From the NCBI RefSeq assembly GCF_008692035.1, contig NZ_VTFG01000001.1:3349501-3413500 (forward strand): a stretch of DNA of 64,000 nucleotides. The letters are read 5' to 3'. Source of the stretch: Pseudomonas marginalis (lineage in GTDB: Bacteria > Pseudomonadota > Gammaproteobacteria > Pseudomonadales > Pseudomonadaceae). The position numbers were made by a program, and so were the translations under genes. The notes under the pieces were generated by a model. That model was not told the DNA's origin. It did not search any database and was given only the letters and a program-made list of their open reading frames with translations. Position 1 is the stretch's first letter. Every line of letters begins with the position of its first letter. Positions 1 through 64,000 of the stretch are shown here, piece after piece.

Positions 1-25
1 CGCGGGGCTTTGCAGGTGCACACAA

Positions 26-1183
26 TCAGTTGAACAAGCCGTAGAAGAATAGACGGATGCTATCCCACACGCGGCGGAAGATACCACCTTCGTCGACGGC
101 GTCCAGCGCGATCAGGTCGGCGCTGTGCACCACCTTGTCGTCCAGCTTGACTTCGACTTTACCGATCACGTCGCCCTTGGCGATTGGCGCAACCAATTGC
201 GGGTTCATGGTCATGCTGGCAGCGAGCTTTTTCAGCTGGCCTTTAGGCATGGTCAGGGTCAGGTCTTCAGCCAGGCCGGCCTTAACCTGTGAGGTCGCGC
301 CTTTCCATACCGGCGCGGTCGCCAGTTCAGCACCCTTCTGGTAGAAGGTCTGGGTTTCGAAGAAGCGGAAACCGTAGGTCAGCAATTTTTGCGTCTCGGC
401 CGCACGGGCCTGCTCGCTGTTGGTGCCGAAGACCACCGCGATCAGGCGCTGGCCATCACGTACCGCGGACGACACCATGCAGTAGCCGGCTTCGTCGGTG
501 TGACCGGTTTTCAGGCCATCGACAGTCTTGTCGCGCCACAGCAACAGGTTGCGGTTAGGCTGCTTGATGTTGTTCCAGAAGAATTCCTTCTGGGAGTAGA
601 TCGCGTAGTGCACCGGGTCGACACGAATGATCGCGCGCGCCAGGATCGCCATGTCGTGAGCCGACGAGTAGTGCTCAGGGTTTGGCAGGCCGGTCGGGTT
701 CATGAAGTGGCTGTTGGTCATGCCCAGGTCGGCCACGGTTTTGTTCATCATGTCGGCGAATGCGTCTTCGCTGCCGGCGATGTGCTCGGCCAGGGCGACG
801 CTGGCGTCGTTACCGGACTGGATGATGATGCCGTGCAGCAGGTCGCTCACAGTGACTTGCGAGCCGACCTTGATGAACATCCGCGAACCGCCGGTACGCC
901 AGGCGTTTTCGCTGACGGTCACCGGGTCGTTTTCGCCGATCTGGCCGCGACGGATTTCCAGGGTCGCGATGTAGGCGGTCATCAGCTTGGTCAGGCTGGC
1001 CGGTGGCAGGCGCTGGTCACCGTTGCTCTCGACCAGCACGTTGCCACTGGCGGCATCCATGAGGACCCAGGACTTGGCGGCCAGTTGCGGTGAAGCCGGT
1101 ACCATTTCAACCGCCCAGGCGGCCGGGGTGATGATCAGCGAAAGAAGCAGGCACGTGCGTTTGGCTAAGGTGGTGATGTTCAT
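26..1183 (-). CDS. dacA: D-alanyl-D-alanine carboxypeptidase (PBP5/6 family)
   Basis: A low-molecular-weight penicillin-binding protein that trims the terminal D-Ala from peptidoglycan pentapeptides at the outer face of the inner membrane. The 385-residue product has an N-terminal signal peptide ending near AAWA, the SxxK motif SLTK at about residues 63-66, an SGN motif in IIIQSGNDAS and the KTG motif in DGLKTGHTD. These are the three active-site motifs of the family. A C-terminal beta domain and a terminal amphipathic stretch (IRLFFYGLFN) that could anchor it to the membrane follow. Length is normal. It is the last gene of the minus-strand cell-wall group headed by mrdA-rodA. P. aeruginosa calls this gene dacC. 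Confidence 0.95.
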   Translation of the reverse strand: MNITTLAKRTCLLLSLIITPAAWAVEMVPASPQLAAKSWVLMDAASGNVLVESNGDQRLPPASLTKLMTAYIATLEIRRGQIGENDPVTVSENAWRTGGSRMFIKVGSQVTVSDLLHGIIIQSGNDASVALAEHIAGSEDAFADMMNKTVADLGMTNSHFMNPTGLPNPEHYSSAHDMAILARAIIRVDPVHYAIYSQKEFFWNNIKQPNRNLLLWRDKTVDGLKTGHTDEAGYCMVSSAVRDGQRLIAVVFGTNSEQARAAETQKLLTYGFRFFETQTFYQKGAELATAPVWKGATSQVKAGLAEDLTLTMPKGQLKKLAASMTMNPQLVAPIAKGDVIGKVEVKLDDKVVHSADLIALDAVDEGGIFRRVWDSIRLFFYGLFN

Positions 1184-1359
1184 CCGTCTCTCGAAATTGC
1201 TTATGGAAACTTGCCCTCGCGGGCAAAACTTATTCAGACAGCCCGCTACCAGACTGTCACGTGTTCGGTTGCCCGCTCACCCCTTGCCCCTGGGTTTTAT
1301 TGTTCAACGAGCCAACAACCAGGGTCCAGGCCCGCATGCGAGCCTCAACCATCAATTTA

Positions 1360-2358
1360 TTATTCGGCAGTGACCACGCTGGGTTGCCCCAGGTTGGCCA
1401 GGCGCACGCTGTTCTGCACTTGCGCAACCTCGCTCGGCGAACCGATCGGGCCCATGCGCACACGGTGCAACGTTTGCTGGTTACGCACGATGGAGCTGAT
1501 GAATACCGGCGCGCTGACCATGCTGCTGAGCTTGGACCTTAACAGTTCTGCCGCATCCGGGTTGGCGAAAGCACCTACTTGCAGGTATTGCCCGCCCGCG
1601 ACCGCGGCGCCCGGTGCCGCATGGGGCACGACCACGGTATCCGGTGCGTGCTGCTGCGGTGGCGGTGTCCATTGTTCGATCTTGCCGGTAGATGCCGTCA
1701 CTTGCGGCTGCGCACTCTGCGGCTCGTTGAGCATCAACGGCGCGGGCTTGCCACGCTGGGCCCAGTACTGCGCCGGATCGATGCCTTCGACCTTGACCCG
1801 CGCGGTACCGGTTTCGGCATAGCCGAGTTTTTTTGCGGCGGCGTAGGACAAGTCGATAATGCGATCCGAATAGAACGGCCCACGGTCGTTGACCCGCAGG
1901 ATCACCGTGCGGTTGTTGTCCAGGTTGGTCACGCGGACATAGCTGGGCAGCGGCAGGGTCTTGTGGGCCGCGCTCATGCCGTACAGGTCATAGACTTCGC
2001 CGTTGGCGGTGTTCTGGCCGTGGAACTTGGTGCCATACCAGGACGCCGTGCCCGATTGCACGTAGGTCTTGGAGTCCTGCAGCGGGAAGTAGGACTTGCC
2101 CAGCACCGTATAGGGGTTGGCCTTGTACGGGCCGGTGTGCAGGGTCGGCGTGGCGTCCGGGATCTTCGACACGTCGACATCCCACCACGGCGCGCCATCT
2201 TTGTGCGCGCGGTTGATGTCCAGCCCTGGCTGGGAACGCACCGCAGTGCCGCCGGACTTCGGTACCGGGCCACGGCTGGTGGAACAACTGACGACGAGCA
2301 GGGACAACGCGGCGAACGCCACCAGCTTGAGCGGTTGATTGAACGGCGATGCCCGCAT
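1360..2358 (-). CDS. rlpA: Septal ring lytic transglycosylase RlpA (lipoprotein)
   Basis: An outer-membrane lipoprotein that cleaves denuded glycan strands at the septum and along the sidewall in Pseudomonas. The N-terminal signal ends in a lipobox with Cys at about residue 25 (SLLVVSC). A double-psi beta-barrel RlpA domain follows at about residues 100-190 (GTASWYGTKFHGQNTANGE, then VNDRGPF). A C-terminal SPOR domain begins at QYLQVGAFANPDAAELL and binds denuded peptidoglycan. The 332-residue length fits the Pseudomonas protein. Its ATG overlaps the mltB stop (TAATG), so the two are probably translationally coupled. A short hairpin at 1211-1226 lies between this gene and dacA. Confidence 0.95.
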   Translation of the reverse strand: MRASPFNQPLKLVAFAALSLLVVSCSTSRGPVPKSGGTAVRSQPGLDINRAHKDGAPWWDVDVSKIPDATPTLHTGPYKANPYTVLGKSYFPLQDSKTYVQSGTASWYGTKFHGQNTANGEVYDLYGMSAAHKTLPLPSYVRVTNLDNNRTVILRVNDRGPFYSDRIIDLSYAAAKKLGYAETGTARVKVEGIDPAQYWAQRGKPAPLMLNEPQSAQPQVTASTGKIEQWTPPPQQHAPDTVVVPHAAPGAAVAGGQYLQVGAFANPDAAELLRSKLSSMVSAPVFISSIVRNQQTLHRVRMGPIGSPSEVAQVQNSVRLANLGQPSVVTAE

Positions 2359-3374
2359 TACTTGTTGCCCCGTGCTTGGACCAGCATGTCTGACAGCTGA
2401 TGCACGGCCATGGCGTACATCACACTGCGGTTATAACGCGTGATTGCGTAAAAATTCTTCAGGCCCATCCAGTATTCAGGGCCGTTTTCACCTTCGAGAC
2501 GGAATGCCGTCACCGGCATATCGTCGCGTGGCGCATTCTGACTCGACCAGCCCAGCGCCCGCAACTCCCCGACGGTCTTGGCCGGCTCGATACCCTGGGT
2601 CAGGCCTTCATCGGCACGCTCCCCGCTGACATCGGCGCGGATCACCACCGGCTCGCCACCGACCCAGCCGTGGCGCTTGAAGTAGCTGGCCACACTGCCG
2701 ATGGCATCGTCCGGGTTGCTCCAGATATTGATGTGCCCGTCGCCGTCGAAATCCACCGCGTAGGCGCGAAAACTGCTCGGCATGAACTGCGGCAAGCCCA
2801 TCGCCCCGGCGTAGGAGCCCTTGAGGGTCAGCGGGTCGACCTGCTCTTCACGGGCCAACAGCAGGAACTCACGCAGTTCCTTGCGGAAGAAGTCGGCGCG
2901 CGGCGGGTAATCGAAGCCCAGGGTCGACAAAGCGTCGATTACCCGGTAACTGCCGGTATTGCGCCCGTAGAAGGTTTCAATGCCAATGATCGCAACGATG
3001 ACCTGGGCCGGCACGCCGTATTCCTGCTCGGCCCGGGCCAACACGGCCTCGTGCTGGCGCCAGAAGTCCACCCCCCGGGCCACCCGGGCGTCGGTGAGGA
3101 ACATCGGACGGTATTCCTTCCACTGCTTCACGCGCTCGGCGGGGCGAGAAATCGCGTCGAGGATCGCCTGCTTGCGCTGGGCTTCGCGGAACACGCCCAT
3201 CAGCTGTTCACCGGCGAAGCCGTAGTCGCGGGTCATTTCACCGACGAATTCGGCGACCTGGGGTGAGCCATCGTAGTCACCGGCCTGCGCCTCGTGCGTT
3301 GCCCCCAGCAGCCCGATCAGGCCCATCCAGGACGCATGCCGAGTCGCCCAGCCGCGCATTACTTGCATTGACAT
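2358..3374 (-). CDS. mltB: Lytic murein transglycosylase B
   Basis: Cleaves the MurNAc-GlcNAc bond to give 1,6-anhydro-muropeptides. The SLT_2 fold is shown by AIIGIETFYGRNTGSYRVID, which contains the catalytic Glu, and by GSYAGAMGLPQFMPSSFRAY and VDFDGDGHINIW. A signal peptide precedes QAGDYDGSP. The reading frame is open up to 3404 inside rodA, but the ATG at 3374 has a GGTGA sequence just upstream. An ATG at 3368 is an equally reasonable start and spaces that sequence better. The gene sits between rodA and rlpA, the usual Pseudomonas order, and acts on the same wall. Confidence 0.93.
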   Translation of the reverse strand: MSMQVMRGWATRHASWMGLIGLLGATHEAQAGDYDGSPQVAEFVGEMTRDYGFAGEQLMGVFREAQRKQAILDAISRPAERVKQWKEYRPMFLTDARVARGVDFWRQHEAVLARAEQEYGVPAQVIVAIIGIETFYGRNTGSYRVIDALSTLGFDYPPRADFFRKELREFLLLAREEQVDPLTLKGSYAGAMGLPQFMPSSFRAYAVDFDGDGHINIWSNPDDAIGSVASYFKRHGWVGGEPVVIRADVSGERADEGLTQGIEPAKTVGELRALGWSSQNAPRDDMPVTAFRLEGENGPEYWMGLKNFYAITRYNRSVMYAMAVHQLSDMLVQARGNK

Positions 3375-3385
3375 CTTCACCTTAT

Positions 3386-4489
3386 TCAAACCTGTGCGAT
3401 CCACTTGCGATGCGTATGAATCGACATCAAAACCCCAAACGCTGACAGCAATGTCACCAGCGAAGTTCCGCCGTAGCTAATGAACGGCAACGGCACCCCA
3501 ACCACCGGCAGCAGGCCACTGACCATACCGATGTTGACGAAAACGTAAACAAAAAAAGTCATGGTCAGGCTGCCGGCGAGCAATTTGCCGAACAGCGTCT
3601 GCGCCTGTGCGGTAATCACCAGGCCACGCCCAATCAACAGAAGATAGATCAGCAACAGTGCGCAGATGCCCACCAGGCCGAACTCTTCGCCCATCACCGC
3701 AATGATGAAGTCGGTATGGCTCTCGGGCAGAAAGTCCAAATGCGACTGGGTGCCGAGCAGCCAGCCCTTGCCAAATACACCGCCGGAACCGATGGCCGCC
3801 TTCGACTGGATAATGTTCCAACCGGTGCCGAGCGGGTCGCTTTCGGGATCGAGGAACGTCAGGATCCGCTGCTTCTGGTAGTCGTGCATAAAGAAGAACC
3901 ACATGGCCACGGCCACCGGCACTGCCGCCGCCAGCACGCTGAGGATCCAGCGCCAGCGCAGCCCGCCCATGAACAGCACGAACGCACCGCCGGCCAGGAT
4001 CAGCAGCGAGGTGCCGAGGTCCGGCTGGCGCACGATCAGCACAAAGGGGATGCCGATCAGGATCAGGCTGATCCCCACATGCTTGAGCTGCGGCGGCAAG
4101 GTGCGCTTGGACAGGTACCAGGCGATCGTCGCCGGCATCAGGATCTTCATGAATTCCGACGGTTGGAAGCGAATCACCCCCGGAATATTGATCCAGCGGG
4201 TCGCGCCCATGGCGTTGTGGCCCATGACGTCCACCACCACCAGCAGCAACACCCCGGCCACATAGCCAAGCGGCACCCAGCGCGCCATGAAACGCGGCTC
4301 CAGCTGGGCGATCACCACCATGGACAGCAGGCCCAGGCCAAACGACGAAGCCTGCTTGATCAGCAAGTCCCAGTTCTTGCCGCTGGCCGAATACAGCACG
4401 AACAGGCTGCCGGCCGCCAGGGTCAGCAGCAGGATCAGCAACGGGCCATCAATGTGCATGCGCTGCAACAAAGTCGCGCGGCGACGCAT
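3386..4489 (-). CDS. rodA: Rod-shape SEDS peptidoglycan polymerase RodA
   Basis: A SEDS-family glycosyltransferase that polymerises lipid II during sidewall elongation together with PBP2. The 367-residue product is a polytopic membrane protein. It carries the SEDS signatures PDLGTS, the loop containing WNIIQSKAAIGSGGVFGKGW, LPESHTDFI and the C-terminal PFISYGGTS. The ATG at 4489 has a GAGG sequence at good distance and gives a length like P. aeruginosa RodA. An in-frame GTG at 4531, overlapping the mrdA stop, is an alternative and would add 14 residues. It is co-transcribed with mrdA, its cognate transpeptidase. Confidence 0.95.
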   Translation of the reverse strand: MRRRATLLQRMHIDGPLLILLLTLAAGSLFVLYSASGKNWDLLIKQASSFGLGLLSMVVIAQLEPRFMARWVPLGYVAGVLLLVVVDVMGHNAMGATRWINIPGVIRFQPSEFMKILMPATIAWYLSKRTLPPQLKHVGISLILIGIPFVLIVRQPDLGTSLLILAGGAFVLFMGGLRWRWILSVLAAAVPVAVAMWFFFMHDYQKQRILTFLDPESDPLGTGWNIIQSKAAIGSGGVFGKGWLLGTQSHLDFLPESHTDFIIAVMGEEFGLVGICALLLIYLLLIGRGLVITAQAQTLFGKLLAGSLTMTFFVYVFVNIGMVSGLLPVVGVPLPFISYGGTSLVTLLSAFGVLMSIHTHRKWIAQV

Positions 4490-4520
4490 CACATCCTCGC
4501 TGGAGAGGATGCGGTCAAAA

Positions 4521-6419
4521 TTACTCTTCACTGGCCGTAACCTCTGGGGTTGAAGGGGGGCCGCCATATTCGGGCTTGAGCCTGCCGTCGTCGGCCAGCA
4601 ACCAGGCGTCCATCACCTGGCGCACCACAGGCGCCGCCACACCGGAGCCGGACTCGCCGTTCTCGACCATCACCGCCACCACGATTTTCGGGTCGTCGGC
4701 CGGGGCAAAGCCCACAAACAAGGCGTGGTCGCGGTGGCGTTCCTGGACCTTGGAGCGGTCGTATTTCTCGCCCTGCTTGATCGCCACCACCTGGGCGGTA
4801 CCACTCTTGCCGGCGATACGGTATTGCGCACCGATCGCCGCCTTGCGCGCGGTCCCGCGTGCGCCGTGCATCACCTGCTGCATGCCGTGGTTGACCTTGG
4901 TCCAGTCGGACGGATCGCGCAGTACGATGTCGGGGATCGGGTTTTCATCCACAGGCTTTTCGCCTTCGATGGTACGGGCCAGGTGCGGGCGGTTCCAGAT
5001 GCCTTTGTTGGCCACCAGCGCCGTGGCCTGGGCCAGTTGCAAAGGCGTGGCCTGCATATAGCCCTGGCCGATGCCGAGGATCAGGGTTTCGCCCGGGAAC
5101 CATGCCTGGCGGCGGGTCGCACGCTTCCACTCCCGCGATGGCATCAGGCCAGGGGATTCTTCGAACATATCCAGGGAGACTTTCTGACCGAGGCCGAACT
5201 TGCCCATGTAGGCGGACAAGCGGTCGATCCCCAGCTTGTGGGCCAGGTCGTAAAAATAGGTGTCGTTGGAACGCATGATCGCGGTATCCAGGTCGACATA
5301 GCCGTCACCGGTACGGTTCCAGTTGCGGTATTTGTGGTCGTAGTTGGGCAGCATGTAGTAGCCCGGGTCGAATACCCGGCTGGAAGCCGTGACCACACCC
5401 GCATCCAGGCCGGCAATCGCCACCGCCGGCTTGATCGTCGAACCCGGCGGGTACAGGCCGCGCAACACACGGTTGAACAGCGGCCGGTCGATGGAGTCGC
5501 GCAACTCGGCGTAGGCCTTGAAGCTGATCCCGGTCACGAACAGGTTGGGGTCGAAGCTCGGCTGGCTGACCATGGCCAGCACTTCGCCGGTCTTCGGGTC
5601 CAACGCCACCACTGCACCACGCCGGCCGCCCAGGGCCATCTCGGCCGCTTCCTGCAGCTTGATGTCCAGGCTCAGCACAATGTCCTTGCCCGGCACCGGG
5701 TCGGTACGCTTGAGCACCCGCAGCACACGGCCGCGAGCGTTGGTCTCGACTTCTTCGTAACCCACCTGGCCGTGCAGTTCGGGCTCGTAGAAACGCTCGA
5801 TGCCGGTCTTGCCGATATGGTGGGTGCCGCTGTAATTGACGGGATCGAGGCTTTTCAGCTCTTTCTCGTTGATCCGCCCCATATAGCCGACGGAGTGGGC
5901 AAAGTGCGGCCCTTGGGGATAGTGGCGTACCAGCTGCGCCACCACTTCCACACCCGGCAGGCGGAACTGGTTCACCGCGATCCGCGCAATCTGCTCTTCG
6001 GTCAGCTCGAACAGGATCGGCACCGGTTCGAAAGGCCGACGCCCCTGCTTCATGCGTTTCTCGAAGATCACCCGGTCTTCCGGGGTCAACTGCAGCACCT
6101 CGACGATGACATCGAGGACCTGCTGCCAATCGCCGGAACGCTCACGGGTCATGCTCAGGCTGAAGCTGGGCCGGTTATCCGCCACCACCACGCCATTACG
6201 GTCGAAGATCAGCCCACGGGTCGGCGGAATCGGCTGCACATGCACGCGGTTGTTTTCCGACAGCGTGGAGTGGTAGTCGTACTGGATCACCTGCAGGAAA
6301 TACAGGCGCGCAATCAGCACCCCGATCAGCGCCACCACCATGATCGCGCCAAACACCACCCGCGCGCGTACCAGACGTGCGTCTTTCTCGTGGTCCTTGA
6401 TGCGGATCGGCTGGGTCAT
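4521..6419 (-). CDS. mrdA: Penicillin-binding protein 2, elongasome transpeptidase
   Basis: A class B PBP that cross-links peptidoglycan during cell elongation and works as a pair with RodA. A cytoplasmic N-terminus is followed by one membrane segment (about residues 22-45), a dimerisation/pedestal domain and the transpeptidase domain. The motifs are SxxK in PPGSTIKP, SxN in MRSNDTYFYD and KSG in AGKSGTAQVV. The 632 residues are full length for the family. It follows rlmH by 15 bases and overlaps the possible GTG start of rodA, so the elongasome pair is one transcriptional unit. Confidence 0.96.
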   Translation of the reverse strand: MTQPIRIKDHEKDARLVRARVVFGAIMVVALIGVLIARLYFLQVIQYDYHSTLSENNRVHVQPIPPTRGLIFDRNGVVVADNRPSFSLSMTRERSGDWQQVLDVIVEVLQLTPEDRVIFEKRMKQGRRPFEPVPILFELTEEQIARIAVNQFRLPGVEVVAQLVRHYPQGPHFAHSVGYMGRINEKELKSLDPVNYSGTHHIGKTGIERFYEPELHGQVGYEEVETNARGRVLRVLKRTDPVPGKDIVLSLDIKLQEAAEMALGGRRGAVVALDPKTGEVLAMVSQPSFDPNLFVTGISFKAYAELRDSIDRPLFNRVLRGLYPPGSTIKPAVAIAGLDAGVVTASSRVFDPGYYMLPNYDHKYRNWNRTGDGYVDLDTAIMRSNDTYFYDLAHKLGIDRLSAYMGKFGLGQKVSLDMFEESPGLMPSREWKRATRRQAWFPGETLILGIGQGYMQATPLQLAQATALVANKGIWNRPHLARTIEGEKPVDENPIPDIVLRDPSDWTKVNHGMQQVMHGARGTARKAAIGAQYRIAGKSGTAQVVAIKQGEKYDRSKVQERHRDHALFVGFAPADDPKIVVAVMVENGESGSGVAAPVVRQVMDAWLLADDGRLKPEYGGPPSTPEVTASEE

Positions 6420-6434
6420 CGGGAGAGGCGCAGA

Positions 6435-6902
6435 TTATTTGTGATAAGGGTGCCCGGACAGAACTGTCCAGGCGCGATACAGCTGTTCACCGATCAGGAT
6501 CCTTACCAACGGGTGCGGCAGCGTCAGCGCCGACAGCGACCAGCGCTGGTCCGCCCGCGCGCAGACTTCCGGCGCCAGCCCTTCGGGGCCGCCGACCATG
6601 AAGTTGACGGTGCGCGAGTCCAGGCGCCAGCGATCCAGTTCCACCGCCAGTTGCTCGGTGCTCCAGGGTTTGCCGTGCACTTCGAGGGTGACGATGCGCT
6701 CGTTGGGGCCGACCTTGGCCAGCATGGCTTCGCCTTCCTGACGGATGAAGCGCGCCACGTCGGCATTCTTGCCCCGGGTGTTGAGCGGTATCTCCACCAG
6801 TTCCAGCGACAGCTCGGCGGGCAGACGCTTGGCATACTCGTGCCAGCCTTCTTCCACCCACTTGGGCATGCGTGAACCGACAGCAATCAGACGCAGGCGC
6901 AC
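6435..6902 (-). CDS. rlmH: 23S rRNA (pseudouridine1915-N3)-methyltransferase
   Basis: A SPOUT-class enzyme that methylates pseudouridine 1915 in helix 69 of 23S rRNA, using S-adenosylmethionine on assembled 70S ribosomes. It has 155 residues, the standard length. The conserved SAM knot is visible in [10 protein letters not shown], and the C-terminus in [23 protein letters not shown]. The C-terminal Tyr/His end (GHPYHK) is typical. Translation starts at a GTG at 6900-6902, nine bases after the rsfS stop. The rsfS-rlmH-mrdA-rodA order is conserved in gammaproteobacteria. Confidence 0.96.
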
Positions 6903-6911
6903 AGCCGTTCC

Positions 6912-7406
6912 TTATTCCTGGTCTTTGTTGAGCTTGTCGAAGTGCGCGTGGCCCACTTCCGGGCTGTGGTGCTTGCCATCGGCGGCACGGCTCTGCTCGG
7001 CGCCTTTCCACAGACGCTCCAGGTCGTAGAACTGACGGGCATTGCTGGTCATCATGTGAACGATCACGTCGTCCATGTCCAGCAGCACCCAGTCGCTGTC
7101 GCCCTTGCCTTCTTCACCCAGTGGCTTCACGCCTTGGGCTTTGACGGCTTCGCGAACCTTGTCCAGCATCGCGCCGATCTGGCGGTTGGAGGTACCGGTG
7201 GCGATGATCATGAAGTCGGTGATGCTCTGCTTGTCGCGTACGTCCAGGACCTGGATATCCTGGGCCTTCACGTCTTCCAGGGCGGCAACGGCGACTTTCA
7301 CCAGCTCTTCGCCAGCCAGTTCCGGGCCAACGTGGGCTTCAACCGGCAGCGGGGCGCTTTTGAACGTGCCTTTGCGTTTTACTTTGCTTACGTCTTTGTT
7401 CGTCAT
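6912..7406 (-). CDS. rsfS: Ribosomal silencing factor RsfS
   Basis: Binds ribosomal protein uL14 and prevents joining of the subunits, lowering translation in stationary phase or starvation. The Iojap/RsfS core runs from about residue 33 and shows the family signatures DIQVLDVRDKQSITDFMIIA, GTSNRQIGA and DWVLLDMDDVIVHMM, then FYDLERLW. At 164 residues it is longer than the E. coli protein, with a basic N-terminal extension and a C-terminal tail, as in other Pseudomonas. It lies 69 bases downstream of nadD. Confidence 0.93.
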   Translation of the reverse strand: MTNKDVSKVKRKGTFKSAPLPVEAHVGPELAGEELVKVAVAALEDVKAQDIQVLDVRDKQSITDFMIIATGTSNRQIGAMLDKVREAVKAQGVKPLGEEGKGDSDWVLLDMDDVIVHMMTSNARQFYDLERLWKGAEQSRAADGKHHSPEVGHAHFDKLNKDQE

Positions 7407-7475
7407 AAAAAACTCGTTTTGCTCATATGTTCGGGCGCTCGCTGCACGAGTGTTCGTGCGTTCAAGCGCGCCTTT

Positions 7476-8120
7476 TCAGTTCGACGCACGGTAAAGCCCG
7501 TGCGCATCGATGTAGGCCAGGACCGCGTCAGGCACCAGGAAACGTACCGACTTCCCGCTGGCCAGCAGTTGACGGATCTGGGTGGCAGACACCGCAAGCG
7601 GGGTCTGCCAGACGAATGCAATATTCCCGTTCGGCCCGGTCAGGGCCAAGGGGTCACTTACCGACCGCGCGGCCAGCAGGTTGCGCAAGGCATCCGGCGG
7701 TTCGCTGTCGGCATCCGGGCGTTGCAAAACCAGGATGTGGCAGTGCTGGAGGAGTTCCTCCCAGCGATGCCAAGAGGGCAGGCCGCAAAATGCGTCCCAG
7801 CCCAAAAGCAGAAACAACTGGTCATCCGCGGCCAACTCAGCGCGCATCAGCTCCAGGGTGTCGACAGTGTAGGACGGTTTATCGCGCTTGAGCTCACGAT
7901 CATCCACCACCAGCGGCGGTATGCCTTCTACGGCCAGGCGCACCATTTCCAGGCGCTGCTGCGGCGACACCTGCGGGGTATCGCGATGGGGCGGCCGGAA
8001 ATTAGGGATCAGGCGCAGCTCATCCAGCGCCAAGGCATCCGCGACTTCCAGGGCACTGCGCAAATGGCCGATGTGCACGGGGTCGAAGGTACCGCCGAGC
8101 AGCCCGATGCGTTTAGCCAT
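7476..8120 (-). CDS. nadD: Nicotinate-nucleotide adenylyltransferase
   Basis: Makes deamido-NAD from nicotinate mononucleotide and ATP, the penultimate NAD biosynthesis step. The nucleotidyltransferase signature [12 protein letters not shown] is near the N-terminus (residues 8-19), with the second signature in [16 protein letters not shown] (SxTxxR type). The frame is open upstream, but the ATG at 8118-8120 gives a 214-residue protein starting [12 protein letters not shown] and overlaps the proA stop as ATGA, which fixes the start. Length is normal. Confidence 0.95.
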
Positions 8121-9385
8121 CAAGTGCGCACGTGACCGTCGCCGAACACCACGTACTTCTCGCTGGTCAGGCCTTCCAGGCCAACCGGGCCGCGTGCGTG
8201 GAGCTTGTCGGTGGAGATGCCGATCTCCGCCCCCAGGCCGTACTCGAAGCCGTCGGCAAAGCGCGTCGAGGCGTTGATCATCACCGAAGCGGAATCCACT
8301 TCGGTGAGGAAACGCCGGGCATCGCTGAAATGCTCGGAGACAATGGCGTCGGTGTGCTTGGAGCCGTACGTGTTGATGTGTTCGATGGCCTGGTCCAGGT
8401 CGTCGACGATGCGGATCGACAGGATCGGCGCCGTGTACTCGGTGTACCAGTCCTGCTCGGTGGCTTCGATCACGTCCGCGCCCAACAGCGCACGGGTGCG
8501 TTCGCAACCGCGCAGCTCCACGCCCTTGTCACGGTAGATGGCAGCCAGCGGCGGCAGCACGCGCTCGGCAATGCCGACGTGCACCAGCAGGGTTTCCATG
8601 GTGTTGCACGGCGCGTAGCGGTGGGTCTTGGCGTTGTCGGCGATGCGGATCGCCTTGTCGATGTCGGCGGCGATGTCGATATACACGTGGCAGACGCCGT
8701 CCAGGTGCTTGATCACTGGCACCTTGGCATCGCGGCTGACGCGCTCGATCAGGCTCTTGCCACCGCGCGGCACGATCACGTCGACGAATTCCGGCATGGT
8801 GATCAGCGCGCCGACAGCGGCACGGTCGGTGGTTTCCACCACTTGCACCACTTCGGCCGGCAACTCGGCCACGGCCAGGCCCTGCTGGATGCAGGCGGCG
8901 ATGGCGCGGTTGGAATTGATCGCCTCGGAACCGCCACGCAGGATGGTGGCGTTGCCCGACTTGAGACACAGGCTCGCGGCGTCGATGGTCACGTTCGGGC
9001 GCGACTCATAGATGATGCCGATCACGCCCAGGGGCACGCGCATCTTGCCCACCTGGATGCCGGACGGCAGGTAACGCATATCGCGAATTTCACCGATGGG
9101 GTCAGGCAGCTTGGCCACCTGACGCAACCCTTCGATCATGTCGTCGATACGTGCCGGCGTCAGCGCCAGGCGGTCCAGCAGGGCGGGCTCGAGGCCATTG
9201 GCGCGGCCGTTGGCCAGGTCCAGTTCGTTGGCGGCAGTCAGCTCGGAGCGCGAAGCGTCCAGAGCATCGGCGGCGGCCAGCAGGGCACGGTTCTTCTGCG
9301 CGGTGCTCGCACGGGCGATCAACCGCGAGGCCTGACGGGCAGCGCGACCCAGGCGGGTCATGTAGTCAAGAACGGACTCAGTCAT
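8120..9385 (-). CDS. proA: Gamma-glutamyl phosphate reductase
   Basis: Second enzyme of proline synthesis: NADPH-dependent reduction of gamma-glutamyl phosphate to glutamate semialdehyde in the cytoplasm. The 421-residue product is full length. It has the aldehyde-dehydrogenase fold, with the catalytic Cys in [16 protein letters not shown] and the family signature [20 protein letters not shown]. The [11 protein letters not shown] and [16 protein letters not shown] stretches are also diagnostic. It heads the minus-strand run proA-nadD-rsfS-rlmH and is divergent from the DNA glycosylase gene across 175 bases. Confidence 0.96.
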
Positions 9386-9560
9386 GGTCAGGGAGTCTTG
9401 GCAAAGAGGAAAGCGGCAGATTATAGCTGTGACGCCGCCCGACTGACAGCGGTGAGGGGCGGATGGTCGAAATGAACTGTAAAAACCTGGGGTTCAGCCG
9501 TAATTAAGGTGGGAGTTGTTATTATTCCGTCACATTTAGCCGTATTAACCCCAGGCCACC

Positions 9561-10244
9561 ATGCCCAGTTCTTCGCCCCAACTCCCCGCCAGCGCCCTGC
9601 CCGACAGCTTCTTCGACCGTGACGCGCAAATACTCGCGCGAGATTTGCTTGGAAAAGTCATCCGCCATCGCGTCGGCGATAGCTGGCTTTCGGCGCGAAT
9701 TATTGAAACCGAAGCCTATTACGTGGCCGAAAAAGGCAGCCACGCCTCACTCGGCTACACAGAAAAGCGTAAGGCTTTGTTTCTGGATGGCGGGCATATC
9801 TATATGTACTACGCCCGTGGCGGCGATTCGCTGAACTTCAGCGCGCAGGGGCCGGGCAATGCCGTGCTGATCAAATCGGCCTATCCCTGGGTCGATGAAA
9901 CCTCCGGACCCGCCAGCCTGGCGCAGATGCTGCTGAACAACCCGAATGCCGACGGCAGCCCGCGCTCGTCGCAAAAGCTGTGTGCCGGCCAGACGTTGCT
10001 GTGCAAGGCGCTGGGCCTGAAGGTGCCGATGTGGGATGCCAAGCGCTTTGATCAAGAATTGCTCTATGTGGAAGACGTCGGCCAGACACCGACACAGATC
10101 ATCCAGACCACCCGCCTGGGCATCCCCAGCGGCCGTGACGAGCACTTGATGTACCGCTTCGTCGATGCCGGCTATGCGCCCTACTGCACGCGGAACCCGC
10201 TGCGCCGGGGCCAGGTCGAAGGCCGCGACTATTTCCTGATTTGA
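9561..10244 (+). CDS. DNA-3-methyladenine glycosylase (AAG/MPG family)
   Basis: A base-excision repair enzyme of the alkyl-adenine glycosylase type, removing 3-methyladenine, hypoxanthine and related bases. Residues expected for the family are seen: ARDLLGKVIRH at the start of the domain, the ARIIETEAYY active-site strand containing the catalytic Glu, a GGHIYMYYARGGDSLNF-type strand, and an Arg-rich C-terminus (RNPLRRGQVEGRDYF). The 227 residues cover the whole domain. It is followed after 25 bases by the DedA-PAP2 gene, so they may share a transcript. No clear promoter motif was identified in the 175-base divergent region. Confidence 0.88.
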   Translation: MPSSSPQLPASALPDSFFDRDAQILARDLLGKVIRHRVGDSWLSARIIETEAYYVAEKGSHASLGYTEKRKALFLDGGHIYMYYARGGDSLNFSAQGPGNAVLIKSAYPWVDETSGPASLAQMLLNNPNADGSPRSSQKLCAGQTLLCKALGLKVPMWDAKRFDQELLYVEDVGQTPTQIIQTTRLGIPSGRDEHLMYRFVDAGYAPYCTRNPLRRGQVEGRDYFLI

Positions 10245-10269
10245 ATCTGTGGCGATGGAGTAACGATTT

Positions 10270-11586
10270 ATGGGCCAATGGCTCGATGGCATTACCGGCT
10301 GGCTGACCCTCAACCCGCAATGGCTGGCGGCGGCGGTATTTATCGTCGCGTGCGTGGAATGCCTGGCCATTGCCGGGCTGATCGTGCCGGGCACGGTACT
10401 GCTGTTTGCCATTGCGGCAATGGCTGGCAGCGGCGCCTTGTCCCTGAGTGAAACCCTGCTGCTGGGGTTCCTGGGAGGCTTGTTGGGCGACGGGGTTTCC
10501 TACTTCCTCGGCCGACACTTCCATCAGAACATCCGCCGCCTGCCCGGCCTGCGCCACCACCCGGAATGGATGAACGGCGCGGAAACCTACTTTCACAAAT
10601 ACGGCATCGCCAGTCTGCTGGTGGGACGTTTCATCGGGCCATTGCGGCCGATGCTGCCGATGGTGGCCGGGATGTGCGACATGCCGTTCCCGCGTTTCGC
10701 CCTGGTCAGCCTGCTGGCGGCAGCCGGTTGGTCGGTCGCCTACCTGCTGCCGGGCTGGGCAACCGGCGCTGCGTTCCGCCTGCCATTGCCGGAAGGGTTC
10801 TGGCCTGAGGCGGGGGTTGTTACAGCCTGCCTGGCAGCCATGCTGGGACTGAGCCTGCACACCAGCGTTCGCGGCCATCGTCGCGCGACCTTGTGGATAG
10901 GGTGCGCCAGCCTGACATTATTGATCGCTCTGTTTATCGGCTATACCCACCTGGATGACTTTGACCAGGGCCTGAGCGCGCTGGTACAGGAACATCGCAG
11001 CCCCTGGCTGGACCAGACCATGGTGATGGTGACCCAATTGGGTGAGTTCAAGAAAATGTTCTTCGCCAGCGCCGTATTCACCGCGCTGCTGCTACTGGCG
11101 CGGCAATGGCGTCATGCCGTGTTTGTCGGTGCAACACTGGCCGGGGCGGCGGTGATCAATACCGGGACCAAACTGTTTTTCGCCCGCGGCCGCCCGGAAA
11201 TCCTCACCGACCCATTGACCAGCTTCAGCATGCCCAGCGGCCACGCCTCCGGTGCGTTTGCGTTTTTCCTGGCGTTGGCAGTGCTGGCCGGTCGCGGACA
11301 ACCCACGCGCCTGCGCCTGACCTGGATGTTGCTGGGCTGTATTCCTGCGGCCTTCATCGCGCTGTCACGGGTCTACCTTGGCGCCCATTGGCCCACCGAC
11401 ATCCTGGCTGGCACACTGCTGGCAATGACCGTGTGTGCATTCAGCCTCACCGTCTGCCAGTACCGAAGCCCTTTGCCGCCGATGCCGCAGAAGGCCTGGT
11501 GGCTGGTATTACCCGCTGTGGTGGCGGTGCTCGGCTTCATTGCCTTTACCGGCACCCCACACGCGCTGCTCAGGTATGCCTACTGA
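10270..11586 (+). CDS. DedA-PAP2 fusion membrane protein
   Basis: A two-domain inner-membrane protein of 438 residues. The first ~200 residues are a DedA/SNARE-associated domain (PGTVLLF, FLGGLLGDGVSYFLGRHF, VGRFIGPLRPMLPMVAGMCDM). The C-terminal half is a PAP2 phosphatase with the three family motifs: KLFFARGRP, MPSGHASGAF and SRVYLGAHWPTDILAG. DedA proteins are linked to undecaprenyl-phosphate recycling and PAP2 enzymes dephosphorylate lipid pyrophosphates, so a joined carrier-lipid flippase/phosphatase role is inferred. Its 3' end overlaps a small convergent gene by seven bases. Confidence 0.9.
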   Translation: MGQWLDGITGWLTLNPQWLAAAVFIVACVECLAIAGLIVPGTVLLFAIAAMAGSGALSLSETLLLGFLGGLLGDGVSYFLGRHFHQNIRRLPGLRHHPEWMNGAETYFHKYGIASLLVGRFIGPLRPMLPMVAGMCDMPFPRFALVSLLAAAGWSVAYLLPGWATGAAFRLPLPEGFWPEAGVVTACLAAMLGLSLHTSVRGHRRATLWIGCASLTLLIALFIGYTHLDDFDQGLSALVQEHRSPWLDQTMVMVTQLGEFKKMFFASAVFTALLLLARQWRHAVFVGATLAGAAVINTGTKLFFARGRPEILTDPLTSFSMPSGHASGAFAFFLALAVLAGRGQPTRLRLTWMLLGCIPAAFIALSRVYLGAHWPTDILAGTLLAMTVCAFSLTVCQYRSPLPPMPQKAWWLVLPAVVAVLGFIAFTGTPHALLRYAY

Positions 11587-11795
11587 CCCTGGGTCGGGCC
11601 GAGCCAATGGATTGGCGCGGCGCGGCGTTCAACACAACGCTCACGTCGCTCCAGCATCATCTCATCGGCGATTTCTGCGGCGCGTTCAGCGATGTATTCC
11701 GGGCCCCGCTTGGCATCCAGCGGCAGCAGTTGCACGGCAATACTGACAAAAAAAACGTCCCAGGCCGCCTGTTCCGATGGCGCTAGCCGAATCAT
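11580..11795 (-). CDS. Small hypothetical protein (71 aa)
   Basis: Not recognised beyond being a small protein of a type seen in Pseudomonas. The product starts MIRLAPSEQAAWDVFFVSIA and ends HWLGPTQGQ. It is acidic in the middle (AAEIADEMMLERRERCVE), probably helical, with no signal peptide or clear membrane segment. The ATG at 11793-11795 has a GGGGGTG sequence four bases upstream, better than the more distal in-frame starts. It is convergent with, and overlaps, the end of the DedA-PAP2 gene. Codon use looks coding. Confidence 0.6.
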   Translation of the reverse strand: MIRLAPSEQAAWDVFFVSIAVQLLPLDAKRGPEYIAERAAEIADEMMLERRERCVERRAAPIHWLGPTQGQ

Positions 11796-11895
11796 GTTCA
11801 CCCCCAATCATTGTTGTGTGATCGGTGACTATTTCAGGCGACGCGCAGGGAACAACGAGGAAACCTCTGAAAACCGCGCAGGACAGATCCGAGGC

Positions 11896-12486
11896 TCAGG
11901 CAAACAATTCGCCCTGAAGCTCATCGAGCAGCATCTGGATCGCATCCAGCCGCTGCTGCGGGTCGTCGAGTTGCAGCAGGTCGATCTTGTCGGCCTCAGT
12001 GAACGGCAAGAGATAAGCCAGTTGATTGCCCAAGGCTTGCTGGCCATCGGCGTGAGTGTCCATGTCCAGCGACGCGACCATCGGGTGTTCGGCCAGGGCC
12101 TGGAGCAAGGCCAGCAGGTCGGCATCCTCTTCTTCCAGCGCCTGGTCCGGCAGTTCTTCCAGCCATTGCACCTCGGCCACCAGCAACTGGTCCTTCTGCA
12201 CACCGGCGTCTCGCACGCGGAAGCGCCGCCCACCTTCGACGCGAATCCCCAGCAGGCCGTTGTCCTGCTGCTTGAAGTCGCGAATCAACGCTTCGCAGCC
12301 GATCAAGGCATAGCCATCCGGAGCCATGCCCACCTCCTTGCCATCGAGGATGCACACCACGCCGAAGCTTTCGCCCTTTTTCATACAGCGGCTGATCATG
12401 TCCAGGTAGCGCGCCTCGAACAGTTGCAGGTCGAGGATGCAGCCAGGGAACAGCACGGTATTGAGGGGGAACAGCGCCAGACTCAT
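11896..12486 (-). CDS. LON substrate-binding domain protein (stand-alone)
   Basis: A 196-residue protein consisting of the N-terminal substrate-binding domain of Lon protease without the ATPase or peptidase parts. It shows the typical start LALFPLNTVLFPGCILDLQLFEARYLDMI, then FGVVCI and the GRRFRV strand. Its biochemical role is unknown. Such proteins are widespread in proteobacteria and may bind hydrophobic or unfolded segments. The gene lies just downstream of lrgAB on the same strand, with 21 bases between. Confidence 0.87.
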   Translation of the reverse strand: MSLALFPLNTVLFPGCILDLQLFEARYLDMISRCMKKGESFGVVCILDGKEVGMAPDGYALIGCEALIRDFKQQDNGLLGIRVEGGRRFRVRDAGVQKDQLLVAEVQWLEELPDQALEEEDADLLALLQALAEHPMVASLDMDTHADGQQALGNQLAYLLPFTEADKIDLLQLDDPQQRLDAIQMLLDELQGELFA

Positions 12487-12507
12487 AAAGGCTTCCTTAA
12501 ACCCGGT

Positions 12508-13224
12508 TTAAACAATCACTGACACGGCCAGCGGCAGGAACACCGCTGTGGCTACGCCCATCAGACTCATGGCCAGCGCCGCAAAGGCGCCACACTCTTC
12601 GCTTTCCTGCAGGGCCACCGAGGTGCCGACAGCGTGTGCGGTCATGCCCAGCGCCATGCCGCGCGCCTCGGGGCTGTGCACCCCAAGACGCGAGAGTAAC
12701 GCCGGGCCAACCATCGCGCCCACCACCCCGGTAATCAGCACAAACACCGCCGCCAAGGCTGCCACACCGCCGATCTGTTCGGCCACCAGCATGGCAATCG
12801 GCGAGGTCACCGACTTCGGCGCCATGGTCATCAACATCCTGTGTTCGGCGCCGAACCACCAGCCCAGCAGTACGCACAGGCCGGTGGCCAACACGCCGCC
12901 TATCACCAGCGTAGTAAAAATCGGCCAGAACAATTGCCGAATCCGCCGCAGGTTCAGATAGAGCGGCACCGCCAGGGCCACCGTCGCCGGGCCCAGCAGG
13001 ATCCCCATGATCTCCGTGCTCTTGCGGTACTCGGCGTAGCTCAGGCCGCACGTGAGCAACACGCCGATCACCAGCAGCATGGAGACCAGCACCGGTTGCA
13101 GGAAAATCCAGCGGGTTTTCTCGAAACCCGCCAGCACCAGCTGATAGGCGCCCAGGGTGATCCCGATACCGAACAGCGGGTGATGAATCACCGCCGTCCA
13201 TGCGCCGTGCCAGTCGAAGATCAT
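12508..13224 (-). CDS. lrgB: LrgB family membrane protein
   Basis: A polytopic membrane protein (about seven hydrophobic segments, 238 residues) of the LrgB/CidB/YohK family. These work with small LrgA/CidA holin-like partners in murein hydrolase control and, in some bacteria, in export of overflow metabolites. The signatures MAPKSVTSPIAMLVAEQIGG and MALGMTAHAVGTS are the conserved core. The ATG at 13222-13224 overlaps the TGA of the upstream lrgA gene, which fixes the start inside a longer open frame. Confidence 0.92.
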   Translation of the reverse strand: MIFDWHGAWTAVIHHPLFGIGITLGAYQLVLAGFEKTRWIFLQPVLVSMLLVIGVLLTCGLSYAEYRKSTEIMGILLGPATVALAVPLYLNLRRIRQLFWPIFTTLVIGGVLATGLCVLLGWWFGAEHRMLMTMAPKSVTSPIAMLVAEQIGGVAALAAVFVLITGVVGAMVGPALLSRLGVHSPEARGMALGMTAHAVGTSVALQESEECGAFAALAMSLMGVATAVFLPLAVSVIV

Positions 13225-13574
13225 TGATCCTGCTCCTTGCGCTTGACCATGCGTTCCATCAACAGCCCGACAAAGCCCATGGCGATCACCAGCGACAACA
13301 CCAGTGCACCGACGATGGCCCAGAAGTCGGCGGCAATATCCCTGGCATACACCATCACCCCCACCGCCGGCGGCACCAGCAGCAACGGCAAGTAGCGCAG
13401 CAGGCTGCTGGCCGCCAGGCTCAGGGGCTCGCCGACTTCGCCACGCCAGATCAGGAACCCGAGCATCAACAGCAGGCCGATGATCGGCCCCGGCAGTACC
13501 GGCAGCAGCAAATGATTGATCGCCGTGCCGATCAATTGAAACAGCACCAGCCATGTCAGACCGCGTAACAGCAT
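13221..13574 (-). CDS. lrgA: CidA/LrgA family holin-like protein
   Basis: A 117-residue protein with four hydrophobic segments and the family sequence LPVLPGPIIGLLLMLGFL. The conserved PPAVGVMVYARDI follows and a basic, charged C-terminus ends VKRKEQDQ. It resembles holins and is thought to act with LrgB in controlling lysis or metabolite export. It is translationally coupled to lrgB (four-base overlap) and divergent from the MaoC gene. Confidence 0.9.
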   Translation of the reverse strand: MLLRGLTWLVLFQLIGTAINHLLLPVLPGPIIGLLLMLGFLIWRGEVGEPLSLAASSLLRYLPLLLVPPAVGVMVYARDIAADFWAIVGALVLSLVIAMGFVGLLMERMVKRKEQDQ

Positions 13575-13739
13575 CCGTCCTCTCCCCCCTCAAGACCCGC
13601 CCGCATTATAAGCATGCCCGTCCTATGCTCCGGCATTCGCCAAAAGCATGGTGGGTTGACCGGGCTGGTTGGCCATGATGATCTACATTGGTTCTCTGTA
13701 CCCCATAACAAAAGCACCGATGAACCAAGGAGAGACGCA

Positions 13740-14195
13740 ATGCCCTATGTACCCGTAGCGCAGCTCAAAGATTATGTCGGCAAGGAACTGGGACGTTCCG
13801 AATGGCTCACCATCGACCAGGCACGTATCAACCTGTTCGCCGAGGCCACTGGCGATCATCAGTTCATCCACGTCGATCCGGTCAAGGCCGCGCAAACCCC
13901 GTTCGGCAGCACCATTGCCCACGGTTTCCTGTCGCTGTCGCTGATGCCCAAGTTGATGGAAGACATCCTGATCGTGCCCGAAGGCCTGAAGATGGCCGTC
14001 AACTATGGCCTGGACAGCGTGCGCTTTATCCAGCCGGTGAAAGTCAATTCCAAGGTGCGCCTGAACGTGACCCTCACCGACGTCACCGAGAAAAAGCCCG
14101 GCCAATGGCTGCTCAAGGCCACCGCCACCCTGGAAATCGATGGCCAGGAAAAACCCGCTTACGTCGCCGAGTCGTTGTCGCTCTACTTCGTGTAA
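13740..14195 (+). CDS. MaoC family (R)-specific enoyl-CoA hydratase-like protein
   Basis: A hot-dog-fold hydratase of 151 residues. The hydratase 2 motif is visible in FAEATGDHQFIHVDPVKA (catalytic Asp and His) and STIAHGFLSLSLMP. Members hydrate trans-2-enoyl-CoA to (R)-3-hydroxyacyl-CoA. The exact substrate here is not deducible. The ATG at 13740 is preceded by AAGGAGAG, so the longer upstream reading frame is not used. A hairpin with 12-bp perfect arms follows the stop. Confidence 0.9.
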   Translation: MPYVPVAQLKDYVGKELGRSEWLTIDQARINLFAEATGDHQFIHVDPVKAAQTPFGSTIAHGFLSLSLMPKLMEDILIVPEGLKMAVNYGLDSVRFIQPVKVNSKVRLNVTLTDVTEKKPGQWLLKATATLEIDGQEKPAYVAESLSLYFV

Positions 14196-14201
14196 GCCCA
14201 T

Positions 14202-14234
14202 CCCTGTGGCGAGCCACTGAAACTCGCCACAGGG
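14202..14234. terminator. 12-bp-arm inverted repeat after the MaoC gene
   Basis: CCCTGTGGCGAG at 14202-14213 is the exact inverse of CTCGCCACAGGG at 14223-14234, with a nine-base loop. It begins seven bases past the MaoC stop. No U-run follows, so it may be a REP-like element acting as a weak terminator or mRNA stabiliser. Confidence 0.6.
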
Positions 14235-14300
14235 TATGTAAATTTATGTATGAATCTCGCAGCTGCGGCATACTCGGCGCTCAATTATCCGGATCCCGCT

Positions 14301-16019
14301 ATGCGCCCACTCGCTCCCCTTGCCCTTGCCCTGTTGCTCACCGCTTGCGGAGACGGCGAATCGCTGTTGCCGCCCGATGCGCGCCTGCCCGATGGCGGTC
14401 GTTACCGGGGCGATGTGGTCAATGGTCTGCTGCAAGGCCAGGGCCGCGTGGATTATCCCAACGGCAGCTGGTACGCCGGGCAGTTCGACAAAGGCCAGTG
14501 GCACGGCCAGGGCGAATGGCATGGCAGCAACGGCGAAGTCTATAAAGGCCAGTTCCAGCAAGGCCTGTTCGATGGCCAGGGCAGCCTGACCACGGCCGGC
14601 AGCCACTATGTGGGCGGGTTCAAGAACGGTCGGCGCAACGGCGAAGGCACCCTCAAAGAAGGGCAGATGACCTATCGCGGCGAATTCAAGGACGACCAGT
14701 ATTCCGGCCTCGGCCGCCTGGAACTGGCGGATGGCAGCCAGTATCAGGGCCAGTTCGCCCACGGCAAGCCGAACGGTGAAGGCCAGCGCAATGACGACAG
14801 CGGCAACCAATTCAGCGGCCACTTCGTCGACGGCCAGCTGGAGGGCAACGGTACATTCAACAGCGCCGACGGCGACATCTATGTCGGCCAGTTCAAGCAG
14901 AACCAGCTCAACGGCAAGGGCCGTTATGAAAACGCCGATGGCGACGTGTGGATCGGCCAGTTCAAGGAAGGCGCACTCAGCGGCAAGGGCGAGTTGATCG
15001 GCGTCGACGGCAGCCACTACGTCGGCCAGTTCAGCGACTGGCGCTTTACCGGCGAAGGCCGCCTGAACCTGACCGACGGCAGCTTCTATATCGGCGGCTT
15101 CGACAGCGACAACTATCAAGGCCGCGGCACCCTGGTACTCACCGACGGCACGGTGCAGGCCGGTACCTGGGTCAATGGCATGCGCGTGCGTGATGCCGAC
15201 GGCAAGCTGTTGCCCGACCCGCTGGAAATCGGCGTACTGGCCCAGGGCCGCCTGCTGGACACCGCCCTCGCCGCCGTGCCCGCCTCCACCTCGGCCGTGG
15301 AGCTGTACACCCTGGCCGTGGCCGGCGACGGTAAACAAAGCGTGTTCCTGCGCGAAGCCGATTACGTCAGCAATATGCTCGCCACCCGCTTCGGCGCACG
15401 TGGGCAGATCCGCCTGGTCAACCACCGCGACCATATCGCCGACCGGCCGCTGGCCACCCGCGAAAGCCTGCGCCGGGCCGTGCAGACCCTGGCCGAGCGC
15501 ACCGGGCCGGAAGACCTGGTGTTTATCTACATGACCAGCCACGGCACCCACGAACACGAACTGGTGCTGGACCAACCGCGCATGGAACTGGCCGACCTGC
15601 CCGCCGATGAACTGGCCGCCGTGCTCGCGCCGCTGAAAAACCGCGACAAGATCGTGGTGATTTCAGCCTGCTACTCCGGCGGCTTCATCCCGGCGCTCAA
15701 AGACGAACGCACCCTGATCATGACCGCCTCGCGCGCCGACCGCGTGTCCTTCGGCTGTTCTGAAGAGGCCGACTTCACCTACTTCGGCGACGCCCTCTTC
15801 GCCCAAGCCTTCAACCAGACCGACGATCTGCAGCAAGCCTTCAAGCTGGCGCAGCTGCATGTGAGCGAACGCGAACAGGCTGACAACTTCGAAGCGTCCG
15901 AACCGCAGATCTGGGCCCCCAAAGGCGTGATCGCCCATTGGCAATTATTACGCAAGCAGCAGGCACGAAAGGCGCTGGAAAGCGTCTCAATGAATAGCAA
16001 GGAAGCCAAAGGCAACTAA
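14301..16019 (+). CDS. MORN-repeat lipoprotein with C13 (legumain-like) peptidase domain
   Basis: A 572-residue predicted lipoprotein: signal peptide and lipobox with Cys at residue 16 (LLLTACGDG). About 11 consecutive MORN repeats of roughly 23 residues follow at residues 32-300 (unit type YxGQFxxGxxxGxGxxxxxDG). The C-terminal domain (about residues 330-550) is caspase/legumain-like, with the His dyad in YMTSHGTHEHE and the Cys in VISACYSGGF. MORN repeats often bind membranes or proteins. The peptidase target is unknown. The frame is open 51 bases further upstream, but the ATG at 14301 gives a clean lipoprotein signal. Confidence 0.85.
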   Translation: MRPLAPLALALLLTACGDGESLLPPDARLPDGGRYRGDVVNGLLQGQGRVDYPNGSWYAGQFDKGQWHGQGEWHGSNGEVYKGQFQQGLFDGQGSLTTAGSHYVGGFKNGRRNGEGTLKEGQMTYRGEFKDDQYSGLGRLELADGSQYQGQFAHGKPNGEGQRNDDSGNQFSGHFVDGQLEGNGTFNSADGDIYVGQFKQNQLNGKGRYENADGDVWIGQFKEGALSGKGELIGVDGSHYVGQFSDWRFTGEGRLNLTDGSFYIGGFDSDNYQGRGTLVLTDGTVQAGTWVNGMRVRDADGKLLPDPLEIGVLAQGRLLDTALAAVPASTSAVELYTLAVAGDGKQSVFLREADYVSNMLATRFGARGQIRLVNHRDHIADRPLATRESLRRAVQTLAERTGPEDLVFIYMTSHGTHEHELVLDQPRMELADLPADELAAVLAPLKNRDKIVVISACYSGGFIPALKDERTLIMTASRADRVSFGCSEEADFTYFGDALFAQAFNQTDDLQQAFKLAQLHVSEREQADNFEASEPQIWAPKGVIAHWQLLRKQQARKALESVSMNSKEAKGN

Positions 16020-16049
16020 GCTGTAACGTGTAACAAGGGGGGAAACACC

Positions 16050-16691
16050 ATGTACCTGACACCTCAGCATATCCTGCTCGCTGGCGCCTCTGGCCTGACC
16101 GGCGAACACCTGCTCGACCGCCTGCTCAACGAACCCACCGTGACCCGCGTGCTGGCGCCCAGCCGCAAGCCACTGGCCGAGCATCCGCACCTGGAAAACC
16201 CGGTGGGCGACCCGGCGGTGTTCCTGCCGCAACTGAGCGGCCAGGTGGATATTGCCTTCTGCTGCCTGGGTACCACCATCAAGAAAGCCGGTTCGGAAGA
16301 AGCTTTTCGTGCCGTCGACCTGGATATGGTCGTAGCCTTTGCCAAGCGCGCGCGGGAGATGGGCGCGCGGCACCTGATCGTGATCAGTGCGATTGGCGCC
16401 GATCCGAAATCCTCGGTGTTCTACAACCGGGTCAAAGGGGAAATGGAACAGGCACTCAAGGCCCAGGACTGGCCGCAACTGACCATCGTGCGGCCTTCGT
16501 TGCTGCTGGGGGAACGGCTGGAGCCCCGCTTGGCCGAGCAACTGGCCGGGCCGCTGTCACGGTTGATTCCGGGGAAATACCACGGCATTGAAGTCTGCGA
16601 ACTGGCCCGGGCCATGTGGCGCCTGGCGCTGGAAGAGCAGGACGGGGTGCGGGTGGTGGAGTCGGATGAACTGCGCAAGCTCGGTAAGTAA
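16050..16691 (+). CDS. NAD(P)-binding Rossmann protein (TIP30/YwnB-like)
   Basis: An atypical short-chain dehydrogenase-like protein of 213 residues with the dinucleotide-binding [15 protein letters not shown] near the N-terminus and [21 protein letters not shown]. The Tyr-x3-Lys pair in [13 protein letters not shown] is the expected active-site type. Related proteins are annotated as NAD(P)H-binding oxidoreductases. The substrate cannot be stated. The start is preceded by AAGGGGGGAAA. It is convergent with the YceK-like lipoprotein gene. Confidence 0.82.
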
Positions 16692-16728
16692 CGCCTCCCA
16701 CATTAGTTTTGTGGTGCCCAGGTCAGCG

Positions 16729-17013
16729 CTAGAGCCCGCCCGTGGCGTTAAATCCCACACCGAGCACCGTCAACACCGACAGCGGCAATAAAAGCGTGTC
16801 GAGCAACGCGCTGGCCGGCAGGTCGACGCCGGGATAGCTGGGCGCCTCGGCACCGAAACGGTCCTTGGCACAGCAACCTCCGTTCATTGCATACAAATCC
16901 AATCGCGTGCCGGCATACACCACCGGCGCGCCGGGCTGCGCGGCGTCCAGGGTACGCGCGGTGGCGCAGCCGGCCAGTTGCAGCGCCAGTATCACCAACA
17001 GCGCCTTATTCAT
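16729..17013 (-). CDS. YceK/YidQ family small lipoprotein
   Basis: A 94-residue predicted lipoprotein with a signal peptide and lipobox (LALQLAGC, Cys about residue 16). The family pattern of a short extracytoplasmic segment (VYAGTRLDL) then a hydrophobic C-terminal hairpin ([21 protein letters not shown]) is present. The function of this family is unknown. The start overlaps the 3' end of ubiX by eight bases, so it is the last gene of the mpl-ubiX unit. Confidence 0.8.
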
Positions 17014-17635
17014 CGCTGCTCAAATGGTGTTCGCCCCAACGCGGCAGCATGTCCTGGGGGATATTCAACAGGTTGAGAATGCGCGCCACCACGAAATCCA
17101 CCAGGTCATCGATGGTCTGCGGCTGGTGATAGAAGCCGGGCGACGCCGGCAGGATGGTCACCCCCAGGTTCGACAGCTTGAGCATGTGCTCCAGATGAAT
17201 GCTCGAGTACGGCGCCTCACGCGGCATCAGGATCAACTGGCGGCGCTCCTTCAACGTCACGTCGGCGGCGCGTTCGATCAGGTTGTTGCAAGCGCCGGTG
17301 GCAATCGCCGATAGCGTACCGGTGGAGCACGGCACCACGACCATTGCCGCCGGCGCACCGGAGCCCGAAGCCACCGGCGACATCCAGTCTTCCTTGCCGT
17401 AGACCTTGATCTGCCCCGCCGCCGCACCGGTGTACTCGGTAAGGAAGGCTTGCATCATCTGCACCTTGGCTGGCAGCGCGACATCAGTCTCGGTGGCCAT
17501 CACCAACTGCGCGGCCTTGGAGATCAGAAAGTGCACCTCGCGGTCTTCACGCACCAGGCAATCGAGCAGGCGCAAGCCATAGGGCGCGCCGGATGCGCCG
17601 GTCATCGCCAGGGTGACGCGCTCCGGGCCACTCAT
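17006..17635 (-). CDS. ubiX: Flavin prenyltransferase UbiX
   Basis: Transfers a dimethylallyl group to FMN, making prenylated FMN, the cofactor of the UbiD decarboxylase in ubiquinone synthesis. The 209-residue product has the flavoprotein fold, with [17 protein letters not shown] at the N-terminus, [24 protein letters not shown] and [17 protein letters not shown], all diagnostic. The start overlaps the mpl stop (ATGA), so it is translationally coupled to mpl. Confidence 0.95.
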
Positions 17636-18981
17636 TTCAGGGCCTCGGCCAGTTTGCCGTGCAAGCCGCCGAAGCCGCCGTTGCTCATCACCACCACATG
17701 GGTGCCAGGCTTGGCCTGGTGCTTGACGAACGCAATGATGCCCTCGATGGAATCACAGACTTTCGACGGCACCGTGCATTGCGCCGCAATCGCCGGCAGG
17801 TCCCAGCCGAGATTGGCCGGGGCATACCACACCACCTGGTCGGCATCGTTAACGCTTTCCGGCAGGCCGTCGCGGTGTGCGCCGAGCTTCATGGAGTTTG
17901 AACGCGGCTCGACAATCGCAATGATCGGGGCATCGCCAACACGTTTGCGCAGGCCGTCGAGGGTGGTAGCAATGGCCGTTGGGTGGTGGGCAAAGTCGTC
18001 GTAGATAGTAATCCCATTCACGTCGGCGACCTTTTCCATACGGCGCTTCACGCTCTTGAATGCGCTCAACGCAGCAATGCCCATGGACGGCACCACGCCC
18101 ACATGCCGCGCGGCCGCCAGGGTCACAAGGGCATTGGCGACGTTGTGCTGGCCAGTCATGTCCCACTCGACGATGCCTTGGGCCTCGCCTTCAAACAGCA
18201 CTTCAAACCGGGAACCGTCTTCACTGAGCAACTTGACCTGCCATTGCCCGCCCGCACCGGTGGTTTGCACCGGGGTCCAGCAGCCCATCTCGATCACGCG
18301 TTGCAAGGCCGGCTCGGTGGTCGGGTGGATGACCAGGCCTTCGCTCGGAATGGTGCGTACCAAATGGTGGAACTGCCGCTCGATGGCCGCCAGGTCGGGG
18401 AAGATGTCGGCGTGATCGAACTCAAGGTTGTTGAGGATCGCGGTGCGTGGACGGTAGTGGACGAACTTGGAGCGCTTGTCGAAGAACGCACTGTCGTACT
18501 CGTCGGCTTCGATCACGAAGAACGGCGTATCACCCAGGCGCGCCGACACCGAGAAGTTCTGCGGCACGCCGCCGATCAGGAAGCCCGGGCTCATGCCCGC
18601 GTGTTCCAGCACCCAGGCGAGCATGCTGCTGGTGGTGGTCTTGCCGTGGGTGCCGGCAACGGCCAATACCCAGCGACCTTGCAGCACATGGTCGGCCAGC
18701 CACTGTGGGCCGGACACGTAAGGCAAGCCTTTGTTGAGGACGTATTCGACCGCCGGATTGCCCCGGGACATGGCATTGCCGATCACCACCAGGTCCGGCA
18801 CCGGGTCGAATTGCGCCGGGTCGTAACCCTGGGTCAGCTCAATGCCCTGGGCCTCGAGTTGCGTGCTCATGGGTGGGTAAACATTGGCATCGGAGCCCGT
18901 TACGTGATGGCCCAGTTCTTTGGCCAGAACCGCCATCGAACCCATGAAGGTGCCGCAGATACCAAGAATATGAATGTGCAT
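17632..18981 (-). CDS. mpl: UDP-MurNAc:L-Ala-gamma-D-Glu-meso-DAP ligase (murein recycling)
   Basis: Reattaches the recycled tripeptide from old peptidoglycan to UDP-MurNAc, feeding it back into wall synthesis. The 449-residue protein has the Mur ligase architecture: an N-terminal Rossmann domain ([20 protein letters not shown]), the ATP-binding loop [13 protein letters not shown] and the C-terminal motif [14 protein letters not shown]. The ATG at 18979-18981 begins MHIHILG, so the slightly longer open frame is not needed. The cytoplasmic step complements the lytic enzymes encoded at the start of the window. Confidence 0.95.
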
Positions 18982-19054
18982 AGTCGACCTCGTAAACATC
19001 GAGGCAGGTTAGCGCAGGGGGGCGAAAATCGCACTCTTTAGCTGTAGGACCGAT

Positions 19055-20950
19055 CTATGGCACAGCCCGTGCAATACCGTGCCGGCGCAGCTTTCTATAC
19101 AGCGTGTTACGGCTGACACCCAGCTGCTCCGCCGTGTGGGTCATGTGCCAGCGCTGTTGCTCCAGGGCCGTGAGCAGGGCGAGTCGCTCGGCGTCGCCCA
19201 GGGGCGAGTCGGCAAGCCTGGCCTCGGCCACTGCTTGCGGCCGTGCCTGGCGAATCAACGCGGGCAAATCCTCAAGGCCGACCCGCCCGTCGTCGCACAG
19301 CGCCGCCAGCGTACGCAACACCGTGCGCAGTTGCCGGACGTTGCCGGGCCAGGGGTAGGTCAGCAGCGCCGAGCGCGCCGCCGGGTCGAGTTGTAGACTC
19401 TGCCCGCCCGCCTCCTGCGCCAGCAGGAAATCCAGCAACTGAGGCTTATCGCTGCGTTCACGCAACGCTGGCAAACCGACTTCCAGGCCATTGAGGCGGT
19501 AATACAGGTCTTCCCGAAAACTTCCGTCCTGCACGCGCTCCAGCAAATTTCGGTGAGTCGCGCTGATAATTCTGACATCAACCGCCTGGGGCTCACCGCC
19601 GATGGGCACCACCATGCGGTCCTCCAGCACCCTTAACAGGCGCGTCTGCAGCGCCAACGGCATATCGCCGATTTCATCGAGGAACAGCGTGCCGCCGTCG
19701 GCCTGTTGCAACTTGCCCTGCATGCCGTCCTTGCGCGCGCCGGTAAAGCTGCCGCCGCGATAGCCGAACAGTTCGCTTTCGATCAGGCTTTCCGGGATGG
19801 CGGCGCAGTTGAGGGCAACGAACGCCTTGTCGGCACGCTGGCTGGCGTGATGCACCGCCTTGGCGAAGGCCTCTTTGCCGGAGCCGGTTTCGCCGTTGAT
19901 CAGCAAGGGCACATCGCGCTCGAATACCCGCAGCGCTTTGCGGAAGTCACTCTGCAGCGCCGGGTCGCCGAGGCAGATACCGGCCAGGCGCACGGGCTCA
20001 GGCTTGGCGATGGGCGCAGGCACACTGCGCGATTGACCACGCAAGGCCGCGAACAAGTGCCGGCCATCCCGCGTGCGCAATGGCCAACTGGCGGTGGCAT
20101 TGGCACTGGCGCGACCGAGCAGTTGGTCCAGGGAACACTCGAACAACGCCTCCACCGGTTGCCCCAGCAACCCGCCACGCACCTGCCCCAGCAGGTTGAG
20201 TGCGCTCTGGTTGACGGCACAAATCCGCCCTTCGCCGTCAAACGCCAACAACCCTTCGCTGAACAGGCCCACCGACTCGGCCTGCAGGTGAAAGCGCAGC
20301 AGCCAATGGTTTTCGAAGTGACGCAGGAAGTAGCAACTCTCGATCATCTTCGCCGACAGGTTGACCAGCGCCATGGTGTGGAACTGGCTCTGGCGCGACA
20401 CCTCCTCCCGGGCCGACGACACGTCCAGCACCGCCAAGAGGTTGCCGTGGGGGTCGAACACCGGGCTCGCCGAACAGGTCAGCCCGGTGTGGCGCCCACG
20501 AAAATGTTCATCGCGATGAATGGTCAACGACTGGCGTTCCACCAGGCAGGTGCCGATGCCGTTGGTGCCCTCGCACGCTTCGCTCCAATCGGCACCGAGC
20601 CACAGCCCGGCGCGTTCGAAAATCTTGCGCTCGGACGGCGCTGTGACACAGTTGAGGATCACCCCACGGGCATCGGTCAGCAGCACCGCATGGCCAGCGC
20701 CCGACAGCTGCTGGTGCAGGCTGTTCATCTCGCTGCCGGCGATATGCAGCACGTGTTGCAGGCGTTCGCGGCTTTCCAGCAGGCGGCCGTGCTCAAGCAC
20801 CGTAGGGGCGATGGTCTGGGCAGGATCGAGGTGGTAGTCCTCCAGGCAGCGCAGCCAGGAGCGGGCGATGGACGGGTCGCTCGACGGGTCGCGCCCACGG
20901 GCCACAGTGAGGACTTGCTGGGCATGGCGACTGAAATGATCGTTGTGCAT
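19055..20950 (-). CDS. eatR: Sigma-54 enhancer-binding activator of ethanolamine genes
   Basis: A 631-residue AcoR-type activator. The N-terminal region (to about 310) has a GAF-like sensor part ([18 protein letters not shown]) and a PAS-like part. The AAA+ domain has Walker [10 protein letters not shown], the sigma-54 contact loop as GSFTGA rather than GAFTGA, and Walker [15 protein letters not shown] Fis-type helix-turn-helix ends the protein ([20 protein letters not shown]). Position and type match P. aeruginosa EatR (PA4021), which activates ethanolamine catabolism with RpoN. It is divergent from the aldehyde dehydrogenase-eat-eutBC operon. Start chosen at the ATG at 20948-20950. Confidence 0.88.
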
Positions 20951-21049
20951 GTTCTTATTATTCTCCCTGCGTGAGAACCACCAGCATCCCCCAGGCACCC
21001 AGCCAATGCAATCCCGGACCGACCCGTCGGTCACGGCCTGTACCGTTTA

Positions 21050-21089
21050 TGGCACAAACTGTCACAGCGCCTGTGCCAGCCGTGTCACA
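21050..21089. promoter_or_regulatory. Candidate EatR enhancer sites (TGTCACA-type repeats)
   Basis: TGGCACA at 21050-21056, TGTCACA at 21060-21066, inverted TGTGCCA at 21072-21078 and TGTCACA at 21083-21089 lie 55-95 bases upstream of the sigma-54 promoter. The 21050 and 21072 copies are exact inverses. The 21060/21072 pair has one mismatch and a five-base spacer. This is the position expected for an enhancer-binding protein. Assignment to EatR is inference from context. Confidence 0.6.
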
Positions 21090-21142
21090 GCAACGCCTTG
21101 CAACAAACCCCAAGCCCTTGATTTTCCTGGCCTGCAAAGCAG

Positions 21143-21157
21143 TGGCCCAACCTTTGC
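21143..21157 (+). promoter_or_regulatory. Sigma-54 (RpoN) promoter for the ethanolamine operon
   Basis: TGGCCCAACCTTTGC carries the -24 GG and -12 GC dinucleotides with the required spacing (consensus TGGCAC-N5-TTGC). It lies 65 bases before the aldehyde dehydrogenase ATG and next to the gene of a sigma-54 activator. Confidence 0.8.
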
Positions 21158-21222
21158 TCTACGCTTTATCAAGCGCTTGCGCGCTGCACTCCAATAAACA
21201 TAAAAGCCAGGAGATACCCACC

Positions 21223-22743
21223 ATGCGTTACGCACACCCCGGTACTGAAGGCGCGATCGTTTCGTTCAAGGCCAAGTACGGCAACTACATTGGTGGCGAA
21301 TTCGTTGCCCCGGTCGATGGCAACTATTTCACCAACACCTCGCCGGTCAACGGCAAGCCTATCGCCGAATTCCCGCGCTCCACTGCCAAAGACATCGACA
21401 AGGCGCTGGACGCCGCCCACGCTGCCGCTGACGCCTGGGGCAAGACCTCGGCCCAGGACCGCTCGCTGGTACTGCTGAAAATCGCCGACCGCATCGAACA
21501 GAACCTCGAACTGCTGGCCATCACCGAAACCTGGGACAACGGCAAGGCCGTGCGTGAAACCCTCAACGCCGACATCCCGCTGGCCGCCGACCACTTCCGC
21601 TACTTCGCCGGTTGCATCCGCGCCCAGGAAGGCACCAGCGCCGAGATCAACGAACACACCGCGTCCTATCACTTCCACGAGCCGCTGGGCGTGGTCGGCC
21701 AGATCATCCCGTGGAACTTCCCGCTGCTGATGGCCGCGTGGAAACTCGCCCCGGCCCTGGCCGCCGGCAACTGTGTGGTGCTCAAGCCTGCCGAGCAAAC
21801 ACCGCTGGGCATCAACGTGCTGCTGGAAGTCATCGGCGACCTGCTGCCACCGGGCGTGCTGAACGTGGTGCACGGCTTCGGCAAGGAAGCCGGCGAAGCC
21901 CTGGCCACCAGCAAGCGTATCGCCAAGATCGCCTTCACCGGCTCCACCCCGGTGGGCTCGCACATCATGCATGCGGCGGCCGAGAACATCATTCCGTCCA
22001 CCGTCGAGCTGGGCGGCAAGTCGCCGAACATCTTCTTCGCCGACATCATGAAAGCCGAACCGTCGTTCATCGAGAAAGCCGCCGAAGGCCTGGTGCTGGC
22101 GTTCTTCAACCAGGGCGAAGTGTGCACCTGCCCATCCCGCGCGCTGGTGGAAGAGTCGATCTACGACGATTTCATGAAAGTAGTGATGAAGAAAGTCGAG
22201 CAGATCAAGCGCGGCGACCCGCTGGACACCGACACCATGGTCGGCGCCCAGGCGTCCGAGCAGCAGTTCGACAAGATCCTGTCCTACCTGGAAATCGCCA
22301 AGGGCGAAGGCGCGCAATTGCTCACCGGCGGCAAGGTCGAGCAACTCACCGGCGATATGGCCGGCGGCTATTACATCCAGCCGACCCTGCTCAAGGGCAC
22401 CAATGAAATGCGCGTGTTCCAGGAAGAAATCTTCGGCCCGGTGGTGAGCATCACCACCTTCAAGGACGAAGCCGAAGCCCTGGCGATTGCCAACGACACC
22501 GAGTTCGGCCTGGGCGCCGGTGTGTGGACCCGCGACATCAACCGCGCCTACCGCATGGGCCGCGCGATCAAGGCGGGCCGCGTGTGGACCAACTGCTACC
22601 ACCTGTACCCGGCGCATGCCGCGTTTGGCGGTTACAAGAAGTCCGGCGTGGGCCGTGAGACGCACAAGATGATGTTGGATCATTACCAGCAGACCAAGAA
22701 CCTGCTGGTGAGTTACGACATTAATCCGCTGGGCTTCTTCTAA
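21223..22743 (+). CDS. NAD-dependent aldehyde dehydrogenase of ethanolamine catabolism
   Basis: Oxidises the acetaldehyde produced by ethanolamine ammonia-lyase to acetate (inferred from the operon). The 506-residue protein has a complete ALDH fold: general-base Glu in VELGGKSPN and catalytic Cys in [14 protein letters not shown]. The NAD-binding [12 protein letters not shown] and C-terminal [17 protein letters not shown] are also present. It is of the ExaC/AldB type and corresponds in position to P. aeruginosa PA4022. The ATG at 21223 is preceded by CAGGAGA. First gene of the sigma-54-controlled operon. Confidence 0.9.
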
Positions 22744-22752
22744 CTACCCCCT

Positions 22753-22805
22753 CCTCCCACAGTTGAAATGCACTCAAATGTGGGAGGGGCTTGCCCTCTC
22801 CCACA
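22753..22805. repeat. REP-like element between aldehyde dehydrogenase and eat
   Basis: CCTCCCACA at 22753-22761 pairs exactly with TGTGGGAGG at 22779-22787, followed by GGCTTGCCCTCTCCCAC. This is the P. fluorescens-type REP core. It lies inside the operon and may stabilise the upstream message or cause partial termination. Confidence 0.75.
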
Positions 22806-22889
22806 CTTAGCTCTCCACAAGTACTTGCCAATTGCATTCGGCACACAGAGGCCGAGTTAAAAAACAATAACAATGAAAGGTACTTTCCC

Positions 22890-24323
22890 ATGCCTAGCGA
22901 ACCGACTGGATCTTCTGTCGACTTCGAAAAAGTCGACTCCCAATACTTCCAACAACGCGAACTGAAAAAAGGCGCCGCCGGCTGGGTCCTGCTGGTTGGC
23001 CTTGGCGTTGCCTACGTGATCTCCGGCGACTACGCCGGCTGGAACTTCGGCCTGGCCCAGGGTGGCTGGGGCGGGATGTTCCTCGCCACATTGCTGATGG
23101 CCACCATGTACCTGTGCATGTGCTTTTCCCTGGCCGAACTGTCTTCCATGATCCCCACCGCCGGCGGTGGCTACGGTTTTGCCCGCAGTGCCTTCGGGCC
23201 CTGGGGCGGGTTCCTGACGGGCACCGCCATCCTGATCGAATACGCCATCGCCCCCGCCGCCATCGCGGTATTTATCGGCGCCTATTGCGAGTCGCTGTTC
23301 GGCATCGGCGGCTGGATGATCTACCTGGCGTTCTACATCATCTTTATCGGCATCCATATCTTTGGCGTCGGCGAAGCCTTGAAGCTGATGTTCGTGATCA
23401 CCGCCATTGCCGCGATTGCGCTGGGCGTGTTCCTGGTGTCGATGGTGCCGCACTTCAATGTCGCCAACCTGCTGGATATTCCGGTGACCGAGGCCAAGGG
23501 CGCCAGCACCTTCCTGCCATTTGGCTATGTCGGCGTGTGGGCGGCGATCCCTTATGCGATCTGGTTTTTCCTCGCCGTAGAGGGCGTGCCCCTGGCCGCC
23601 GAAGAAACCAAGAACCCCAAGCGCGACCTGCCCCGGGGCCTGATCGGCGCCATTGTGGTGCTGACCAGCTTTGCCCTGTTGATCCTGGTGATCGCACCGG
23701 GCGGCGCGGGCACCTACGCGCTGGTCAAATCCGGTAACCCGCTGGTGGAAGCGCTGGCGCTGTCCTATGGCGGTTCGACCTGGATGGGCAGTTTCGTCAA
23801 CCTGGTCGGCCTGGCCGGCTTGATCGCGAGCTTTTTCTCGATTATCTACGCCTATTCGCGGCAGATCTTCGCCTTGTCCCGTGCCGGCTACCTGCCGCGC
23901 AAACTGTCCCAGACCAACAAGAGCAAGGCACCGGTACTGGCCCTGGTGATCCCCGGCATTATCGGTTTCGGCCTGTCGCTGACCGGCCAAGGGGATTTGT
24001 TGATTCTTGTGGCCGTGTTTGGCGCGACCATTTCCTACGTGCTGATGATGGCCGCGCACATCACCCTGCGCATCCGTCGCCCCAAAATGGACCGGCCTTA
24101 TCGCACGCCAGGTGGCATCTTCACCTCCGGTGTCGCCCTGGTACTGGCCTGCGTGGCCGTCGTTGCGGGCTTTCTGGTGGATCCACGGGTGGTGATTGGC
24201 GCCGCGATCATCTATGGAGTATTAATTGCTTACTTTGCTTTCTACAGTCGGCATCACTTGGTAGCAGGTACGCCCGAAGAAGAATTCGCCGCGATCCAGG
24301 CCGCAGAGGCCGCCTTGCACTAA
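22890..24323 (+). CDS. eat: Ethanolamine permease
   Basis: An amino-acid/polyamine/organocation (APC) transporter that imports ethanolamine. The 477-residue protein has about 12 hydrophobic segments, with the conserved SSMIPTAGGGYGFARSAFGPWGGF stretch in the first third (residues about 85-110) and EETKNPKRDLPRG in the middle loop. The start ATG at 22890 gives MPSEPTGSS. An upstream ATG at 22873 is out of frame. It lies between the aldehyde dehydrogenase and eutB, the order seen in P. aeruginosa. Confidence 0.92.
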   Translation: MPSEPTGSSVDFEKVDSQYFQQRELKKGAAGWVLLVGLGVAYVISGDYAGWNFGLAQGGWGGMFLATLLMATMYLCMCFSLAELSSMIPTAGGGYGFARSAFGPWGGFLTGTAILIEYAIAPAAIAVFIGAYCESLFGIGGWMIYLAFYIIFIGIHIFGVGEALKLMFVITAIAAIALGVFLVSMVPHFNVANLLDIPVTEAKGASTFLPFGYVGVWAAIPYAIWFFLAVEGVPLAAEETKNPKRDLPRGLIGAIVVLTSFALLILVIAPGGAGTYALVKSGNPLVEALALSYGGSTWMGSFVNLVGLAGLIASFFSIIYAYSRQIFALSRAGYLPRKLSQTNKSKAPVLALVIPGIIGFGLSLTGQGDLLILVAVFGATISYVLMMAAHITLRIRRPKMDRPYRTPGGIFTSGVALVLACVAVVAGFLVDPRVVIGAAIIYGVLIAYFAFYSRHHLVAGTPEEEFAAIQAAEAALH

Positions 24324-24380
24324 CTGCCGTAAACCTCGACGCGGGTTCCTCTCCTGCCCGCGTCGTCAAGGAGACACTGT

Positions 24381-25775
24381 ATGGCAAGCTTTTCCCACGC
24401 GGTCGGTGCACAAACCTACCGCTTCGACAGCCTCAAGGACGTGATGGCCAAGGCCAGTCCCGCCCGCTCCGGGGACTTCCTCGCCGGCGTTGCCGCGCAG
24501 AACGACGGTGAGCGGGTGGCGGCACAAATGGCCTTGGCCAATATTCCGCTCAAGCACTTCCTCGAAGAAGCGCTGATCCCCTATGAAAGCGATGAAGTCA
24601 CGCGGCTGATCATCGACACCCACGACAAGCAGGCTTTCGCCGTGGTCAGCCACCTGACCGTCGGCGGCCTGCGCGACTGGCTGCTCAGCGACGCTGCAGA
24701 TGAACAATCCCTACGCGCATTGGCGCCGGGGCTGACACCGGAAATGGCAGCGGCGGTGTCGAAGATCATGCGCGTGCAGGACCTGGTCCTGGTGGCGCAG
24801 AAGATCCGGGTGGTCACCCGGTTTCGCGGCACCCTGGGCCTGCGCGGACGCCTGTCGACCCGCCTGCAACCCAACCACCCGACCGACGAGCCGGCGGGTA
24901 TCGCTGCGAGCATTCTCGACGGCCTGCTCTACGGTAACGGCGACGCCATGATCGGCATCAACCCGGCCACCGACAGCATCGCCTCGATCTGCGCCATGCT
25001 GGAGATGCTCGACGCAATCATCCAGCGCTACGAAATCCCCACCCAGGCCTGTGTACTGACCCACGTCACCACGTCCATCGAAGCCATCAACCGCGGCGTG
25101 CCGCTGGACCTGGTGTTCCAGTCGATTGCCGGCACCGAGGCGGCCAACGCCAGTTTCGGCATCAGCCTGAGCGTACTGCAGGAAGGTTACGAGGCGGGTT
25201 TGAGCCTGAACCGGGGCACCTTGGGCCAGAACCTGATGTATTTCGAAACCGGCCAGGGCAGTGCCTTGTCGGCCAACGCGCATTTTGGCGTCGACCAGCA
25301 AACCTGCGAAACCCGCGCCTATGCGGTGGCCCGGCATTTCAAGCCGTTTCTGGTCAACACCGTGGTCGGTTTTATCGGCCCCGAGTACCTGTACAACGGC
25401 AAGCAGATCATCCGCGCCGGCCTTGAAGACCACTTCTGCGGCAAGCTGCTGGGCGTGCCCATGGGCTGCGACATCTGCTACACCAACCACGCCGAAGCCG
25501 ACCAGGACGACATGGACACCCTGCTGACCCTGCTGGGTGTCGCAGGGATCAACTTCATCATGGGCATCCCCGGCTCCGACGACATCATGCTCAACTACCA
25601 GACCACCTCGTTCCACGACGCCTTGTACGCTCGCCAGACATTGGGTTTAAAGCCGGCGCCGGAGTTTGAACAGTGGCTGGCCAAAATGGGCATCTTTACG
25701 CAAGCCGACGGCAAGGTGCGCTTCGGCAACAGCCTGCCACCGGCGTTTCGCCACGCCCTGGCGCAACTGGGATGA
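24381..25775 (+). CDS. eutB: Ethanolamine ammonia-lyase large subunit
   Basis: The catalytic TIM-barrel subunit of the adenosylcobalamin-dependent lyase that converts ethanolamine to acetaldehyde and ammonia. The 464-residue length is normal. Family sequences include [52 protein letters not shown] and [18 protein letters not shown]. It overlaps the possible ATG of eutC and is followed immediately by eutC. No carboxysome shell genes are present, so this is the simple, cytosolic type of ethanolamine pathway. Confidence 0.96.
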
Positions 25776-25786
25776 AGGAGCCGCCT

Positions 25787-26605
25787 GTGCAACTCGACCT
25801 GCCTGAAAACCCGTGGCTGGAACTGCGCCGCCTGACCCCGGCGCGAATTGCCCTGGGCCGCACCGGCACCAGCATTCCCACCAACGCCCAACTTGATTTC
25901 CAATTTGCCCACGCCCAGGCACGGGACGCGGTGCACCTGCCCTTCGACCACGGCGGCCTGAGCAGTCAGTTGGCCGAGCGTGGGCGCGATAGCCTGTTGC
26001 TGCACAGCGCGGCAACCGACCGGCACAGCTATCTGCAACGTCCGGATCTGGGGCGGCGTTTGAGTGACGAATCGGCCCAAAGCCTGCGGGATTACGCGGC
26101 TGCGCATCCGGGCGGCATGGACCTGGCGGTCGTGGTGGCGGACGGTCTGTCGGCGCTGGCAGTGCATAAACATACGTTGCCGTTTCTGACGCGCATGGAA
26201 GAACAGACCCACGCCGAAGGGTGGTCCTTGTCGCCGGTGATCCTGGTGGAACAGGGCCGCGTGGCGGTCGCGGATGAAATCGGGCAACTGCTCGGCGCCA
26301 AGATGGTGGTGATCCTCATCGGTGAACGGCCGGGGCTCAGTTCGCCGGACAGTTTGGGGCTGTACTTCACCTACAACCCCAAGGTCGGCCTCACCGATGC
26401 CTATCGCAACTGCATCTCCAATGTACGTTTGGAAGGCCTGAGCTATGGCATGGCGGCCCATCGCCTGCTGTACTTGATGCGAGAGGCGTGTCGCCGGCAG
26501 CTGTCGGGGGTCAACCTGAAGGACGAGGCGCAGGTTCAGACCCTTGAATCCGACAACCCGGACCTGATGAAGGGCAATTTCCTGCTCAGCCCACCCACCG
26601 ACTGA
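25787..26605 (+). CDS. eutC: Ethanolamine ammonia-lyase small subunit
   Basis: Small subunit that, with EutB, forms the adenosylcobalamin-binding lyase. The conserved sequences are TSARIGIGRTG-like [37 protein letters not shown]-like [16 protein letters not shown] and [12 protein letters not shown]. The GTG at 25787 has AAGGAG six bases upstream and gives a 272-residue protein of the usual length. An in-frame ATG at 25772 overlapping the eutB stop is an alternative, but it lies before the ribosome-binding site. Confidence 0.93.
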
Positions 26606-26697
26606 TCCCGGCACGATTGCGCTTTTTCGCGCCTTTAGGCAGCATCAAGTCACGGCCGCTCGTGTGGTCATACCCCATTTGGAAGTTGAGGCCTGGC

Positions 26698-27156
26698 ATG
26701 CGGATTACTCAAGCGACCCTGGAACACCTGGACCTGTTGACCCCGTTGTTCGTCAAGTACCGCGAGTTCTACGGGGCCCTGCCCTTTCCGGATTCGTCAC
26801 GGGCCTTCCTGGAAAAGCGCCTGCGCCGCAAGGAGTCGGTGATCTACCTGGCCCTCGCCGATGACGACGACAAACGCGTGCTCGGGTTTTGCCAGCTTTA
26901 CCCGAGCTTTTCCTCGCTGTCGCTTAAACGCGTGTGGATCCTCAACGACATCTATGTGGCCGAAGACGCGCGCCGGCAACTGGTGGCGGATAACCTGATG
27001 CGCACGGCGAAGAAGATGGCCAAGGAAACCCACGCGGTGCGGCTGCGGGTATCGACCAGCAGTGATAACCAGGTGGCGCAGAAGACGTACGAGTCCATCG
27101 GGTTTCGTGAAGACACCGAGTTCAAGAACTATACCTTGCCGATCAGCGAAGACTGA
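26698..27156 (+). CDS. GNAT family N-acetyltransferase
   Basis: A 152-residue acetyltransferase of the GCN5-related type, starting MRITQATLEHLDLLTPLF. The beta-4/beta-5 core is seen in VWILNDIYVAEDARRQLVADNLMRTAKKMA, and the C-terminal acetyl-CoA-binding part in RVSTSSDNQVAQKTYESIGFREDTEFKNY. The substrate cannot be deduced. It lies 92 bases downstream of eutC and upstream of a REP pair. Start chosen at the ATG at 26698; the longer frame has no supporting features. Confidence 0.85.
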   Translation: MRITQATLEHLDLLTPLFVKYREFYGALPFPDSSRAFLEKRLRRKESVIYLALADDDDKRVLGFCQLYPSFSSLSLKRVWILNDIYVAEDARRQLVADNLMRTAKKMAKETHAVRLRVSTSSDNQVAQKTYESIGFREDTEFKNYTLPISED

Positions 27157-27457
27157 CGCCCTGACACCATGGACACCTTGTGGGAGGGGGCTTGCCCCCG
27201 ATAGCGGTTTGTCAGTCAGACTATTTATAACTGACACACCGCTTTCGCGAGCAAGCCCGCTCCCACATTGAATTTCTGGCGATCTTCAGACCTCACGCCA
27301 CGACATCCCCCGCTACAAAACCAACAGGCTTTTCACCTCTCAATCCGTATAATGCGGACCTTTCAGGGTTGTAAGAAACACTACATAAACGTGTAGCCTT
27401 ATTACCCGAGCTTCCGCACAGGCCTGCCGAGTCGGGCCGTTCACACAGGTGCCATCC
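27157..27457. other. 301-base intergenic region with a REP pair and presumed dedA promoter
   Basis: Contains the REP pair at 27179-27268. After it comes an AT-richer stretch up to the dedA start, including GTATAATG near 27347 that may act as a -10 element. No further gene or structured RNA was recognised. Confidence 0.6.
27179..27268. repeat. REP pair (inverted, BIME-like)
   Basis: One REP core starting TGTGGGAGGGGGCTTGCCCC is followed by an inverted, diverged copy ending GCAAGCCCGCTCCCACA. The first 29 or so bases are identical to the REP at 41455. Confidence 0.85.
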
Positions 27458-28114
27458 ATGGATTTCAACCCGCTCGACCTTATCCTGCATCTCGACGTGT
27501 ACCTCGACATGCTGGTAACCAACTACGGTCCGTGGATATACGCCATTCTGTTCCTGGTCATCTTTTGCGAAACCGGCCTGGTGGTCATGCCGTTCCTGCC
27601 GGGTGATTCGCTGCTGTTTATCGCCGGTGCGGTCGCTGCAGGCGGCGGCATGGACCCGGTATTGCTGGGCGGGCTGCTGATGCTGGCGGCAATCCTCGGC
27701 GACAGTACCAATTACGTGATCGGGCGAACGGCGGGAGAACGCCTGTTCAGCAACCCGAACTCGAAAATCTTCCGCCGCGACTACCTGCAAAAAACCCACG
27801 ACTTCTACGACAGGCACGGCGGCAAGACCGTGACCCTGGCGCGCTTCCTGCCGATCCTGCGCACCTTTGCGCCGTTCGTTGCCGGCATCGCGAAAATGCC
27901 CTATGCACGCTTCTTCGGTTTCAGCGTGCTGGGCACCATCCTCTGGGTCGGCGGCCTGGTGACCCTGGGCTACTTCTTCGGCAACGTGCCATTTATCAAG
28001 AAAAACCTCTCGCTGCTGGTGGTGTTCATCATCCTGCTGTCGCTGGTGCCGATGATCATTGGCGTGTTCCGCAGCCGCTTTGGTCGCACGTCTTCAGAAG
28101 CCAAGTCGCAGTAA
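27458..28114 (+). CDS. DedA family membrane protein
   Basis: A 218-residue polytopic protein of the DedA family (YohD/DedA type), implicated in undecaprenyl-phosphate or phospholipid flipping and membrane homeostasis. Family sequences are LVVMPFLPGDSLLFIAGA, GDSTNYVIGRTAGERLF and TLARFLPILRTFAPFVAGIA, containing the conserved acidic and Arg residues. The ATG at 27458 is favoured over the in-frame GTG at 27449. The C-terminus ends in a basic cytoplasmic tail. It precedes mtfA by six bases. Confidence 0.9.
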   Translation: MDFNPLDLILHLDVYLDMLVTNYGPWIYAILFLVIFCETGLVVMPFLPGDSLLFIAGAVAAGGGMDPVLLGGLLMLAAILGDSTNYVIGRTAGERLFSNPNSKIFRRDYLQKTHDFYDRHGGKTVTLARFLPILRTFAPFVAGIAKMPYARFFGFSVLGTILWVGGLVTLGYFFGNVPFIKKNLSLLVVFIILLSLVPMIIGVFRSRFGRTSSEAKSQ

Positions 28115-28120
28115 CCCGCC

Positions 28121-28936
28121 ATGTGGTCCCTCAGTGCCTGGCGGCGCCGGCGCCTGCTGGCCAAGCACCCGATTGCCGATGACACCTGGCAGCGGGTGCG
28201 CGACCACCTGACCTTCCTCGACGGCATCAGTGCCGAGCAGGACCAGTGGCTGCGCGAAGCCTGCGTGGTGTTCCTCGCCGAAAAACACCTCACCGCACTG
28301 CCCGGCGTCGAGCTGCACCAGGAACAACGCCTGCTGCTCGCCGCCCAGGCGCAATTGCCGTTGATGAACCTGGGCGACCTCGACTGGTACCAGGGTTTCC
28401 ATGAAATCGTGCTGTACCCCGACGACTTCCTCAGCCCCCAGCGCCATCGCGACAGCAGCGGCATCGAACACGAGTGGGACGGCGAACACAGCGGCGAAGC
28501 CTGGCAGCAAGGCCCGGTGATCCTTGCCTGGCCCGGCGTACTGGCCAGCGGTCAGTGGGAAGGCTACAACCTGGTGATCCACGAACTGGCCCACAAGCTC
28601 GACATGCTCAACGGCGACGCCAACGGCCTGCCGCCGCTGCACCACGACATGCGCGTGCGGGAGTGGGCCAGCGTGATGCAGGGTGCTTATGACGACCTCA
28701 ATCGCCAGCTGGACGCCAACCCCGATGCAGAGACGGAGATAGACCCCTACGCGGCGGAAAACCCGGCGGAGTTCTTTGCGGTCACCAGCGAATATTTTTT
28801 CAGCGCCCCGGATTTACTCGTCAACAGTTATCCACAGGTGTACGCCCAACTCAGCCGCTTTTACCGCCAGGATCCCTTGGCCCGCCTGACCCGACTGCAA
28901 GCGCACGACCCGCGTTATCAGCCACAAGGCGAATGA
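28121..28936 (+). CDS. mtfA: Zinc peptidase MtfA (M90 family)
   Basis: A cytosolic aminopeptidase-like zinc protein. In E. coli, MtfA binds and inactivates the glucose repressor Mlc/DgsA. The 271-residue product has the HExxH zinc motif in VIHELAHKLDMLNGDANG around residue 150, with the downstream Glu ligand region in NPAEFFAVTSEYFF. The MWSLSAWRRRRLLAK start and WPGVLASGQWEGYNLV are typical. The regulatory partner in Pseudomonas is not evident here. Confidence 0.88.
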   Translation: MWSLSAWRRRRLLAKHPIADDTWQRVRDHLTFLDGISAEQDQWLREACVVFLAEKHLTALPGVELHQEQRLLLAAQAQLPLMNLGDLDWYQGFHEIVLYPDDFLSPQRHRDSSGIEHEWDGEHSGEAWQQGPVILAWPGVLASGQWEGYNLVIHELAHKLDMLNGDANGLPPLHHDMRVREWASVMQGAYDDLNRQLDANPDAETEIDPYAAENPAEFFAVTSEYFFSAPDLLVNSYPQVYAQLSRFYRQDPLARLTRLQAHDPRYQPQGE

Positions 28937-29044
28937 CCGTACGACGTCTGGCGCATGGCATCGCCGTCAGAATATGCCTATAATCGCCGCCACTTTTAGG
29001 CCAATCCGGCCATGTCATATGGCCAACTACGGGGGCAACGCCCA

Positions 29045-29572
29045 ATGAGCTACAGCAAGATTCCGGCTGGCAAAGACCTGCCGAACGACATCTACGTCGC
29101 CATCGAGATTCCGGCCAACCACGCGCCGATCAAATACGAAATCGACAAAGACAGCGACTGCCTGTTCGTTGACCGTTTCATGGCCACCCCGATGTTCTAC
29201 CCGGCCAACTACGGTTTTATCCCGAACACCCTGGCCGACGACGGCGACCCCCTCGACGTGCTGGTCGTAACCCCTTACCCGGTTACCCCAGGCTCGGTCA
29301 TCCGCGCTCGCCCGGTCGGCATCCTGAACATGACCGACGACGGTGGTGGCGATGCCAAAGTGATCGCCGTGCCACACGACAAGCTGTCCCAGCTGTACGT
29401 GGACGTGAAGGAATACACCGACCTGCCGCCACTGCTGCTGGAACAGATCAAGCACTTCTTCGAGAACTACAAAGACCTCGAAAAAGGCAAATGGGTGAAG
29501 ATCGACGGTTGGGGCAACGCAGACGCCGCCCGCGCCGAAATCATGAAGTCGGTCGCTGCCTACAAAGGCTGA
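29045..29572 (+). CDS. ppa: Inorganic pyrophosphatase
   Basis: Hydrolyses pyrophosphate to phosphate in the cytoplasm, driving biosynthetic reactions. A family I enzyme of 175 residues with the signature [15 protein letters not shown] (three metal-binding Asp residues) and the start [20 protein letters not shown]. The ATG at 29045 is inside a slightly longer frame. A strong intrinsic terminator follows 30 bases after the stop. Confidence 0.97.
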
Positions 29573-29605
29573 TACCTGCTACTCATTGCCTCGGCAATTG
29601 AAAAA

Positions 29606-29630
29606 GCCCCGATTATTCGGGGCTTTTTTT
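29606..29630 (+). terminator. Intrinsic terminator of ppa
   Basis: GCCCCGA-TTAT-TCGGGGC hairpin (29606-29623) followed by a run of T residues to 29630. Confidence 0.93.
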
Positions 29631-29664
29631 GTGGGAAAAATTAAACGACCAGTTCAATTTTTTA

Positions 29665-29787
29665 TAAACTTAGTTTAACCACAGTTCAAATCCGAACTAA
29701 CAAGCTACAACTAAGCAAAAACCTACAGGCCTAACTCAACGCATGGTTTATTTGATGTGTTTTCTCGGCCAGTAAACTCTGCGTTTA
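29665..29787. promoter_or_regulatory. Candidate operators and promoter of the S24 repressor
   Basis: TAAAC-N3-GTTTA at 29665-29677, GTTC-N6-GAAC at 29684-29697 and TAAAC-N5-GTTTA at 29773-29787 are inverted repeats in an AT-rich region before the repressor gene. The last overlaps the ATG. TTGATG (29752-29757) and TAAACT (29773-29778) could be -35 and -10 elements. These would place the transcript start at or next to the ATG. Confidence 0.45.
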
Positions 29788-30560
29788 TGAATACATCAGG
29801 TGATCGCTTAAAAGCGCTATTACGGGAAGTTCATCTTTCCGCCTCCGACTTCGCCAAGAACCGTGGTGTCACGCCTCAACACGTGAACAACTGGTTCAAA
29901 CGCGGTGTACCCATGGGCCGACTCAACGAGATCGCAGAACTGCTGTGCATCTCCAGCCGTTGGCTACGCACCGGCGAAGGCCCCAAACACCCACCGGCCA
30001 ACTTCCTGCTGGAAGGCCCCGGCACCAGGAAAGGACTCCCCGCCCGCGAAGAAACTGGCAAATACCTCACAGGCCCCGCCTGCCGCCCGGAAAAAATCGA
30101 CGTGGAGATCCCCCTCCACCCCACCTTCACCTCAACCGAACGCATCCGCGTTTCCCTGCACACCCTCGAAACCCTCAACGTCAACCCCGACCGCGCGCTG
30201 GGCGCCTACATGGTCGACAACAGCATGATCGACATCATCCAACAAGGCGCCACCCTCGCCATCGACAAAGGCCGCACCCAAATCATCGACGGCGAAATCT
30301 ACGCGGTCGAACACGACGGAATGCTCCGCATCAAATACCTCTACAACCGCCCTGGAGGTGGCTTGCGCATGCGCAGCCACAATGCCGGTGAACATCCGGA
30401 CGAATACCTGACCCACGAACAACGGTTTGAGCAGAACTTCCAGATCGTGGGGTGGGTGTTCTGGTGGTCTACCCTCAATAACCGCCGCCCACCCGTGCCG
30501 CTGGATGAGCATCTTTTGGGCTGGGAAGGCTCTAAATCGGATCCGGAGGTGGGCAACTGA
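29787..30560 (+). CDS. Phage-type repressor: XRE helix-turn-helix with S24 peptidase domain
   Basis: A 257-residue LexA/CI-like regulator. The N-terminal helix-turn-helix covers about residues 8-60 (SASDFAKNRGVTPQHVNNWF). The C-terminal S24 domain has the catalytic Ser in MVDNSMIDIIQQG and the Lys in LRIKYLYNR, so self-cleavage on DNA damage is possible. No phage structural, integrase or cro genes are nearby, so it is solitary. There is no ribosome-binding site before the ATG, and a possible -10 lies just upstream, so a leaderless message is possible. Targets are unknown. Confidence 0.85.
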   Translation: MNTSGDRLKALLREVHLSASDFAKNRGVTPQHVNNWFKRGVPMGRLNEIAELLCISSRWLRTGEGPKHPPANFLLEGPGTRKGLPAREETGKYLTGPACRPEKIDVEIPLHPTFTSTERIRVSLHTLETLNVNPDRALGAYMVDNSMIDIIQQGATLAIDKGRTQIIDGEIYAVEHDGMLRIKYLYNRPGGGLRMRSHNAGEHPDEYLTHEQRFEQNFQIVGWVFWWSTLNNRRPPVPLDEHLLGWEGSKSDPEVGN

Positions 30561-30572
30561 GGTGAATGTGGG

Positions 30573-30763
30573 TATCATGCGCCGCACATTTGGCAGGGGG
30601 TGGCTTTGCGCTATCCACCCTGCTCGGCGATGCGGAGGATTTCCCGCAGATGCCCCTACTATTCAGCCCGACGCAATGTGGGCTGAGCGATTTGAAGGCT
30701 GCTGAGGTTTGTCAAAAACAAGCTGAGGCGGTCACAGAGAAGCCGGCCACAAGCCGGCTTTTT
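30573..30763 (+). ncRNA. Candidate structured small RNA
   Basis: TGGGCA (30550-30555), a 17-base spacer and TATCAT (30573-30578) resemble a sigma-70 promoter. From about 30585 the sequence can form three successive hairpins: 30593-30623 (GCAGGG paired with CCCTGC, extended by GTGG/CCAC); 30631-30648 (TGCGG/CCGCA, loop containing AGGAT); and 30663-30686 (TCAGCCC/GGGCTGA). An intrinsic terminator ends it. No known RNA family was recognised. The feature could instead be a leader remnant. Confidence 0.45.
30741..30763 (+). terminator. Intrinsic terminator
   Basis: AGCCGGC (30741-30747), loop CACAA, GCCGGCT (30753-30759) and a T run to 30763. It ends the candidate RNA or the repressor transcript. 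Confidence 0.88.
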
Positions 30764-31005
30764 AATGCTCACAAAAACCACAAACCAAATTTATCCAACA
30801 GCTGTTGGATCATTGAATAGCCAAAGCGGGCAAGACTATCGCCTCGCCTGTCTCTCAGCGGCACTATCTATGCTGCATGCCTCTGGAGCACGATCCGCCA
30901 CCAACTGCGTCATGTCTACAATAAAGGCAATACGGCCACCCAAGGCGCACCATCGATTCAATGTGCACTGAGAGATCAGCCCTTCTGGCCCTTTAAGCTC
31001 CAGCC

Positions 31006-32163
31006 TCAATCCAATATCAAATGCGGCAAAAACCGGCTCGAATCCTTGGTAATCAAACTATTATCCTCCCGCACCCCAATTCCCGCCGCCTGGTCCCCAA
31101 TCACCCAAGACCCAATCAACGTGTAGCTGTCCCCAAACCGCGGCAGCGGTGCGAACTCCTGAAGAATAAACGGCGCATCCGTATAAGGACCGTCCTCTTT
31201 CACGATCAGCCCATCAGCCGTCTGCAGCTCGATATTCGCCCCTTCCCGCGAGAAGAATGGCTTGCGCACCCATCCCTTCGGCACAGCTTTACCCGGTTCG
31301 GTATCCAGGTGGGCCGCGAGCAGATTCGGGTGGCCTTTGTTGAATTCCCACAGCAGCGGCAGGATGCCTTTATTGGAAATGATGGATTTCCACGCTGGCT
31401 CGAAAAACTGGGTGTCGCTCTCGGCAATCGCGGCGCCGAAGGGTTCGTGGAAGATGAATTCCCAGGCGTGCAGTTTGAACAGGTGGGGAATCCAGCGGTC
31501 CTGGAGATCGACGAAGCGGCCTTCGCGGGTCAGGCCGATGTCTTCGATGTCGATGTGGCGTGATTCGATGCCGACTTTTTCCGCGACGAGGCGCAGGTAG
31601 TCGGTGGTGCCTTTGTCTTCGACCGAGTCTTTCATCGAGGCGAAGTAGAACGGCTGGTTGATCTGCAGTTGGGCGAAGGCCTGGTGCAGCTTGGTGTCGA
31701 TGCTGTTGAACTGGTCGGCATGCTTGGGCAGCAGGCCGCGTTCGATGCATTGCTCGAGCCAGCCCCACTGGAACGCCGCGGCCTCGTAGAGGCTGGTCGG
31801 TGTGTCGTAGTTGAGTTCCAGCAGCTTGGCGGGGCCGGTGCCGTTGTAGGAGAAGTCCATGCGCCCGTACAGGTGCGGGTGGCCTTCGAGCCATGAGGTT
31901 TTGATCATGTCGAAGAAGGGCGCGGGGATGCTCAGGCGTTCGAACAGTTCTTCGCTCTGGACCACGCGGGCGACGAGGTCCATGCACATGTCATGGATCT
32001 CGGTGGTCGGGTCTTCGAGGTCGTGCTCGATTTGCTTGAGCGTGAACTGGTAATAAGCGCGCTCGTCCCAGTAGGGTTCGTTGTCGATGGTATGGAACAG
32101 AAAGCCGAGGTTTTCAGCCGTCTGTTTCCAGTCATGACGCTCTGCGCAATGGATTTTCTTCAT
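31006..32163 (-). CDS. yjfC: ATP-grasp amidoligase, glutathionylspermidine synthase-like (YjfC/YgiC family)
   Basis: A 385-residue homologue of the C-terminal synthetase domain of Gsp, without the amidase. Family sequences include PYWDERAYYQFTLKQIE at the N-terminus, GRMDFSYNGTGPAKLLELNYDTPT, WKSIISNKGILPLLWEF and a late PFFSREGANIEL. Such enzymes form amide bonds using ATP, but the real substrates of YjfC/YgiC are unsettled. It is the last gene of an eight-gene operon. In E. coli the same gene closes the yjfIJKLMC cluster. Confidence 0.88.
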   Translation of the reverse strand: MKKIHCAERHDWKQTAENLGFLFHTIDNEPYWDERAYYQFTLKQIEHDLEDPTTEIHDMCMDLVARVVQSEELFERLSIPAPFFDMIKTSWLEGHPHLYGRMDFSYNGTGPAKLLELNYDTPTSLYEAAAFQWGWLEQCIERGLLPKHADQFNSIDTKLHQAFAQLQINQPFYFASMKDSVEDKGTTDYLRLVAEKVGIESRHIDIEDIGLTREGRFVDLQDRWIPHLFKLHAWEFIFHEPFGAAIAESDTQFFEPAWKSIISNKGILPLLWEFNKGHPNLLAAHLDTEPGKAVPKGWVRKPFFSREGANIELQTADGLIVKEDGPYTDAPFILQEFAPLPRFGDSYTLIGSWVIGDQAAGIGVREDNSLITKDSSRFLPHLILD

Positions 32164-32175
32164 GGCCCGGTTTCC

Positions 32176-32886
32176 TTAACTGCTCGACCCGCCGCCGCCC
32201 CAGCCGCTGCGTGCGCTGGCCTTGCTGCCGAAGCCGCCACGGGAGGTGGCCGACGCTACGGAGCTCGACTGGCTGGAGGTGCGCAGCGTGTTGGTGTAAT
32301 TGCTGCTGCCGTACCGGGCTTGATTCGAGCGGCCAAACGTCGCGCCACTGGAGACGCGCTGGTTGAGCGTGGAGTTGCCGTAGTTACCGCGATCATCGCG
32401 ATAGCGATACACCGGCTCGGAGCGGTAGCTGTTGCGATTACTGCTCAGCATGTTGCCGATCAGCAGACCGGTCAGCAGGCTGCTGGTGGAGAAGCCGGAG
32501 CCGCCGCTTGCCTGAGCGTTGCCCGCCTGGGCGTTGGCCGCGTCGACCTGGGATTGTGTCACCTGGCCTTCGGCGGTCAGTTCGAAACCGCCCAGCTTGG
32601 GAATGAACTGGCCATTGGAGTCCAGTTGGCACCAGCCGGCGACAAAGTCGGCATCGCAATCGGCCTGGCTGGCGTATACCGGGGCGATGCGGCGATGCTC
32701 GGCCATGGCCGTCATGTAGGCATCCGAACAGACGTCCACCGGAAGCTTTTCATCGGCACATTGCTGCACCGACTGGAAGTTGTACTTCTTCTGCAAATCG
32801 TAGGTTTTTTCCGTCGGCCCGCAACCGGATATCGCCATGGCGACCGACGCTGCCAGCGAAAGCTGGACGTACTTGCTTCGTTTCAT
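32176..32886 (-). CDS. yjfM: DUF1190 lipoprotein (YjfM/YgiB family)
   Basis: A 236-residue predicted lipoprotein: signal peptide with lipobox AISGC (Cys about residue 22). A DUF1190 core follows, with several Cys in the pattern QQCADEKLPVDVCSDAYMTA and SQADCDADFVAGWCQLD. The long C-terminal tail is rich in Ser, Gly and Asn (NRNSYRSEP, SARSGWGGGGSSS). Function is unknown. It always accompanies the ATP-grasp gene in yjf/ygi clusters. The ATG at 32884-32886 gives the clean signal sequence. Gap to yjfC is 12 bases. Confidence 0.87.
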   Translation of the reverse strand: MKRSKYVQLSLAASVAMAISGCGPTEKTYDLQKKYNFQSVQQCADEKLPVDVCSDAYMTAMAEHRRIAPVYASQADCDADFVAGWCQLDSNGQFIPKLGGFELTAEGQVTQSQVDAANAQAGNAQASGGSGFSTSSLLTGLLIGNMLSSNRNSYRSEPVYRYRDDRGNYGNSTLNQRVSSGATFGRSNQARYGSSNYTNTLRTSSQSSSVASATSRGGFGSKASARSGWGGGGSSS

Positions 32887-32904
32887 CGGGAGCTCCGTGC
32901 GCAA

Positions 32905-33333
32905 TCAGTTCTGGGTAGGTGTCATGCAGGCGGCATTCAACATGCCGACGCTGATGGCCACCGCCGCCACGTAGATGCCCGCTGCAAGCTCGCCTCTCTT
33001 GATGCGCTCGGAAGTGCCCTTGAGCACGAGACTGGTGAGCAGAAACGCCAGGAGTTGGACGACGGCTGCGATCACCGCCCAGACGACGAAGTCGAGGATG
33101 CTGATCGAGTAGGCAATCACGTTGCTGGCCGGAATGGCGAAACCGACGATGGCGCCGCCCAGGGCGACCGCTGCGGAAACGTTGCCCGCCCGGATCAGCT
33201 CGAACTCCTTGTGCGGGGTGACGCGGGTGTAGATGAACTGGAACAGCGCAAACAGTACGGCAGCCCCCAGGATGTAGGTGACAAACCCGAGCACGGCGGC
33301 TTTGTTCAGGGAGATGGAGAGAGCTTCTAGCAT
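32905..33333 (-). CDS. yjfL: DUF350 membrane protein (YjfL family)
   Basis: A 142-residue integral membrane protein with four hydrophobic segments, starting MLEALSISLNKAAVLGF. Conserved features are IRAGNVSAAVALGGAIVGFA between the second and third segments and IKRGELAAGIYVAAVAI near the end, which is internally similar to the earlier repeat. Function unknown. It is the membrane partner in the yjf cluster, 18 bases before the DUF1190 gene. Confidence 0.87.
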   Translation of the reverse strand: MLEALSISLNKAAVLGFVTYILGAAVLFALFQFIYTRVTPHKEFELIRAGNVSAAVALGGAIVGFAIPASNVIAYSISILDFVVWAVIAAVVQLLAFLLTSLVLKGTSERIKRGELAAGIYVAAVAISVGMLNAACMTPTQN

Positions 33334-33348
33334 GGACTTCTTCCTTTT

Positions 33349-34020
33349 TTAGAGCGCATTCAAGTCGGTTGTGTACAGCGAAATGCCCAGGGAGGTGCTC
33401 AGGCTGACAGTGCCTTCGGCGTCTTCTTCGACAGAGAACAGCAGAAACTCGCGGCGATCGGTCAGGCCGGTGTCACGGGCATATAGCATCGAGCGGTGTT
33501 CGACGCTGTAGGAGTCCTCGGGGTTTATCACCTGCTCGCTCATGGCCACCAATTCTGTCTGGCCAGCCTCGCTGCCCCACACGCGCGTGTATTCGACGCC
33601 GTTGTGGGTGTAGGTCGGCAACCCGATCGGGCTCTGCGGCCCCGCCAGCCGGCGCAATTCAGCTTCGCTGCTGATAGTGACGTAGCTCAGGTAGTTGAAC
33701 AGGATCACAGACTCGACCTGCCCGGCGATGTCGCCCGTGGTGTGCACCTGCAGCCAGTAATCCTCGTCGTTCATGTAGTAGCGCGACAGCCAGGTCGACT
33801 GCCCGAGGTCAACGGTGCCGTTACTCCAGATTTCCTGGGAGCCGGGGATAACCACCGTGGTCTTCCCGTCGAGCAACAACTTCAGGGTCGTGTCGAATAT
33901 CACGCCTTTGCCCGGCGCCAGGCCAAGCGGCCCGGTGGTCGGCAGCGGTTCGGCAGCGCCTTTCGAGTGTGTATTCGCTTGCGGGGCCTCAAGCCCCATC
34001 AACTGTTTAAACCATCCCAT
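33349..34020 (-). CDS. yjfK: DUF2491 family protein (YjfK)
   Basis: A soluble 223-residue protein starting MGWFKQLMGLEAP. No signal peptide is seen. The centre contains a beta-rich sequence (VVIPGSQEIWSNGTVDLGQSTWLSRYYMNDEDYWLQV) followed by EYTRVWGSEAGQTELVAMSE. The function of DUF2491 is unknown. The assignment rests on order in the yjf set as well as on length. The first 14 bases overlap the end of the ion-channel gene, which supports the chosen ATG at 34018-34020. Confidence 0.8.
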   Translation of the reverse strand: MGWFKQLMGLEAPQANTHSKGAAEPLPTTGPLGLAPGKGVIFDTTLKLLLDGKTTVVIPGSQEIWSNGTVDLGQSTWLSRYYMNDEDYWLQVHTTGDIAGQVESVILFNYLSYVTISSEAELRRLAGPQSPIGLPTYTHNGVEYTRVWGSEAGQTELVAMSEQVINPEDSYSVEHRSMLYARDTGLTDRREFLLFSVEEDAEGTVSLSTSLGISLYTTDLNAL

Positions 34021-35041
34021 TGGAGATTTCCTTGAGGCGGGTGGAGGCAATGTAGAAGAGCTCGCCGCCTTCAACGCGCGTGGCGCTGGGCGGGTTGATC
34101 GACGGTTGCGGGGCACCTTTGGCGCGATAGCCGATGAGGGTGGCGTTGTGGCGCTCTTTCATCTGGGTGTACAGATCGCCAAACGTGGCTTCAAACGCCT
34201 CGGGCAATCTCATCAGGTATTGGGTGGCGCCCTGCCCCACGCACAGCAGCTCATTAATGACCACCGACGAGCCCGGGTCCTGAGAGGCGCGCACCAGCAT
34301 TTCGATAGCCATGCTTGAGGTGCATTCCAGGCTGGGGGCGTAGGAACTGGCCAGTGCGGCGATCTCACTTGCATTGAAGTGGGCGACCACGTGCCCGACC
34401 GGATTCAATTGATTCACCGCCAGCACGGTGGCCAGCGTCAGATCGTCAGACGGGGTTCGCACCAGCACACGCTCGGCACCGGGCACACCGGCACGCAGCA
34501 ACAGCGCTGTGGAGGACAAGCTCTCACCACGGATAAAGGCCGCCTTGCCTGGCATCGGGTTTTCTTCGAGGGTGCAATCGCAGATGACGATCAGGTTGTC
34601 GTTCGAGGTTTCGTCTTGCAGCAACAACTCGATGACCCGTTCACTGGACGCGCCCTCCCAGCCAATGAGCACGGTATGGCCGATTTTGCCGGTGAAATCG
34701 CCTTTGCCCTTCATGCCTTTTCTCCATGCATCGATGACAGTGCTGGTGGTTTTGCCGATCGCCGCCGTCAGCAGCGCAATGCCCCCGAGCATGACCCAGG
34801 TCGCCACGAACAAGCGTCCCAAAGAGGTCTGCGGCGATAGATCGCCATAGCCGACGGTCAGCGTGGTGGTGAGATAGAAGTAAACGAACGTGGCGGGCGC
34901 GGTGAGGTGTTGTTCGCCCAGAACCACCAGGCCCAGATAAGCCGTGCTCAAGTGTACCGCCAAGGCGATGACCAGGCCTGCCCAGCCGAAGCGGTGAAAG
35001 AGGGACGCGGCGTACCTGCGCAACAAAAGAAAAATCGGCAT
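34007..35041 (-). CDS. Two-TM potassium channel with RCK/TrkA-N domain
   Basis: A 344-residue protein with two membrane segments flanking a pore loop whose selectivity filter is TVGYGD (TTTLTVGYGDLSP). A cytoplasmic RCK Rossmann domain follows, starting GHTVLIGWEGASSERVIELLL, and a second regulatory part. It is a predicted ligand-gated K+ channel. The ATG at 35041 is used; a TTG further out is in frame. It is inserted among yjf-type genes, which E. coli lacks at this position, suggesting that membrane potential or K+ is linked to the module. Confidence 0.88.
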   Translation of the reverse strand: MPIFLLLRRYAASLFHRFGWAGLVIALAVHLSTAYLGLVVLGEQHLTAPATFVYFYLTTTLTVGYGDLSPQTSLGRLFVATWVMLGGIALLTAAIGKTTSTVIDAWRKGMKGKGDFTGKIGHTVLIGWEGASSERVIELLLQDETSNDNLIVICDCTLEENPMPGKAAFIRGESLSSTALLLRAGVPGAERVLVRTPSDDLTLATVLAVNQLNPVGHVVAHFNASEIAALASSYAPSLECTSSMAIEMLVRASQDPGSSVVINELLCVGQGATQYLMRLPEAFEATFGDLYTQMKERHNATLIGYRAKGAPQPSINPPSATRVEGGELFYIASTRLKEISNGMV

Positions 35042-35074
35042 TGCGTCCCTGACTCCCTGGGTGCTCAAGTGCGT

Positions 35075-35635
35075 TCAGCCGGCATTAAACCTGCTGCGTG
35101 GTTGAGAGAGAAGTACCTTGGCGGCAATAAATCCGGCGAAGGCACCAAACAGATGCCCTTCGAAGGAAACGCCTTGGCGAGGCAGGAAGCCAAGGACCAG
35201 TCCGCCATACAGTACCGCCACCACACCGGCCGTGATCAGGTTGCTCCAGCTCCTGTGGAACCAGGCGCGAGACAACAGGTAGGCCCACAACCCGAACACC
35301 CAGCCGCTGGCCCCGACGTGCACACCCGCAAAACCGAACAGCCAGACCAGCGAACCGCCCAGCAGGATGATGATCGCGCTGACGGTCACAAACCGATTGA
35401 GCCCTTCGATCATCACCAGGCTGCCCAGGATCACAAAGGCAATCAGGTTGGCGCTCAGGTGGGCAAACGACCCGTGCAAAAACGGTGAGGTGAGGATGCC
35501 GGGCAGGCCCTGCAGCGTTCTCGGGATCAGGCCGAACGTCATCAGGCTGTAACCAGTCGCGGCATTGAGCAGTTGCAGCGCGACCATGAACAGCGCCAGG
35601 CCTGCGATTGTCTTGAAACCCTTCAGGGCATCCAT
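35075..35635 (-). CDS. Rhomboid family intramembrane serine protease
   Basis: A 186-residue protein with about six membrane segments. The rhomboid catalytic dyad is seen as Ser in VGASGWVFGL (GxSG) and His in FEGHLFGAFAG. The HGSFAHLSANLIAFVILG segment (WR/HxxxHxxxxHxxxN-type) is also present. It would cleave membrane proteins within or near the bilayer; the substrate is unknown. It is placed between the PspA-like and channel genes in the operon. The ATG at 35633-35635 (MDALKGF) is chosen. Confidence 0.88.
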   Translation of the reverse strand: MDALKGFKTIAGLALFMVALQLLNAATGYSLMTFGLIPRTLQGLPGILTSPFLHGSFAHLSANLIAFVILGSLVMIEGLNRFVTVSAIIILLGGSLVWLFGFAGVHVGASGWVFGLWAYLLSRAWFHRSWSNLITAGVVAVLYGGLVLGFLPRQGVSFEGHLFGAFAGFIAAKVLLSQPRSRFNAG

Positions 35636-35691
35636 CCTGACCTCGAGGTAAAAAAGAAGGGCAGACACTGCCCTTCCTGCGGCGACGTTGC

Positions 35692-36390
35692 TTACTCGGC
35701 CGATTTTTGCTTCAGACGCTCCAGAATCGCATTGGCGCTGCCTTCGTTCGGCGTGATGCCGGCGTCGCGCAGCTTGCGCTCCAGGTCGGTCCCGGTCGAT
35801 GCATCTGCCAGTTCATCCTGGGCTTGCAGTTCAGCGGCGCGTTGCTGCTGCTTGGCCTGCAAGCGATTCAGCGTACCGACGGCGGTTTCCAGCTTGCCGT
35901 TGGCACCGCCGCTGGCGATGGAAGCGCTGACCTGGGCCTTCTGTACGCTGTCGCGCGCCTTGGCCATGTCCACTTGCTGGCGCAGGCTTTTGATCCGGCT
36001 TTCGGCCTTGGTGATGTCCTTGCGCATGCCTTCCGCATAGCCACCGAACTCGGTGGCTTGCTTATGCTCGACATCCCGCTCGTTGGTCAGGGTCGAGATG
36101 GCTTCGGCGACTTCCAGGGCGAGGTCTTCACGATTGGCCTGCAGGGCAGCCACGGCCTTGGACTCCAGGTCCTTGATCTTGGCGTCGTACTCGTTGACGC
36201 GATCAGTCGCCAGTTTGTGCTTGGCCATGATGCTCACCAGCTCACGCTTGGCGTTGGCCAGCGCGGTGTCGGCATCGCGGATTTCCTGATCGAGGATGCG
36301 CAGGGCCTGTTGGTCGACGATCGATTCGCCGACTTCGTTGGCACCGCCACGCAGCGCGGTGAACAATTTGCTCCAGATGGACTGAGTCAT
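35692..36390 (-). CDS. yjfJ: PspA/IM30 family protein (YjfJ)
   Basis: A 232-residue ESCRT-III-like, helical, coiled-coil protein: MTQSIWSKLFTALRGGANEVGESIVD, then long heptad-rich helices (REDLALEVAEAISTLTNERDVEHKQ and KAESRIKSLRQQVDMAKARDSVQKAQ). PspA proteins bind and protect stressed inner membranes. No pspBC or pspF is nearby. It lies 17 bases after the DUF2170 gene. The E. coli yjfJ gene has the same neighbour. Confidence 0.9.
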   Translation of the reverse strand: MTQSIWSKLFTALRGGANEVGESIVDQQALRILDQEIRDADTALANAKRELVSIMAKHKLATDRVNEYDAKIKDLESKAVAALQANREDLALEVAEAISTLTNERDVEHKQATEFGGYAEGMRKDITKAESRIKSLRQQVDMAKARDSVQKAQVSASIASGGANGKLETAVGTLNRLQAKQQQRAAELQAQDELADASTGTDLERKLRDAGITPNEGSANAILERLKQKSAE

Positions 36391-36407
36391 TGGATACTCC
36401 CGAATAC

Positions 36408-37097
36408 TTAATTGAAGAAACGTTCGAAGGCTTCGCTGGCGCGCTGCACGTTGTCGACCAGGGTTTTCACCTCGGTGACGATATTGGTCAGGCTGGAATC
36501 GGAGCTCAATGCACCGAACATGTTGTAGACCACTTGCCCGTTAGGCATGGACTCGATGCCGATTGAGGACAGCGGGAACATTTCCCGGCTGCGCAACACC
36601 GCGTCATTGAATTTTGCGACATCGTTGATGGACTCGACATCGACCAGCACGGTGTCGACGATGATCTGCTCGCCCACCACCGCGATGTAAATCGGCAGGC
36701 CACCGAAGTCGTTCATTTCCAGCTTGATGCTGGACTCGGAGCCTTGAACCAGAGAAAGCGTAATGTCCTTGGACACCACGTCGTCCAGGGCCTGAAGAGC
36801 GGTGAAGAGGCGATCGATATTCCAGTTGGTACCTGCGCTCATGAAATTCTCCGACATGAATGAGCCAGCCAGAATCGGCTGGCGAAGCTGTTTCTCCATC
36901 TGCTTGAGCAGGCTTCGGTTTTCGGGAAGCACCCAAGTCTCGTGTTTCACATAGCCGGCGGCCGCCAGGCCTGCACGCATCTGCTTCATGTAAAAGCTCG
37001 ATGGCTTTTTGGCGGACGGCTTCAAGCGCTCTCCCTTGAGGCTTGCTGAATCGGTATCGGGCCCTCTAGGCGGACTCGATGGAGAGCTGCTTTCCAT
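36408..37097 (-). CDS. yjfI: DUF2170 protein (YjfI) with N-terminal extension
   Basis: First gene of the operon, 229 residues. The C-terminal DUF2170 domain starts about residue 90 (WNIDRLFTALQALDDVVSKDITLSLVQGSE) and is fairly acidic. The preceding ~85 residues hold a basic, low-complexity start (ERLKPSAKKPSSFY), then MKQMRAGLAAAGYVKHETWVLPENRSLLKQMEKQLR. That strand-helix pattern resembles ribbon-helix-helix DNA-binding domains. An autoregulatory role is inferred only from this and from the palindromes just upstream. The function of DUF2170 is unknown. Confidence 0.78.
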   Translation of the reverse strand: MESSSPSSPPRGPDTDSASLKGERLKPSAKKPSSFYMKQMRAGLAAAGYVKHETWVLPENRSLLKQMEKQLRQPILAGSFMSENFMSAGTNWNIDRLFTALQALDDVVSKDITLSLVQGSESSIKLEMNDFGGLPIYIAVVGEQIIVDTVLVDVESINDVAKFNDAVLRSREMFPLSSIGIESMPNGQVVYNMFGALSSDSSLTNIVTEVKTLVDNVQRASEAFERFFN

Positions 37098-37120
37098 GGT
37101 ACTGACCTCGCTGTGAAAAA

Positions 37121-37132
37121 CTCACGCGTGAG
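37121..37132. promoter_or_regulatory. Palindromic operator copy 1 (CTCACGCGTGAG)
   Basis: A perfect 12-bp palindrome, 24 bases before the DUF2170 ATG, covering the predicted transcript start. An identical copy lies 46 bases away. Confidence 0.75.
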
Positions 37133-37134
37133 AA

Positions 37135-37163
37135 AATCTACAGGCATTTTTTGCCACACTCAA
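37135..37163 (-). promoter_or_regulatory. Predicted promoter of the yjf-like operon
   Basis: Read on the minus strand: TTGAGT (37158-37163), a 17-base spacer, then TAGATT (37135-37140). The core lies exactly between the two palindromes. The spacer holds a GGCA-N5-TGCC inverted repeat (37143-37155). Confidence 0.55.
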
Positions 37164-37166
37164 TAG

Positions 37167-37178
37167 CTCACGCGTGAG
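37167..37178. promoter_or_regulatory. Palindromic operator copy 2 (CTCACGCGTGAG)
   Basis: Second exact copy of the 12-bp palindrome, three bases upstream of the predicted -35 element. Flanking T and A tracts are present at both copies. Confidence 0.75.
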
Positions 37179-37358
37179 ATTTTTTGACTTATTTTTTCGA
37201 TCATCAAAAGGACAAATCCTGCTGACAACCCATGAATTGTCTCCTTTTAGTTGACGGTATTACCCATTCCAACCGATTTATCCCCCAGCATCCACCCATT
37301 AATCTGTGCCCATGTTGAACGCAACGCCCAACCAACCTGAACAAAAAAGGATTCAACC

Positions 37359-37991
37359 ATGAGCACTCCAACCTACAACCGCTTGAACAAAGACGACGCC
37401 GTAGTCCTGCTGGTCGACCACCAGACCGGCCTGATTTCCCTGGTGCAGGACTTCTCGCCCAACGAGTTCAAGAACAACGTGCTGGCCCTGGCCGACCTGG
37501 CCAAGTTCTTCAACCTGCCGACCATCCTCACCACCAGCTTCGAACAAGGCCCCAACGGCCCGCTGGTACCGGAGTTGAAAGAGATGTTCCCGGACGCGCC
37601 GTACATCGCCCGCCCCGGCCAGATCAATGCCTGGGACAACGAAGACTTCGTCAAGGCAATCAAGGCCACCGGCCGCAAGCAGATCATCATCGCCGGCGTG
37701 GTCACGGATGTATGCGTAGCGTTCCCGACCTTGTCGGCGCTGGCGGAAGGGTTTGAGGTGTTTGTGGTGACCGATGCCTCCGGCACGTTCAACACCACGG
37801 TGCAGCAGGCGGCGTGGAGCCGGATGACACAGGCCGGTGCACAGTTGATGAATTGGTTTTCGGTAGCCTGTGAGCTGCACCGCGACTGGCGCAACGATAT
37901 CGAAGGCCTGGGGAATTTGTTGTCCCAGCGCATTCCTAACTATCGCAACTTGATGAATGGGTATGCGGCGCTGACGGCTCACCAGAAGTAA
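37359..37991 (+). CDS. ycaC: Isochorismatase-family hydrolase (YcaC-like)
   Basis: A 210-residue cysteine hydrolase of the isochorismatase superfamily, closest in sequence features to YcaC. The catalytic Asp is in LLVDHQTGL and the Cys in GVVTDVCVAFPTL, with the non-prolyl cis-peptide region AGVVTDV. The physiological substrate of YcaC is unknown. It is divergent from the yjf-like operon across 261 bases, and an AAAAAAGG sequence precedes the ATG. An intrinsic terminator follows. Confidence 0.88.
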   Translation: MSTPTYNRLNKDDAVVLLVDHQTGLISLVQDFSPNEFKNNVLALADLAKFFNLPTILTTSFEQGPNGPLVPELKEMFPDAPYIARPGQINAWDNEDFVKAIKATGRKQIIIAGVVTDVCVAFPTLSALAEGFEVFVVTDASGTFNTTVQQAAWSRMTQAGAQLMNWFSVACELHRDWRNDIEGLGNLLSQRIPNYRNLMNGYAALTAHQK

Positions 37992-38010
37992 GCCAGCCGA
38001 GATTCGCGAT

Positions 38011-38034
38011 AAGCCTGCCCTGAAAAGCAGGCTT
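38011..38034 (+). terminator. Intrinsic terminator after the YcaC-like gene
   Basis: AAGCCTGC (38011-38018) paired with GCAGGCTT (38027-38034), followed by TCGTTATT. Moderate T content. Confidence 0.75.
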
Positions 38035-38051
38035 TCGTTATTCAACCGAGC

Positions 38052-38216
38052 GTCCAACTCGAGTGGTTCCTTAAAACCCTGTTACGCAGCGTGGAGCAGG
38101 TATCCAAGGCGACAGCGACGCGACACCTGGCGGACCTGATGGAAAAAAACTGCCTGGTCCGTCTCCCCGGAGGCGGCCGCAGCACGCGTTATCAGGTCAA
38201 TACAGGGGGCGAGTGA
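38052..38216 (+). pseudogene. Remnant of a Fic-family protein gene (C-terminal fragments)
   Basis: The frame ending at the TGA at 38214-38216 reads VQLEWFLKTLLRSVEQ, then VSKATATRHLADLMEK and a GGGRSTRY ending. Fic proteins end with a WFL-helix region followed, some 60 residues later, by a winged-helix tail of SKATATRHLADL...PGGGRSTRY type. Here the two pieces are joined directly and no start or Fic motif (HPFxxGNGR) remains. It is a deletion remnant, not a gene. Recognition rests on remembered family features. Confidence 0.65.
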
Positions 38217-38302
38217 CACTCCACTCTTTTGCCCGCTCATTTGCCCAGAATCCCCATGTCTGCTAGTGTCGCGCCGGTTTACCGTCTACCGGAATAGCCG
38301 CC

Positions 38303-38545
38303 ATGGCCCGCAAAAAAGTTGCACTCGATTTCGAACAATCCCTCGCCGACCTGCAAACATTGGTCGAGCGTCTGGAGAACGGCGAGTTGTCGCTGGAGGA
38401 CTCGCTGACGGCGTTTGAGCAAGGCATCGGCCTGACCCGTGACTGCCAGAGCGCGTTGGCGCAGGCGGAGCAGAAGGTCCAGGTATTGCTGGAGCGTGAC
38501 GGAGAGTTGGCCGAAGAACCTTTCGACGCGGAACAGCCGGAATGA
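38303..38545 (+). CDS. xseB: Exodeoxyribonuclease VII small subunit
   Basis: The small, helical subunit of exonuclease VII, which degrades single-stranded DNA in both directions together with XseA. It has 80 residues with the typical sequence [33 protein letters not shown]. The stop overlaps the ispA start by four bases (ATGA), the conserved xseB-ispA-dxs arrangement. Confidence 0.96.
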
Positions 38546-39429
38546 TCGACGCGTATCAGGCCAGTAGCCAAGCCCGGGTGAATGCGGCGCTGGAGCCCTT
38601 GTTTGTTGCGCCAAGCCCGGAAATGAAGCGTCTGTATGAAGCCATGCGCTACAGCGTGATGAATGGCGGCAAGCGCGTGCGCCCGTTGCTGGCGTATGCG
38701 GCCTGTGAAGCGCTGGGCGCGCCGGCCGAGCAGGCCAACGGTGCCGCCTGTGCGGTCGAGTTGATTCACGCGTATTCCCTGGTACACGACGATTTGCCGG
38801 CGATGGACGATGACGATCTGCGTCGTGGCCAGCCCACCACCCATAAAGCCTTTGATGAAGCCTATGCGATCCTCGCCGGCGATGGCTTGCAGAGCCTGGC
38901 GTTCAGCGCGTTGCTGGACCCACGCTTGAGCAGCGTCAACGCCGAGATCCGCCTGCGCATGGTCACCGCACTGGCCCTGGCTGCCGGCCCTGCGGGCATG
39001 GTGGGCGGGCAAGCGATCGACATGGGTTCGGTCAGCGTCAAGCTGGATCAAAAAGCCCTTGAGCACATGCACCGCCACAAGACCGGCGCACTGATCGAAG
39101 CCGCCGTGCACTTGGGCGCCCTGGCCAGCGGGCGTGCCGAAACCGCGCAATTGGCGGCCCTGCAGACCTATTCCCGGGCCATTGGCCTGGCGTTCCAGGT
39201 GCAGGACGACATTCTCGACGTGGAAAGCGATACCGCCACCCTGGGCAAACGCCAGGGCGCCGATATCGCACGGGACAAGCCGACTTATCCTGCGCTGCTC
39301 GGGCTGCAAGCCGCCAAGGCCTACGCCGTGGAACTACGCGACCAGGCGCTGGACGCCCTGCGACCTTTCGACGCGGCGGCCGAGCCGCTGCGTGACCTGG
39401 CGCGGTATATCGTCGAACGCCGCCACTGA
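38542..39429 (+). CDS. ispA: Farnesyl diphosphate synthase
   Basis: Condenses dimethylallyl and isopentenyl diphosphate to geranyl and farnesyl diphosphate, the precursor of quinone side chains and undecaprenyl phosphate. It has 295 residues with the two Asp-rich motifs: [14 protein letters not shown] (first, residues about 84-97) and [13 protein letters not shown] (second). GGKRVRPLL at the N-terminus is also diagnostic. Translationally coupled to xseB and followed by dxs. Confidence 0.95.
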
Positions 39430-39539
39430 TTATGGCGGCCATTGCGGCCGCATATCGGCCAAGTTCGGCGCTCTGCGTGGGCAGTTTGCGATGCTTGAGG
39501 TAAACTGCCGCCTCTTCTATACCTATAACGATTCGCCTG

Positions 39540-41438
39540 ATGCCCACGACGTTTCAAGAGATTCCCCGCAAGCGCCCGTCCACGCCCCTGCTCGACCGTG
39601 CTGCCACGCCGGACGGCCTGCGTCGTCTGGGTGAAGCCGAGCTGGAAACCCTGGCCGATGAGTTGCGCCTGGAATTGCTCTACACGGTCGGCCAGACCGG
39701 TGGGCATTTCGGTGCCGGCCTGGGTGTCATCGAGCTGACCATCGCGTTGCACTACGTGTTCGACACCCCGGATGACCGGCTGGTGTGGGACGTGGGCCAT
39801 CAGGCGTATCCGCACAAGATCCTCACGGGCCGCCGCGAGCGCATGGGCACGCTGCGCCAGAAGGACGGCGTTGCCGCCTTCCCACGCCGCGCCGAAAGCG
39901 AGTACGACACCTTTGGCGTCGGCCACTCCAGCACCTCGATCAGCGCAGCGCTGGGCATGGCGATTGCCGCCCGCCTGCAAGGCAGCGACCGCAAGGCAAT
40001 CGCCGTGATCGGTGATGGCGCGCTGACTGCCGGCATGGCCTTCGAAGCGCTGAACCATGCGCCGGAAGTGAACGCCAACATGTTGGTGATCCTCAACGAC
40101 AACGACATGTCGATCTCGCGCAATGTCGGTGGCCTGTCCAATTACCTGGCCAAGATTCTCTCCAGCCGCACCTACGCCAGCATGCGTGAAGGCAGCAAGA
40201 AGGTGCTCTCGCGTCTGCCCGGCGCGTGGGAAATTGCCCGGCGCACCGAAGAATATGCCAAGGGCATGCTGGTCCCCGGCACGCTGTTCGAAGAGCTGGG
40301 CTGGAACTACATCGGCCCCATCGACGGCCATGACCTGCCCACGCTGATCGCCACGCTGCGCAATATGCGCGACCTCAAGGGCCCGCAGTTCCTGCACATC
40401 GTCACCAAGAAAGGCAAAGGCTTCGCCCCGGCGGAAGTCGATCCGATCGGCTACCACGCGATCACCAAGCTCGAGCCGGTGGACGCCCCCGCCGCTGCGC
40501 CGAAAAAAGCCAGCGGGCCGAAGTACTCCGGTGTATTCGGCGAATGGCTGTGTGACATGGCCGCCGTCGACCCGCGCCTGGTGGGCATTACCCCGGCGAT
40601 GAAGGAAGGCTCCGACCTGGTGGCGTTCAGCGAGCGTTTCCCGCTGCGCTATTTCGACGTGGCCATTGCCGAGCAGCACGCGGTGACCTTCGCCGCCGGC
40701 ATGGCCTGTGAAGGCGCCAAGCCTGTCGTGGCGATCTACTCCACCTTCCTGCAGCGCGGTTATGACCAGTTGGTGCATGACGTCGCGGTGCAGAACCTCG
40801 ACGTGCTGTTTGCCATCGACCGCGCCGGTCTAGTCGGTGAAGACGGCCCGACTCACGCGGGCAGCTTCGACCTGTCCTACTTGCGTTGCATCCCCGGCAT
40901 GCTGGTGATGACGCCGAGCGACGAAAACGAACTGCGCAAGATGCTCAGCACCGGCCACCTGTATAACGGCCCGGCCGCCGTACGTTACCCACGGGGCAAC
41001 GGCCCCAACGCGCTGATCGAGAAGGATCTGGAGCCTATCGAAATCGGCAAGGGCATTGTGCGTCGCCAGGGCAGCAGGACCGCGTTCCTGGTGTTTGGCG
41101 TGCAACTGGCCGAAGCCCTCAAGGTGGCTGAGAAGATCGACGCCACCGTGGTCGACATGCGCTTCGTCAAGCCGCTGGATGAAGCCCTGGTGCGCGACAT
41201 CGCCGACAGTCATGAGCTGCTGGTGACCGTCGAGGAAAACGCCATCATGGGCGGTGCCGGTGCGGCGGTCAGTGAGTTCCTGGCGCGGGAAAACATCCTC
41301 AGGTCGGTGCTGCACTTGGGCTTGCCGGATACCTACGTCGAACACGCCAAGCCGGCGCAGATGCTGGCTGAATGCGGGCTGGATGAAGCAGGGATCGAGG
41401 CTTCGGTGCGCGAGCGCCTGGCGCTGCTGGCCCTGTAG
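39540..41438 (+). CDS. dxs: 1-Deoxy-D-xylulose-5-phosphate synthase
   Basis: The thiamine-diphosphate enzyme that starts the methylerythritol phosphate pathway, joining pyruvate and glyceraldehyde 3-phosphate. The 632-residue length is normal. The TPP motif is seen in [20 protein letters not shown] with the later Asn in [28 protein letters not shown], the [12 protein letters not shown] stretch and the GHDLPTLI segment are typical. It is 110 bases after ispA. The thiamine kinase gene thiL for its cofactor lies further along the window. Confidence 0.96.
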
Positions 41439-41452
41439 AAACCGGAACCAAA

Positions 41453-41543
41453 ATGTGGGAGGGGGCTTGCCCCCGATAGCGGTGGATCAGTTACAGCTAC
41501 TGAGACTGACACACTGCAATCGGGGGCAAGCCCCCTCCCACAT
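41453..41543. repeat. REP pair between dxs and btuB
   Basis: Two inverted REP copies: TGTGGGAGGGGGCTTGCCCC... from 41455, and GGGGGCAAGCCCCCTCCCAC at the far end. They can fold into one long hairpin. The element occupies most of the gap, leaving no room for a cobalamin riboswitch before btuB. Confidence 0.9.
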
Positions 41544-41578
41544 TTGATTGTGCCATCTTCAAACGCTATGGACAGCCC

Positions 41579-43472
41579 ATGAAACACCTGTACCTTGCCC
41601 TGCCGCTTCTTTTGCCCTCCCCTGAATTGCTCGCCGACACCCGCGACAACGCCCTGAAACTCCCCGACGTCGTCATCAGCGCCAACCGCCAGGTCCAGGC
41701 ACGCAACGACAGCAGCGCCGCCAACATCGTGTTCACCCGCGACGACATCGACCGCCTGCAACCCACCAGCCTCACCGACCTGCTCAGCCGTGTGCCCGGC
41801 GTACAAGTCGCCCCCCTCCGGTGGCCGTGGCAGTTTGCCGGGCATCTACCTGCGGGGCACCAAGTCCGCCCAAAGCCTGGTGTTGGTCGACGGCCAGCGC
41901 ATCGCCAACACCACCTCCGGCGACAGCGGCCTGCAATACCTCAACGTCGACCAGATTGAGCGGGTGGAAGTGCTGCGCGGCTCGCGCTCGGTGATCTACG
42001 GCAGCGACGCGATCGGCGGCGTGATCCAGGTATTCACCCGGCGCAATGCCGCGCAAGGCGTGCAACCGCGGGTGAAACTCGGGTTCGGCAGCCACAACAC
42101 CTGGGAGCGCAGCCTTGGCCTTTCGGGCGGTGACACACAGACGCGCTTCAATCTGGGCGCGAGCCTGGATGACACGGCCGGCATCAACTCAACCCGCCAG
42201 TCGTTCCCCAGCGACGGCGACCATGATGCTTATCGCAACCAGTCCGTGAGCCTGAACCTCAGCCACTCCTTCAGCGATGAACTGGAGGTGGGCTTCAATC
42301 TGTTGGATAACCGTGGCAAGTCGGAGTACGACAACAGCTTCGGCCGCTACGCCGCCACCACCGGGCAAACCGTCGGCCAGAAACCCTACACCGACTACGC
42401 CGTGAGCAGCGCCAGCGGCTATGTCGACGCCACGCTCAATGAGCACTGGCAATCGCGCCTGGAGCTGGGCCACAGCGAGAATCGCGACACCAAGCGCGAC
42501 ACCCTCAGCGATGATTTCAGCGTATTCAACACCTACCGCGACTCGGTCAACTGGCAGAACGACCTGACCCTGGACGATCAAAACAACCTGATCCTCGGCG
42601 GCGACTGGTACGAAGACCGCTTCCACGGCTCCACCACCTTTACCGAAAACAGCCGCTGGAACCGCGCCGCCTTTGTGCAGCATCGCTTTCACAGCGCGTG
42701 GTTTTCCACCGAACTGGGCCTGCGTCACGACCAGAACCAGCAGTTCGGCGGGCAGAACAGCTGGAGCGGCACCCTGACCTTGCCGGTCAACCCCGACAAT
42801 GACCTGCTGCTGAGCTACAGCGAAAGCTTCCGCGCGCCGACCTTCAACGACCTCTATTATCCGGACACGAAGTACAGCAACCCCCACCTGCAGCCCGAAA
42901 CATCAAAGAGCTACGAACTGCAGTGGCGCAGCCAGTTGAGTGACAGCACGCGCCTGGAAGCTTCGCTGTACCGCACCGATTTGAGCGATGCGATCATTCT
43001 CGACCAAACCGGCAAGCCGCAGAATGTGGCGTCGGCACGCATCAACGGTGTTGAGGCGGCGCTCAAGCAGGACCTGTTCGGCTGGCAAGGCAACCTCGGG
43101 CTGTCGATCATCGACCCCCGCGACCGCGACAGTGGCCACACCCTGGCCCGCCGGGCGCGGCGGACGTTGAGCCTGGACCTCGACCGGCAATTCGACCAGG
43201 TGGGCGTGGGCGCCAGTTGGCAGGCGATCAGCCACAGCTATGACGATGAAGCCAACACCCAGCGCCTGGGCGGCTATGGGTTACTCGGGCTGCGCGGCAG
43301 TTGGGCGGTGACACGGGAAGTGGGGCTGTCGCTGAAGGTCGACAACCTGCTGGACAAGTCTTATGCGCGGGCGCGCTACAGCTACAACGATCCGGCATTC
43401 GTCAACAATCACGATTACCGTGAAGAAGGCCGGATGTGGATGTTTGGCGTGACCTGGACACCTGAAATCTGA
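41579..43472 (+). pseudogene. btuB: BtuB-type TonB-dependent cobalamin receptor, frameshifted
   Basis: Outer-membrane vitamin B12 receptor of about 630 residues, encoded in two frames. The first frame gives the signal peptide, the TonB box region (LPDVVISANRQ) and the start of the plug (SLTDLLSRVPGVQVA). The second continues with SGGRGSLPGIYLRGTKSAQS, the rest of the plug (RGSRSVIYGSDAIGGVIQVF) and a complete 22-strand-type barrel to WMFGVTWTPEI. The break is at a run of six C residues (41811-41816) where five would keep the frame. The gene is convergent with btuF. Either a sequencing error, a real null allele or a slippage site. Confidence 0.85.
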
Positions 43473-43490
43473 TTGTGGCCTGGACCGGCC

Positions 43491-44279
43491 TCAGCGGCTC
43501 GGAGCAATCACCTGACACAGCCGCGCCAGCGCTTCCAGCATCTGCCCGCTGGGCCGTTCCAGGCCTTTATCCGGAACCAGCCGTACCCGCACCGCCATGG
43601 TTGGCCAGACCGTCCAGGCTTCCTTCTGAGCCTGATCGCCCACCAGGATCATCTCGGGATTGCGCTGCAATACCGACTCGATGCTGACCTGCGGCGCGGG
43701 CAGCTTCAGGTCGTCAAACACATTGCGCGCACCGCACACGCTCAGCGCGTCGCTGATGATCTGGCCGCCGCCCACGGTGTACAGCGGCTGGTTCCACACC
43801 TGGTAGAACACCCGCAACGGTTCGGCCCGCTGATAACGCTGACGCAACTGCGCCAGGCGCTGGAGCAGGTGCGCGGCCAATTGCCGGCCGGCGTCGGCAC
43901 GACCCAATTGCTCCGCGATGGCCTGGACCTGGGTGGTGAGTTGTTCGAGGCTATGGGGTTCGGCGACGTACACCGGGATATTCAGGCGCTGCAGCTGCTC
44001 GCGCTGGGCGGGGCCGACGCTGCCGGGCCAGAGCAGGATCAGGTCGGGCTTGAGGCTCAGCAGGCGCTCCATGTCCAACTGCCCATAACGCCCAACCGAC
44101 GGCACGTCCGCCAGTGCCACCGGCCGGTCGCCGCCATCGAGCACGCCCACCAGCAGGTCGGCAGCACCCAGCTCAGCCACGATTTCAGAAAGTGAAGGCG
44201 CCAGACTGACGACACGTTCGACCGCCAGGCCCTGGGCACTGAATGCCAGCAGCAGCATCGCCAGCCAGCGGCGCATCAT
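43491..44279 (-). CDS. btuF: Periplasmic cobalamin-binding protein
   Basis: A 262-residue class III substrate-binding protein that delivers vitamin B12 to the BtuCD transporter. It has a signal peptide (LLLAFSAQGLAVERV), then VVSLAPSLSEIVAELGAADLLVGV, the LLSLKPDLILLWPGSV helix link and the C-lobe GGGQIISDALSVCGARNVF. The permease and ATPase genes are not in the window. Its ATG overlaps the stop of the upstream small membrane protein gene. It faces btuB, its expected outer-membrane partner. Confidence 0.9.
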   Translation of the reverse strand: MMRRWLAMLLLAFSAQGLAVERVVSLAPSLSEIVAELGAADLLVGVLDGGDRPVALADVPSVGRYGQLDMERLLSLKPDLILLWPGSVGPAQREQLQRLNIPVYVAEPHSLEQLTTQVQAIAEQLGRADAGRQLAAHLLQRLAQLRQRYQRAEPLRVFYQVWNQPLYTVGGGQIISDALSVCGARNVFDDLKLPAPQVSIESVLQRNPEMILVGDQAQKEAWTVWPTMAVRVRLVPDKGLERPSGQMLEALARLCQVIAPSR

Positions 44280-44695
44280 CCCAACTGACGCGGGATGCGG
44301 TAGAGGTAAAACAACACCGTCGTCGACAGCGCCAACAGGAAAAGCGGCACCGCTTCCAGCCCGACGAACACCGCCAGTGCGCCCACCCAGGCCGGCACGG
44401 CCGCCACCATCAAGGCCGTGCGCCGACGCGCCGCCAGGGTGATCCAGGCAGCCGGTTCTTCAGCGGTATCGAGGGCTTTGGAGGTGGCGATCAGGGCGTG
44501 TTTATAGCCGTTGAAGTAGCGCAGGCTGAGGAACATCGACGCCACGCCGGCGATAAAGAACGGCATGGCCAGCACTGGCAGCAAGGGCTCGGCCTGGCCA
44601 AACACCAGGTTGATCACGAACAGCGGGAGCAGCGCCAGGGCCAGATACTGCCACCAGCTGAAGGACAGTCGCCGTTTCACCTGGCCACGGGTCAC
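44276..44695 (-). CDS. Small membrane protein between ribA and btuF (unknown)
   Basis: Not recognised by family. The 139-residue protein has four hydrophobic segments in two hairpins ([72 protein letters not shown]) separated by a charged loop ([18 protein letters not shown]). It starts with GTG at 44693-44695, overlapping the ribA stop, and overlaps btuF at the other end. This tight coupling to btuF suggests a role in B12 or flavin uptake, but nothing in the sequence proves it. Confidence 0.75.
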
Positions 44696-45309
44696 GCGCG
44701 GTCGACCTCGCCTTGATGCTCATTGCCCATCATGTGGTCGAGCTTGCTGGCCTTGGTCGCCAGGTAGAGTTTGTTATGCGGGTTATGCCCGGTGTGCAGC
44801 GGTACGCGCTCAGCCACGGCGATGCCCATCTCGGTCAAGGCCTTGACCTTGCGCGGGTTGTTGGTCATCAGGCGCAGGGACTTCACGCCCAGGTGTTCCA
44901 GCATCGGCAGGCAGATCGCGTAGTCACGCTGGTCGGCGGCGAAGCCCAGGCGCTCATTGGCCTCGACGGTATCGGCGCCGCCGTCTTGCAGCTCGTAGGC
45001 GCGAATCTTGTTCAGCAGGCCAATGCCACGGCCTTCCTGACGCAAGTACAACAGCACACCACGGCCTTCACGGGCGATGGCGCGCATCGCGGCTTCCAAT
45101 TGCGAGCCGCAGTCACAGCGCTGGCTGAACAGCGCATCGCCGGTCAGGCACTCGGAGTGCACGCGACCGAGAACCGGTGCGCCATCGGCGATATCGCCGA
45201 GGCTGAGCACAACGTGCTCGCGCCCGGTGGCTTCTTCGAGAAAGCCGCTCATGGTGAACGTGGCAAAAGGGGTAGGCAGCTTGGAAGCAGCGACGAAAAC
45301 GACGGGCAC
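44692..45309 (-). CDS. ribA: GTP cyclohydrolase II
   Basis: Opens the imidazole ring of GTP to start riboflavin synthesis. The 205-residue stand-alone enzyme keeps the zinc Cys set in [19 protein letters not shown], plus [20 protein letters not shown] and the C-terminal [11 protein letters not shown]. It starts with GTG at 45307-45309. It is likely the functional GTP cyclohydrolase II for the cell, because the ribBA product in this window lacks those Cys residues. Confidence 0.95.
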
Positions 45310-45438
45310 CGTGTGCTCCTGATTTCAGATTTCACAGAGGCGGGCATTGTAACAGCAGGTTCCTACAGACGCTTAAGCTGAATTATCGCTGATAAAGATC
45401 AATCAGTTTGATTGGCCTTCGTCCCGGTTCTATGCAGG

Positions 45439-46167
45439 TCAGAACGGATACGGCAGTTTCCAGCGCAGGAAAATCGGCTTCAGTTCGCCGCTTTTCACCA
45501 GGACCGCCATGCGCTGGTCAAACACGGTGCGTAATGCCCGCCCACGCTCGGTATCGGCAAACCCCACGTAGAGCGGCAGGTCGATGATGTGGGTGAGCCG
45601 GAACTGAGACGGGGCGTCCGCCTGACTGAGAACGTATCGGGCTTCGGTGAGCGCATCAATGTAGAAGTCGGCACGACCATGTTGCAGCATCGGCAAGATG
45701 CCATCGCGCCGCTGGATCTGATTGAAACGGCGTACATGGGGCAAATACGCCTCGTACTTGTAGCCCCGTACCCAGGCCAGGCGATAATCCCCCAGCGTCG
45801 CGGCGCTCGGTATCGGCGAGGTCGCCAGCCCAAGGGCGTAGATGGGGTCGGAATCGAAGTTCCAGTGCGGGTAGAGCACACCCTTGACTTCATCGCGGTA
45901 GGAACCGACCCAGCCATCCACTTCACCGCGCTGGGCCAGGCCGACCGAGCGGGTATAGGGCTCAATGCGGGTTTGCAGGGTGATCCCGACCGGTTCGAAG
46001 ACGTGCCGCAACACATCCCAGGCCAGGCCGCTGCCGTCGGCATTGGTGTAGTCGTCCCAGGCCTCGCTGGCCAGCATGACCTTGCCGGGCACCACCGGCA
46101 CCTCCTGCGCCTGGGACCATGCCGGAAGGGCACACAGCAGCATCAGCAGCCAGCGGCGTACATCCAT
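45439..46167 (-). CDS. Periplasmic substrate-binding protein, amino-acid ABC type
   Basis: A 242-residue secreted protein with a signal peptide (MDVRRWLLMLLCALPAWSQA) and an SBP_bac_3-like fold: VMLASEAWDDYTNADGSGLAWDVLRHV, then AQRGEVDGWVGSYRDE and a second lobe with YIDALTEARYVLSQA. No permease is adjacent, so it may be an orphan binding protein, perhaps signalling rather than transport. The ATG at 46165-46167 was chosen because it gives the signal peptide; the frame is open further upstream. Confidence 0.8.
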   Translation of the reverse strand: MDVRRWLLMLLCALPAWSQAQEVPVVPGKVMLASEAWDDYTNADGSGLAWDVLRHVFEPVGITLQTRIEPYTRSVGLAQRGEVDGWVGSYRDEVKGVLYPHWNFDSDPIYALGLATSPIPSAATLGDYRLAWVRGYKYEAYLPHVRRFNQIQRRDGILPMLQHGRADFYIDALTEARYVLSQADAPSQFRLTHIIDLPLYVGFADTERGRALRTVFDQRMAVLVKSGELKPIFLRWKLPYPF

Positions 46168-46231
46168 GGCGATGATCTCCTGCAAATCCAGCATCCGGAA
46201 CGACGTAATAGAGCGTAGTGCAGCACGCGAT

Positions 46232-47197
46232 TCAGGGTGCCGGGCAAAAATGTTGATAGCCACGGATGGCCGGGGTGATGTCTTGCCCGAGAGCGTCAAG
46301 CAGCGTTACGCCCTGCCCCGCCTGGACCTGGCCGATAACATGCACCGGCCAACCGTCAGCCAGCAACGGCGCCAACTCGACGGGCGGCAGGGTGAACACC
46401 AGCACGTAGTCATCGCCGCCGCTCAATGCGGCGACCCGCGCCTCGTCATCACCGACAAACGCCAGCAACGCGTTGGACAGCGGCAGCTTCTGGCGCTCGA
46501 TCAACAGGCTGACAGCCGAGGCCTTGGCGATATGCCCGCAATCGGCCAGAAGACCGTCAGAAATATCCATCGCCGATGTGGCCTTGCCCCGTAGAGCCAG
46601 GCCCAGGGCCAACTGCGGTTGTGGCGACCAGTAATGGGCCAGCAGCGGGTCGGCAATCGCAGCATCGGCGCTGCGCTGCCCCAATACCAGCGGCAAGGCA
46701 CCGGCGGCATTACCCAACTCGCCGCCGACACACAAGAGATCGCCCGGCTGTGCGCCGCTGCGGGTCAACGCTTGACCGGCCGGGACACGTCCAAACACGG
46801 TCAGGGTCAGGCTCAGCGGACCGCGCGTGGTGTCGCCGCCCACCAGGCCCACACCGCAGTTTTGCGCCATGGCGTTCAACCCCTGGGCATAGCGTTGCAG
46901 CCAATCGGCATCGACGGTCGGCGTAGTGAGTGCGAGGGTAAACGCGAGGGGGTGGGCGCCCATGGCGGCCAGGTCGCTGACCGCCACGGCCAGCGAGCGC
47001 TGGCCGAGCAGGAACGGGTCACAGGGGTCGGCAAAGTGCACGCCGGCCACCAAGGTATCGGTGGAAATTGCCAGCTGCTCCCCGGCGGGGAGCGCCAGCA
47101 GGGCACAGTCGTCGCCGATCCCCAGGGCAATGCCCTCGCCGCCCTGTGCGCACGGCGCGGCGGCGAAGTACTGGTGGATCAGCTCGAACTCGCCCAT
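46232..47197 (-). CDS. thiL: Thiamine-monophosphate kinase
   Basis: Phosphorylates thiamine monophosphate to the active cofactor thiamine diphosphate. The 321-residue protein starts MGEFELIHQYFAA and has the ATP/Mg sequences LGIGDDCALL and AISTDTLVAGVHF, with GLVGGDTTRGP and AMDISDGLLADCGHIA. Length is normal. It follows nusB by 18 bases, the usual ribH-nusB-thiL order in Pseudomonas. Confidence 0.95.
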   Translation of the reverse strand: MGEFELIHQYFAAAPCAQGGEGIALGIGDDCALLALPAGEQLAISTDTLVAGVHFADPCDPFLLGQRSLAVAVSDLAAMGAHPLAFTLALTTPTVDADWLQRYAQGLNAMAQNCGVGLVGGDTTRGPLSLTLTVFGRVPAGQALTRSGAQPGDLLCVGGELGNAAGALPLVLGQRSADAAIADPLLAHYWSPQPQLALGLALRGKATSAMDISDGLLADCGHIAKASAVSLLIERQKLPLSNALLAFVGDDEARVAALSGGDDYVLVFTLPPVELAPLLADGWPVHVIGQVQAGQGVTLLDALGQDITPAIRGYQHFCPAP

Positions 47198-47215
47198 TCA
47201 GGACTCAAGCGCAGG

Positions 47216-47716
47216 TTAGCGCTTGTACGCCTTCACTTCGGCTTCACGCAGGCGCGGGGCCAGCTTGTCGAGCACGCCGTTGACGAACTTGTGACCGTCG
47301 GTCGAACCGTAGACTTTCGCCAGTTCGATGCCTTCGTTGATCACCACGCGGTACGGCACGTCGACGCGCTTGAGCAGCTCCCAGGTGGACAGGCGCAGTA
47401 CGGCCAGTTCAACCGGATCCAGCTCTTCGAGGGTCAGGTCCAGGCACGGCGTCAATGCCGCATCGATCTCGGCCAGGTTGGCCGGAACGCCGTGCAGGAT
47501 GTCGTGGAAGTAGCTCTGGTCGGCAAACGTGAAGTCGTTATCGACGCGAAACTGCGCTTCGATCTCGTTCAGCGAGGTGCCAGCCATGTGACGCTGGTAC
47601 AGCGCCTGGGTGGCAAGCTGGCGGGCAGCACGGCGCTTTTCGCTTTTCGAAGGCTTGCCGGCGTCCGCTGGACGCTCGTCGCGTGGGTTGAAGCAATCGC
47701 TCTCGTCGGAAATCAC
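47216..47716 (-). CDS. nusB: Transcription antitermination factor NusB
   Basis: Binds boxA RNA with NusE and supports antitermination of rRNA operons. It has 166 residues, all-helical: [26 protein letters not shown], and a C-terminal [29 protein letters not shown] that is diagnostic. It starts at a GTG (47714-47716) overlapping the stop of ribH, so the two are translationally coupled. Confidence 0.95.
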
Positions 47717-48189
47717 TTGGCCTCCAACTGCGACAGCAGGCTGACCATTTCCAGGGCGGACAGGGCAGCTTCAGCGCCTTTGTTGCCGGCCTTGGTGCCG
47801 GAGCGCTCGATGGCTTGCTCGATGGAATCCACGGTCAGTACGCCGAAAGCGACTGGCACGCCGAACTCCATGGACACCTGGGCCAGGCCCTTGGTGCATT
47901 CGCCGGCCACGTATTCGAAGTGCGGAGTACCGCCACGAATGACCGCGCCCAGGGCGATGATCGCCGCGTATTCACCCTGCTGAGCAACTTTTTGCGCAAC
48001 CAGTGGAATTTCGAAGGCGCCAGGGGCGCGGATGATAGTGATGTCGCTCTCGCTCACACCGTGGCGAACCAGGGCATCCACGGCACCGCTTACCAGGCTT
48101 TCAACCACGAAGCTGTTGAAGCGGCCAACCACCAGGGCATAGCGGCCTTTGGGGGCGATGAAGGTACCTTCGATGGTCTTCAGGGTCAT
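47713..48189 (-). CDS. ribH: 6,7-Dimethyl-8-ribityllumazine synthase
   Basis: Condenses the ribityl-pyrimidine with 3,4-dihydroxy-2-butanone 4-phosphate in the penultimate riboflavin step. The 158-residue protein has [36 protein letters not shown] and [19 protein letters not shown], the substrate-binding motifs of the family. The usual name in P. aeruginosa is ribE; ribH is used here to avoid confusion with riboflavin synthase. Confidence 0.95.
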
Positions 48190-48277
48190 TCGACAAATCT
48201 CTTAAAGAGCCGGGACGCGAAAAGTGCGTCCCTCAGTGATGATTTAACCGCGAACAAGGGGCAAAAAGCGCCGGCCT

Positions 48278-49369
48278 TTATTCGGAGGGCACGTATTCTA
48301 CAACTTCCAGATCGAATCCGGATATCGCATTAAATTTCATCGGTGCGCTCATCAGGCGCATTTTGCGCACACCGAGGTCACGCAGGATCTGCGAACCGGC
48401 ACCGACGATGCTGTAGGTGGTCGGCGTTTTCACCTGGGTCTGCTCGGCGGTTTCGCGAATATGCGCGAGCAGCACGTCGCCATCCACCGGGTTACCCAGC
48501 AGCAGCACCACACCGCTGCCGGCCTCGGACACCGCAGCCATCGCGGCGCGCAGGCTCCAGCGGCCCGGTTGCTTGACCATCAGCAGGTCGCGCAGCGGGT
48601 CCATGTTGTGCACGCGCACCAGGGTCGGCTCGTCGGCGCAGATGGTGCCCAGGGTCAGGGCCATGTGCACGTCGCCTTCCACCGAATCACGGTAGGTCAC
48701 CAAATTGAATTGGCCCAGTTCGCTGTCCAGTGGCTGCTCGGCAATCCGCTGAACGGTACGTTCGTGGATCATCCGGTAGTGAATCAGGTCGGCAATGGTG
48801 CCGACCTTGATGTTGTGTTCGGCGGCAAAGGCTTCGAGTTCGGCGCGGCGGGCCATGGTGCCGTCGTCGTTCATCACTTCGCAGATCACGCCACAGGGCT
48901 CGAAACCGGCCATGCGCGCCAGGTCGCAGGCGGCTTCGGTGTGGCCGGCGCGAGCGAGGGTGCCGCCCGGTTGAGCCATCAACGGGAAGATGTGGCCGGG
49001 GCTGACGATGTCTTCGGCCTTGGCGTCCTTGGCGGCAGCGGCTTGCACGGTGCGGGCACGGTCGGCGGCGGAAATGCCGGTGGTGACGCCGGTGGTCGCT
49101 TCAATCGATACGGTGAACTTGGTACCAAACCCTGAACCATTGCGCGGCGCCATCAACGGCAGCTTGAGCAGCTCGCAGCGCTCGCGGCTCATGGGCATGC
49201 AGATCAAGCCACGGGCGTGCTTGGCCATGAAGTTGATGTGCTCAGGCTTGCAGGCCTCGGCGGCCATGATGATATCGCCTTCGTTTTCGCGGTCTTCGTC
49301 ATCCATCAGGATGACCATCTTGCCTTGGCGGATGTCTTCAACCAGTTCTTCGATGCTATTGAGCGCCAC
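48278..49369 (-). CDS. ribBA: DHBP synthase with degenerate GTP cyclohydrolase II domain
   Basis: The N-terminal ~200 residues are 3,4-dihydroxy-2-butanone-4-phosphate synthase, with the acidic metal-binding DDEDRENEGD at residues about 24-33 and RPGGTLARAGHTEAACDLA-type loop (QPGGTLARAGHTEAACD). The C-terminal ~150 residues resemble GTP cyclohydrolase II but lack the zinc Cys motif (CxxGDxxxxxxCDC); in its place is DSVEGDVHMALTLGTICADE. The domain is probably inactive or regulatory (RibBX type). Start is GTG at 49367-49369. Part of the rib cluster. Confidence 0.92.
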   Translation of the reverse strand: MALNSIEELVEDIRQGKMVILMDDEDRENEGDIIMAAEACKPEHINFMAKHARGLICMPMSRERCELLKLPLMAPRNGSGFGTKFTVSIEATTGVTTGISAADRARTVQAAAAKDAKAEDIVSPGHIFPLMAQPGGTLARAGHTEAACDLARMAGFEPCGVICEVMNDDGTMARRAELEAFAAEHNIKVGTIADLIHYRMIHERTVQRIAEQPLDSELGQFNLVTYRDSVEGDVHMALTLGTICADEPTLVRVHNMDPLRDLLMVKQPGRWSLRAAMAAVSEAGSGVVLLLGNPVDGDVLLAHIRETAEQTQVKTPTTYSIVGAGSQILRDLGVRKMRLMSAPMKFNAISGFDLEVVEYVPSE

Positions 49370-49384
49370 AGGGCACCCCCTTGG

Positions 49385-50047
49385 TCAGGATTTCAGGTAG
49401 CCGTTAGCGGCCAGAAAACTTTCGGTGATGTTACCGGCGGCAGGCTCTGCGGCCTTATCGCCCATAAGCAGGCGCTCCAGGTAACGGGCAAGCAAGTCGA
49501 CCTCCAGGTTCACCCGGCGACCAGGCTGGTACGACGCCATGATGGTCTCGCTCAGGGTGTGGGGAATGATGGTCAGTTCGAATTCGGCGCCATTCACGGC
49601 GTTCACGGTCAGGCTGGTGCCGTCGACGGTGATCGAGCCTTTGTGGGCAATGTACTTGGCCAGCTCCTTGGGCGCGCGGATGCGGAATTCCACGGCGCGC
49701 GCATTTTCGCTGCGGGCCACCACTTCGCCGACGCCGTCGACGTGGCCACTGACCAGGTGGCCGCCCAGGCGAGTGGTCGGGGTCAGGGCTTTTTCCAGGT
49801 TGACCGGGCTGCCGGCCTTGAGGTCGTTCATCGCGGTGCAGTCCAGGGTTTCCCGGCTGACGTCGGCGGCAAAGCCGTTGCCCGGCAGTTCGACGACGGT
49901 CAGGCACACGCCGCTGACGGCGATGCTGTCCCCCAGCTTGACGTCGCCGAGGTCGAGCTTGCCGGTTTCAACCAGCAGGCGCACGTCGCCGCCCTTGGGG
50001 GTCATGGCGCGGATGCTGCCGATGGATTCGATAATGCCGGTGAACAT
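49385..50047 (-). CDS. ribE: Riboflavin synthase (alpha subunit)
   Basis: Dismutates two lumazine molecules to riboflavin, the last step of the pathway. The 220-residue protein has two similar lumazine-binding barrels: MFTGIIESIGSIRAM and the second half starting VSGHVDGVGEVVARSE. IAVSGVCLTVVEL and VDGTSLTVNAVNG are the paired motifs. It lies 15 bases before ribBA and 47 after ribD. Called ribC in some Pseudomonas annotations. Confidence 0.94.
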   Translation of the reverse strand: MFTGIIESIGSIRAMTPKGGDVRLLVETGKLDLGDVKLGDSIAVSGVCLTVVELPGNGFAADVSRETLDCTAMNDLKAGSPVNLEKALTPTTRLGGHLVSGHVDGVGEVVARSENARAVEFRIRAPKELAKYIAHKGSITVDGTSLTVNAVNGAEFELTIIPHTLSETIMASYQPGRRVNLEVDLLARYLERLLMGDKAAEPAAGNITESFLAANGYLKS

Positions 50048-50094
50048 GGCCTTCTCCTGGAAAACGGTGCGGGCACTTGAGCGCCCGGTCAGAA

Positions 50095-51231
50095 TTATAC
50101 GCTCGCTGCTGGCACAGGGATGGCAGTGACTCGCCAGTCGTCGCCTACAGCGCGCATTTCAGTGATCTTGAGTTGGGGCGCGTCGGCCAGCTTCTCAAGT
50201 GGCCAGTCCAGCAAAGGCCGGGCAGCGGAGCCGAGGAACTTGCCGGCGACGAAAATCACGTATTCGTCCACCAGGCCCTGCTGGGCAAACGCGCCCGCCA
50301 GGCTTGGGCCGGCTTCCACCAAGACGTCGTTGACACCACGGGCGGCCAGCGCCACCAGCGCCGAGCGCAGGTCGACCTGGCCGTCCACGCCCGGCACCAC
50401 CAGGCATTCGGGGCCACGGGGGAACTGGTTCTCCGCGGTGACGCAGGTGATGACCAACGCCGGGCCGGCCTTGAAGAACGGTGCGTTGAGCGGCACGCGC
50501 AAACGGCCGTCGATCAGCACACGCAGCGGCGGGCGCGACATGGCCAGGGCCGTGGTGGCGTCGTCCAGGCCGAGTTCGGCGGCGCGTACGGTCAGGCGTG
50601 CGCCGTCGGCCAATACGGTGTCGGCACCGGTCAGCACCACGCTGGCTTCGGCGCGCAGGCGCTGCACGGCGGCGCGGGCGGCGGGGCCGGTGATCCATTG
50701 GCTTTCGCCGCTGGCCATGGCAGTGCGGCCGTCCAAACTCATCGCCAGCTTGACCCGCACAAACGGCAGGCCATGCTCCATACGCTTGAGGAAGCCCTTA
50801 TTCAGGGCCCTGGCTTCACCTTCCAGCACGCCGCTGCGCACCTCGATTCCGGCCTGGGCCAGGCGCTGCATGCCGCGCCCGGCGACTTCCGGGTTGGGGT
50901 CCTGCATCGCTGCGACCACCCGCGCCAGCCCGGCACTCACCAGCGCATCGGCGCACGGCGGGGTGTGGCCGTAGTGGCTGCAGGGCTCGAGGGTTACGTA
51001 CGCCGTGGCGCCGCGCGCCTTGTCACCGGCAGCCCGCAAGGCATGCACTTCCGCATGGGGCTCGCCGGTGCGCACATGCCAGCCTTCGCCGACAATCTGC
51101 CCAGCGCGGACAATCACGCAGCCCACACGCGGGTTGGGGTGGGTGGTGTACAGGCCGTTGCGCGCCAGTTCGAGGGCGCGGGCCATGTAATGAGCGTCCA
51201 GCACAGCCTGTTCAGCAGAAAGTGGGTTCAT
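50095..51231 (-). CDS. ribD: Bifunctional pyrimidine deaminase/reductase RibD
   Basis: Deaminates and then reduces the pyrimidine intermediate in riboflavin synthesis. The N-terminal deaminase has zinc-site sequences [14 protein letters not shown] and [18 protein letters not shown]. The C-terminal reductase begins near [23 protein letters not shown] and includes [15 protein letters not shown]. The 378-residue length is typical. Its start overlaps the nrdR stop by four bases. Confidence 0.95.
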
Positions 51232-51698
51232 TCTTTGACCGGCTCACGGGCCAGGCGGTCGATCTCTTCGCGGAACTCGTTGAGGTCCTGGAAGCGTCGA
51301 TACACCGAGGCGAAACGGATATAGGCGACTTCGTCGAGCTTTTGCAGCTCGCCCATCACCAGCTCTCCCACCACCAGGCTCTTGACCTCGCGTTCGCCGG
51401 TGGCGCGCAGCTTGTGCTTGATATGCGCCAGCGCCGCCTCCAGCCGCTCGACACTCACCGGGCGTTTTTCCAGGGCGCGCTGCATACCGGCGCGCAGTTT
51501 TTCTTCGTCGAAGGGCTGGCGGCTGCCGTCGGACTTGATCAGGCGCGGCAATACCAGTTCGGCGGTTTCGAAGGTGGTGAAACGTTCACCGCAGCCAGAG
51601 GCCAGGCATTCGCGCCGGCGACGCACTTGATCGCCCTCGGCGACCAGACGCGAGTCAATGACCTTGGTGTCGTTGGCACCGCAGAAGGGACAGTGCAT
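51228..51698 (-). CDS. nrdR: Transcriptional repressor NrdR
   Basis: A zinc-ribbon/ATP-cone repressor of ribonucleotide reductase genes that senses dATP/ATP. The 156-residue protein begins [17 protein letters not shown], with the second Cys pair in [14 protein letters not shown]. The ATP-cone follows ([33 protein letters not shown]). The ATG at 51696-51698 is the zinc-ribbon start; the open frame continues upstream without features. It leads the rib cluster, as in many bacteria. Confidence 0.95.
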
Positions 51699-51838
51699 GG
51701 TGGCAGGCAACAAAAAAAGGGAGGGCCATGGTAGCGCATCCCTGTGGCAAGACAAGCCATAGCCTTTACGGTATATAGGCAGGCCTATATGTTTCTTATA
51801 TTTCAAGCCACGGATTTTGTCCTTTTCTGGAGCCGTAC

Positions 51839-52294
51839 ATGCAGTTACGACCACTTGTTTTGCTCACCGTGTTCAGTGTCCTGGTCGCCTGCAGCAGCGA
51901 AGCCCCCAAGCCGGCCGCCCCTCAACCGACGCCCGCACAAGAGAAAAAAGTCCCCGGCATTGAAGACCTCGGTCCCCTGCCCGCCTATCAACGCGAAATC
52001 AGCGGCAGCCTCACCAACGTACCGGCCGGCGCCGAAGTCGAGATGGCGCTGCTGGTGATCGATGACCGTTCGCGCCCGCAACAACTGTTGGCGAGCAGCG
52101 TCTTGACCGGCAACGGCAAGCCCCTGGCCTTCCGCCTGCGCTACAACCCCGAGGCGTTCCCAGCCGGTGCGCGGGTTGAATTGCGTGGCCGTGCCAGCCA
52201 ATCCGGCCAGTTGATCCTGCACCTGCCTGCCGTGCGCATCACCCAGGCGATCACCCAGACCACCGGCCCTCTGGAACTCGTCAAGGCGCCATGA
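51839..52294 (+). CDS. YbaY/YscW-like lipoprotein
   Basis: A 151-residue predicted lipoprotein with lipobox SVLVAC (Cys at residue 18), a Pro-rich linker ([16 protein letters not shown]) and a beta-sandwich domain. The domain starts [23 protein letters not shown], of the type shared by E. coli YbaY and type III pilotin-like proteins. Function unknown. It overlaps the start of the downstream methyltransferase gene (ATGA). Confidence 0.75.
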
Positions 52295-52953
52295 CGCCGC
52301 CGCTGGACTTGCAGCGCGCCCTGAGCGCGCTGATCGGCGACGCCCAACTGGTGCCCTGCCCGCTGCCGGGCACCGCGCTTTCATTGTGGCTGCTGGATGC
52401 GGACAACATGAACCGCGCCTTCAGCCCCGAGGAAACCCGACGCATCCTGCATGAACCGCCCTACTGGAGTTTTTGCTGGGCCAGCGGCTTGGCGCTGGCG
52501 CGGTATCTGGCGGCGAACCCGCAATGGGTGAAAGGCAAGCGCGTGCTGGATTTCGGCGCGGGCTCCGGTGTGGCCGGGATTGCCGCGGTCAAAGCCGGCG
52601 CGCTGGAAGTGGTGGCCTGCGACCTGGACCCGCTGGCGTTAGCGTCCTGCCGGGCGAATGCCGAACTCAACGGTGTGGAACTGAGTTACTCGGCGGACTT
52701 TTTCGCCGAAGCCGATCGCTTCGACCTGATCCTGGTCGCCGACGTGCTCTACGACCGCGCCAACCTGCCGTTGCTCGACCACTTCCTCAGCCGAGGCCGC
52801 GAAGCGCTGGTGGCGGACTCGCGCGTGCGGGACTTCCAGCACCCGGCTTATCAACGGCTGGAGATACTCGATGCACTGACGTTGCCGGACTTGGCCGAGC
52901 CTTGGGAGTTTCGCAAGGTGAGCCTGTACCATTCGCGGCGCCAGCCCTTATAG
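52291..52953 (+). CDS. SAM-dependent methyltransferase (METTL20/Nnt1-like)
   Basis: A class I methyltransferase of 220 residues: PPYWSFCWASGLALARYLA, then motif I VLDFGAGSGVAGIAAVKAGA, an acidic motif II (VVACDLDPLALASCRAN) and the DLILVADVLYDRANLP region. This pattern matches lysine methyltransferases of the ETFB/Nnt1 group, though the target cannot be told from sequence. It is translationally coupled to the YbaY-like gene and precedes cnoX by 32 bases. Confidence 0.82.
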   Translation: MTPPLDLQRALSALIGDAQLVPCPLPGTALSLWLLDADNMNRAFSPEETRRILHEPPYWSFCWASGLALARYLAANPQWVKGKRVLDFGAGSGVAGIAAVKAGALEVVACDLDPLALASCRANAELNGVELSYSADFFAEADRFDLILVADVLYDRANLPLLDHFLSRGREALVADSRVRDFQHPAYQRLEILDALTLPDLAEPWEFRKVSLYHSRRQPL

Positions 52954-52985
52954 TTGCCCCATTCCCGCTTTATTCGAGACGCCCC

Positions 52986-53858
52986 ATGAGTGAACCCACG
53001 CCGTACATCTTCGACGTCACCAGCGCCAATTTCGACCAGGCCGTGATCCAGAACTCCTTCGAAAAACCCGTGCTCGTGGATTTCTGGGCCGAGTGGTGCG
53101 CGCCGTGCAAGGCGTTGATGCCGATGCTGGCGCAGATTGCCCAGAGTTATCAGGGTGAGCTGCTGCTGGCCAAGGTCGATTGCGAGGCGGAGCAGGACAT
53201 CGTCGCGCGCTTTGGCATTCAAAGCCTGCCGACGGTGGTGCTGTTCAAGGATGGCCAGCCGGTGGATGGGTTTGCCGGGGCGCAGCCGGAGTCGGCGGTG
53301 CGGGCGCTGCTGGAGCCTCACGTGAAGATGCCACCACCGGCGGCGGCTGACCCACTGGAGCAGGCCCAGGCGCTGTTTGCCGATGGCCGCATCAGCGACG
53401 CCGAGGCCGTGCTGGTGGCGCTGCTGGGTGAAGACAACACCAACGCCGCCGCGTTGATTCTGTACGCCCGTTGCCTGGCCGAACGCGGTGAGTTGGGTGA
53501 AGCCCAAACCGTGCTCGATGCGGTGAAGAGCGATGACCACAAAGCAGCGCTCGCCGGCGCCAAGGCGCAAATCACCTTCCTGCGCCAGGCCGCCGACCTG
53601 CCGGACGCCGCCGAGCTGAAAAGCCGCCTGGCGCAAAACCCGCAGGATGACGAAGCCGCCTATCAACTGGCGATTCAGCAACTGGCGCGCCAGCAGTACG
53701 ACGCGGCGCTGGAAGGCTTGCTCAAGCTGTTTATCCGCAACCGCAGCTACAGCGAAGGCCTGCCGCACAAGACCTTGCTGCAGGTATTCGAACTGTTGGG
53801 CAATGATCACCCGCTGGTGACCGTGTACCGCCGCAAGTTGTTCGCCGCGCTGTACTAA
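52986..53858 (+). CDS. cnoX: Thioredoxin-TPR chaperedoxin CnoX (YbbN)
   Basis: A 290-residue protein: thioredoxin domain (residues about 1-110) with FWAEWCAPCKALMPML, followed by TPR-like helices (EQAQALFADGRISDAEAVLVAL, QLAIQQLARQQYDAALEGLL) and the end NDHPLVTVYRRKLFAAL. In E. coli, CnoX protects proteins from chlorine stress and passes them to GroEL. The E. coli thioredoxin site lacks one Cys, whereas this protein retains CAPC. Start at ATG 52986. Convergent with a small hypothetical gene. Confidence 0.9.
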   Translation: MSEPTPYIFDVTSANFDQAVIQNSFEKPVLVDFWAEWCAPCKALMPMLAQIAQSYQGELLLAKVDCEAEQDIVARFGIQSLPTVVLFKDGQPVDGFAGAQPESAVRALLEPHVKMPPPAAADPLEQAQALFADGRISDAEAVLVALLGEDNTNAAALILYARCLAERGELGEAQTVLDAVKSDDHKAALAGAKAQITFLRQAADLPDAAELKSRLAQNPQDDEAAYQLAIQQLARQQYDAALEGLLKLFIRNRSYSEGLPHKTLLQVFELLGNDHPLVTVYRRKLFAALY

Positions 53859-54202
53859 TCGCCGATCCAACTGTACAGCGGCGTATCCCCGCCGCTGGCC
53901 ACCTTGACCTTGGCGCTATGGCGCAGGCGCACCAACAGGCGCTTGCCCGCCGCGGCATCCCCCGCCAAACCTTCCAGTCGATCAAGCAGTTCCAGGCCAC
54001 TGAGTTGCCCGGCGTTGCGCAACAGGTCCTGGGCGTTCTGCCACAGATCATCGTTCGGCTTGACCGGCGCTGCCGGCGCGGCGGGCGCACTTGCCATGGG
54101 CGTTGCCTGCAACTGCGCGCCGAGTCGTGCCCAATCGCCGTCGTCCAGCTCCAGGGTCAAGTCCACCGGCAGGTCGCCGATGGTTCCACGAATTCGCAAC
54201 AT
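53855..54202 (-). CDS. Small hypothetical protein (115 aa)
   Basis: Not recognised. The product starts MLRIRGTIGDLPVDLTLELDD, a beta-strand-like region, then a Pro/Ala-rich linker (PMASAPAAPAAPVKP), a helical NDDLWQNAQDLLRNAGQLSG and a basic end (RLRHSAKVKVASGGD). Cytoplasmic, no signal peptide. The ATG at 54200-54202 fits this sequence best. The stop overlaps the cnoX stop by four bases on the opposite strand. It is divergent from the zinc-linked operon. Confidence 0.65.
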   Translation of the reverse strand: MLRIRGTIGDLPVDLTLELDDGDWARLGAQLQATPMASAPAAPAAPVKPNDDLWQNAQDLLRNAGQLSGLELLDRLEGLAGDAAAGKRLLVRLRHSAKVKVASGGDTPLYSWIGD

Positions 54203-54288
54203 CGTCCTTACTCCTGCATTTTTTCTGACGAGCATGCTCCCATGCGGCTTGCGCAACGCCAAGCGGGCGGGCAAACTCTCGGCACTAT

Positions 54289-54308
54289 TGTTATAAGATC
54301 ACATAACA
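54289..54308. promoter_or_regulatory. Inverted repeat before the His-rich gene (Zur-like)
   Basis: TGTTAT and its inverse ATAACA flank AAGATCAC (54289-54308). The half-sites look like Zur boxes, but the known Zur consensus has a three-base rather than eight-base gap. TTATAAGAT within it also resembles a -10 element. Confidence 0.4.
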
Positions 54309-54334
54309 AAACTTTCATCTCCTGGAGCTTTCCC

Positions 54335-54937
54335 ATGCGCCGTCTGTTGCTTGCTTTGCCGTTTGCCCTGTTGCCACTCGCCATCGCTCACGCTGCCGAC
54401 GAGCATGACCACGATCACGAACACGGCAGCCTCGGCGCCCACGAACATGGCGTCGGCCGCCTTAACGCGGTACTCGACGGCCAGGCCCTGGAGCTTGAAC
54501 TGGACAGCCCGGCGATGAACCTGGTGGGTTTCGAACACCTCGCCACCAGCGCAGCCGACAAAGCCAAGGTCGCCGCTGCACGCAAACAACTGGAGAACCC
54601 ACTGGCGCTGTTCAACCTGCCCAAGGCCGCGGGTTGCGTGATCAGCTCCCAGGAACTCAACAGCCCGCTGTTCGGCGACAAACCGGAAGCCGACCACGAT
54701 GACGATGATCATGATGACGACGCCAAAGACGGCGCCCACGAGCATCATCACGATCACAGTGAAATCCACGCCCACTACCAATTCACCTGTGCCACGCCGA
54801 CCGCCCTGGGCAACCTGGACCTGACCCAGGTGTTCAAGACCTTCCCCGCCACCCAGAAAATTCAGGTACAACTGATCGGCCCGAGCGGCCAGCAAGGTGT
54901 TGAAGCGACCGCCACCGCAGCCACCCTGAAGTTCTGA
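54335..54937 (+). CDS. DUF2796 (ZrgA-like) histidine-rich periplasmic protein
   Basis: A 200-residue secreted protein with a signal peptide (LPFALLPLAIAHAADE). A His/Asp-rich N-terminal segment (EHDHDHEHGSLGAHEHG) and a second one in the middle (DHDDDDHDDDAKD, then HEHHHDHSEIHAH) are likely metal-binding. DUF2796/ZrgA proteins are linked to zinc uptake. It has one pair of Cys residues (AAGCVIS, FTCATP). It starts a four-gene operon with an ABC ATPase, a permease and a DUF3299 protein. Confidence 0.85.
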   Translation: MRRLLLALPFALLPLAIAHAADEHDHDHEHGSLGAHEHGVGRLNAVLDGQALELELDSPAMNLVGFEHLATSAADKAKVAAARKQLENPLALFNLPKAAGCVISSQELNSPLFGDKPEADHDDDDHDDDAKDGAHEHHHDHSEIHAHYQFTCATPTALGNLDLTQVFKTFPATQKIQVQLIGPSGQQGVEATATAATLKF

Positions 54938-54943
54938 GTGCCC

Positions 54944-55654
54944 ATGACCCACCCATTGATCGAACTGTCTGACCTGGGCTTCAACTGGCCCGGTCACCCA
55001 CAGTTGCTGGACATCCCCGCGTTCCGCCTGGAAGCGGGGGAAACCCTGTTTCTGAAGGGGCCGAGCGGCAGTGGCAAAACCACCTTGCTCGGCCTGCTCG
55101 GCGGTGTGCAGAAGCCCAGCCAGGGCAGCATCCGCCTGCTCGGCCAGGAGCTGACCGAACTCTCGGCCGGCGCCCGGGACCGCTTTCGTGTTGACCACAC
55201 CGGCTATATCTTCCAGCAGTTCAACCTGCTGCCGTTCCTGTCGGTGCGCGAGAACGTCGAGTTGCCCTGCCACTTTTCCAAGCTGCGCGCGCAACGGGCG
55301 ATCCAACGCCACGGCAGCGTCGACCAGGCCGCCGCGACCTTGCTGGCGCACCTGGGTTTGAAGGACAAAGACCTGCTGGAGCGCCGTGCCGACTCGTTGT
55401 CCATCGGCCAACAGCAACGGGTGGCCGCCGCCCGTGCACTGATCGGCCAACCGGAGTTGGTGATCGCCGACGAGCCCACTTCCGCCCTGGACTACGACGC
55501 CCGCGAAGCCTTCATTCGACTGCTGTTCGCCGAATGCCGCGAAGCCGGCGCCAGCCTGTTGTTTGTCAGCCATGACCAGAGCCTGGCGCCGCTGTTCGAC
55601 CGCAACCTGTCGCTGGCCGAACTCAATCGCGCCGCCACGCCCGCAGAGGTTTGA
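54944..55654 (+). CDS. ABC transporter ATP-binding protein (LolD/MacB type)
   Basis: A 236-residue nucleotide-binding subunit: Walker A GPSGSGKTTLL, Q-loop FQQFNLLPFLSVRENVEL, signature LSIGQQQRVAAARAL and Walker B LVIADEPTSALD. It has the LolD/FtsE-like features of the MacB superfamily, which moves substrates between inner membrane and periplasm rather than importing. The ATG at 54944 is seven bases past the upstream stop. Pairs with the following permease. Confidence 0.92.
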   Translation: MTHPLIELSDLGFNWPGHPQLLDIPAFRLEAGETLFLKGPSGSGKTTLLGLLGGVQKPSQGSIRLLGQELTELSAGARDRFRVDHTGYIFQQFNLLPFLSVRENVELPCHFSKLRAQRAIQRHGSVDQAAATLLAHLGLKDKDLLERRADSLSIGQQQRVAAARALIGQPELVIADEPTSALDYDAREAFIRLLFAECREAGASLLFVSHDQSLAPLFDRNLSLAELNRAATPAEV

Positions 55655-55655
55655 G

Positions 55656-56921
55656 ATGTATCTGTTTCGTCTAGCCATGGCCAGCCTGGCTAACCGCCGC
55701 TTTACCGCGATCCTCACCGCCTTCGCCATCGCCTTGTCGGTGTGCCTGCTGCTGGCGGTGGAACGCGTGCGCGTTGAGGCCCGCAACAGTTTCGCCAGCA
55801 CCATCAGCGGCACCGACCTGATCGTCGGCGCGCGCTCCGGTTCGGTCAACCTGCTGCTGTACTCGGTGTTCCGCATCGGCAACGCCACCAACAACATTCG
55901 GTGGGACAGCTACGAGCACTTCGCCGCCAGCCCCCAGGTGAAATGGGCCATCCCGATTTCCCTCGGCGACTCCCATCGCGGTTACCGGGTGATGGGCACC
56001 AACGAGTCGTACTTCGAGCACTACCAGTACGGGCGCAAACAGAACCTGGAACTGGCCAGCGGCCGCGCCTTCGCCACCGACCCGTTCGAAGTGGTGCTCG
56101 GCGCCGAAGTCGCCGATGCCCTGCACTACAAGCTCGGCGACAAGCTGGTGCTGGCCCACGGCGTGGCGGTGGTCAGCCTGGTAAAACACGATGACAAACC
56201 GTTCACCGTGGTCGGTATTCTCAAGCGCACCGGCACGCCGGTGGACCGCACGCTGCATATCAGCCTCGGCGGCATGGAGGCGATCCATATCGACTGGCAC
56301 AACGGCGTACCGGCCCAGGGCAAAGGCCGCATCAGTGCCGACCAGGCGCGCAACATGGACCTCACCCCGCAAGCCATCACGGCCTTTATGCTCGGCCTGA
56401 ACAACAAGATTTCCACCTTCGCCCTGCAGCGGGAGATCAACGAATTCCGTGGCGAACCGATGCTGGCGATCCTGCCCGGCGTGGCGCTGCAAGAGCTGTG
56501 GAGCATGATGGGCACCGCCGAAAAAGCCTTGTTCGTGATCTCGCTGTTCGTGGTGCTGACCGGTTTGATCGGCATGCTCACCGCAATCCTCACCAGCCTC
56601 AACGAACGCCGCCGCGAAATGGCGATCCTGCGCTCGGTGGGCGCGCGGCCGTGGCATATCGCAACCTTGCTGATTTTCGAAGCCTTCGCCCTGGCCCTGT
56701 CCGGGGTGATCGCAGGCGTGGGCTTGCTGTATGTGTGCATCGCCGCATCGCGCGGGTATTTGCAGGCCAATTACGGCCTCGACCTGCCGATGTCGTGGCC
56801 CAGCGAATATGAATGGACCCTGCTCGCCGGTATCCTGGCGGCAGCGCTATTGATGGGCAGCGTGCCCGCCTGGCGCGCCTACCGACAATCCCTGGCCGAT
56901 GGGCTGTCCATACGTTTATGA
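55656..56921 (+). CDS. ABC transporter permease (FtsX/LolC-MacB type)
   Basis: A 421-residue protein with four membrane segments, one at the N-terminus and three near the C-terminus. A large periplasmic domain lies between, and an FtsX-domain (SLFVVLTGLIGMLTAILTSL, then NERRREMAILRSVGARPW) ends the protein. It forms a MacB-type mechanotransmission system with the adjacent ATPase. The transported ligand is unknown. The context of a histidine-rich protein suggests a link to zinc supply. Confidence 0.9.
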   Translation: MYLFRLAMASLANRRFTAILTAFAIALSVCLLLAVERVRVEARNSFASTISGTDLIVGARSGSVNLLLYSVFRIGNATNNIRWDSYEHFAASPQVKWAIPISLGDSHRGYRVMGTNESYFEHYQYGRKQNLELASGRAFATDPFEVVLGAEVADALHYKLGDKLVLAHGVAVVSLVKHDDKPFTVVGILKRTGTPVDRTLHISLGGMEAIHIDWHNGVPAQGKGRISADQARNMDLTPQAITAFMLGLNNKISTFALQREINEFRGEPMLAILPGVALQELWSMMGTAEKALFVISLFVVLTGLIGMLTAILTSLNERRREMAILRSVGARPWHIATLLIFEAFALALSGVIAGVGLLYVCIAASRGYLQANYGLDLPMSWPSEYEWTLLAGILAAALLMGSVPAWRAYRQSLADGLSIRL

Positions 56922-56932
56922 GGAAGGCTTCG

Positions 56933-57454
56933 ATGCGTCGCGCTCTGTTTGCGTTATTGCTGCTGGTGGCCGTGCCGGCCTGGGCGGAGGACCAGCCCAG
57001 GGATTTGTCCTGGCAGGAGATGATCCCGCCGGACGCGCCGCCGGAAATCCCCAACATGAAACCGCTGCACGACCTGTCGAACATGGCCGATGCCTTGTCC
57101 GTCGAAGCGGCGCCAGCAGCCAAGCAGGATCTGCCCAATGCGCCGGTGGTGCAGAGTCTCGATGGCCAGCACATCCGCCTGCCCGGGTATATCGTGCCGC
57201 TGGAAGTCAGTGAAGAAGGGCGCACCACCGAGTTCCTGCTGGTGCCGTACTTCGGCGCGTGCATCCATGTGCCGCCGCCGCCATCGAATCAGATCGTGCA
57301 CGTGAAAAGCGAACTCGGCGTGAAGCTCGATGAGCTCTACCAGCCGTACTGGATCGAGGGGGCGATGCAGGTCAAACCGTCCACCAGTGAACTGGCCGAC
57401 GCCGGCTACCAGATGGATGCCGAGAAAATTTATATCTACGAACTGCCGGAATAA
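56933..57454 (+). CDS. DUF3299 secreted protein
   Basis: A 173-residue exported protein with a clear signal peptide (RRALFALLLLVAVPAWAED). A conserved core includes IRLPGYIVPLEV, FLLVPYFGACIHVPPPPSNQ and KLDELYQPYWIEG. The conserved Cys and His in GACIH suggest metal or redox chemistry, but its role is unknown. AGGAAGG (56921-56927) six bases before the ATG at 56933 sets the start; an earlier ATG at 56918 overlaps the permease stop. Last gene of the operon. Confidence 0.85.
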   Translation: MRRALFALLLLVAVPAWAEDQPRDLSWQEMIPPDAPPEIPNMKPLHDLSNMADALSVEAAPAAKQDLPNAPVVQSLDGQHIRLPGYIVPLEVSEEGRTTEFLLVPYFGACIHVPPPPSNQIVHVKSELGVKLDELYQPYWIEGAMQVKPSTSELADAGYQMDAEKIYIYELPE

Positions 57455-57471
57455 CGCTGATCGCCCTTTCA

Positions 57472-57485
57472 TTGAGCTGAGTCAA
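57472..57485 (+). promoter_or_regulatory. ANR/FNR-type box before oprG
   Basis: TTGAGCTGAGTCAA matches the TTGAT-N4-ATCAA consensus at 8 of 10 fixed bases. Its centre lies about 41 bases before the start predicted from a TACCAT (-10) at 57507-57512, the class II activation position. OprG of P. aeruginosa is known to respond to anaerobiosis through ANR. Confidence 0.6.
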
Positions 57486-57548
57486 AAGACCGGACGGAAC
57501 GATCTTTACCATTGGACGTACAACTTCTAAACGTCCTCTGGAGCTCCC

Positions 57549-58247
57549 ATGAACAAGTCTCTGCTCGGCGCGTCCCTCTTCGCCCTCGCACTCGCCGCCC
57601 CTGCCGTCCACGCTCACGAAGCGGGCGACATTCTGATTCGTGCCGGTGCAATCACCGTGAACCCGAAGGCAGACAGCAGCACCGTCAAAGTTGACCAGGG
57701 CCCACTGGCCGGCGCCAACCTGGGCGGCAAGGCGACCATGAGCAGCGACACCCAGCTGGGCTTGAACTTCGCCTACATGCTCACCAGCCATGTCGGTATC
57801 GAACTGCTGGCGGCCACGCCGTTCGAGCATGACGTGAAGATCAAGGGCACCGCCCTCGGCGCCGCCAACGGCAAGCTCGGTACGCTGAAACACCTGCCGC
57901 CGACCCTGAGCGTCGTGTACTACCCGCTGGACAATAAATCCCCGTTCCAGCCGTATGTAGGCGCCGGTATCAACTACACCTGGATCTACGACGAACACGT
58001 CGGCAGCCGCGCCTCCGAAGCCGGCTTCAGCAACTTCAAGGCCGAGAACTCCTGGGGTTGGGCTGCGCAGATCGGCGCGGACTACATGATCAACGACAAG
58101 TGGATGATCAACGCCCAGGCCCGCTACATCGACATCAGCACCAAGGCCACCGTGGAAAACAACGCCGTGGCGCCTGGCACCCGGGCCAAGGTCAATGTGG
58201 ACGTGGACCCGATGGTTTACATGGTGGGTATCGGCTACAAGTTCTAA
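57549..58247 (+). CDS. oprG: Outer-membrane protein OprG (OmpW family)
   Basis: An eight-stranded barrel of the OmpW family that lets small hydrophobic molecules or amino acids pass. The 232-residue protein has a signal peptide (SLFALALAAPAVHAHE). The OmpW core DILIRAGAITVNPKADSS opens the mature part, with LGLNFAYMLTSHVGIELLAA, FQPYVGAGINYTWIY and the terminal YMVGIGYKF (aromatic end). The ATG follows GGAGCTCCC. Confidence 0.93.
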   Translation: MNKSLLGASLFALALAAPAVHAHEAGDILIRAGAITVNPKADSSTVKVDQGPLAGANLGGKATMSSDTQLGLNFAYMLTSHVGIELLAATPFEHDVKIKGTALGAANGKLGTLKHLPPTLSVVYYPLDNKSPFQPYVGAGINYTWIYDEHVGSRASEAGFSNFKAENSWGWAAQIGADYMINDKWMINAQARYIDISTKATVENNAVAPGTRAKVNVDVDPMVYMVGIGYKF

Positions 58248-58263
58248 GCAACACTGCATAACC

Positions 58264-58331
58264 AATGTGGGAGGGGGGTTGCTGTGGTGAGGGACAAGTC
58301 CCCATCACCACAGCAACCCCCCTCCCACATT
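58264..58331. repeat. Long perfect inverted repeat between oprG and the RmlD-like gene
   Basis: A 27-base arm (from AATGTGGGAGGGGGGTTGC) is exactly inverted at the other end (GCAACCCCCCTCCCACATT). A smaller GGGAC/GTCCC stem is in the centre. REP sequence forms its outer part. It separates two convergent genes and probably acts as a bidirectional terminator. Confidence 0.88.
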
Positions 58332-58346
58332 TTGCTTTGTGTCGTG

Positions 58347-59231
58347 TCAGCTATGGCGGTAGAACCGGTCCAGCAACGCCGGTAACCCCGCTCGCCACGC
58401 CCGCGGCTTGATGCCGAAGGTGTGGAGGATTTTCTTGCAGGCCAGCACCGCATGCTGCGGTTCGTCTGCCGCATCCGGCCGTGCCGCGTGGGCCTGGGCG
58501 GTGGGCGCTTCAATGGCCAGCGCATGGTAGCTGCGCGCTTCGGTGAGGATCGCCTGGCCCAGCGCCAGCGGCGTGGTCGCCTCATGCCCGGCGTAGTGGT
58601 AAGTGCCCCACAGCGGCGCCGCGCAATCGAGTTGCTTGAGCACCGAGATGATCACCCGCGCGGCATCGTCCACCGGCGTCGGGTTGCCGCGACGGTCGTC
58701 GGCCATCAGCAATTCATCCGGTTTCTCGGCCCGGGCCAGGAAGCGCCCGAGGGTGCCGTCGACGCTGTCATCCAGCAGCCAGCCAAAACGCAACAGCACA
58801 TGTTGCGGACACGTCGCGCGCACGCTCTGTTCGATCCGCCATAACGCCTGGCCCCGCAGGCCCAGGGGCACCGGCTCGTCCTTTTCGCTGTAGGCGGTGG
58901 CGCGGGAGCCATCGAACACGCGGTAGCTGGACGGTTGCAGCAGGGTAATGTTGTGGTGCTGGCACAGTTCGGCCAGGCGCTCGATGGCGAACTCCTGGGC
59001 GGCCAGGCGGGTTTCGCTGACGGCTTCGGCCTGGAACCAGTCGAAATAGTAGGCGAGGTTGATCAACGCATCGGGACGGGTGTCGTCGAGCAATTGGGTG
59101 AGGCTTGCGGCATCCCAGCCGTCTTGGGGCGGTTTGGGTGCGAGGAAACCAATGTCTTCCTCTGCACCGAGGCGAATCAGCGCCTGCCCGAGGGCATTCC
59201 CGCCGCCCAGTAACATAAGGCGCATTCGCAT
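58347..59231 (-). CDS. RmlD-like sugar-nucleotide-binding protein
   Basis: A 294-residue Rossmann protein similar to dTDP-4-dehydrorhamnose reductases: MLLGGGNALGQALIRLGAEE, then ALINLAYYFDWFQAE, RVFDGSRATAYSEKDEPVP and RFGWLLDDSVDGTLGRF. The substrate is unknown and no rhamnose-pathway genes are near. The start is ATG at 59229-59231, with another ATG two codons later. It is convergent with oprG across the long inverted repeat. Confidence 0.8.
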   Translation of the reverse strand: MRMRLMLLGGGNALGQALIRLGAEEDIGFLAPKPPQDGWDAASLTQLLDDTRPDALINLAYYFDWFQAEAVSETRLAAQEFAIERLAELCQHHNITLLQPSSYRVFDGSRATAYSEKDEPVPLGLRGQALWRIEQSVRATCPQHVLLRFGWLLDDSVDGTLGRFLARAEKPDELLMADDRRGNPTPVDDAARVIISVLKQLDCAAPLWGTYHYAGHEATTPLALGQAILTEARSYHALAIEAPTAQAHAARPDAADEPQHAVLACKKILHTFGIKPRAWRAGLPALLDRFYRHS

Positions 59232-59397
59232 AGATTGAGCAGGCCCGGTCTGTTTGGAACGATGGTTATGGTCGGCAAGCCCGTGAGGCGTGCCGTAGGT
59301 TTATTCCAGAATCGTTGCATTTTGCGGGTTTGTAGCGCAACCGTCACGGATAAAGTGCGGGGTTGCAACTTGTTGGAGCGGGCCGCATAACTTAGGC

Positions 59398-62300
59398 ATG
59401 AACCTTCCTGAATCAACCGACACGGTATTGAACGGCTTCCACCCCGCCGTCAGCACCTGGTTCCGCCACACCTTCCCTTCGGTGACCAGCGCCCAGGCCC
59501 AGGCGTGGCCGCTGATCCGCCAGCGCCGCTCGACGCTGATCGCAGCGCCCACCGGCTCCGGCAAGACGCTGACGGCGTTCCTCGCGGTGCTCGATGACCT
59601 GGTTCACCAGGGCCTGGCCAACGGCGGGCAACTGCCGGACGAGACGCTGGTGGTGTATGTGTCGCCGCTCAAGGCGCTGTCCAACGATATCCAGATCAAC
59701 CTGCAAACCCCGCAGGCCGGGATCACCGAGCATTTGCAGCGCCTGGGCCTGCCGCCACTGGTGGTCCGCACCGCCGTGCGCACCGGCGATACCCCGCAGA
59801 AAGACCGCGCACAGATGCGCAAGCGCCCGCCGCATATCCTGGTGACCACACCGGAATCGCTCTACGTGCTGCTGGGCTCGGACTCCGGCCGGCAGATGCT
59901 GGCCAGCGCGCGCACGGTGATCGTCGATGAAATCCACGCCATCGCCGCCAGCAAACGCGGCAGCCACCTGGCCCTGAGCCTGGAGCGCCTGCAAGGCTTG
60001 TGCGCCGAGCCGCTGACCCGCATCGGTCTGTCGGCCACGCAAAAACCCATTGAAGCCGTGTCGCGCTTTCTGGTGGGCACTGAGCGAACGTGCGACATCG
60101 TCGACATCGGCCATGCCCGCCCCCGCGACCTGGATATCGAAGTGCCGCCGGTGCCGCTGTCGGCGGTGATGGCCAACGATGTCTGGGAGCTGGTCTACGA
60201 CCGCCTCGCCGCCCTTGCCCGTGAGCACCGCACCACGCTGATCTTCGTCAACACCCGGCGCCTGGCCGAACGCCTGGCTCGGCACCTGAGCGAGCGCCTG
60301 GGCAAGAGCGCCGTGGCCGCCCACCACGGCAGCCTGGCCAAGGAAATGCGCCTGGATGCCGAGCAACGGCTCAAGGCCGGCGAGTTGCAAGTGCTGATCG
60401 CCACCGCGTCACTGGAGCTGGGGATTGATATCGGCGATGTCGATTTGGTGTGCCAGATCGGTTCGCCGGGCTCCATCAACGGCTTTCTGCAACGGGTGGG
60501 CCGCTCCGGGCACCAGGTCGGCGGCACGCCCAAGGGGCGCCTGTTCGCCACCACCCGCGACGATCTGATCGAATGCGCCGCCCTGCTCGATTGTGTGCGG
60601 CGGGGAGAACTGGACACCGTGCAGATCCCGGTGGCGCCCCTGGACGTGCTGGCCCAGCAGATCATCGCCGAGGTCAGTGCCCAGGAGTGGCCGGAGCAGG
60701 TCCTGCTCGACCTGATCCACCGCGCCGCGCCCTACGCCACCCTGGATGAACGCCACTACCAGGCGCTGTTGCAGATGCTCGCCGACGGCTACAACGGGCG
60801 CCAGGGTATCCGCAGCGCGTACCTGCACCGCGATGCCCTGACCCGCACCCTGCGCGGTCGCCGTGGCGCCAGGCTGACCGCCGTGACCAGCGGCGGCACC
60901 ATCCCCGACAACGCCGACTACAGTGTGTTGCTCGAACCCCAGAGCCTGAACATCGGCAGCGTCAACGAAGACTTCGCGGTGGAAAGCATCGCCGGGGATA
61001 TCTTCCAGCTCGGTAATACGTCCTACAGGATCCTGCGGGTCGAAGCCGGCAAAGTGCGGGTCGAAGACGCCCATGGCCAGCCGCCGACCATTCCGTTCTG
61101 GCTCGGCGAAGCGCCAGGGCGCAGCAATGAGTTATCCGCCGCGGTCGCGCGTTTGCAGGGGCAACTCGACACCCTGCTCAGCGCCAGCCCCGGCGACCTG
61201 CAACCGGCGCAAGAGTGGCTCACCGGCACCCTTGGCCTGAACCGCGCCAGCGCCGAACAGATCCTCGACTACCTGGCCCGCGCGCGCCTGGCCCTCGGCG
61301 CGTTGCCGTCCCGGGACACGTTGATCATGGAGCGGTTTTTCGACGAATCCGGCGGCACCCAGTTGATCATCCACACGCCGTTCGGCAGCCGCATCAACCG
61401 GGCCTGGGGCCTGGCCTTGCGCAAGCGTTTTTGCCGCACCTTCAATTTCGAATTGCAGGCGGCAGCCAGCGAAAATGCGATCGTGCTGTCGCTGTCCACC
61501 AGCCACAGTTTCGAGCTGGATGAGGTGTGGCGTTACCTCAACAGCCACAGTGCTGAACACCTGCTGATCCAGGCGGTGCTGGATGCGCCGCTGTTCGGCG
61601 TGCGCTGGCGCTGGAACGCCGGCGTGGCCCTGGCGCTGCCGCGCTTTACCGGCGGACGCAAAGTGGCGCCGCAGCTGCAGCGTATGAAGAGCGAAGACCT
61701 GATCGCCAGTGTGTTCCCCGACCAGATCGCCTGCCTGGAAAACCTCGCCGGCGAACGCGAAGTGCCCGAGCACCCGCTGGTGGAACAAACCCTCGATGAC
61801 TGCCTGCACGAAGCCATGGACAGCGACGCCTGGCTTGCCTTGCTGCGGCGCATGGAGCGCGGCGAAGTGCGCTTGATCAGCCGCGACCTGCCGGCGCCCT
61901 CGCCCATGGCCGCCGAAATCCTCAGCGCGCGCCCCTACACCTTTCTCGACGATGCACCGCTGGAAGAACGCCGCACCCAGGCCGTGCTCAACCGCCGTTG
62001 GAGCGACCCGCAGAGCACCGACGACCTCGGCGCACTGGATGCGGACGCCATCGCTGGCGTGCGCGAAGAGGCCTGGCCGGCGCCCCATGGCGTGGATGAA
62101 ATGCATGAGGCACTGATGAGCCTGGCGTGCATCACCAGTCACGAAGTCACGGCGCCATGGGCCGAGTGGCTGAACGCCTTGGCCAAGGCTGGCCGCGCCT
62201 TTCAATTGTCCAATGGCCTGTGGGTCGCGGTGGAGCGCCTGGGGTGTTTGCAGGCGATCTACCCCAACAATTTGCCGTTGCTCCCCGGCTTCGATGAGCC

Positions 62301-63645
62301 CTGGACCTTTGACGACGCACTCGTCGAGGTGCTGCGTGCACGCCTGGGTGGCTTCGGCCCGCAGAGCATTATCGAGATCGCCGCGCCACTGGCCCTGCCG
62401 CTGGCCGACGTTACCCGGGCGCTGGCCCGCCTGGAGCAGGAAGGCTACGTGCTGCGCGGTCGCTTCAGCCCCGGCGCACTCGAGGAACAATGGTGCGAAC
62501 GGCATCTGCTCGCCCGCATTCATCGCTACACGGTCAAGCGCCTGCGCCGGGAAATCGAGCCGGTGGCGCTGCAGGATTTCATGCGCTTCCTGTTCGATTG
62601 GCAGCATCTGTCCGACAGCACGCGGGGCCAGGGCAACGCGATGCTGCCGCAGATTGTCGGCCAGTTCGAAGGCTACGCCGCCGCCACGTCGGCCTGGGAC
62701 AGTGACCTGCTCAGTGCGCGGCTCAAGGATTACTCATCGACCTGGCTCGACGAGCTGTGCCGCAGCGGCAAGCTGGTGTGGACGCGCTTGAGCAACAAGT
62801 CCGGCGCCATCGCCCTGCGCAGCACACCGGTGGTGCTGTTGCCGCGCAGCCAGGTGGCATTGTGGAGCGGGCTCACCGAACCCACCGACAGCACGACGCT
62901 GTCGCCCAAGGCGCAGAAAGTCCACCTGGCCTTGCGCGAACACGGCGCGCTGTTTTTCGATGAGCTGGTGCACGAAGCCCATCTGCTGCGCAGCGAACTG
63001 GAAACCGCCTTGCAGGAACTGGTCGGCGCCGGCCTGGTGAATGCCGACAGTTTTGCCGGGTTGCGCGCACTGACCACCCCGGCCAGCAAGCGCCAGGCGC
63101 GCAGCAGTCGGCGCGGGCGTGGGGCGTTTATCGGCGGCATGGACGATGCCGGGCGCTGGGCGCTGATTCGCCGCCCCTCGACCGCCGCCGGCCCGCACTC
63201 GGCCGAAACCCTGGAACATGTGGCGATGACCTTGCTGCGCCGTTATGGCGTGGTGTTCTGGCGCTTGCTGGAGCGCGAGGCGGATTGGTTGCCGAGTTGG
63301 CGCGAACTGCTACGCACATTCCATCGGCTGGAAGCCCGGGGTGAGATTCGCGGTGGGCGGTTTGTCAGCGGGCTGGCGGGTGAGCAGTTTGCGTTGCCGG
63401 AGGCGATCCCGTTGCTGCGCGAGGTGCGGCGCCGCCCCCATGACGGGAGTTTGATCGCCGTGTGCGGGGCTGACCCGCTGAACCTGGTGGGCACATTGTT
63501 ACCGGGCAGCAAGGTGCCGGCGGTGAGTGGGAATCGGGTTGTGTATCGGGATGGGTTGCCGGCGGCGGTGATGGTCGCCGGCAAGCAGCAGGTGTTGCTG
63601 GAGGTGGATCAGCAGGCGGTGCAGGAGAAGTTGATCAGGCATTGA
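59398..63645 (+). CDS. lhr: Lhr-type large ATP-dependent helicase
   Basis: A 1415-residue superfamily 2 helicase. The first ~850 residues form the Lhr core: Walker A IAAPTGSGKTLTAFL (about residue 46-60), VIVDEIHAIAASKRG (DEIH box), then helicase C motifs FVNTRRLAERLA, ASLELGIDIGDVDLV and FLQRVGRSGHQ. The rest is the C-terminal Lhr extension with winged-helix and uncharacterised domains. Lhr is a 3'-to-5' translocase in DNA repair. The ATG at 59398 lies near the start of a complete domain; the ribosome-binding site is weak. Confidence 0.92.
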   Translation: MNLPESTDTVLNGFHPAVSTWFRHTFPSVTSAQAQAWPLIRQRRSTLIAAPTGSGKTLTAFLAVLDDLVHQGLANGGQLPDETLVVYVSPLKALSNDIQINLQTPQAGITEHLQRLGLPPLVVRTAVRTGDTPQKDRAQMRKRPPHILVTTPESLYVLLGSDSGRQMLASARTVIVDEIHAIAASKRGSHLALSLERLQGLCAEPLTRIGLSATQKPIEAVSRFLVGTERTCDIVDIGHARPRDLDIEVPPVPLSAVMANDVWELVYDRLAALAREHRTTLIFVNTRRLAERLARHLSERLGKSAVAAHHGSLAKEMRLDAEQRLKAGELQVLIATASLELGIDIGDVDLVCQIGSPGSINGFLQRVGRSGHQVGGTPKGRLFATTRDDLIECAALLDCVRRGELDTVQIPVAPLDVLAQQIIAEVSAQEWPEQVLLDLIHRAAPYATLDERHYQALLQMLADGYNGRQGIRSAYLHRDALTRTLRGRRGARLTAVTSGGTIPDNADYSVLLEPQSLNIGSVNEDFAVESIAGDIFQLGNTSYRILRVEAGKVRVEDAHGQPPTIPFWLGEAPGRSNELSAAVARLQGQLDTLLSASPGDLQPAQEWLTGTLGLNRASAEQILDYLARARLALGALPSRDTLIMERFFDESGGTQLIIHTPFGSRINRAWGLALRKRFCRTFNFELQAAASENAIVLSLSTSHSFELDEVWRYLNSHSAEHLLIQAVLDAPLFGVRWRWNAGVALALPRFTGGRKVAPQLQRMKSEDLIASVFPDQIACLENLAGEREVPEHPLVEQTLDDCLHEAMDSDAWLALLRRMERGEVRLISRDLPAPSPMAAEILSARPYTFLDDAPLEERRTQAVLNRRWSDPQSTDDLGALDADAIAGVREEAWPAPHGVDEMHEALMSLACITSHEVTAPWAEWLNALAKAGRAFQLSNGLWVAVERLGCLQAIYPNNLPLLPGFDEPWTFDDALVEVLRARLGGFGPQSIIEIAAPLALPLADVTRALARLEQEGYVLRGRFSPGALEEQWCERHLLARIHRYTVKRLRREIEPVALQDFMRFLFDWQHLSDSTRGQGNAMLPQIVGQFEGYAAATSAWDSDLLSARLKDYSSTWLDELCRSGKLVWTRLSNKSGAIALRSTPVVLLPRSQVALWSGLTEPTDSTTLSPKAQKVHLALREHGALFFDELVHEAHLLRSELETALQELVGAGLVNADSFAGLRALTTPASKRQARSSRRGRGAFIGGMDDAGRWALIRRPSTAAGPHSAETLEHVAMTLLRRYGVVFWRLLEREADWLPSWRELLRTFHRLEARGEIRGGRFVSGLAGEQFALPEAIPLLREVRRRPHDGSLIAVCGADPLNLVGTLLPGSKVPAVSGNRVVYRDGLPAAVMVAGKQQVLLEVDQQAVQEKLIRH

Positions 63646-63656
63646 ATTTGAGGGCC

Positions 63657-64000
63657 TCATTGAGGCCTGGGCTGCTCCGTCAACACCACCGACGCCGGCA
63701 CCTCTTCATCCGGCTCATCCACCTGGGATGTACGCTTGGGCAACAAAACCTGCTGTGGATAAGTCTGCGCGAAGTGCACCGCATCACAGTTATCCACAAG
63801 CTTTTTCAAACGCTGGTTGAACGCACGGCTCACCGCGTATTGCCCACCCGACACAGTACGAAACTGCGCCGTGAGCACCACGCCATTGAGGTCCATCTTG
63901 TCGACGCCAAACACCTCCAGCGGCCCTTGCAGGTTGTACTTGAGGAACACATCGTCGCGGATCGACTGCCCGGCCTCGCGGATCAGCTCCACGGCCTTGT
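63657..64000 (-). CDS. MscS-family mechanosensitive channel, C-terminal part (cut by window edge)
   Basis: The 3' end of a minus-strand gene that continues past the window. The visible ~114 residues are the cytoplasmic end of an MscS-type channel: REAGQSIRDDVFLKYNLQGPLEVFGVDKMDLNGVVL, then QYAVSRAFNQRLKKLVDNC, and a variable acidic tail. It is convergent with lhr; the two stop codons are about ten bases apart. Confidence 0.8.
   Translation of the reverse strand, partial: KAVELIREAGQSIRDDVFLKYNLQGPLEVFGVDKMDLNGVVLTAQFRTVSGGQYAVSRAFNQRLKKLVDNCDAVHFAQTYPQQVLLPKRTSQVDEPDEEVPASVVLTEQPRPQ

Follow-up and report, generated by a model that had tools for sequence, protein, structure and literature searches.

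The window, a stretch of 64,000 nucleotides of Pseudomonas marginalis DNA, carries on its minus strand (31006-37097) eight genes in which a PspA gene stands together with a rhomboid protease, a K+ channel and an ATP-grasp ligase, and this raises the question of what such a set does and how it came together. All eight proteins reached the curated Pfam cut-off in a profile search, in the order DUF2170, PspA_IM30, Rhomboid, Ion_trans_2, DUF2491, DUF350, DUF1190 and GSP_synth, which bears out the set and order given in the original prediction (Table 1). Its gaps of at most 56 bases and single overlap stood in part: the channel and DUF2491 genes do overlap, by 14 bases if DUF2491 starts at ATG 34020, but the gap between rhomboid and pspA is 59 with the likely rhomboid start at ATG 35632, the longer GTG frame beginning within a hairpin. 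The operon is bounded upstream by a divergent frame (37359-37991, plus strand) and downstream by a convergent one (29757-30560, plus strand). In the genus sample, 61 of the 78 places with DUF2170 have the six-gene core, so that the arrangement is not due to chance. DUF2170 was detected in 50/398 genomes of the phylum sample, with PspA adjoining it in most loci fetched, and the PspA-type membrane module that had been claimed is conserved well outside this strain. Gene order, families, catalytic residues, DUF1190 ends, the association of a gene 1 domain with operators and the gain-and-loss history were read directly from sequence. The reading that we favour, with a probability of roughly 0.5, is that of a PspA (YjfJ)-type operon which would respond to envelope stress, with gene 1 as autorepressor, a polyamine-tagged DUF1190 protein and an optional rhomboid.

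Table 1. Coordinates of the operon genes and candidate regulatory features in the window
Feature	Position	Strand	Basis or remark
Gene 1, DUF2170/YjfI/BacA family, proposed autorepressor	36408..37097	-	Pfam, profile comparison, operators
Gene 2, PspA/IM30 (YjfJ type)	35692..36390	-	Pfam
Gene 3, rhomboid intramembrane serine protease (predicted), accessory	35075..35632	-	Pfam, alignment of catalytic residues
Gene 4, K+ channel, TVGYGD filter and MthK-like cytosolic domain	34007..35068	-	Pfam, phmmer
Gene 5, DUF2491 (YjfK)	33349..34020	-	Pfam; start at ATG 34020
Gene 6, DUF350 membrane protein (YjfL)	32905..33333	-	Pfam
Gene 7, DUF1190 putative lipoprotein (YjfM)	32176..32904	-	Pfam
Gene 8, GSP_synth ATP-grasp ligase (YjfC type)	31006..32163	-	Pfam, homology search
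Intrinsic-terminator-like hairpin and T run, possible attenuator	35654..35678	-	Between pspA and rhomboid
Distal operator (candidate), perfect palindrome CTCACGCGTGAG	37167..37178	.	Exact-copy genome search
Proximal operator (candidate), perfect palindrome CTCACGCGTGAG	37121..37132	.	Start 46 bp from distal operator start
Candidate sigma-70-like promoter TTGAGT-17-TAGATT	37135..37163	-	Between operators; by eye

By its gene content the operon is of an already published type, CesT/Tir-PspA plus ATP-grasp, which Ravi et al. 2024 (PMC11237479) list as their 'third group' and with which it shares seven of its eight genes (DUF2170, PspA, ATP-grasp ligase, K+ channel, DUF350, DUF1190 and DUF2491). 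The channel of that group is described there as sensing an intracellular ligand; the rhomboid goes unnamed, the word occurring 0 times in the main text, and the section on the group names neither a second DUF2170 domain nor operators (PMC11237479). The E. coli operon yjfIJKLMC has the six core genes in identical order, as predicted and as annotated in MG1655, without a channel or rhomboid between them. The channel had been proposed to be built into this set. Its presence in the published operon and in 12 of the 14 full-core loci outside Pseudomonas speaks against this; it is an old part of the operon and not an addition, and because of the same 12 loci it is the E. coli operon that looks reduced. 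The channel protein matches MthK (3rbz) over residues 61-276 (phmmer, E 1.1e-13), and with its selectivity filter and RCK-type cytosolic domain it qualifies by sequence as an MthK-like RCK K+ channel, the TrkA_N match staying under the Pfam cut-off (20.9 vs 23.8 bits). Its frame starts with TTG, and ATG 35041 is an alternative.

The rhomboid has HxxxN, the Ser of GASG and the second catalytic residue His, and is predicted from this Ser-His dyad and HxxxN to be a protease. Among 96 aligned rhomboids, a set which includes E. coli GlpG and repeated genomes, Ser was present in 92/96, His in 90/96 and HxxxN in 96/96, the misses being gaps in six sequences truncated by locus ends. With the NCBIfam model for rhombosortase (TIGR03902) it scored 25.1 bits, below the cut-off of 84. 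In the phylum sample the best 8 of 32 places of this rhomboid subfamily lay within 10 kb of DUF2170 and 2 more were 18-19 kb off; the remaining 22 were unlinked to DUF2170, and the ten of them inspected were without operon genes. An exclusive linkage of subfamily and operon was discarded as circular, 6 of the best 8 places being rows of the query alignment. Rhomboids were found in three kinds of DUF2170-PspA operon and entered such operons more than once.

These distributions bear on whether all eight genes form one integrated module in which the rhomboid and K+ channel work with the ligase. The two genes lie within the unit and the gaps around them are short; both show purifying selection (pairwise dN/dS 0.11-0.29 for the rhomboid and 0.07-0.12 for the channel, 10 comparisons each), and the recurrence of rhomboids in three operon kinds also fits such a module. 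Against it, the two are gained and lost independently of each other. Both do extend beyond one strain, being found at 30/61 (rhomboid) and 23/61 (channel) of the full-core genus loci, while 26/61 keep the full core without either; the best tree requires 12 changes for the rhomboid and 15 for the channel, and within Pseudomonas repeated, independent losses of both have left remnants. Ten independent pairs, a number that gives little power, revealed no association between them, and a coupled pair was not supported. A terminator-like hairpin also lies between pspA and rhomboid and makes complete read-through out of pspA uncertain. We consider full integration of the eight genes quite improbable. 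Judged by its phyletic pattern the rhomboid is an optional extra, lost many times in Pseudomonas, and the history of the module is corrected to that of a channel of old standing and a protease as an optional extra.

The favoured envelope-stress reading resembles the classical Psp system (pspABCDE/pspF) in having PspA as membrane-stress effector and, putatively, a regulator bound by PspA. It differs in that PspC was not found, PF04024 giving 0 matches in this genome and a match in the E. coli control, and in that the putative regulator here is a repressor within the operon, whereas PspF is an activator. Gene 2 is the sole PF04012 match in the genome. A reading as anti-phage defence was dropped, PADLOC yielding only two weak PspA matches.

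The regulatory part of the favoured reading depends on gene 1, whose C-terminal CesT/Tir-like DUF2170 domain (aa 91-228; homologue 8q8o) is preceded by a domain at about aa 30-74 that lies outside both the DUF2170 Pfam match and the stretch matched in 8q8o. Profile comparison by HHalign aligned this N-terminal domain with the MazE-like family PF11455 at a local probability of 94.7 (E 6e-8) and a global one of 82.2 (E 1.2e-6), all 20 column-shuffled controls scoring at most 2.0; the PF11455 profile held six sequences, and the family was picked after weak Pfam matches. In the Pfam search itself the best of 7 segments tried reached 14.2 bits (locus L036, E 0.045) against the 22-bit cut-off, and three of the seven matched, the window's own segment not being among them. 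The AlphaFold model has pLDDT <50 at residues 11-89 and was set aside as too poor for a check of the fold. On profile evidence the domain is related to MazE-like antitoxins. A limited literature search did not find a second domain of DUF2170/YjfI proteins described in print.

The 6.94 Mb genome contains just two exact copies of the palindrome CTCACGCGTGAG, and both lie before gene 1. Its generalised form, T[CT]ACNNGT[AG]A, counted within 250 bp upstream, was present at 161/167 loci whose DUF2170 protein has the N-terminal domain vs 1/46 without it, the chance expectation from the shuffled 250 bp before the frame start being 1.7/167. By sample, loci with the domain had the motif in 76/77 (genus and class; 1/4 without), 80/80 (named loci, which repeat genomes already in the genus sample), 3/3 (plasmids) and 2/7 (phylum, L238 and L240; 0/42 without). 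Of the 131 two-site loci, 113 have a spacing of 44-46 bp between site starts. Three of the five phylum-sample domain loci that are without the strict motif have other palindromes near the start, as do some loci without the domain. The association of domain and operator largely reflects shared descent. Since the presence of the MazE-like domain goes with promoter palindromes, gene 1 is probably the operon's own repressor. Such autorepression is not general, because 42 of the 49 DUF2170 proteins in the phylum sample, E. coli's among them, are without the domain.

The Pseudomonas bac operon (bacABCDEF; PMC10948618) shares the DUF2170-PspA dyad and differs in that two other partners and a 1746-aa DUF3686/AAA ATPase replace the channel/ligase set. 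Bac-type loci of the genus have the N-terminal domain and the operators, and in some of them the gene of the large ATPase is followed by a rhomboid. Ravi et al. describe the two partners as YqiJ-like and band-7/flotillin (PMC11237479); at locus L285 they had no Pfam match, and an NfeD-like/SPFH identity was dropped accordingly. In line with negative control by BacA, five downstream proteins rose 6.1- to 13.5-fold in a bacA mutant, and a strong, unpublished BacA-BacB interaction is mentioned in the same paper (PMC10948618); the mutant is a transposon insertion, and transcription driven from the transposon could lift downstream genes.

Gene 1 might instead act only as a chaperone or protein-level regulator of PspA, an unlinked factor reading the palindromes and the N-terminal domain serving as a PspA- or membrane-binding tail. 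Wallart 2024 (PMC10948618) proposes a possible chaperone/regulator role for BacA from its likeness to ExsC and T3SS chaperones, and E. coli YjfI, of 133 aa, has no N-terminal domain; the operator motif was not found upstream of its gene. However, the palindromes track the N-terminal domain, the exact palindrome is limited to the operon's own promoter, as for a dedicated cis-encoded regulator, and the domain resembles an antitoxin family, which makes a chaperone-only gene 1 unlikely. Operators and second domain offer a testable role for the DUF2170 family, which the BacA paper left as a possible chaperone/regulator (PMC10948618).

The candidate promoter between the operators matches the consensus at 8/12 positions, under the promoter-scan threshold, and is of low confidence. 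A sigma-54 promoter, as proposed for bacA, was rejected, because the three single-mismatch sites of the operon region lie inside genes and, besides, on the opposite strand, and the 34 matches in the whole window are not clearly above chance (shuffles 26.1, sd 5.6; 12/100 shuffles reach 34). Where residue 52 of gene 1 is K/R the operator centre is AT (37/37 loci), and where it is H/M (n=124) the centre is GC in 120, GC plus AC in 2 and AT plus GC in 2. The tree shows just two changes of residue class and two of the centre; these give one independent pair on supported branches, which has no statistical power, and a residue-52 specificity was withdrawn as a statistical result.

The tagging part of the favoured reading concerns genes 7 and 8. 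Gene 8 is homologous over its full length to the solved YjfC/YgiC structures (7uk6, E 1e-125; 7uk8, E 3.7e-119) and is predicted to have their activity. In E. coli, YjfC and YgiC carry the annotation peptide-spermidine ligase, reportedly on the basis of work by Pederick in 2023, and a citing paper calls them peptidylpolyamine synthetases; the chemistry is thus not undescribed, as had been supposed. Each of the two E. coli ligase genes adjoins one for a DUF1190 protein with a -GG end; the YgiB-YgiC pair resembles genes 7 and 8 in placing DUF1190 next to a ligase gene and differs in that PspA, channel and rhomboid are absent from the stretch shown. In the phylum sample -GG was the end at 46 of the 57 DUF1190 places read, out of 68: 30/30 of the best-scoring places, a favoured subset, 15/20 of the less uniform lower-scoring ones and 1/7 of the earlier loci. 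A GSP_synth frame was present in 43 of those 50 best- and lower-scoring loci. Because of these -GG ends, mostly beside a ligase gene, and that of YgiB, DUF1190 is a likely acceptor for the reported ligase activity, and a -GG DUF1190 beside a peptide-spermidine ligase gene is a candidate natural protein substrate; a limited literature search found no such role for DUF1190 tails in print.

The alternative in which the ligase product is a polyamine conjugate of a small molecule, with the -GG ends serving localisation, assembly or the like, has nearly even odds. The DUF1190 protein looks like an exported lipoprotein from a signal and Cys seen by eye (its frame starts with TTG, ATG 32886 being likelier), which would put it beyond the reach of the ligase, expected to be cytosolic, and is a point against the tagging step. 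The window's own tail is RGGFG...WGGGGSSS, and its clade ends in -SSS and not in -GG (93 of 143 distinct sequences vs 45 with -GG); a few other DUF1190 proteins have different ends again. Against a small-molecule product stand the -GG ends beside both E. coli ligase genes and their absence from the other operon proteins examined. In glutathione, moreover, it is the C-terminal glycine that glutathionylspermidine synthetase acts on. DUF1190 is also termed a lipoprotein by Ravi et al. (PMC11237479).

Under the envelope-stress reading, a gene 1 dimer would bind the two palindromes bracketing the promoter through its MazE-like domain and PspA through its CesT-like domain. Membrane damage would draw PspA to the membrane, alter the gene 1 complex and release the operon; PspA would repair the membrane, in which the K+ channel and DUF350 may act, while the ligase would attach a polyamine, putatively spermidine, at the C-terminal carboxylate of the lipoprotein DUF1190 and the rhomboid, where present, might trim or remove a membrane protein of the set. 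If true, spermidine on DUF1190 would be a bacterial C-terminal polyamine tag. The wider proposal is doubtful as a whole, namely that those YjfI/BacA proteins which carry the N-terminal domain represent a novel type of regulator for membrane stress, joining MazE-like DNA binding to a T3SS-chaperone-like domain that reads PspA, in an operon that spermidine-tags the DUF1190 C-terminus and recruited rhomboids more than once. As for DUF2491, Foldseek gave no PDB match at E <=0.001 (TM-scores <=0.33 among the 50 matches listed), and its AlphaFold model is of moderate confidence (pLDDT 65) and beta-rich.

The window operon is real and conserved and belongs to a published type, its rhomboid being an optional extra; what is added here from sequence comparison is a probable autorepressor with its operators and a candidate substrate for the ligase. 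Pfam matches bore out the predicted eight-gene set, which runs on one strand in the order DUF2170, PspA, rhomboid, K+ channel, DUF2491, DUF350, DUF1190 and GSP_synth-type ATP-grasp ligase. Among the 80 named loci kept, the closest relatives of gene 1 (DUF2170), at 99% identity, were those of Pseudomonas grimontii and Pseudomonas sp. JAI120, which places the window genome in the P. fluorescens group. The single PspA match (PF04012) of this genome is gene 2, its single rhomboid match (PF01694, E threshold 0.01) is the operon rhomboid, and a PF04024 profile search found no PspC in it. As presented in Ravi et al. 2024 (PMC11237479), a CesT/Tir(DUF2170)-PspA operon with ATP-grasp ligase, ligand-sensing K+ channel, DUF350, DUF1190 and DUF2491 covers seven of the eight window genes; the remaining one is the rhomboid, a word with 0 occurrences in the main text of that paper.

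DUF2170 was present in 76/149 genomes of the genus sample and 50/398 of the phylum sample. The full core (all but rhomboid and channel) was found at 61 of the 78 genus places, the window counted, while at the other 17 it was absent or the locus was cut by a contig end (e.g. L087); the locus survey behind these counts took in 81 loci, 3 of them from the class sample. Rhomboid and channel accompanied the core in 18 loci, rhomboid only in 12, channel only in 5 and neither in 26, so that both genes occur beyond this strain, as the original prediction required. From the phylum sample, 48 non-Pseudomonas places were fetched. The core was complete within the retrieved sequence at 14 of them, and 12 of these also had the channel; in five of the 12 a rhomboid lies 3' of the ligase gene. 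The channel is therefore an old member and E. coli seems to carry a reduced form; the idea that the channel had been built into the set is not supported, as it is also part of the published operon. A split set, with DUF2170-PspA-ligase divergent from channel, DUF2491 or DUF350 genes, was seen in six loci of another class (L235-L239, L266), and L070 has a tandem double copy of the DUF350-DUF1190-ligase segment. The operon is also borne on Pseudomonas plasmids of 0.39-0.45 Mb, with a rhomboid gene on pQBR103 (L283), none on pPma4326F (L284) and a rhomboid remnant on pPlaYM7902A (L291); no channel gene was listed on any of the three.

Between pspA and DUF350, 142 slots were scanned with tblastn; 58 held both genes, 23 the rhomboid alone, 18 the channel alone and 43 neither. 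Rhomboid pieces were left in 6 channel-only slots and 1 plasmid slot, and channel pieces in 9 rhomboid-only slots and 1 empty slot, with E-values from 7e-49 to 0.008, several being weak matches of 18-25 residues and L102/L162 and L108/L168 being near-identical pairs. On a 105-operon tree, for which 33 of the 80 named loci were hand-picked to take in rarer states and L070 was excluded, the fewest changes were 12 for rhomboid and 15 for channel, with no association between the presence of the two in 10 independent pairs, a test of little power. Where present, both genes are under purifying selection. Terminator-like hairpins within 90 bases 3' of pspA occurred in 40/142 slots against 1.3 expected from shuffles, and in 0/18 channel-only slots; their sequences differ among the examples compared. 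Some lineages may therefore favour the product of genes 1 and 2 in excess of the remaining operon products. The palindromic sequence after pspA in L078 and L083 is presumably REP-like.

The catalytic Ser, His and HxxxN of the rhomboid are intact in 96 aligned sequences, bar six with locus-end cuts. When 48 hand-picked rows were placed on a tree, the rhomboids of Pseudomonas yjf operons formed one clade (support 97/91), the operon-end rhomboids of family f141 and those of bac-type loci (resembling the Pseudomonas bac operon) grouped outside it with unlinked rhomboids, and a single clade for all 36 operon-linked rows was rejected (p 0.0003). As deep forks are weak, some branches long and two "unlinked" rows (L297, L298) only 18-19 kb from DUF2170, we claim more than one recruitment to operons and no exact number. 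Two bac-type loci, L285 and L288, have the rhomboid in a 4-bp overlap with the 3' end of a large ATPase gene (DUF3686/AAA); the bac-type locus L287 has none at this position, and "rhomboid" has 0 occurrences in the main text of the BacA paper (PMC10948618).

Coordinates of the operon, its promoter palindromes and two bac-type rhomboids
Feature	Sequence	Position	Strand	Location
Eight-gene operon	Window	31006-37097	minus	
Palindrome, perfect copy of CTCACGCGTGAG	Window	37167-37178		promoter region of window operon
Palindrome, perfect copy of CTCACGCGTGAG	Window	37121-37132		promoter region of window operon
Rhomboid	L285	9000-9551		
Rhomboid	L288	9908-10486		

The two promoter copies of the palindrome are the only exact ones in the 6.94 Mb genome. 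Of 213 loci, 167 encode a gene 1 product with the N-terminal domain, and 161 of these have the motif T[CT]ACNNGT[AG]A upstream of the gene; among the 46 without the domain only L054 has it, and there a decayed domain seems to be present. Since the named and genus sets have several contigs in common (e.g. L127 and L076, both on a contig of length 171916), the independent evidence comes from the genus/class sample (76/77 with the domain vs 1/4 without) and the phylum sample (2/7 vs 0/42). In the phylum sample, five loci have the domain and lack the strict motif. Different palindromes lie near the start in three of them, but palindromes of differing sequence also occur in loci without the domain. 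Site starts in 131 two-site loci are spaced 44-46 bp in 113, 21-23 in 14 and 52 in 4. The domain resembles MazE-like antitoxins (HHalign; Pfam match below threshold) and weakly matches a 'plasmid repression protein' model. According to the BacA paper (PMC10948618), five downstream proteins rose 6.1- to 13.5-fold in a P. aeruginosa bacA transposon mutant, in agreement with the prediction for an autorepressor. As operators track the domain, the domain is MazE-like and the mutant levels agree, gene 1 is probably the operon's own repressor, and its chaperone-like domain would couple the repressor to PspA.

Gene 8 is homologous over its full length to E. coli YjfC and YgiC, whose structures are solved and which are annotated, after a 2023 paper, as peptide-spermidine ligases, so its chemistry is not undescribed as was supposed. 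The C-termini of DUF1190 are strikingly uniform: 143 distinct sequences, mostly from Pseudomonas, end in -SSS (93), -GG (45) or otherwise (5). Of the 68 DUF1190 places in the phylum sample 57 were read, and 46 end in -GG (30/30 best-scoring, 15/20 lower-scoring and 1/7 in loci fetched earlier, two of the seven being Pseudomonas with -SSS), the others in -SSS, -WGS, -SGS, -GGS, -AGT, -AAT or -EGS. A GSP_synth frame was present in 43/50 of the short best- and lower-scoring loci. The -GG end, also found in E. coli YgiB, was absent from all other operon proteins examined and could be acted on by a ligase related to glutathionylspermidine synthetase, which makes DUF1190 a candidate substrate; however, DUF1190 looks exported, and in the window's clade the end is -SSS. 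In this one Pseudomonas clade, that of P. fluorescens, the end has changed from -GG to the equally uniform -SSS. An -SSS end is also seen in a distant genome (L364).
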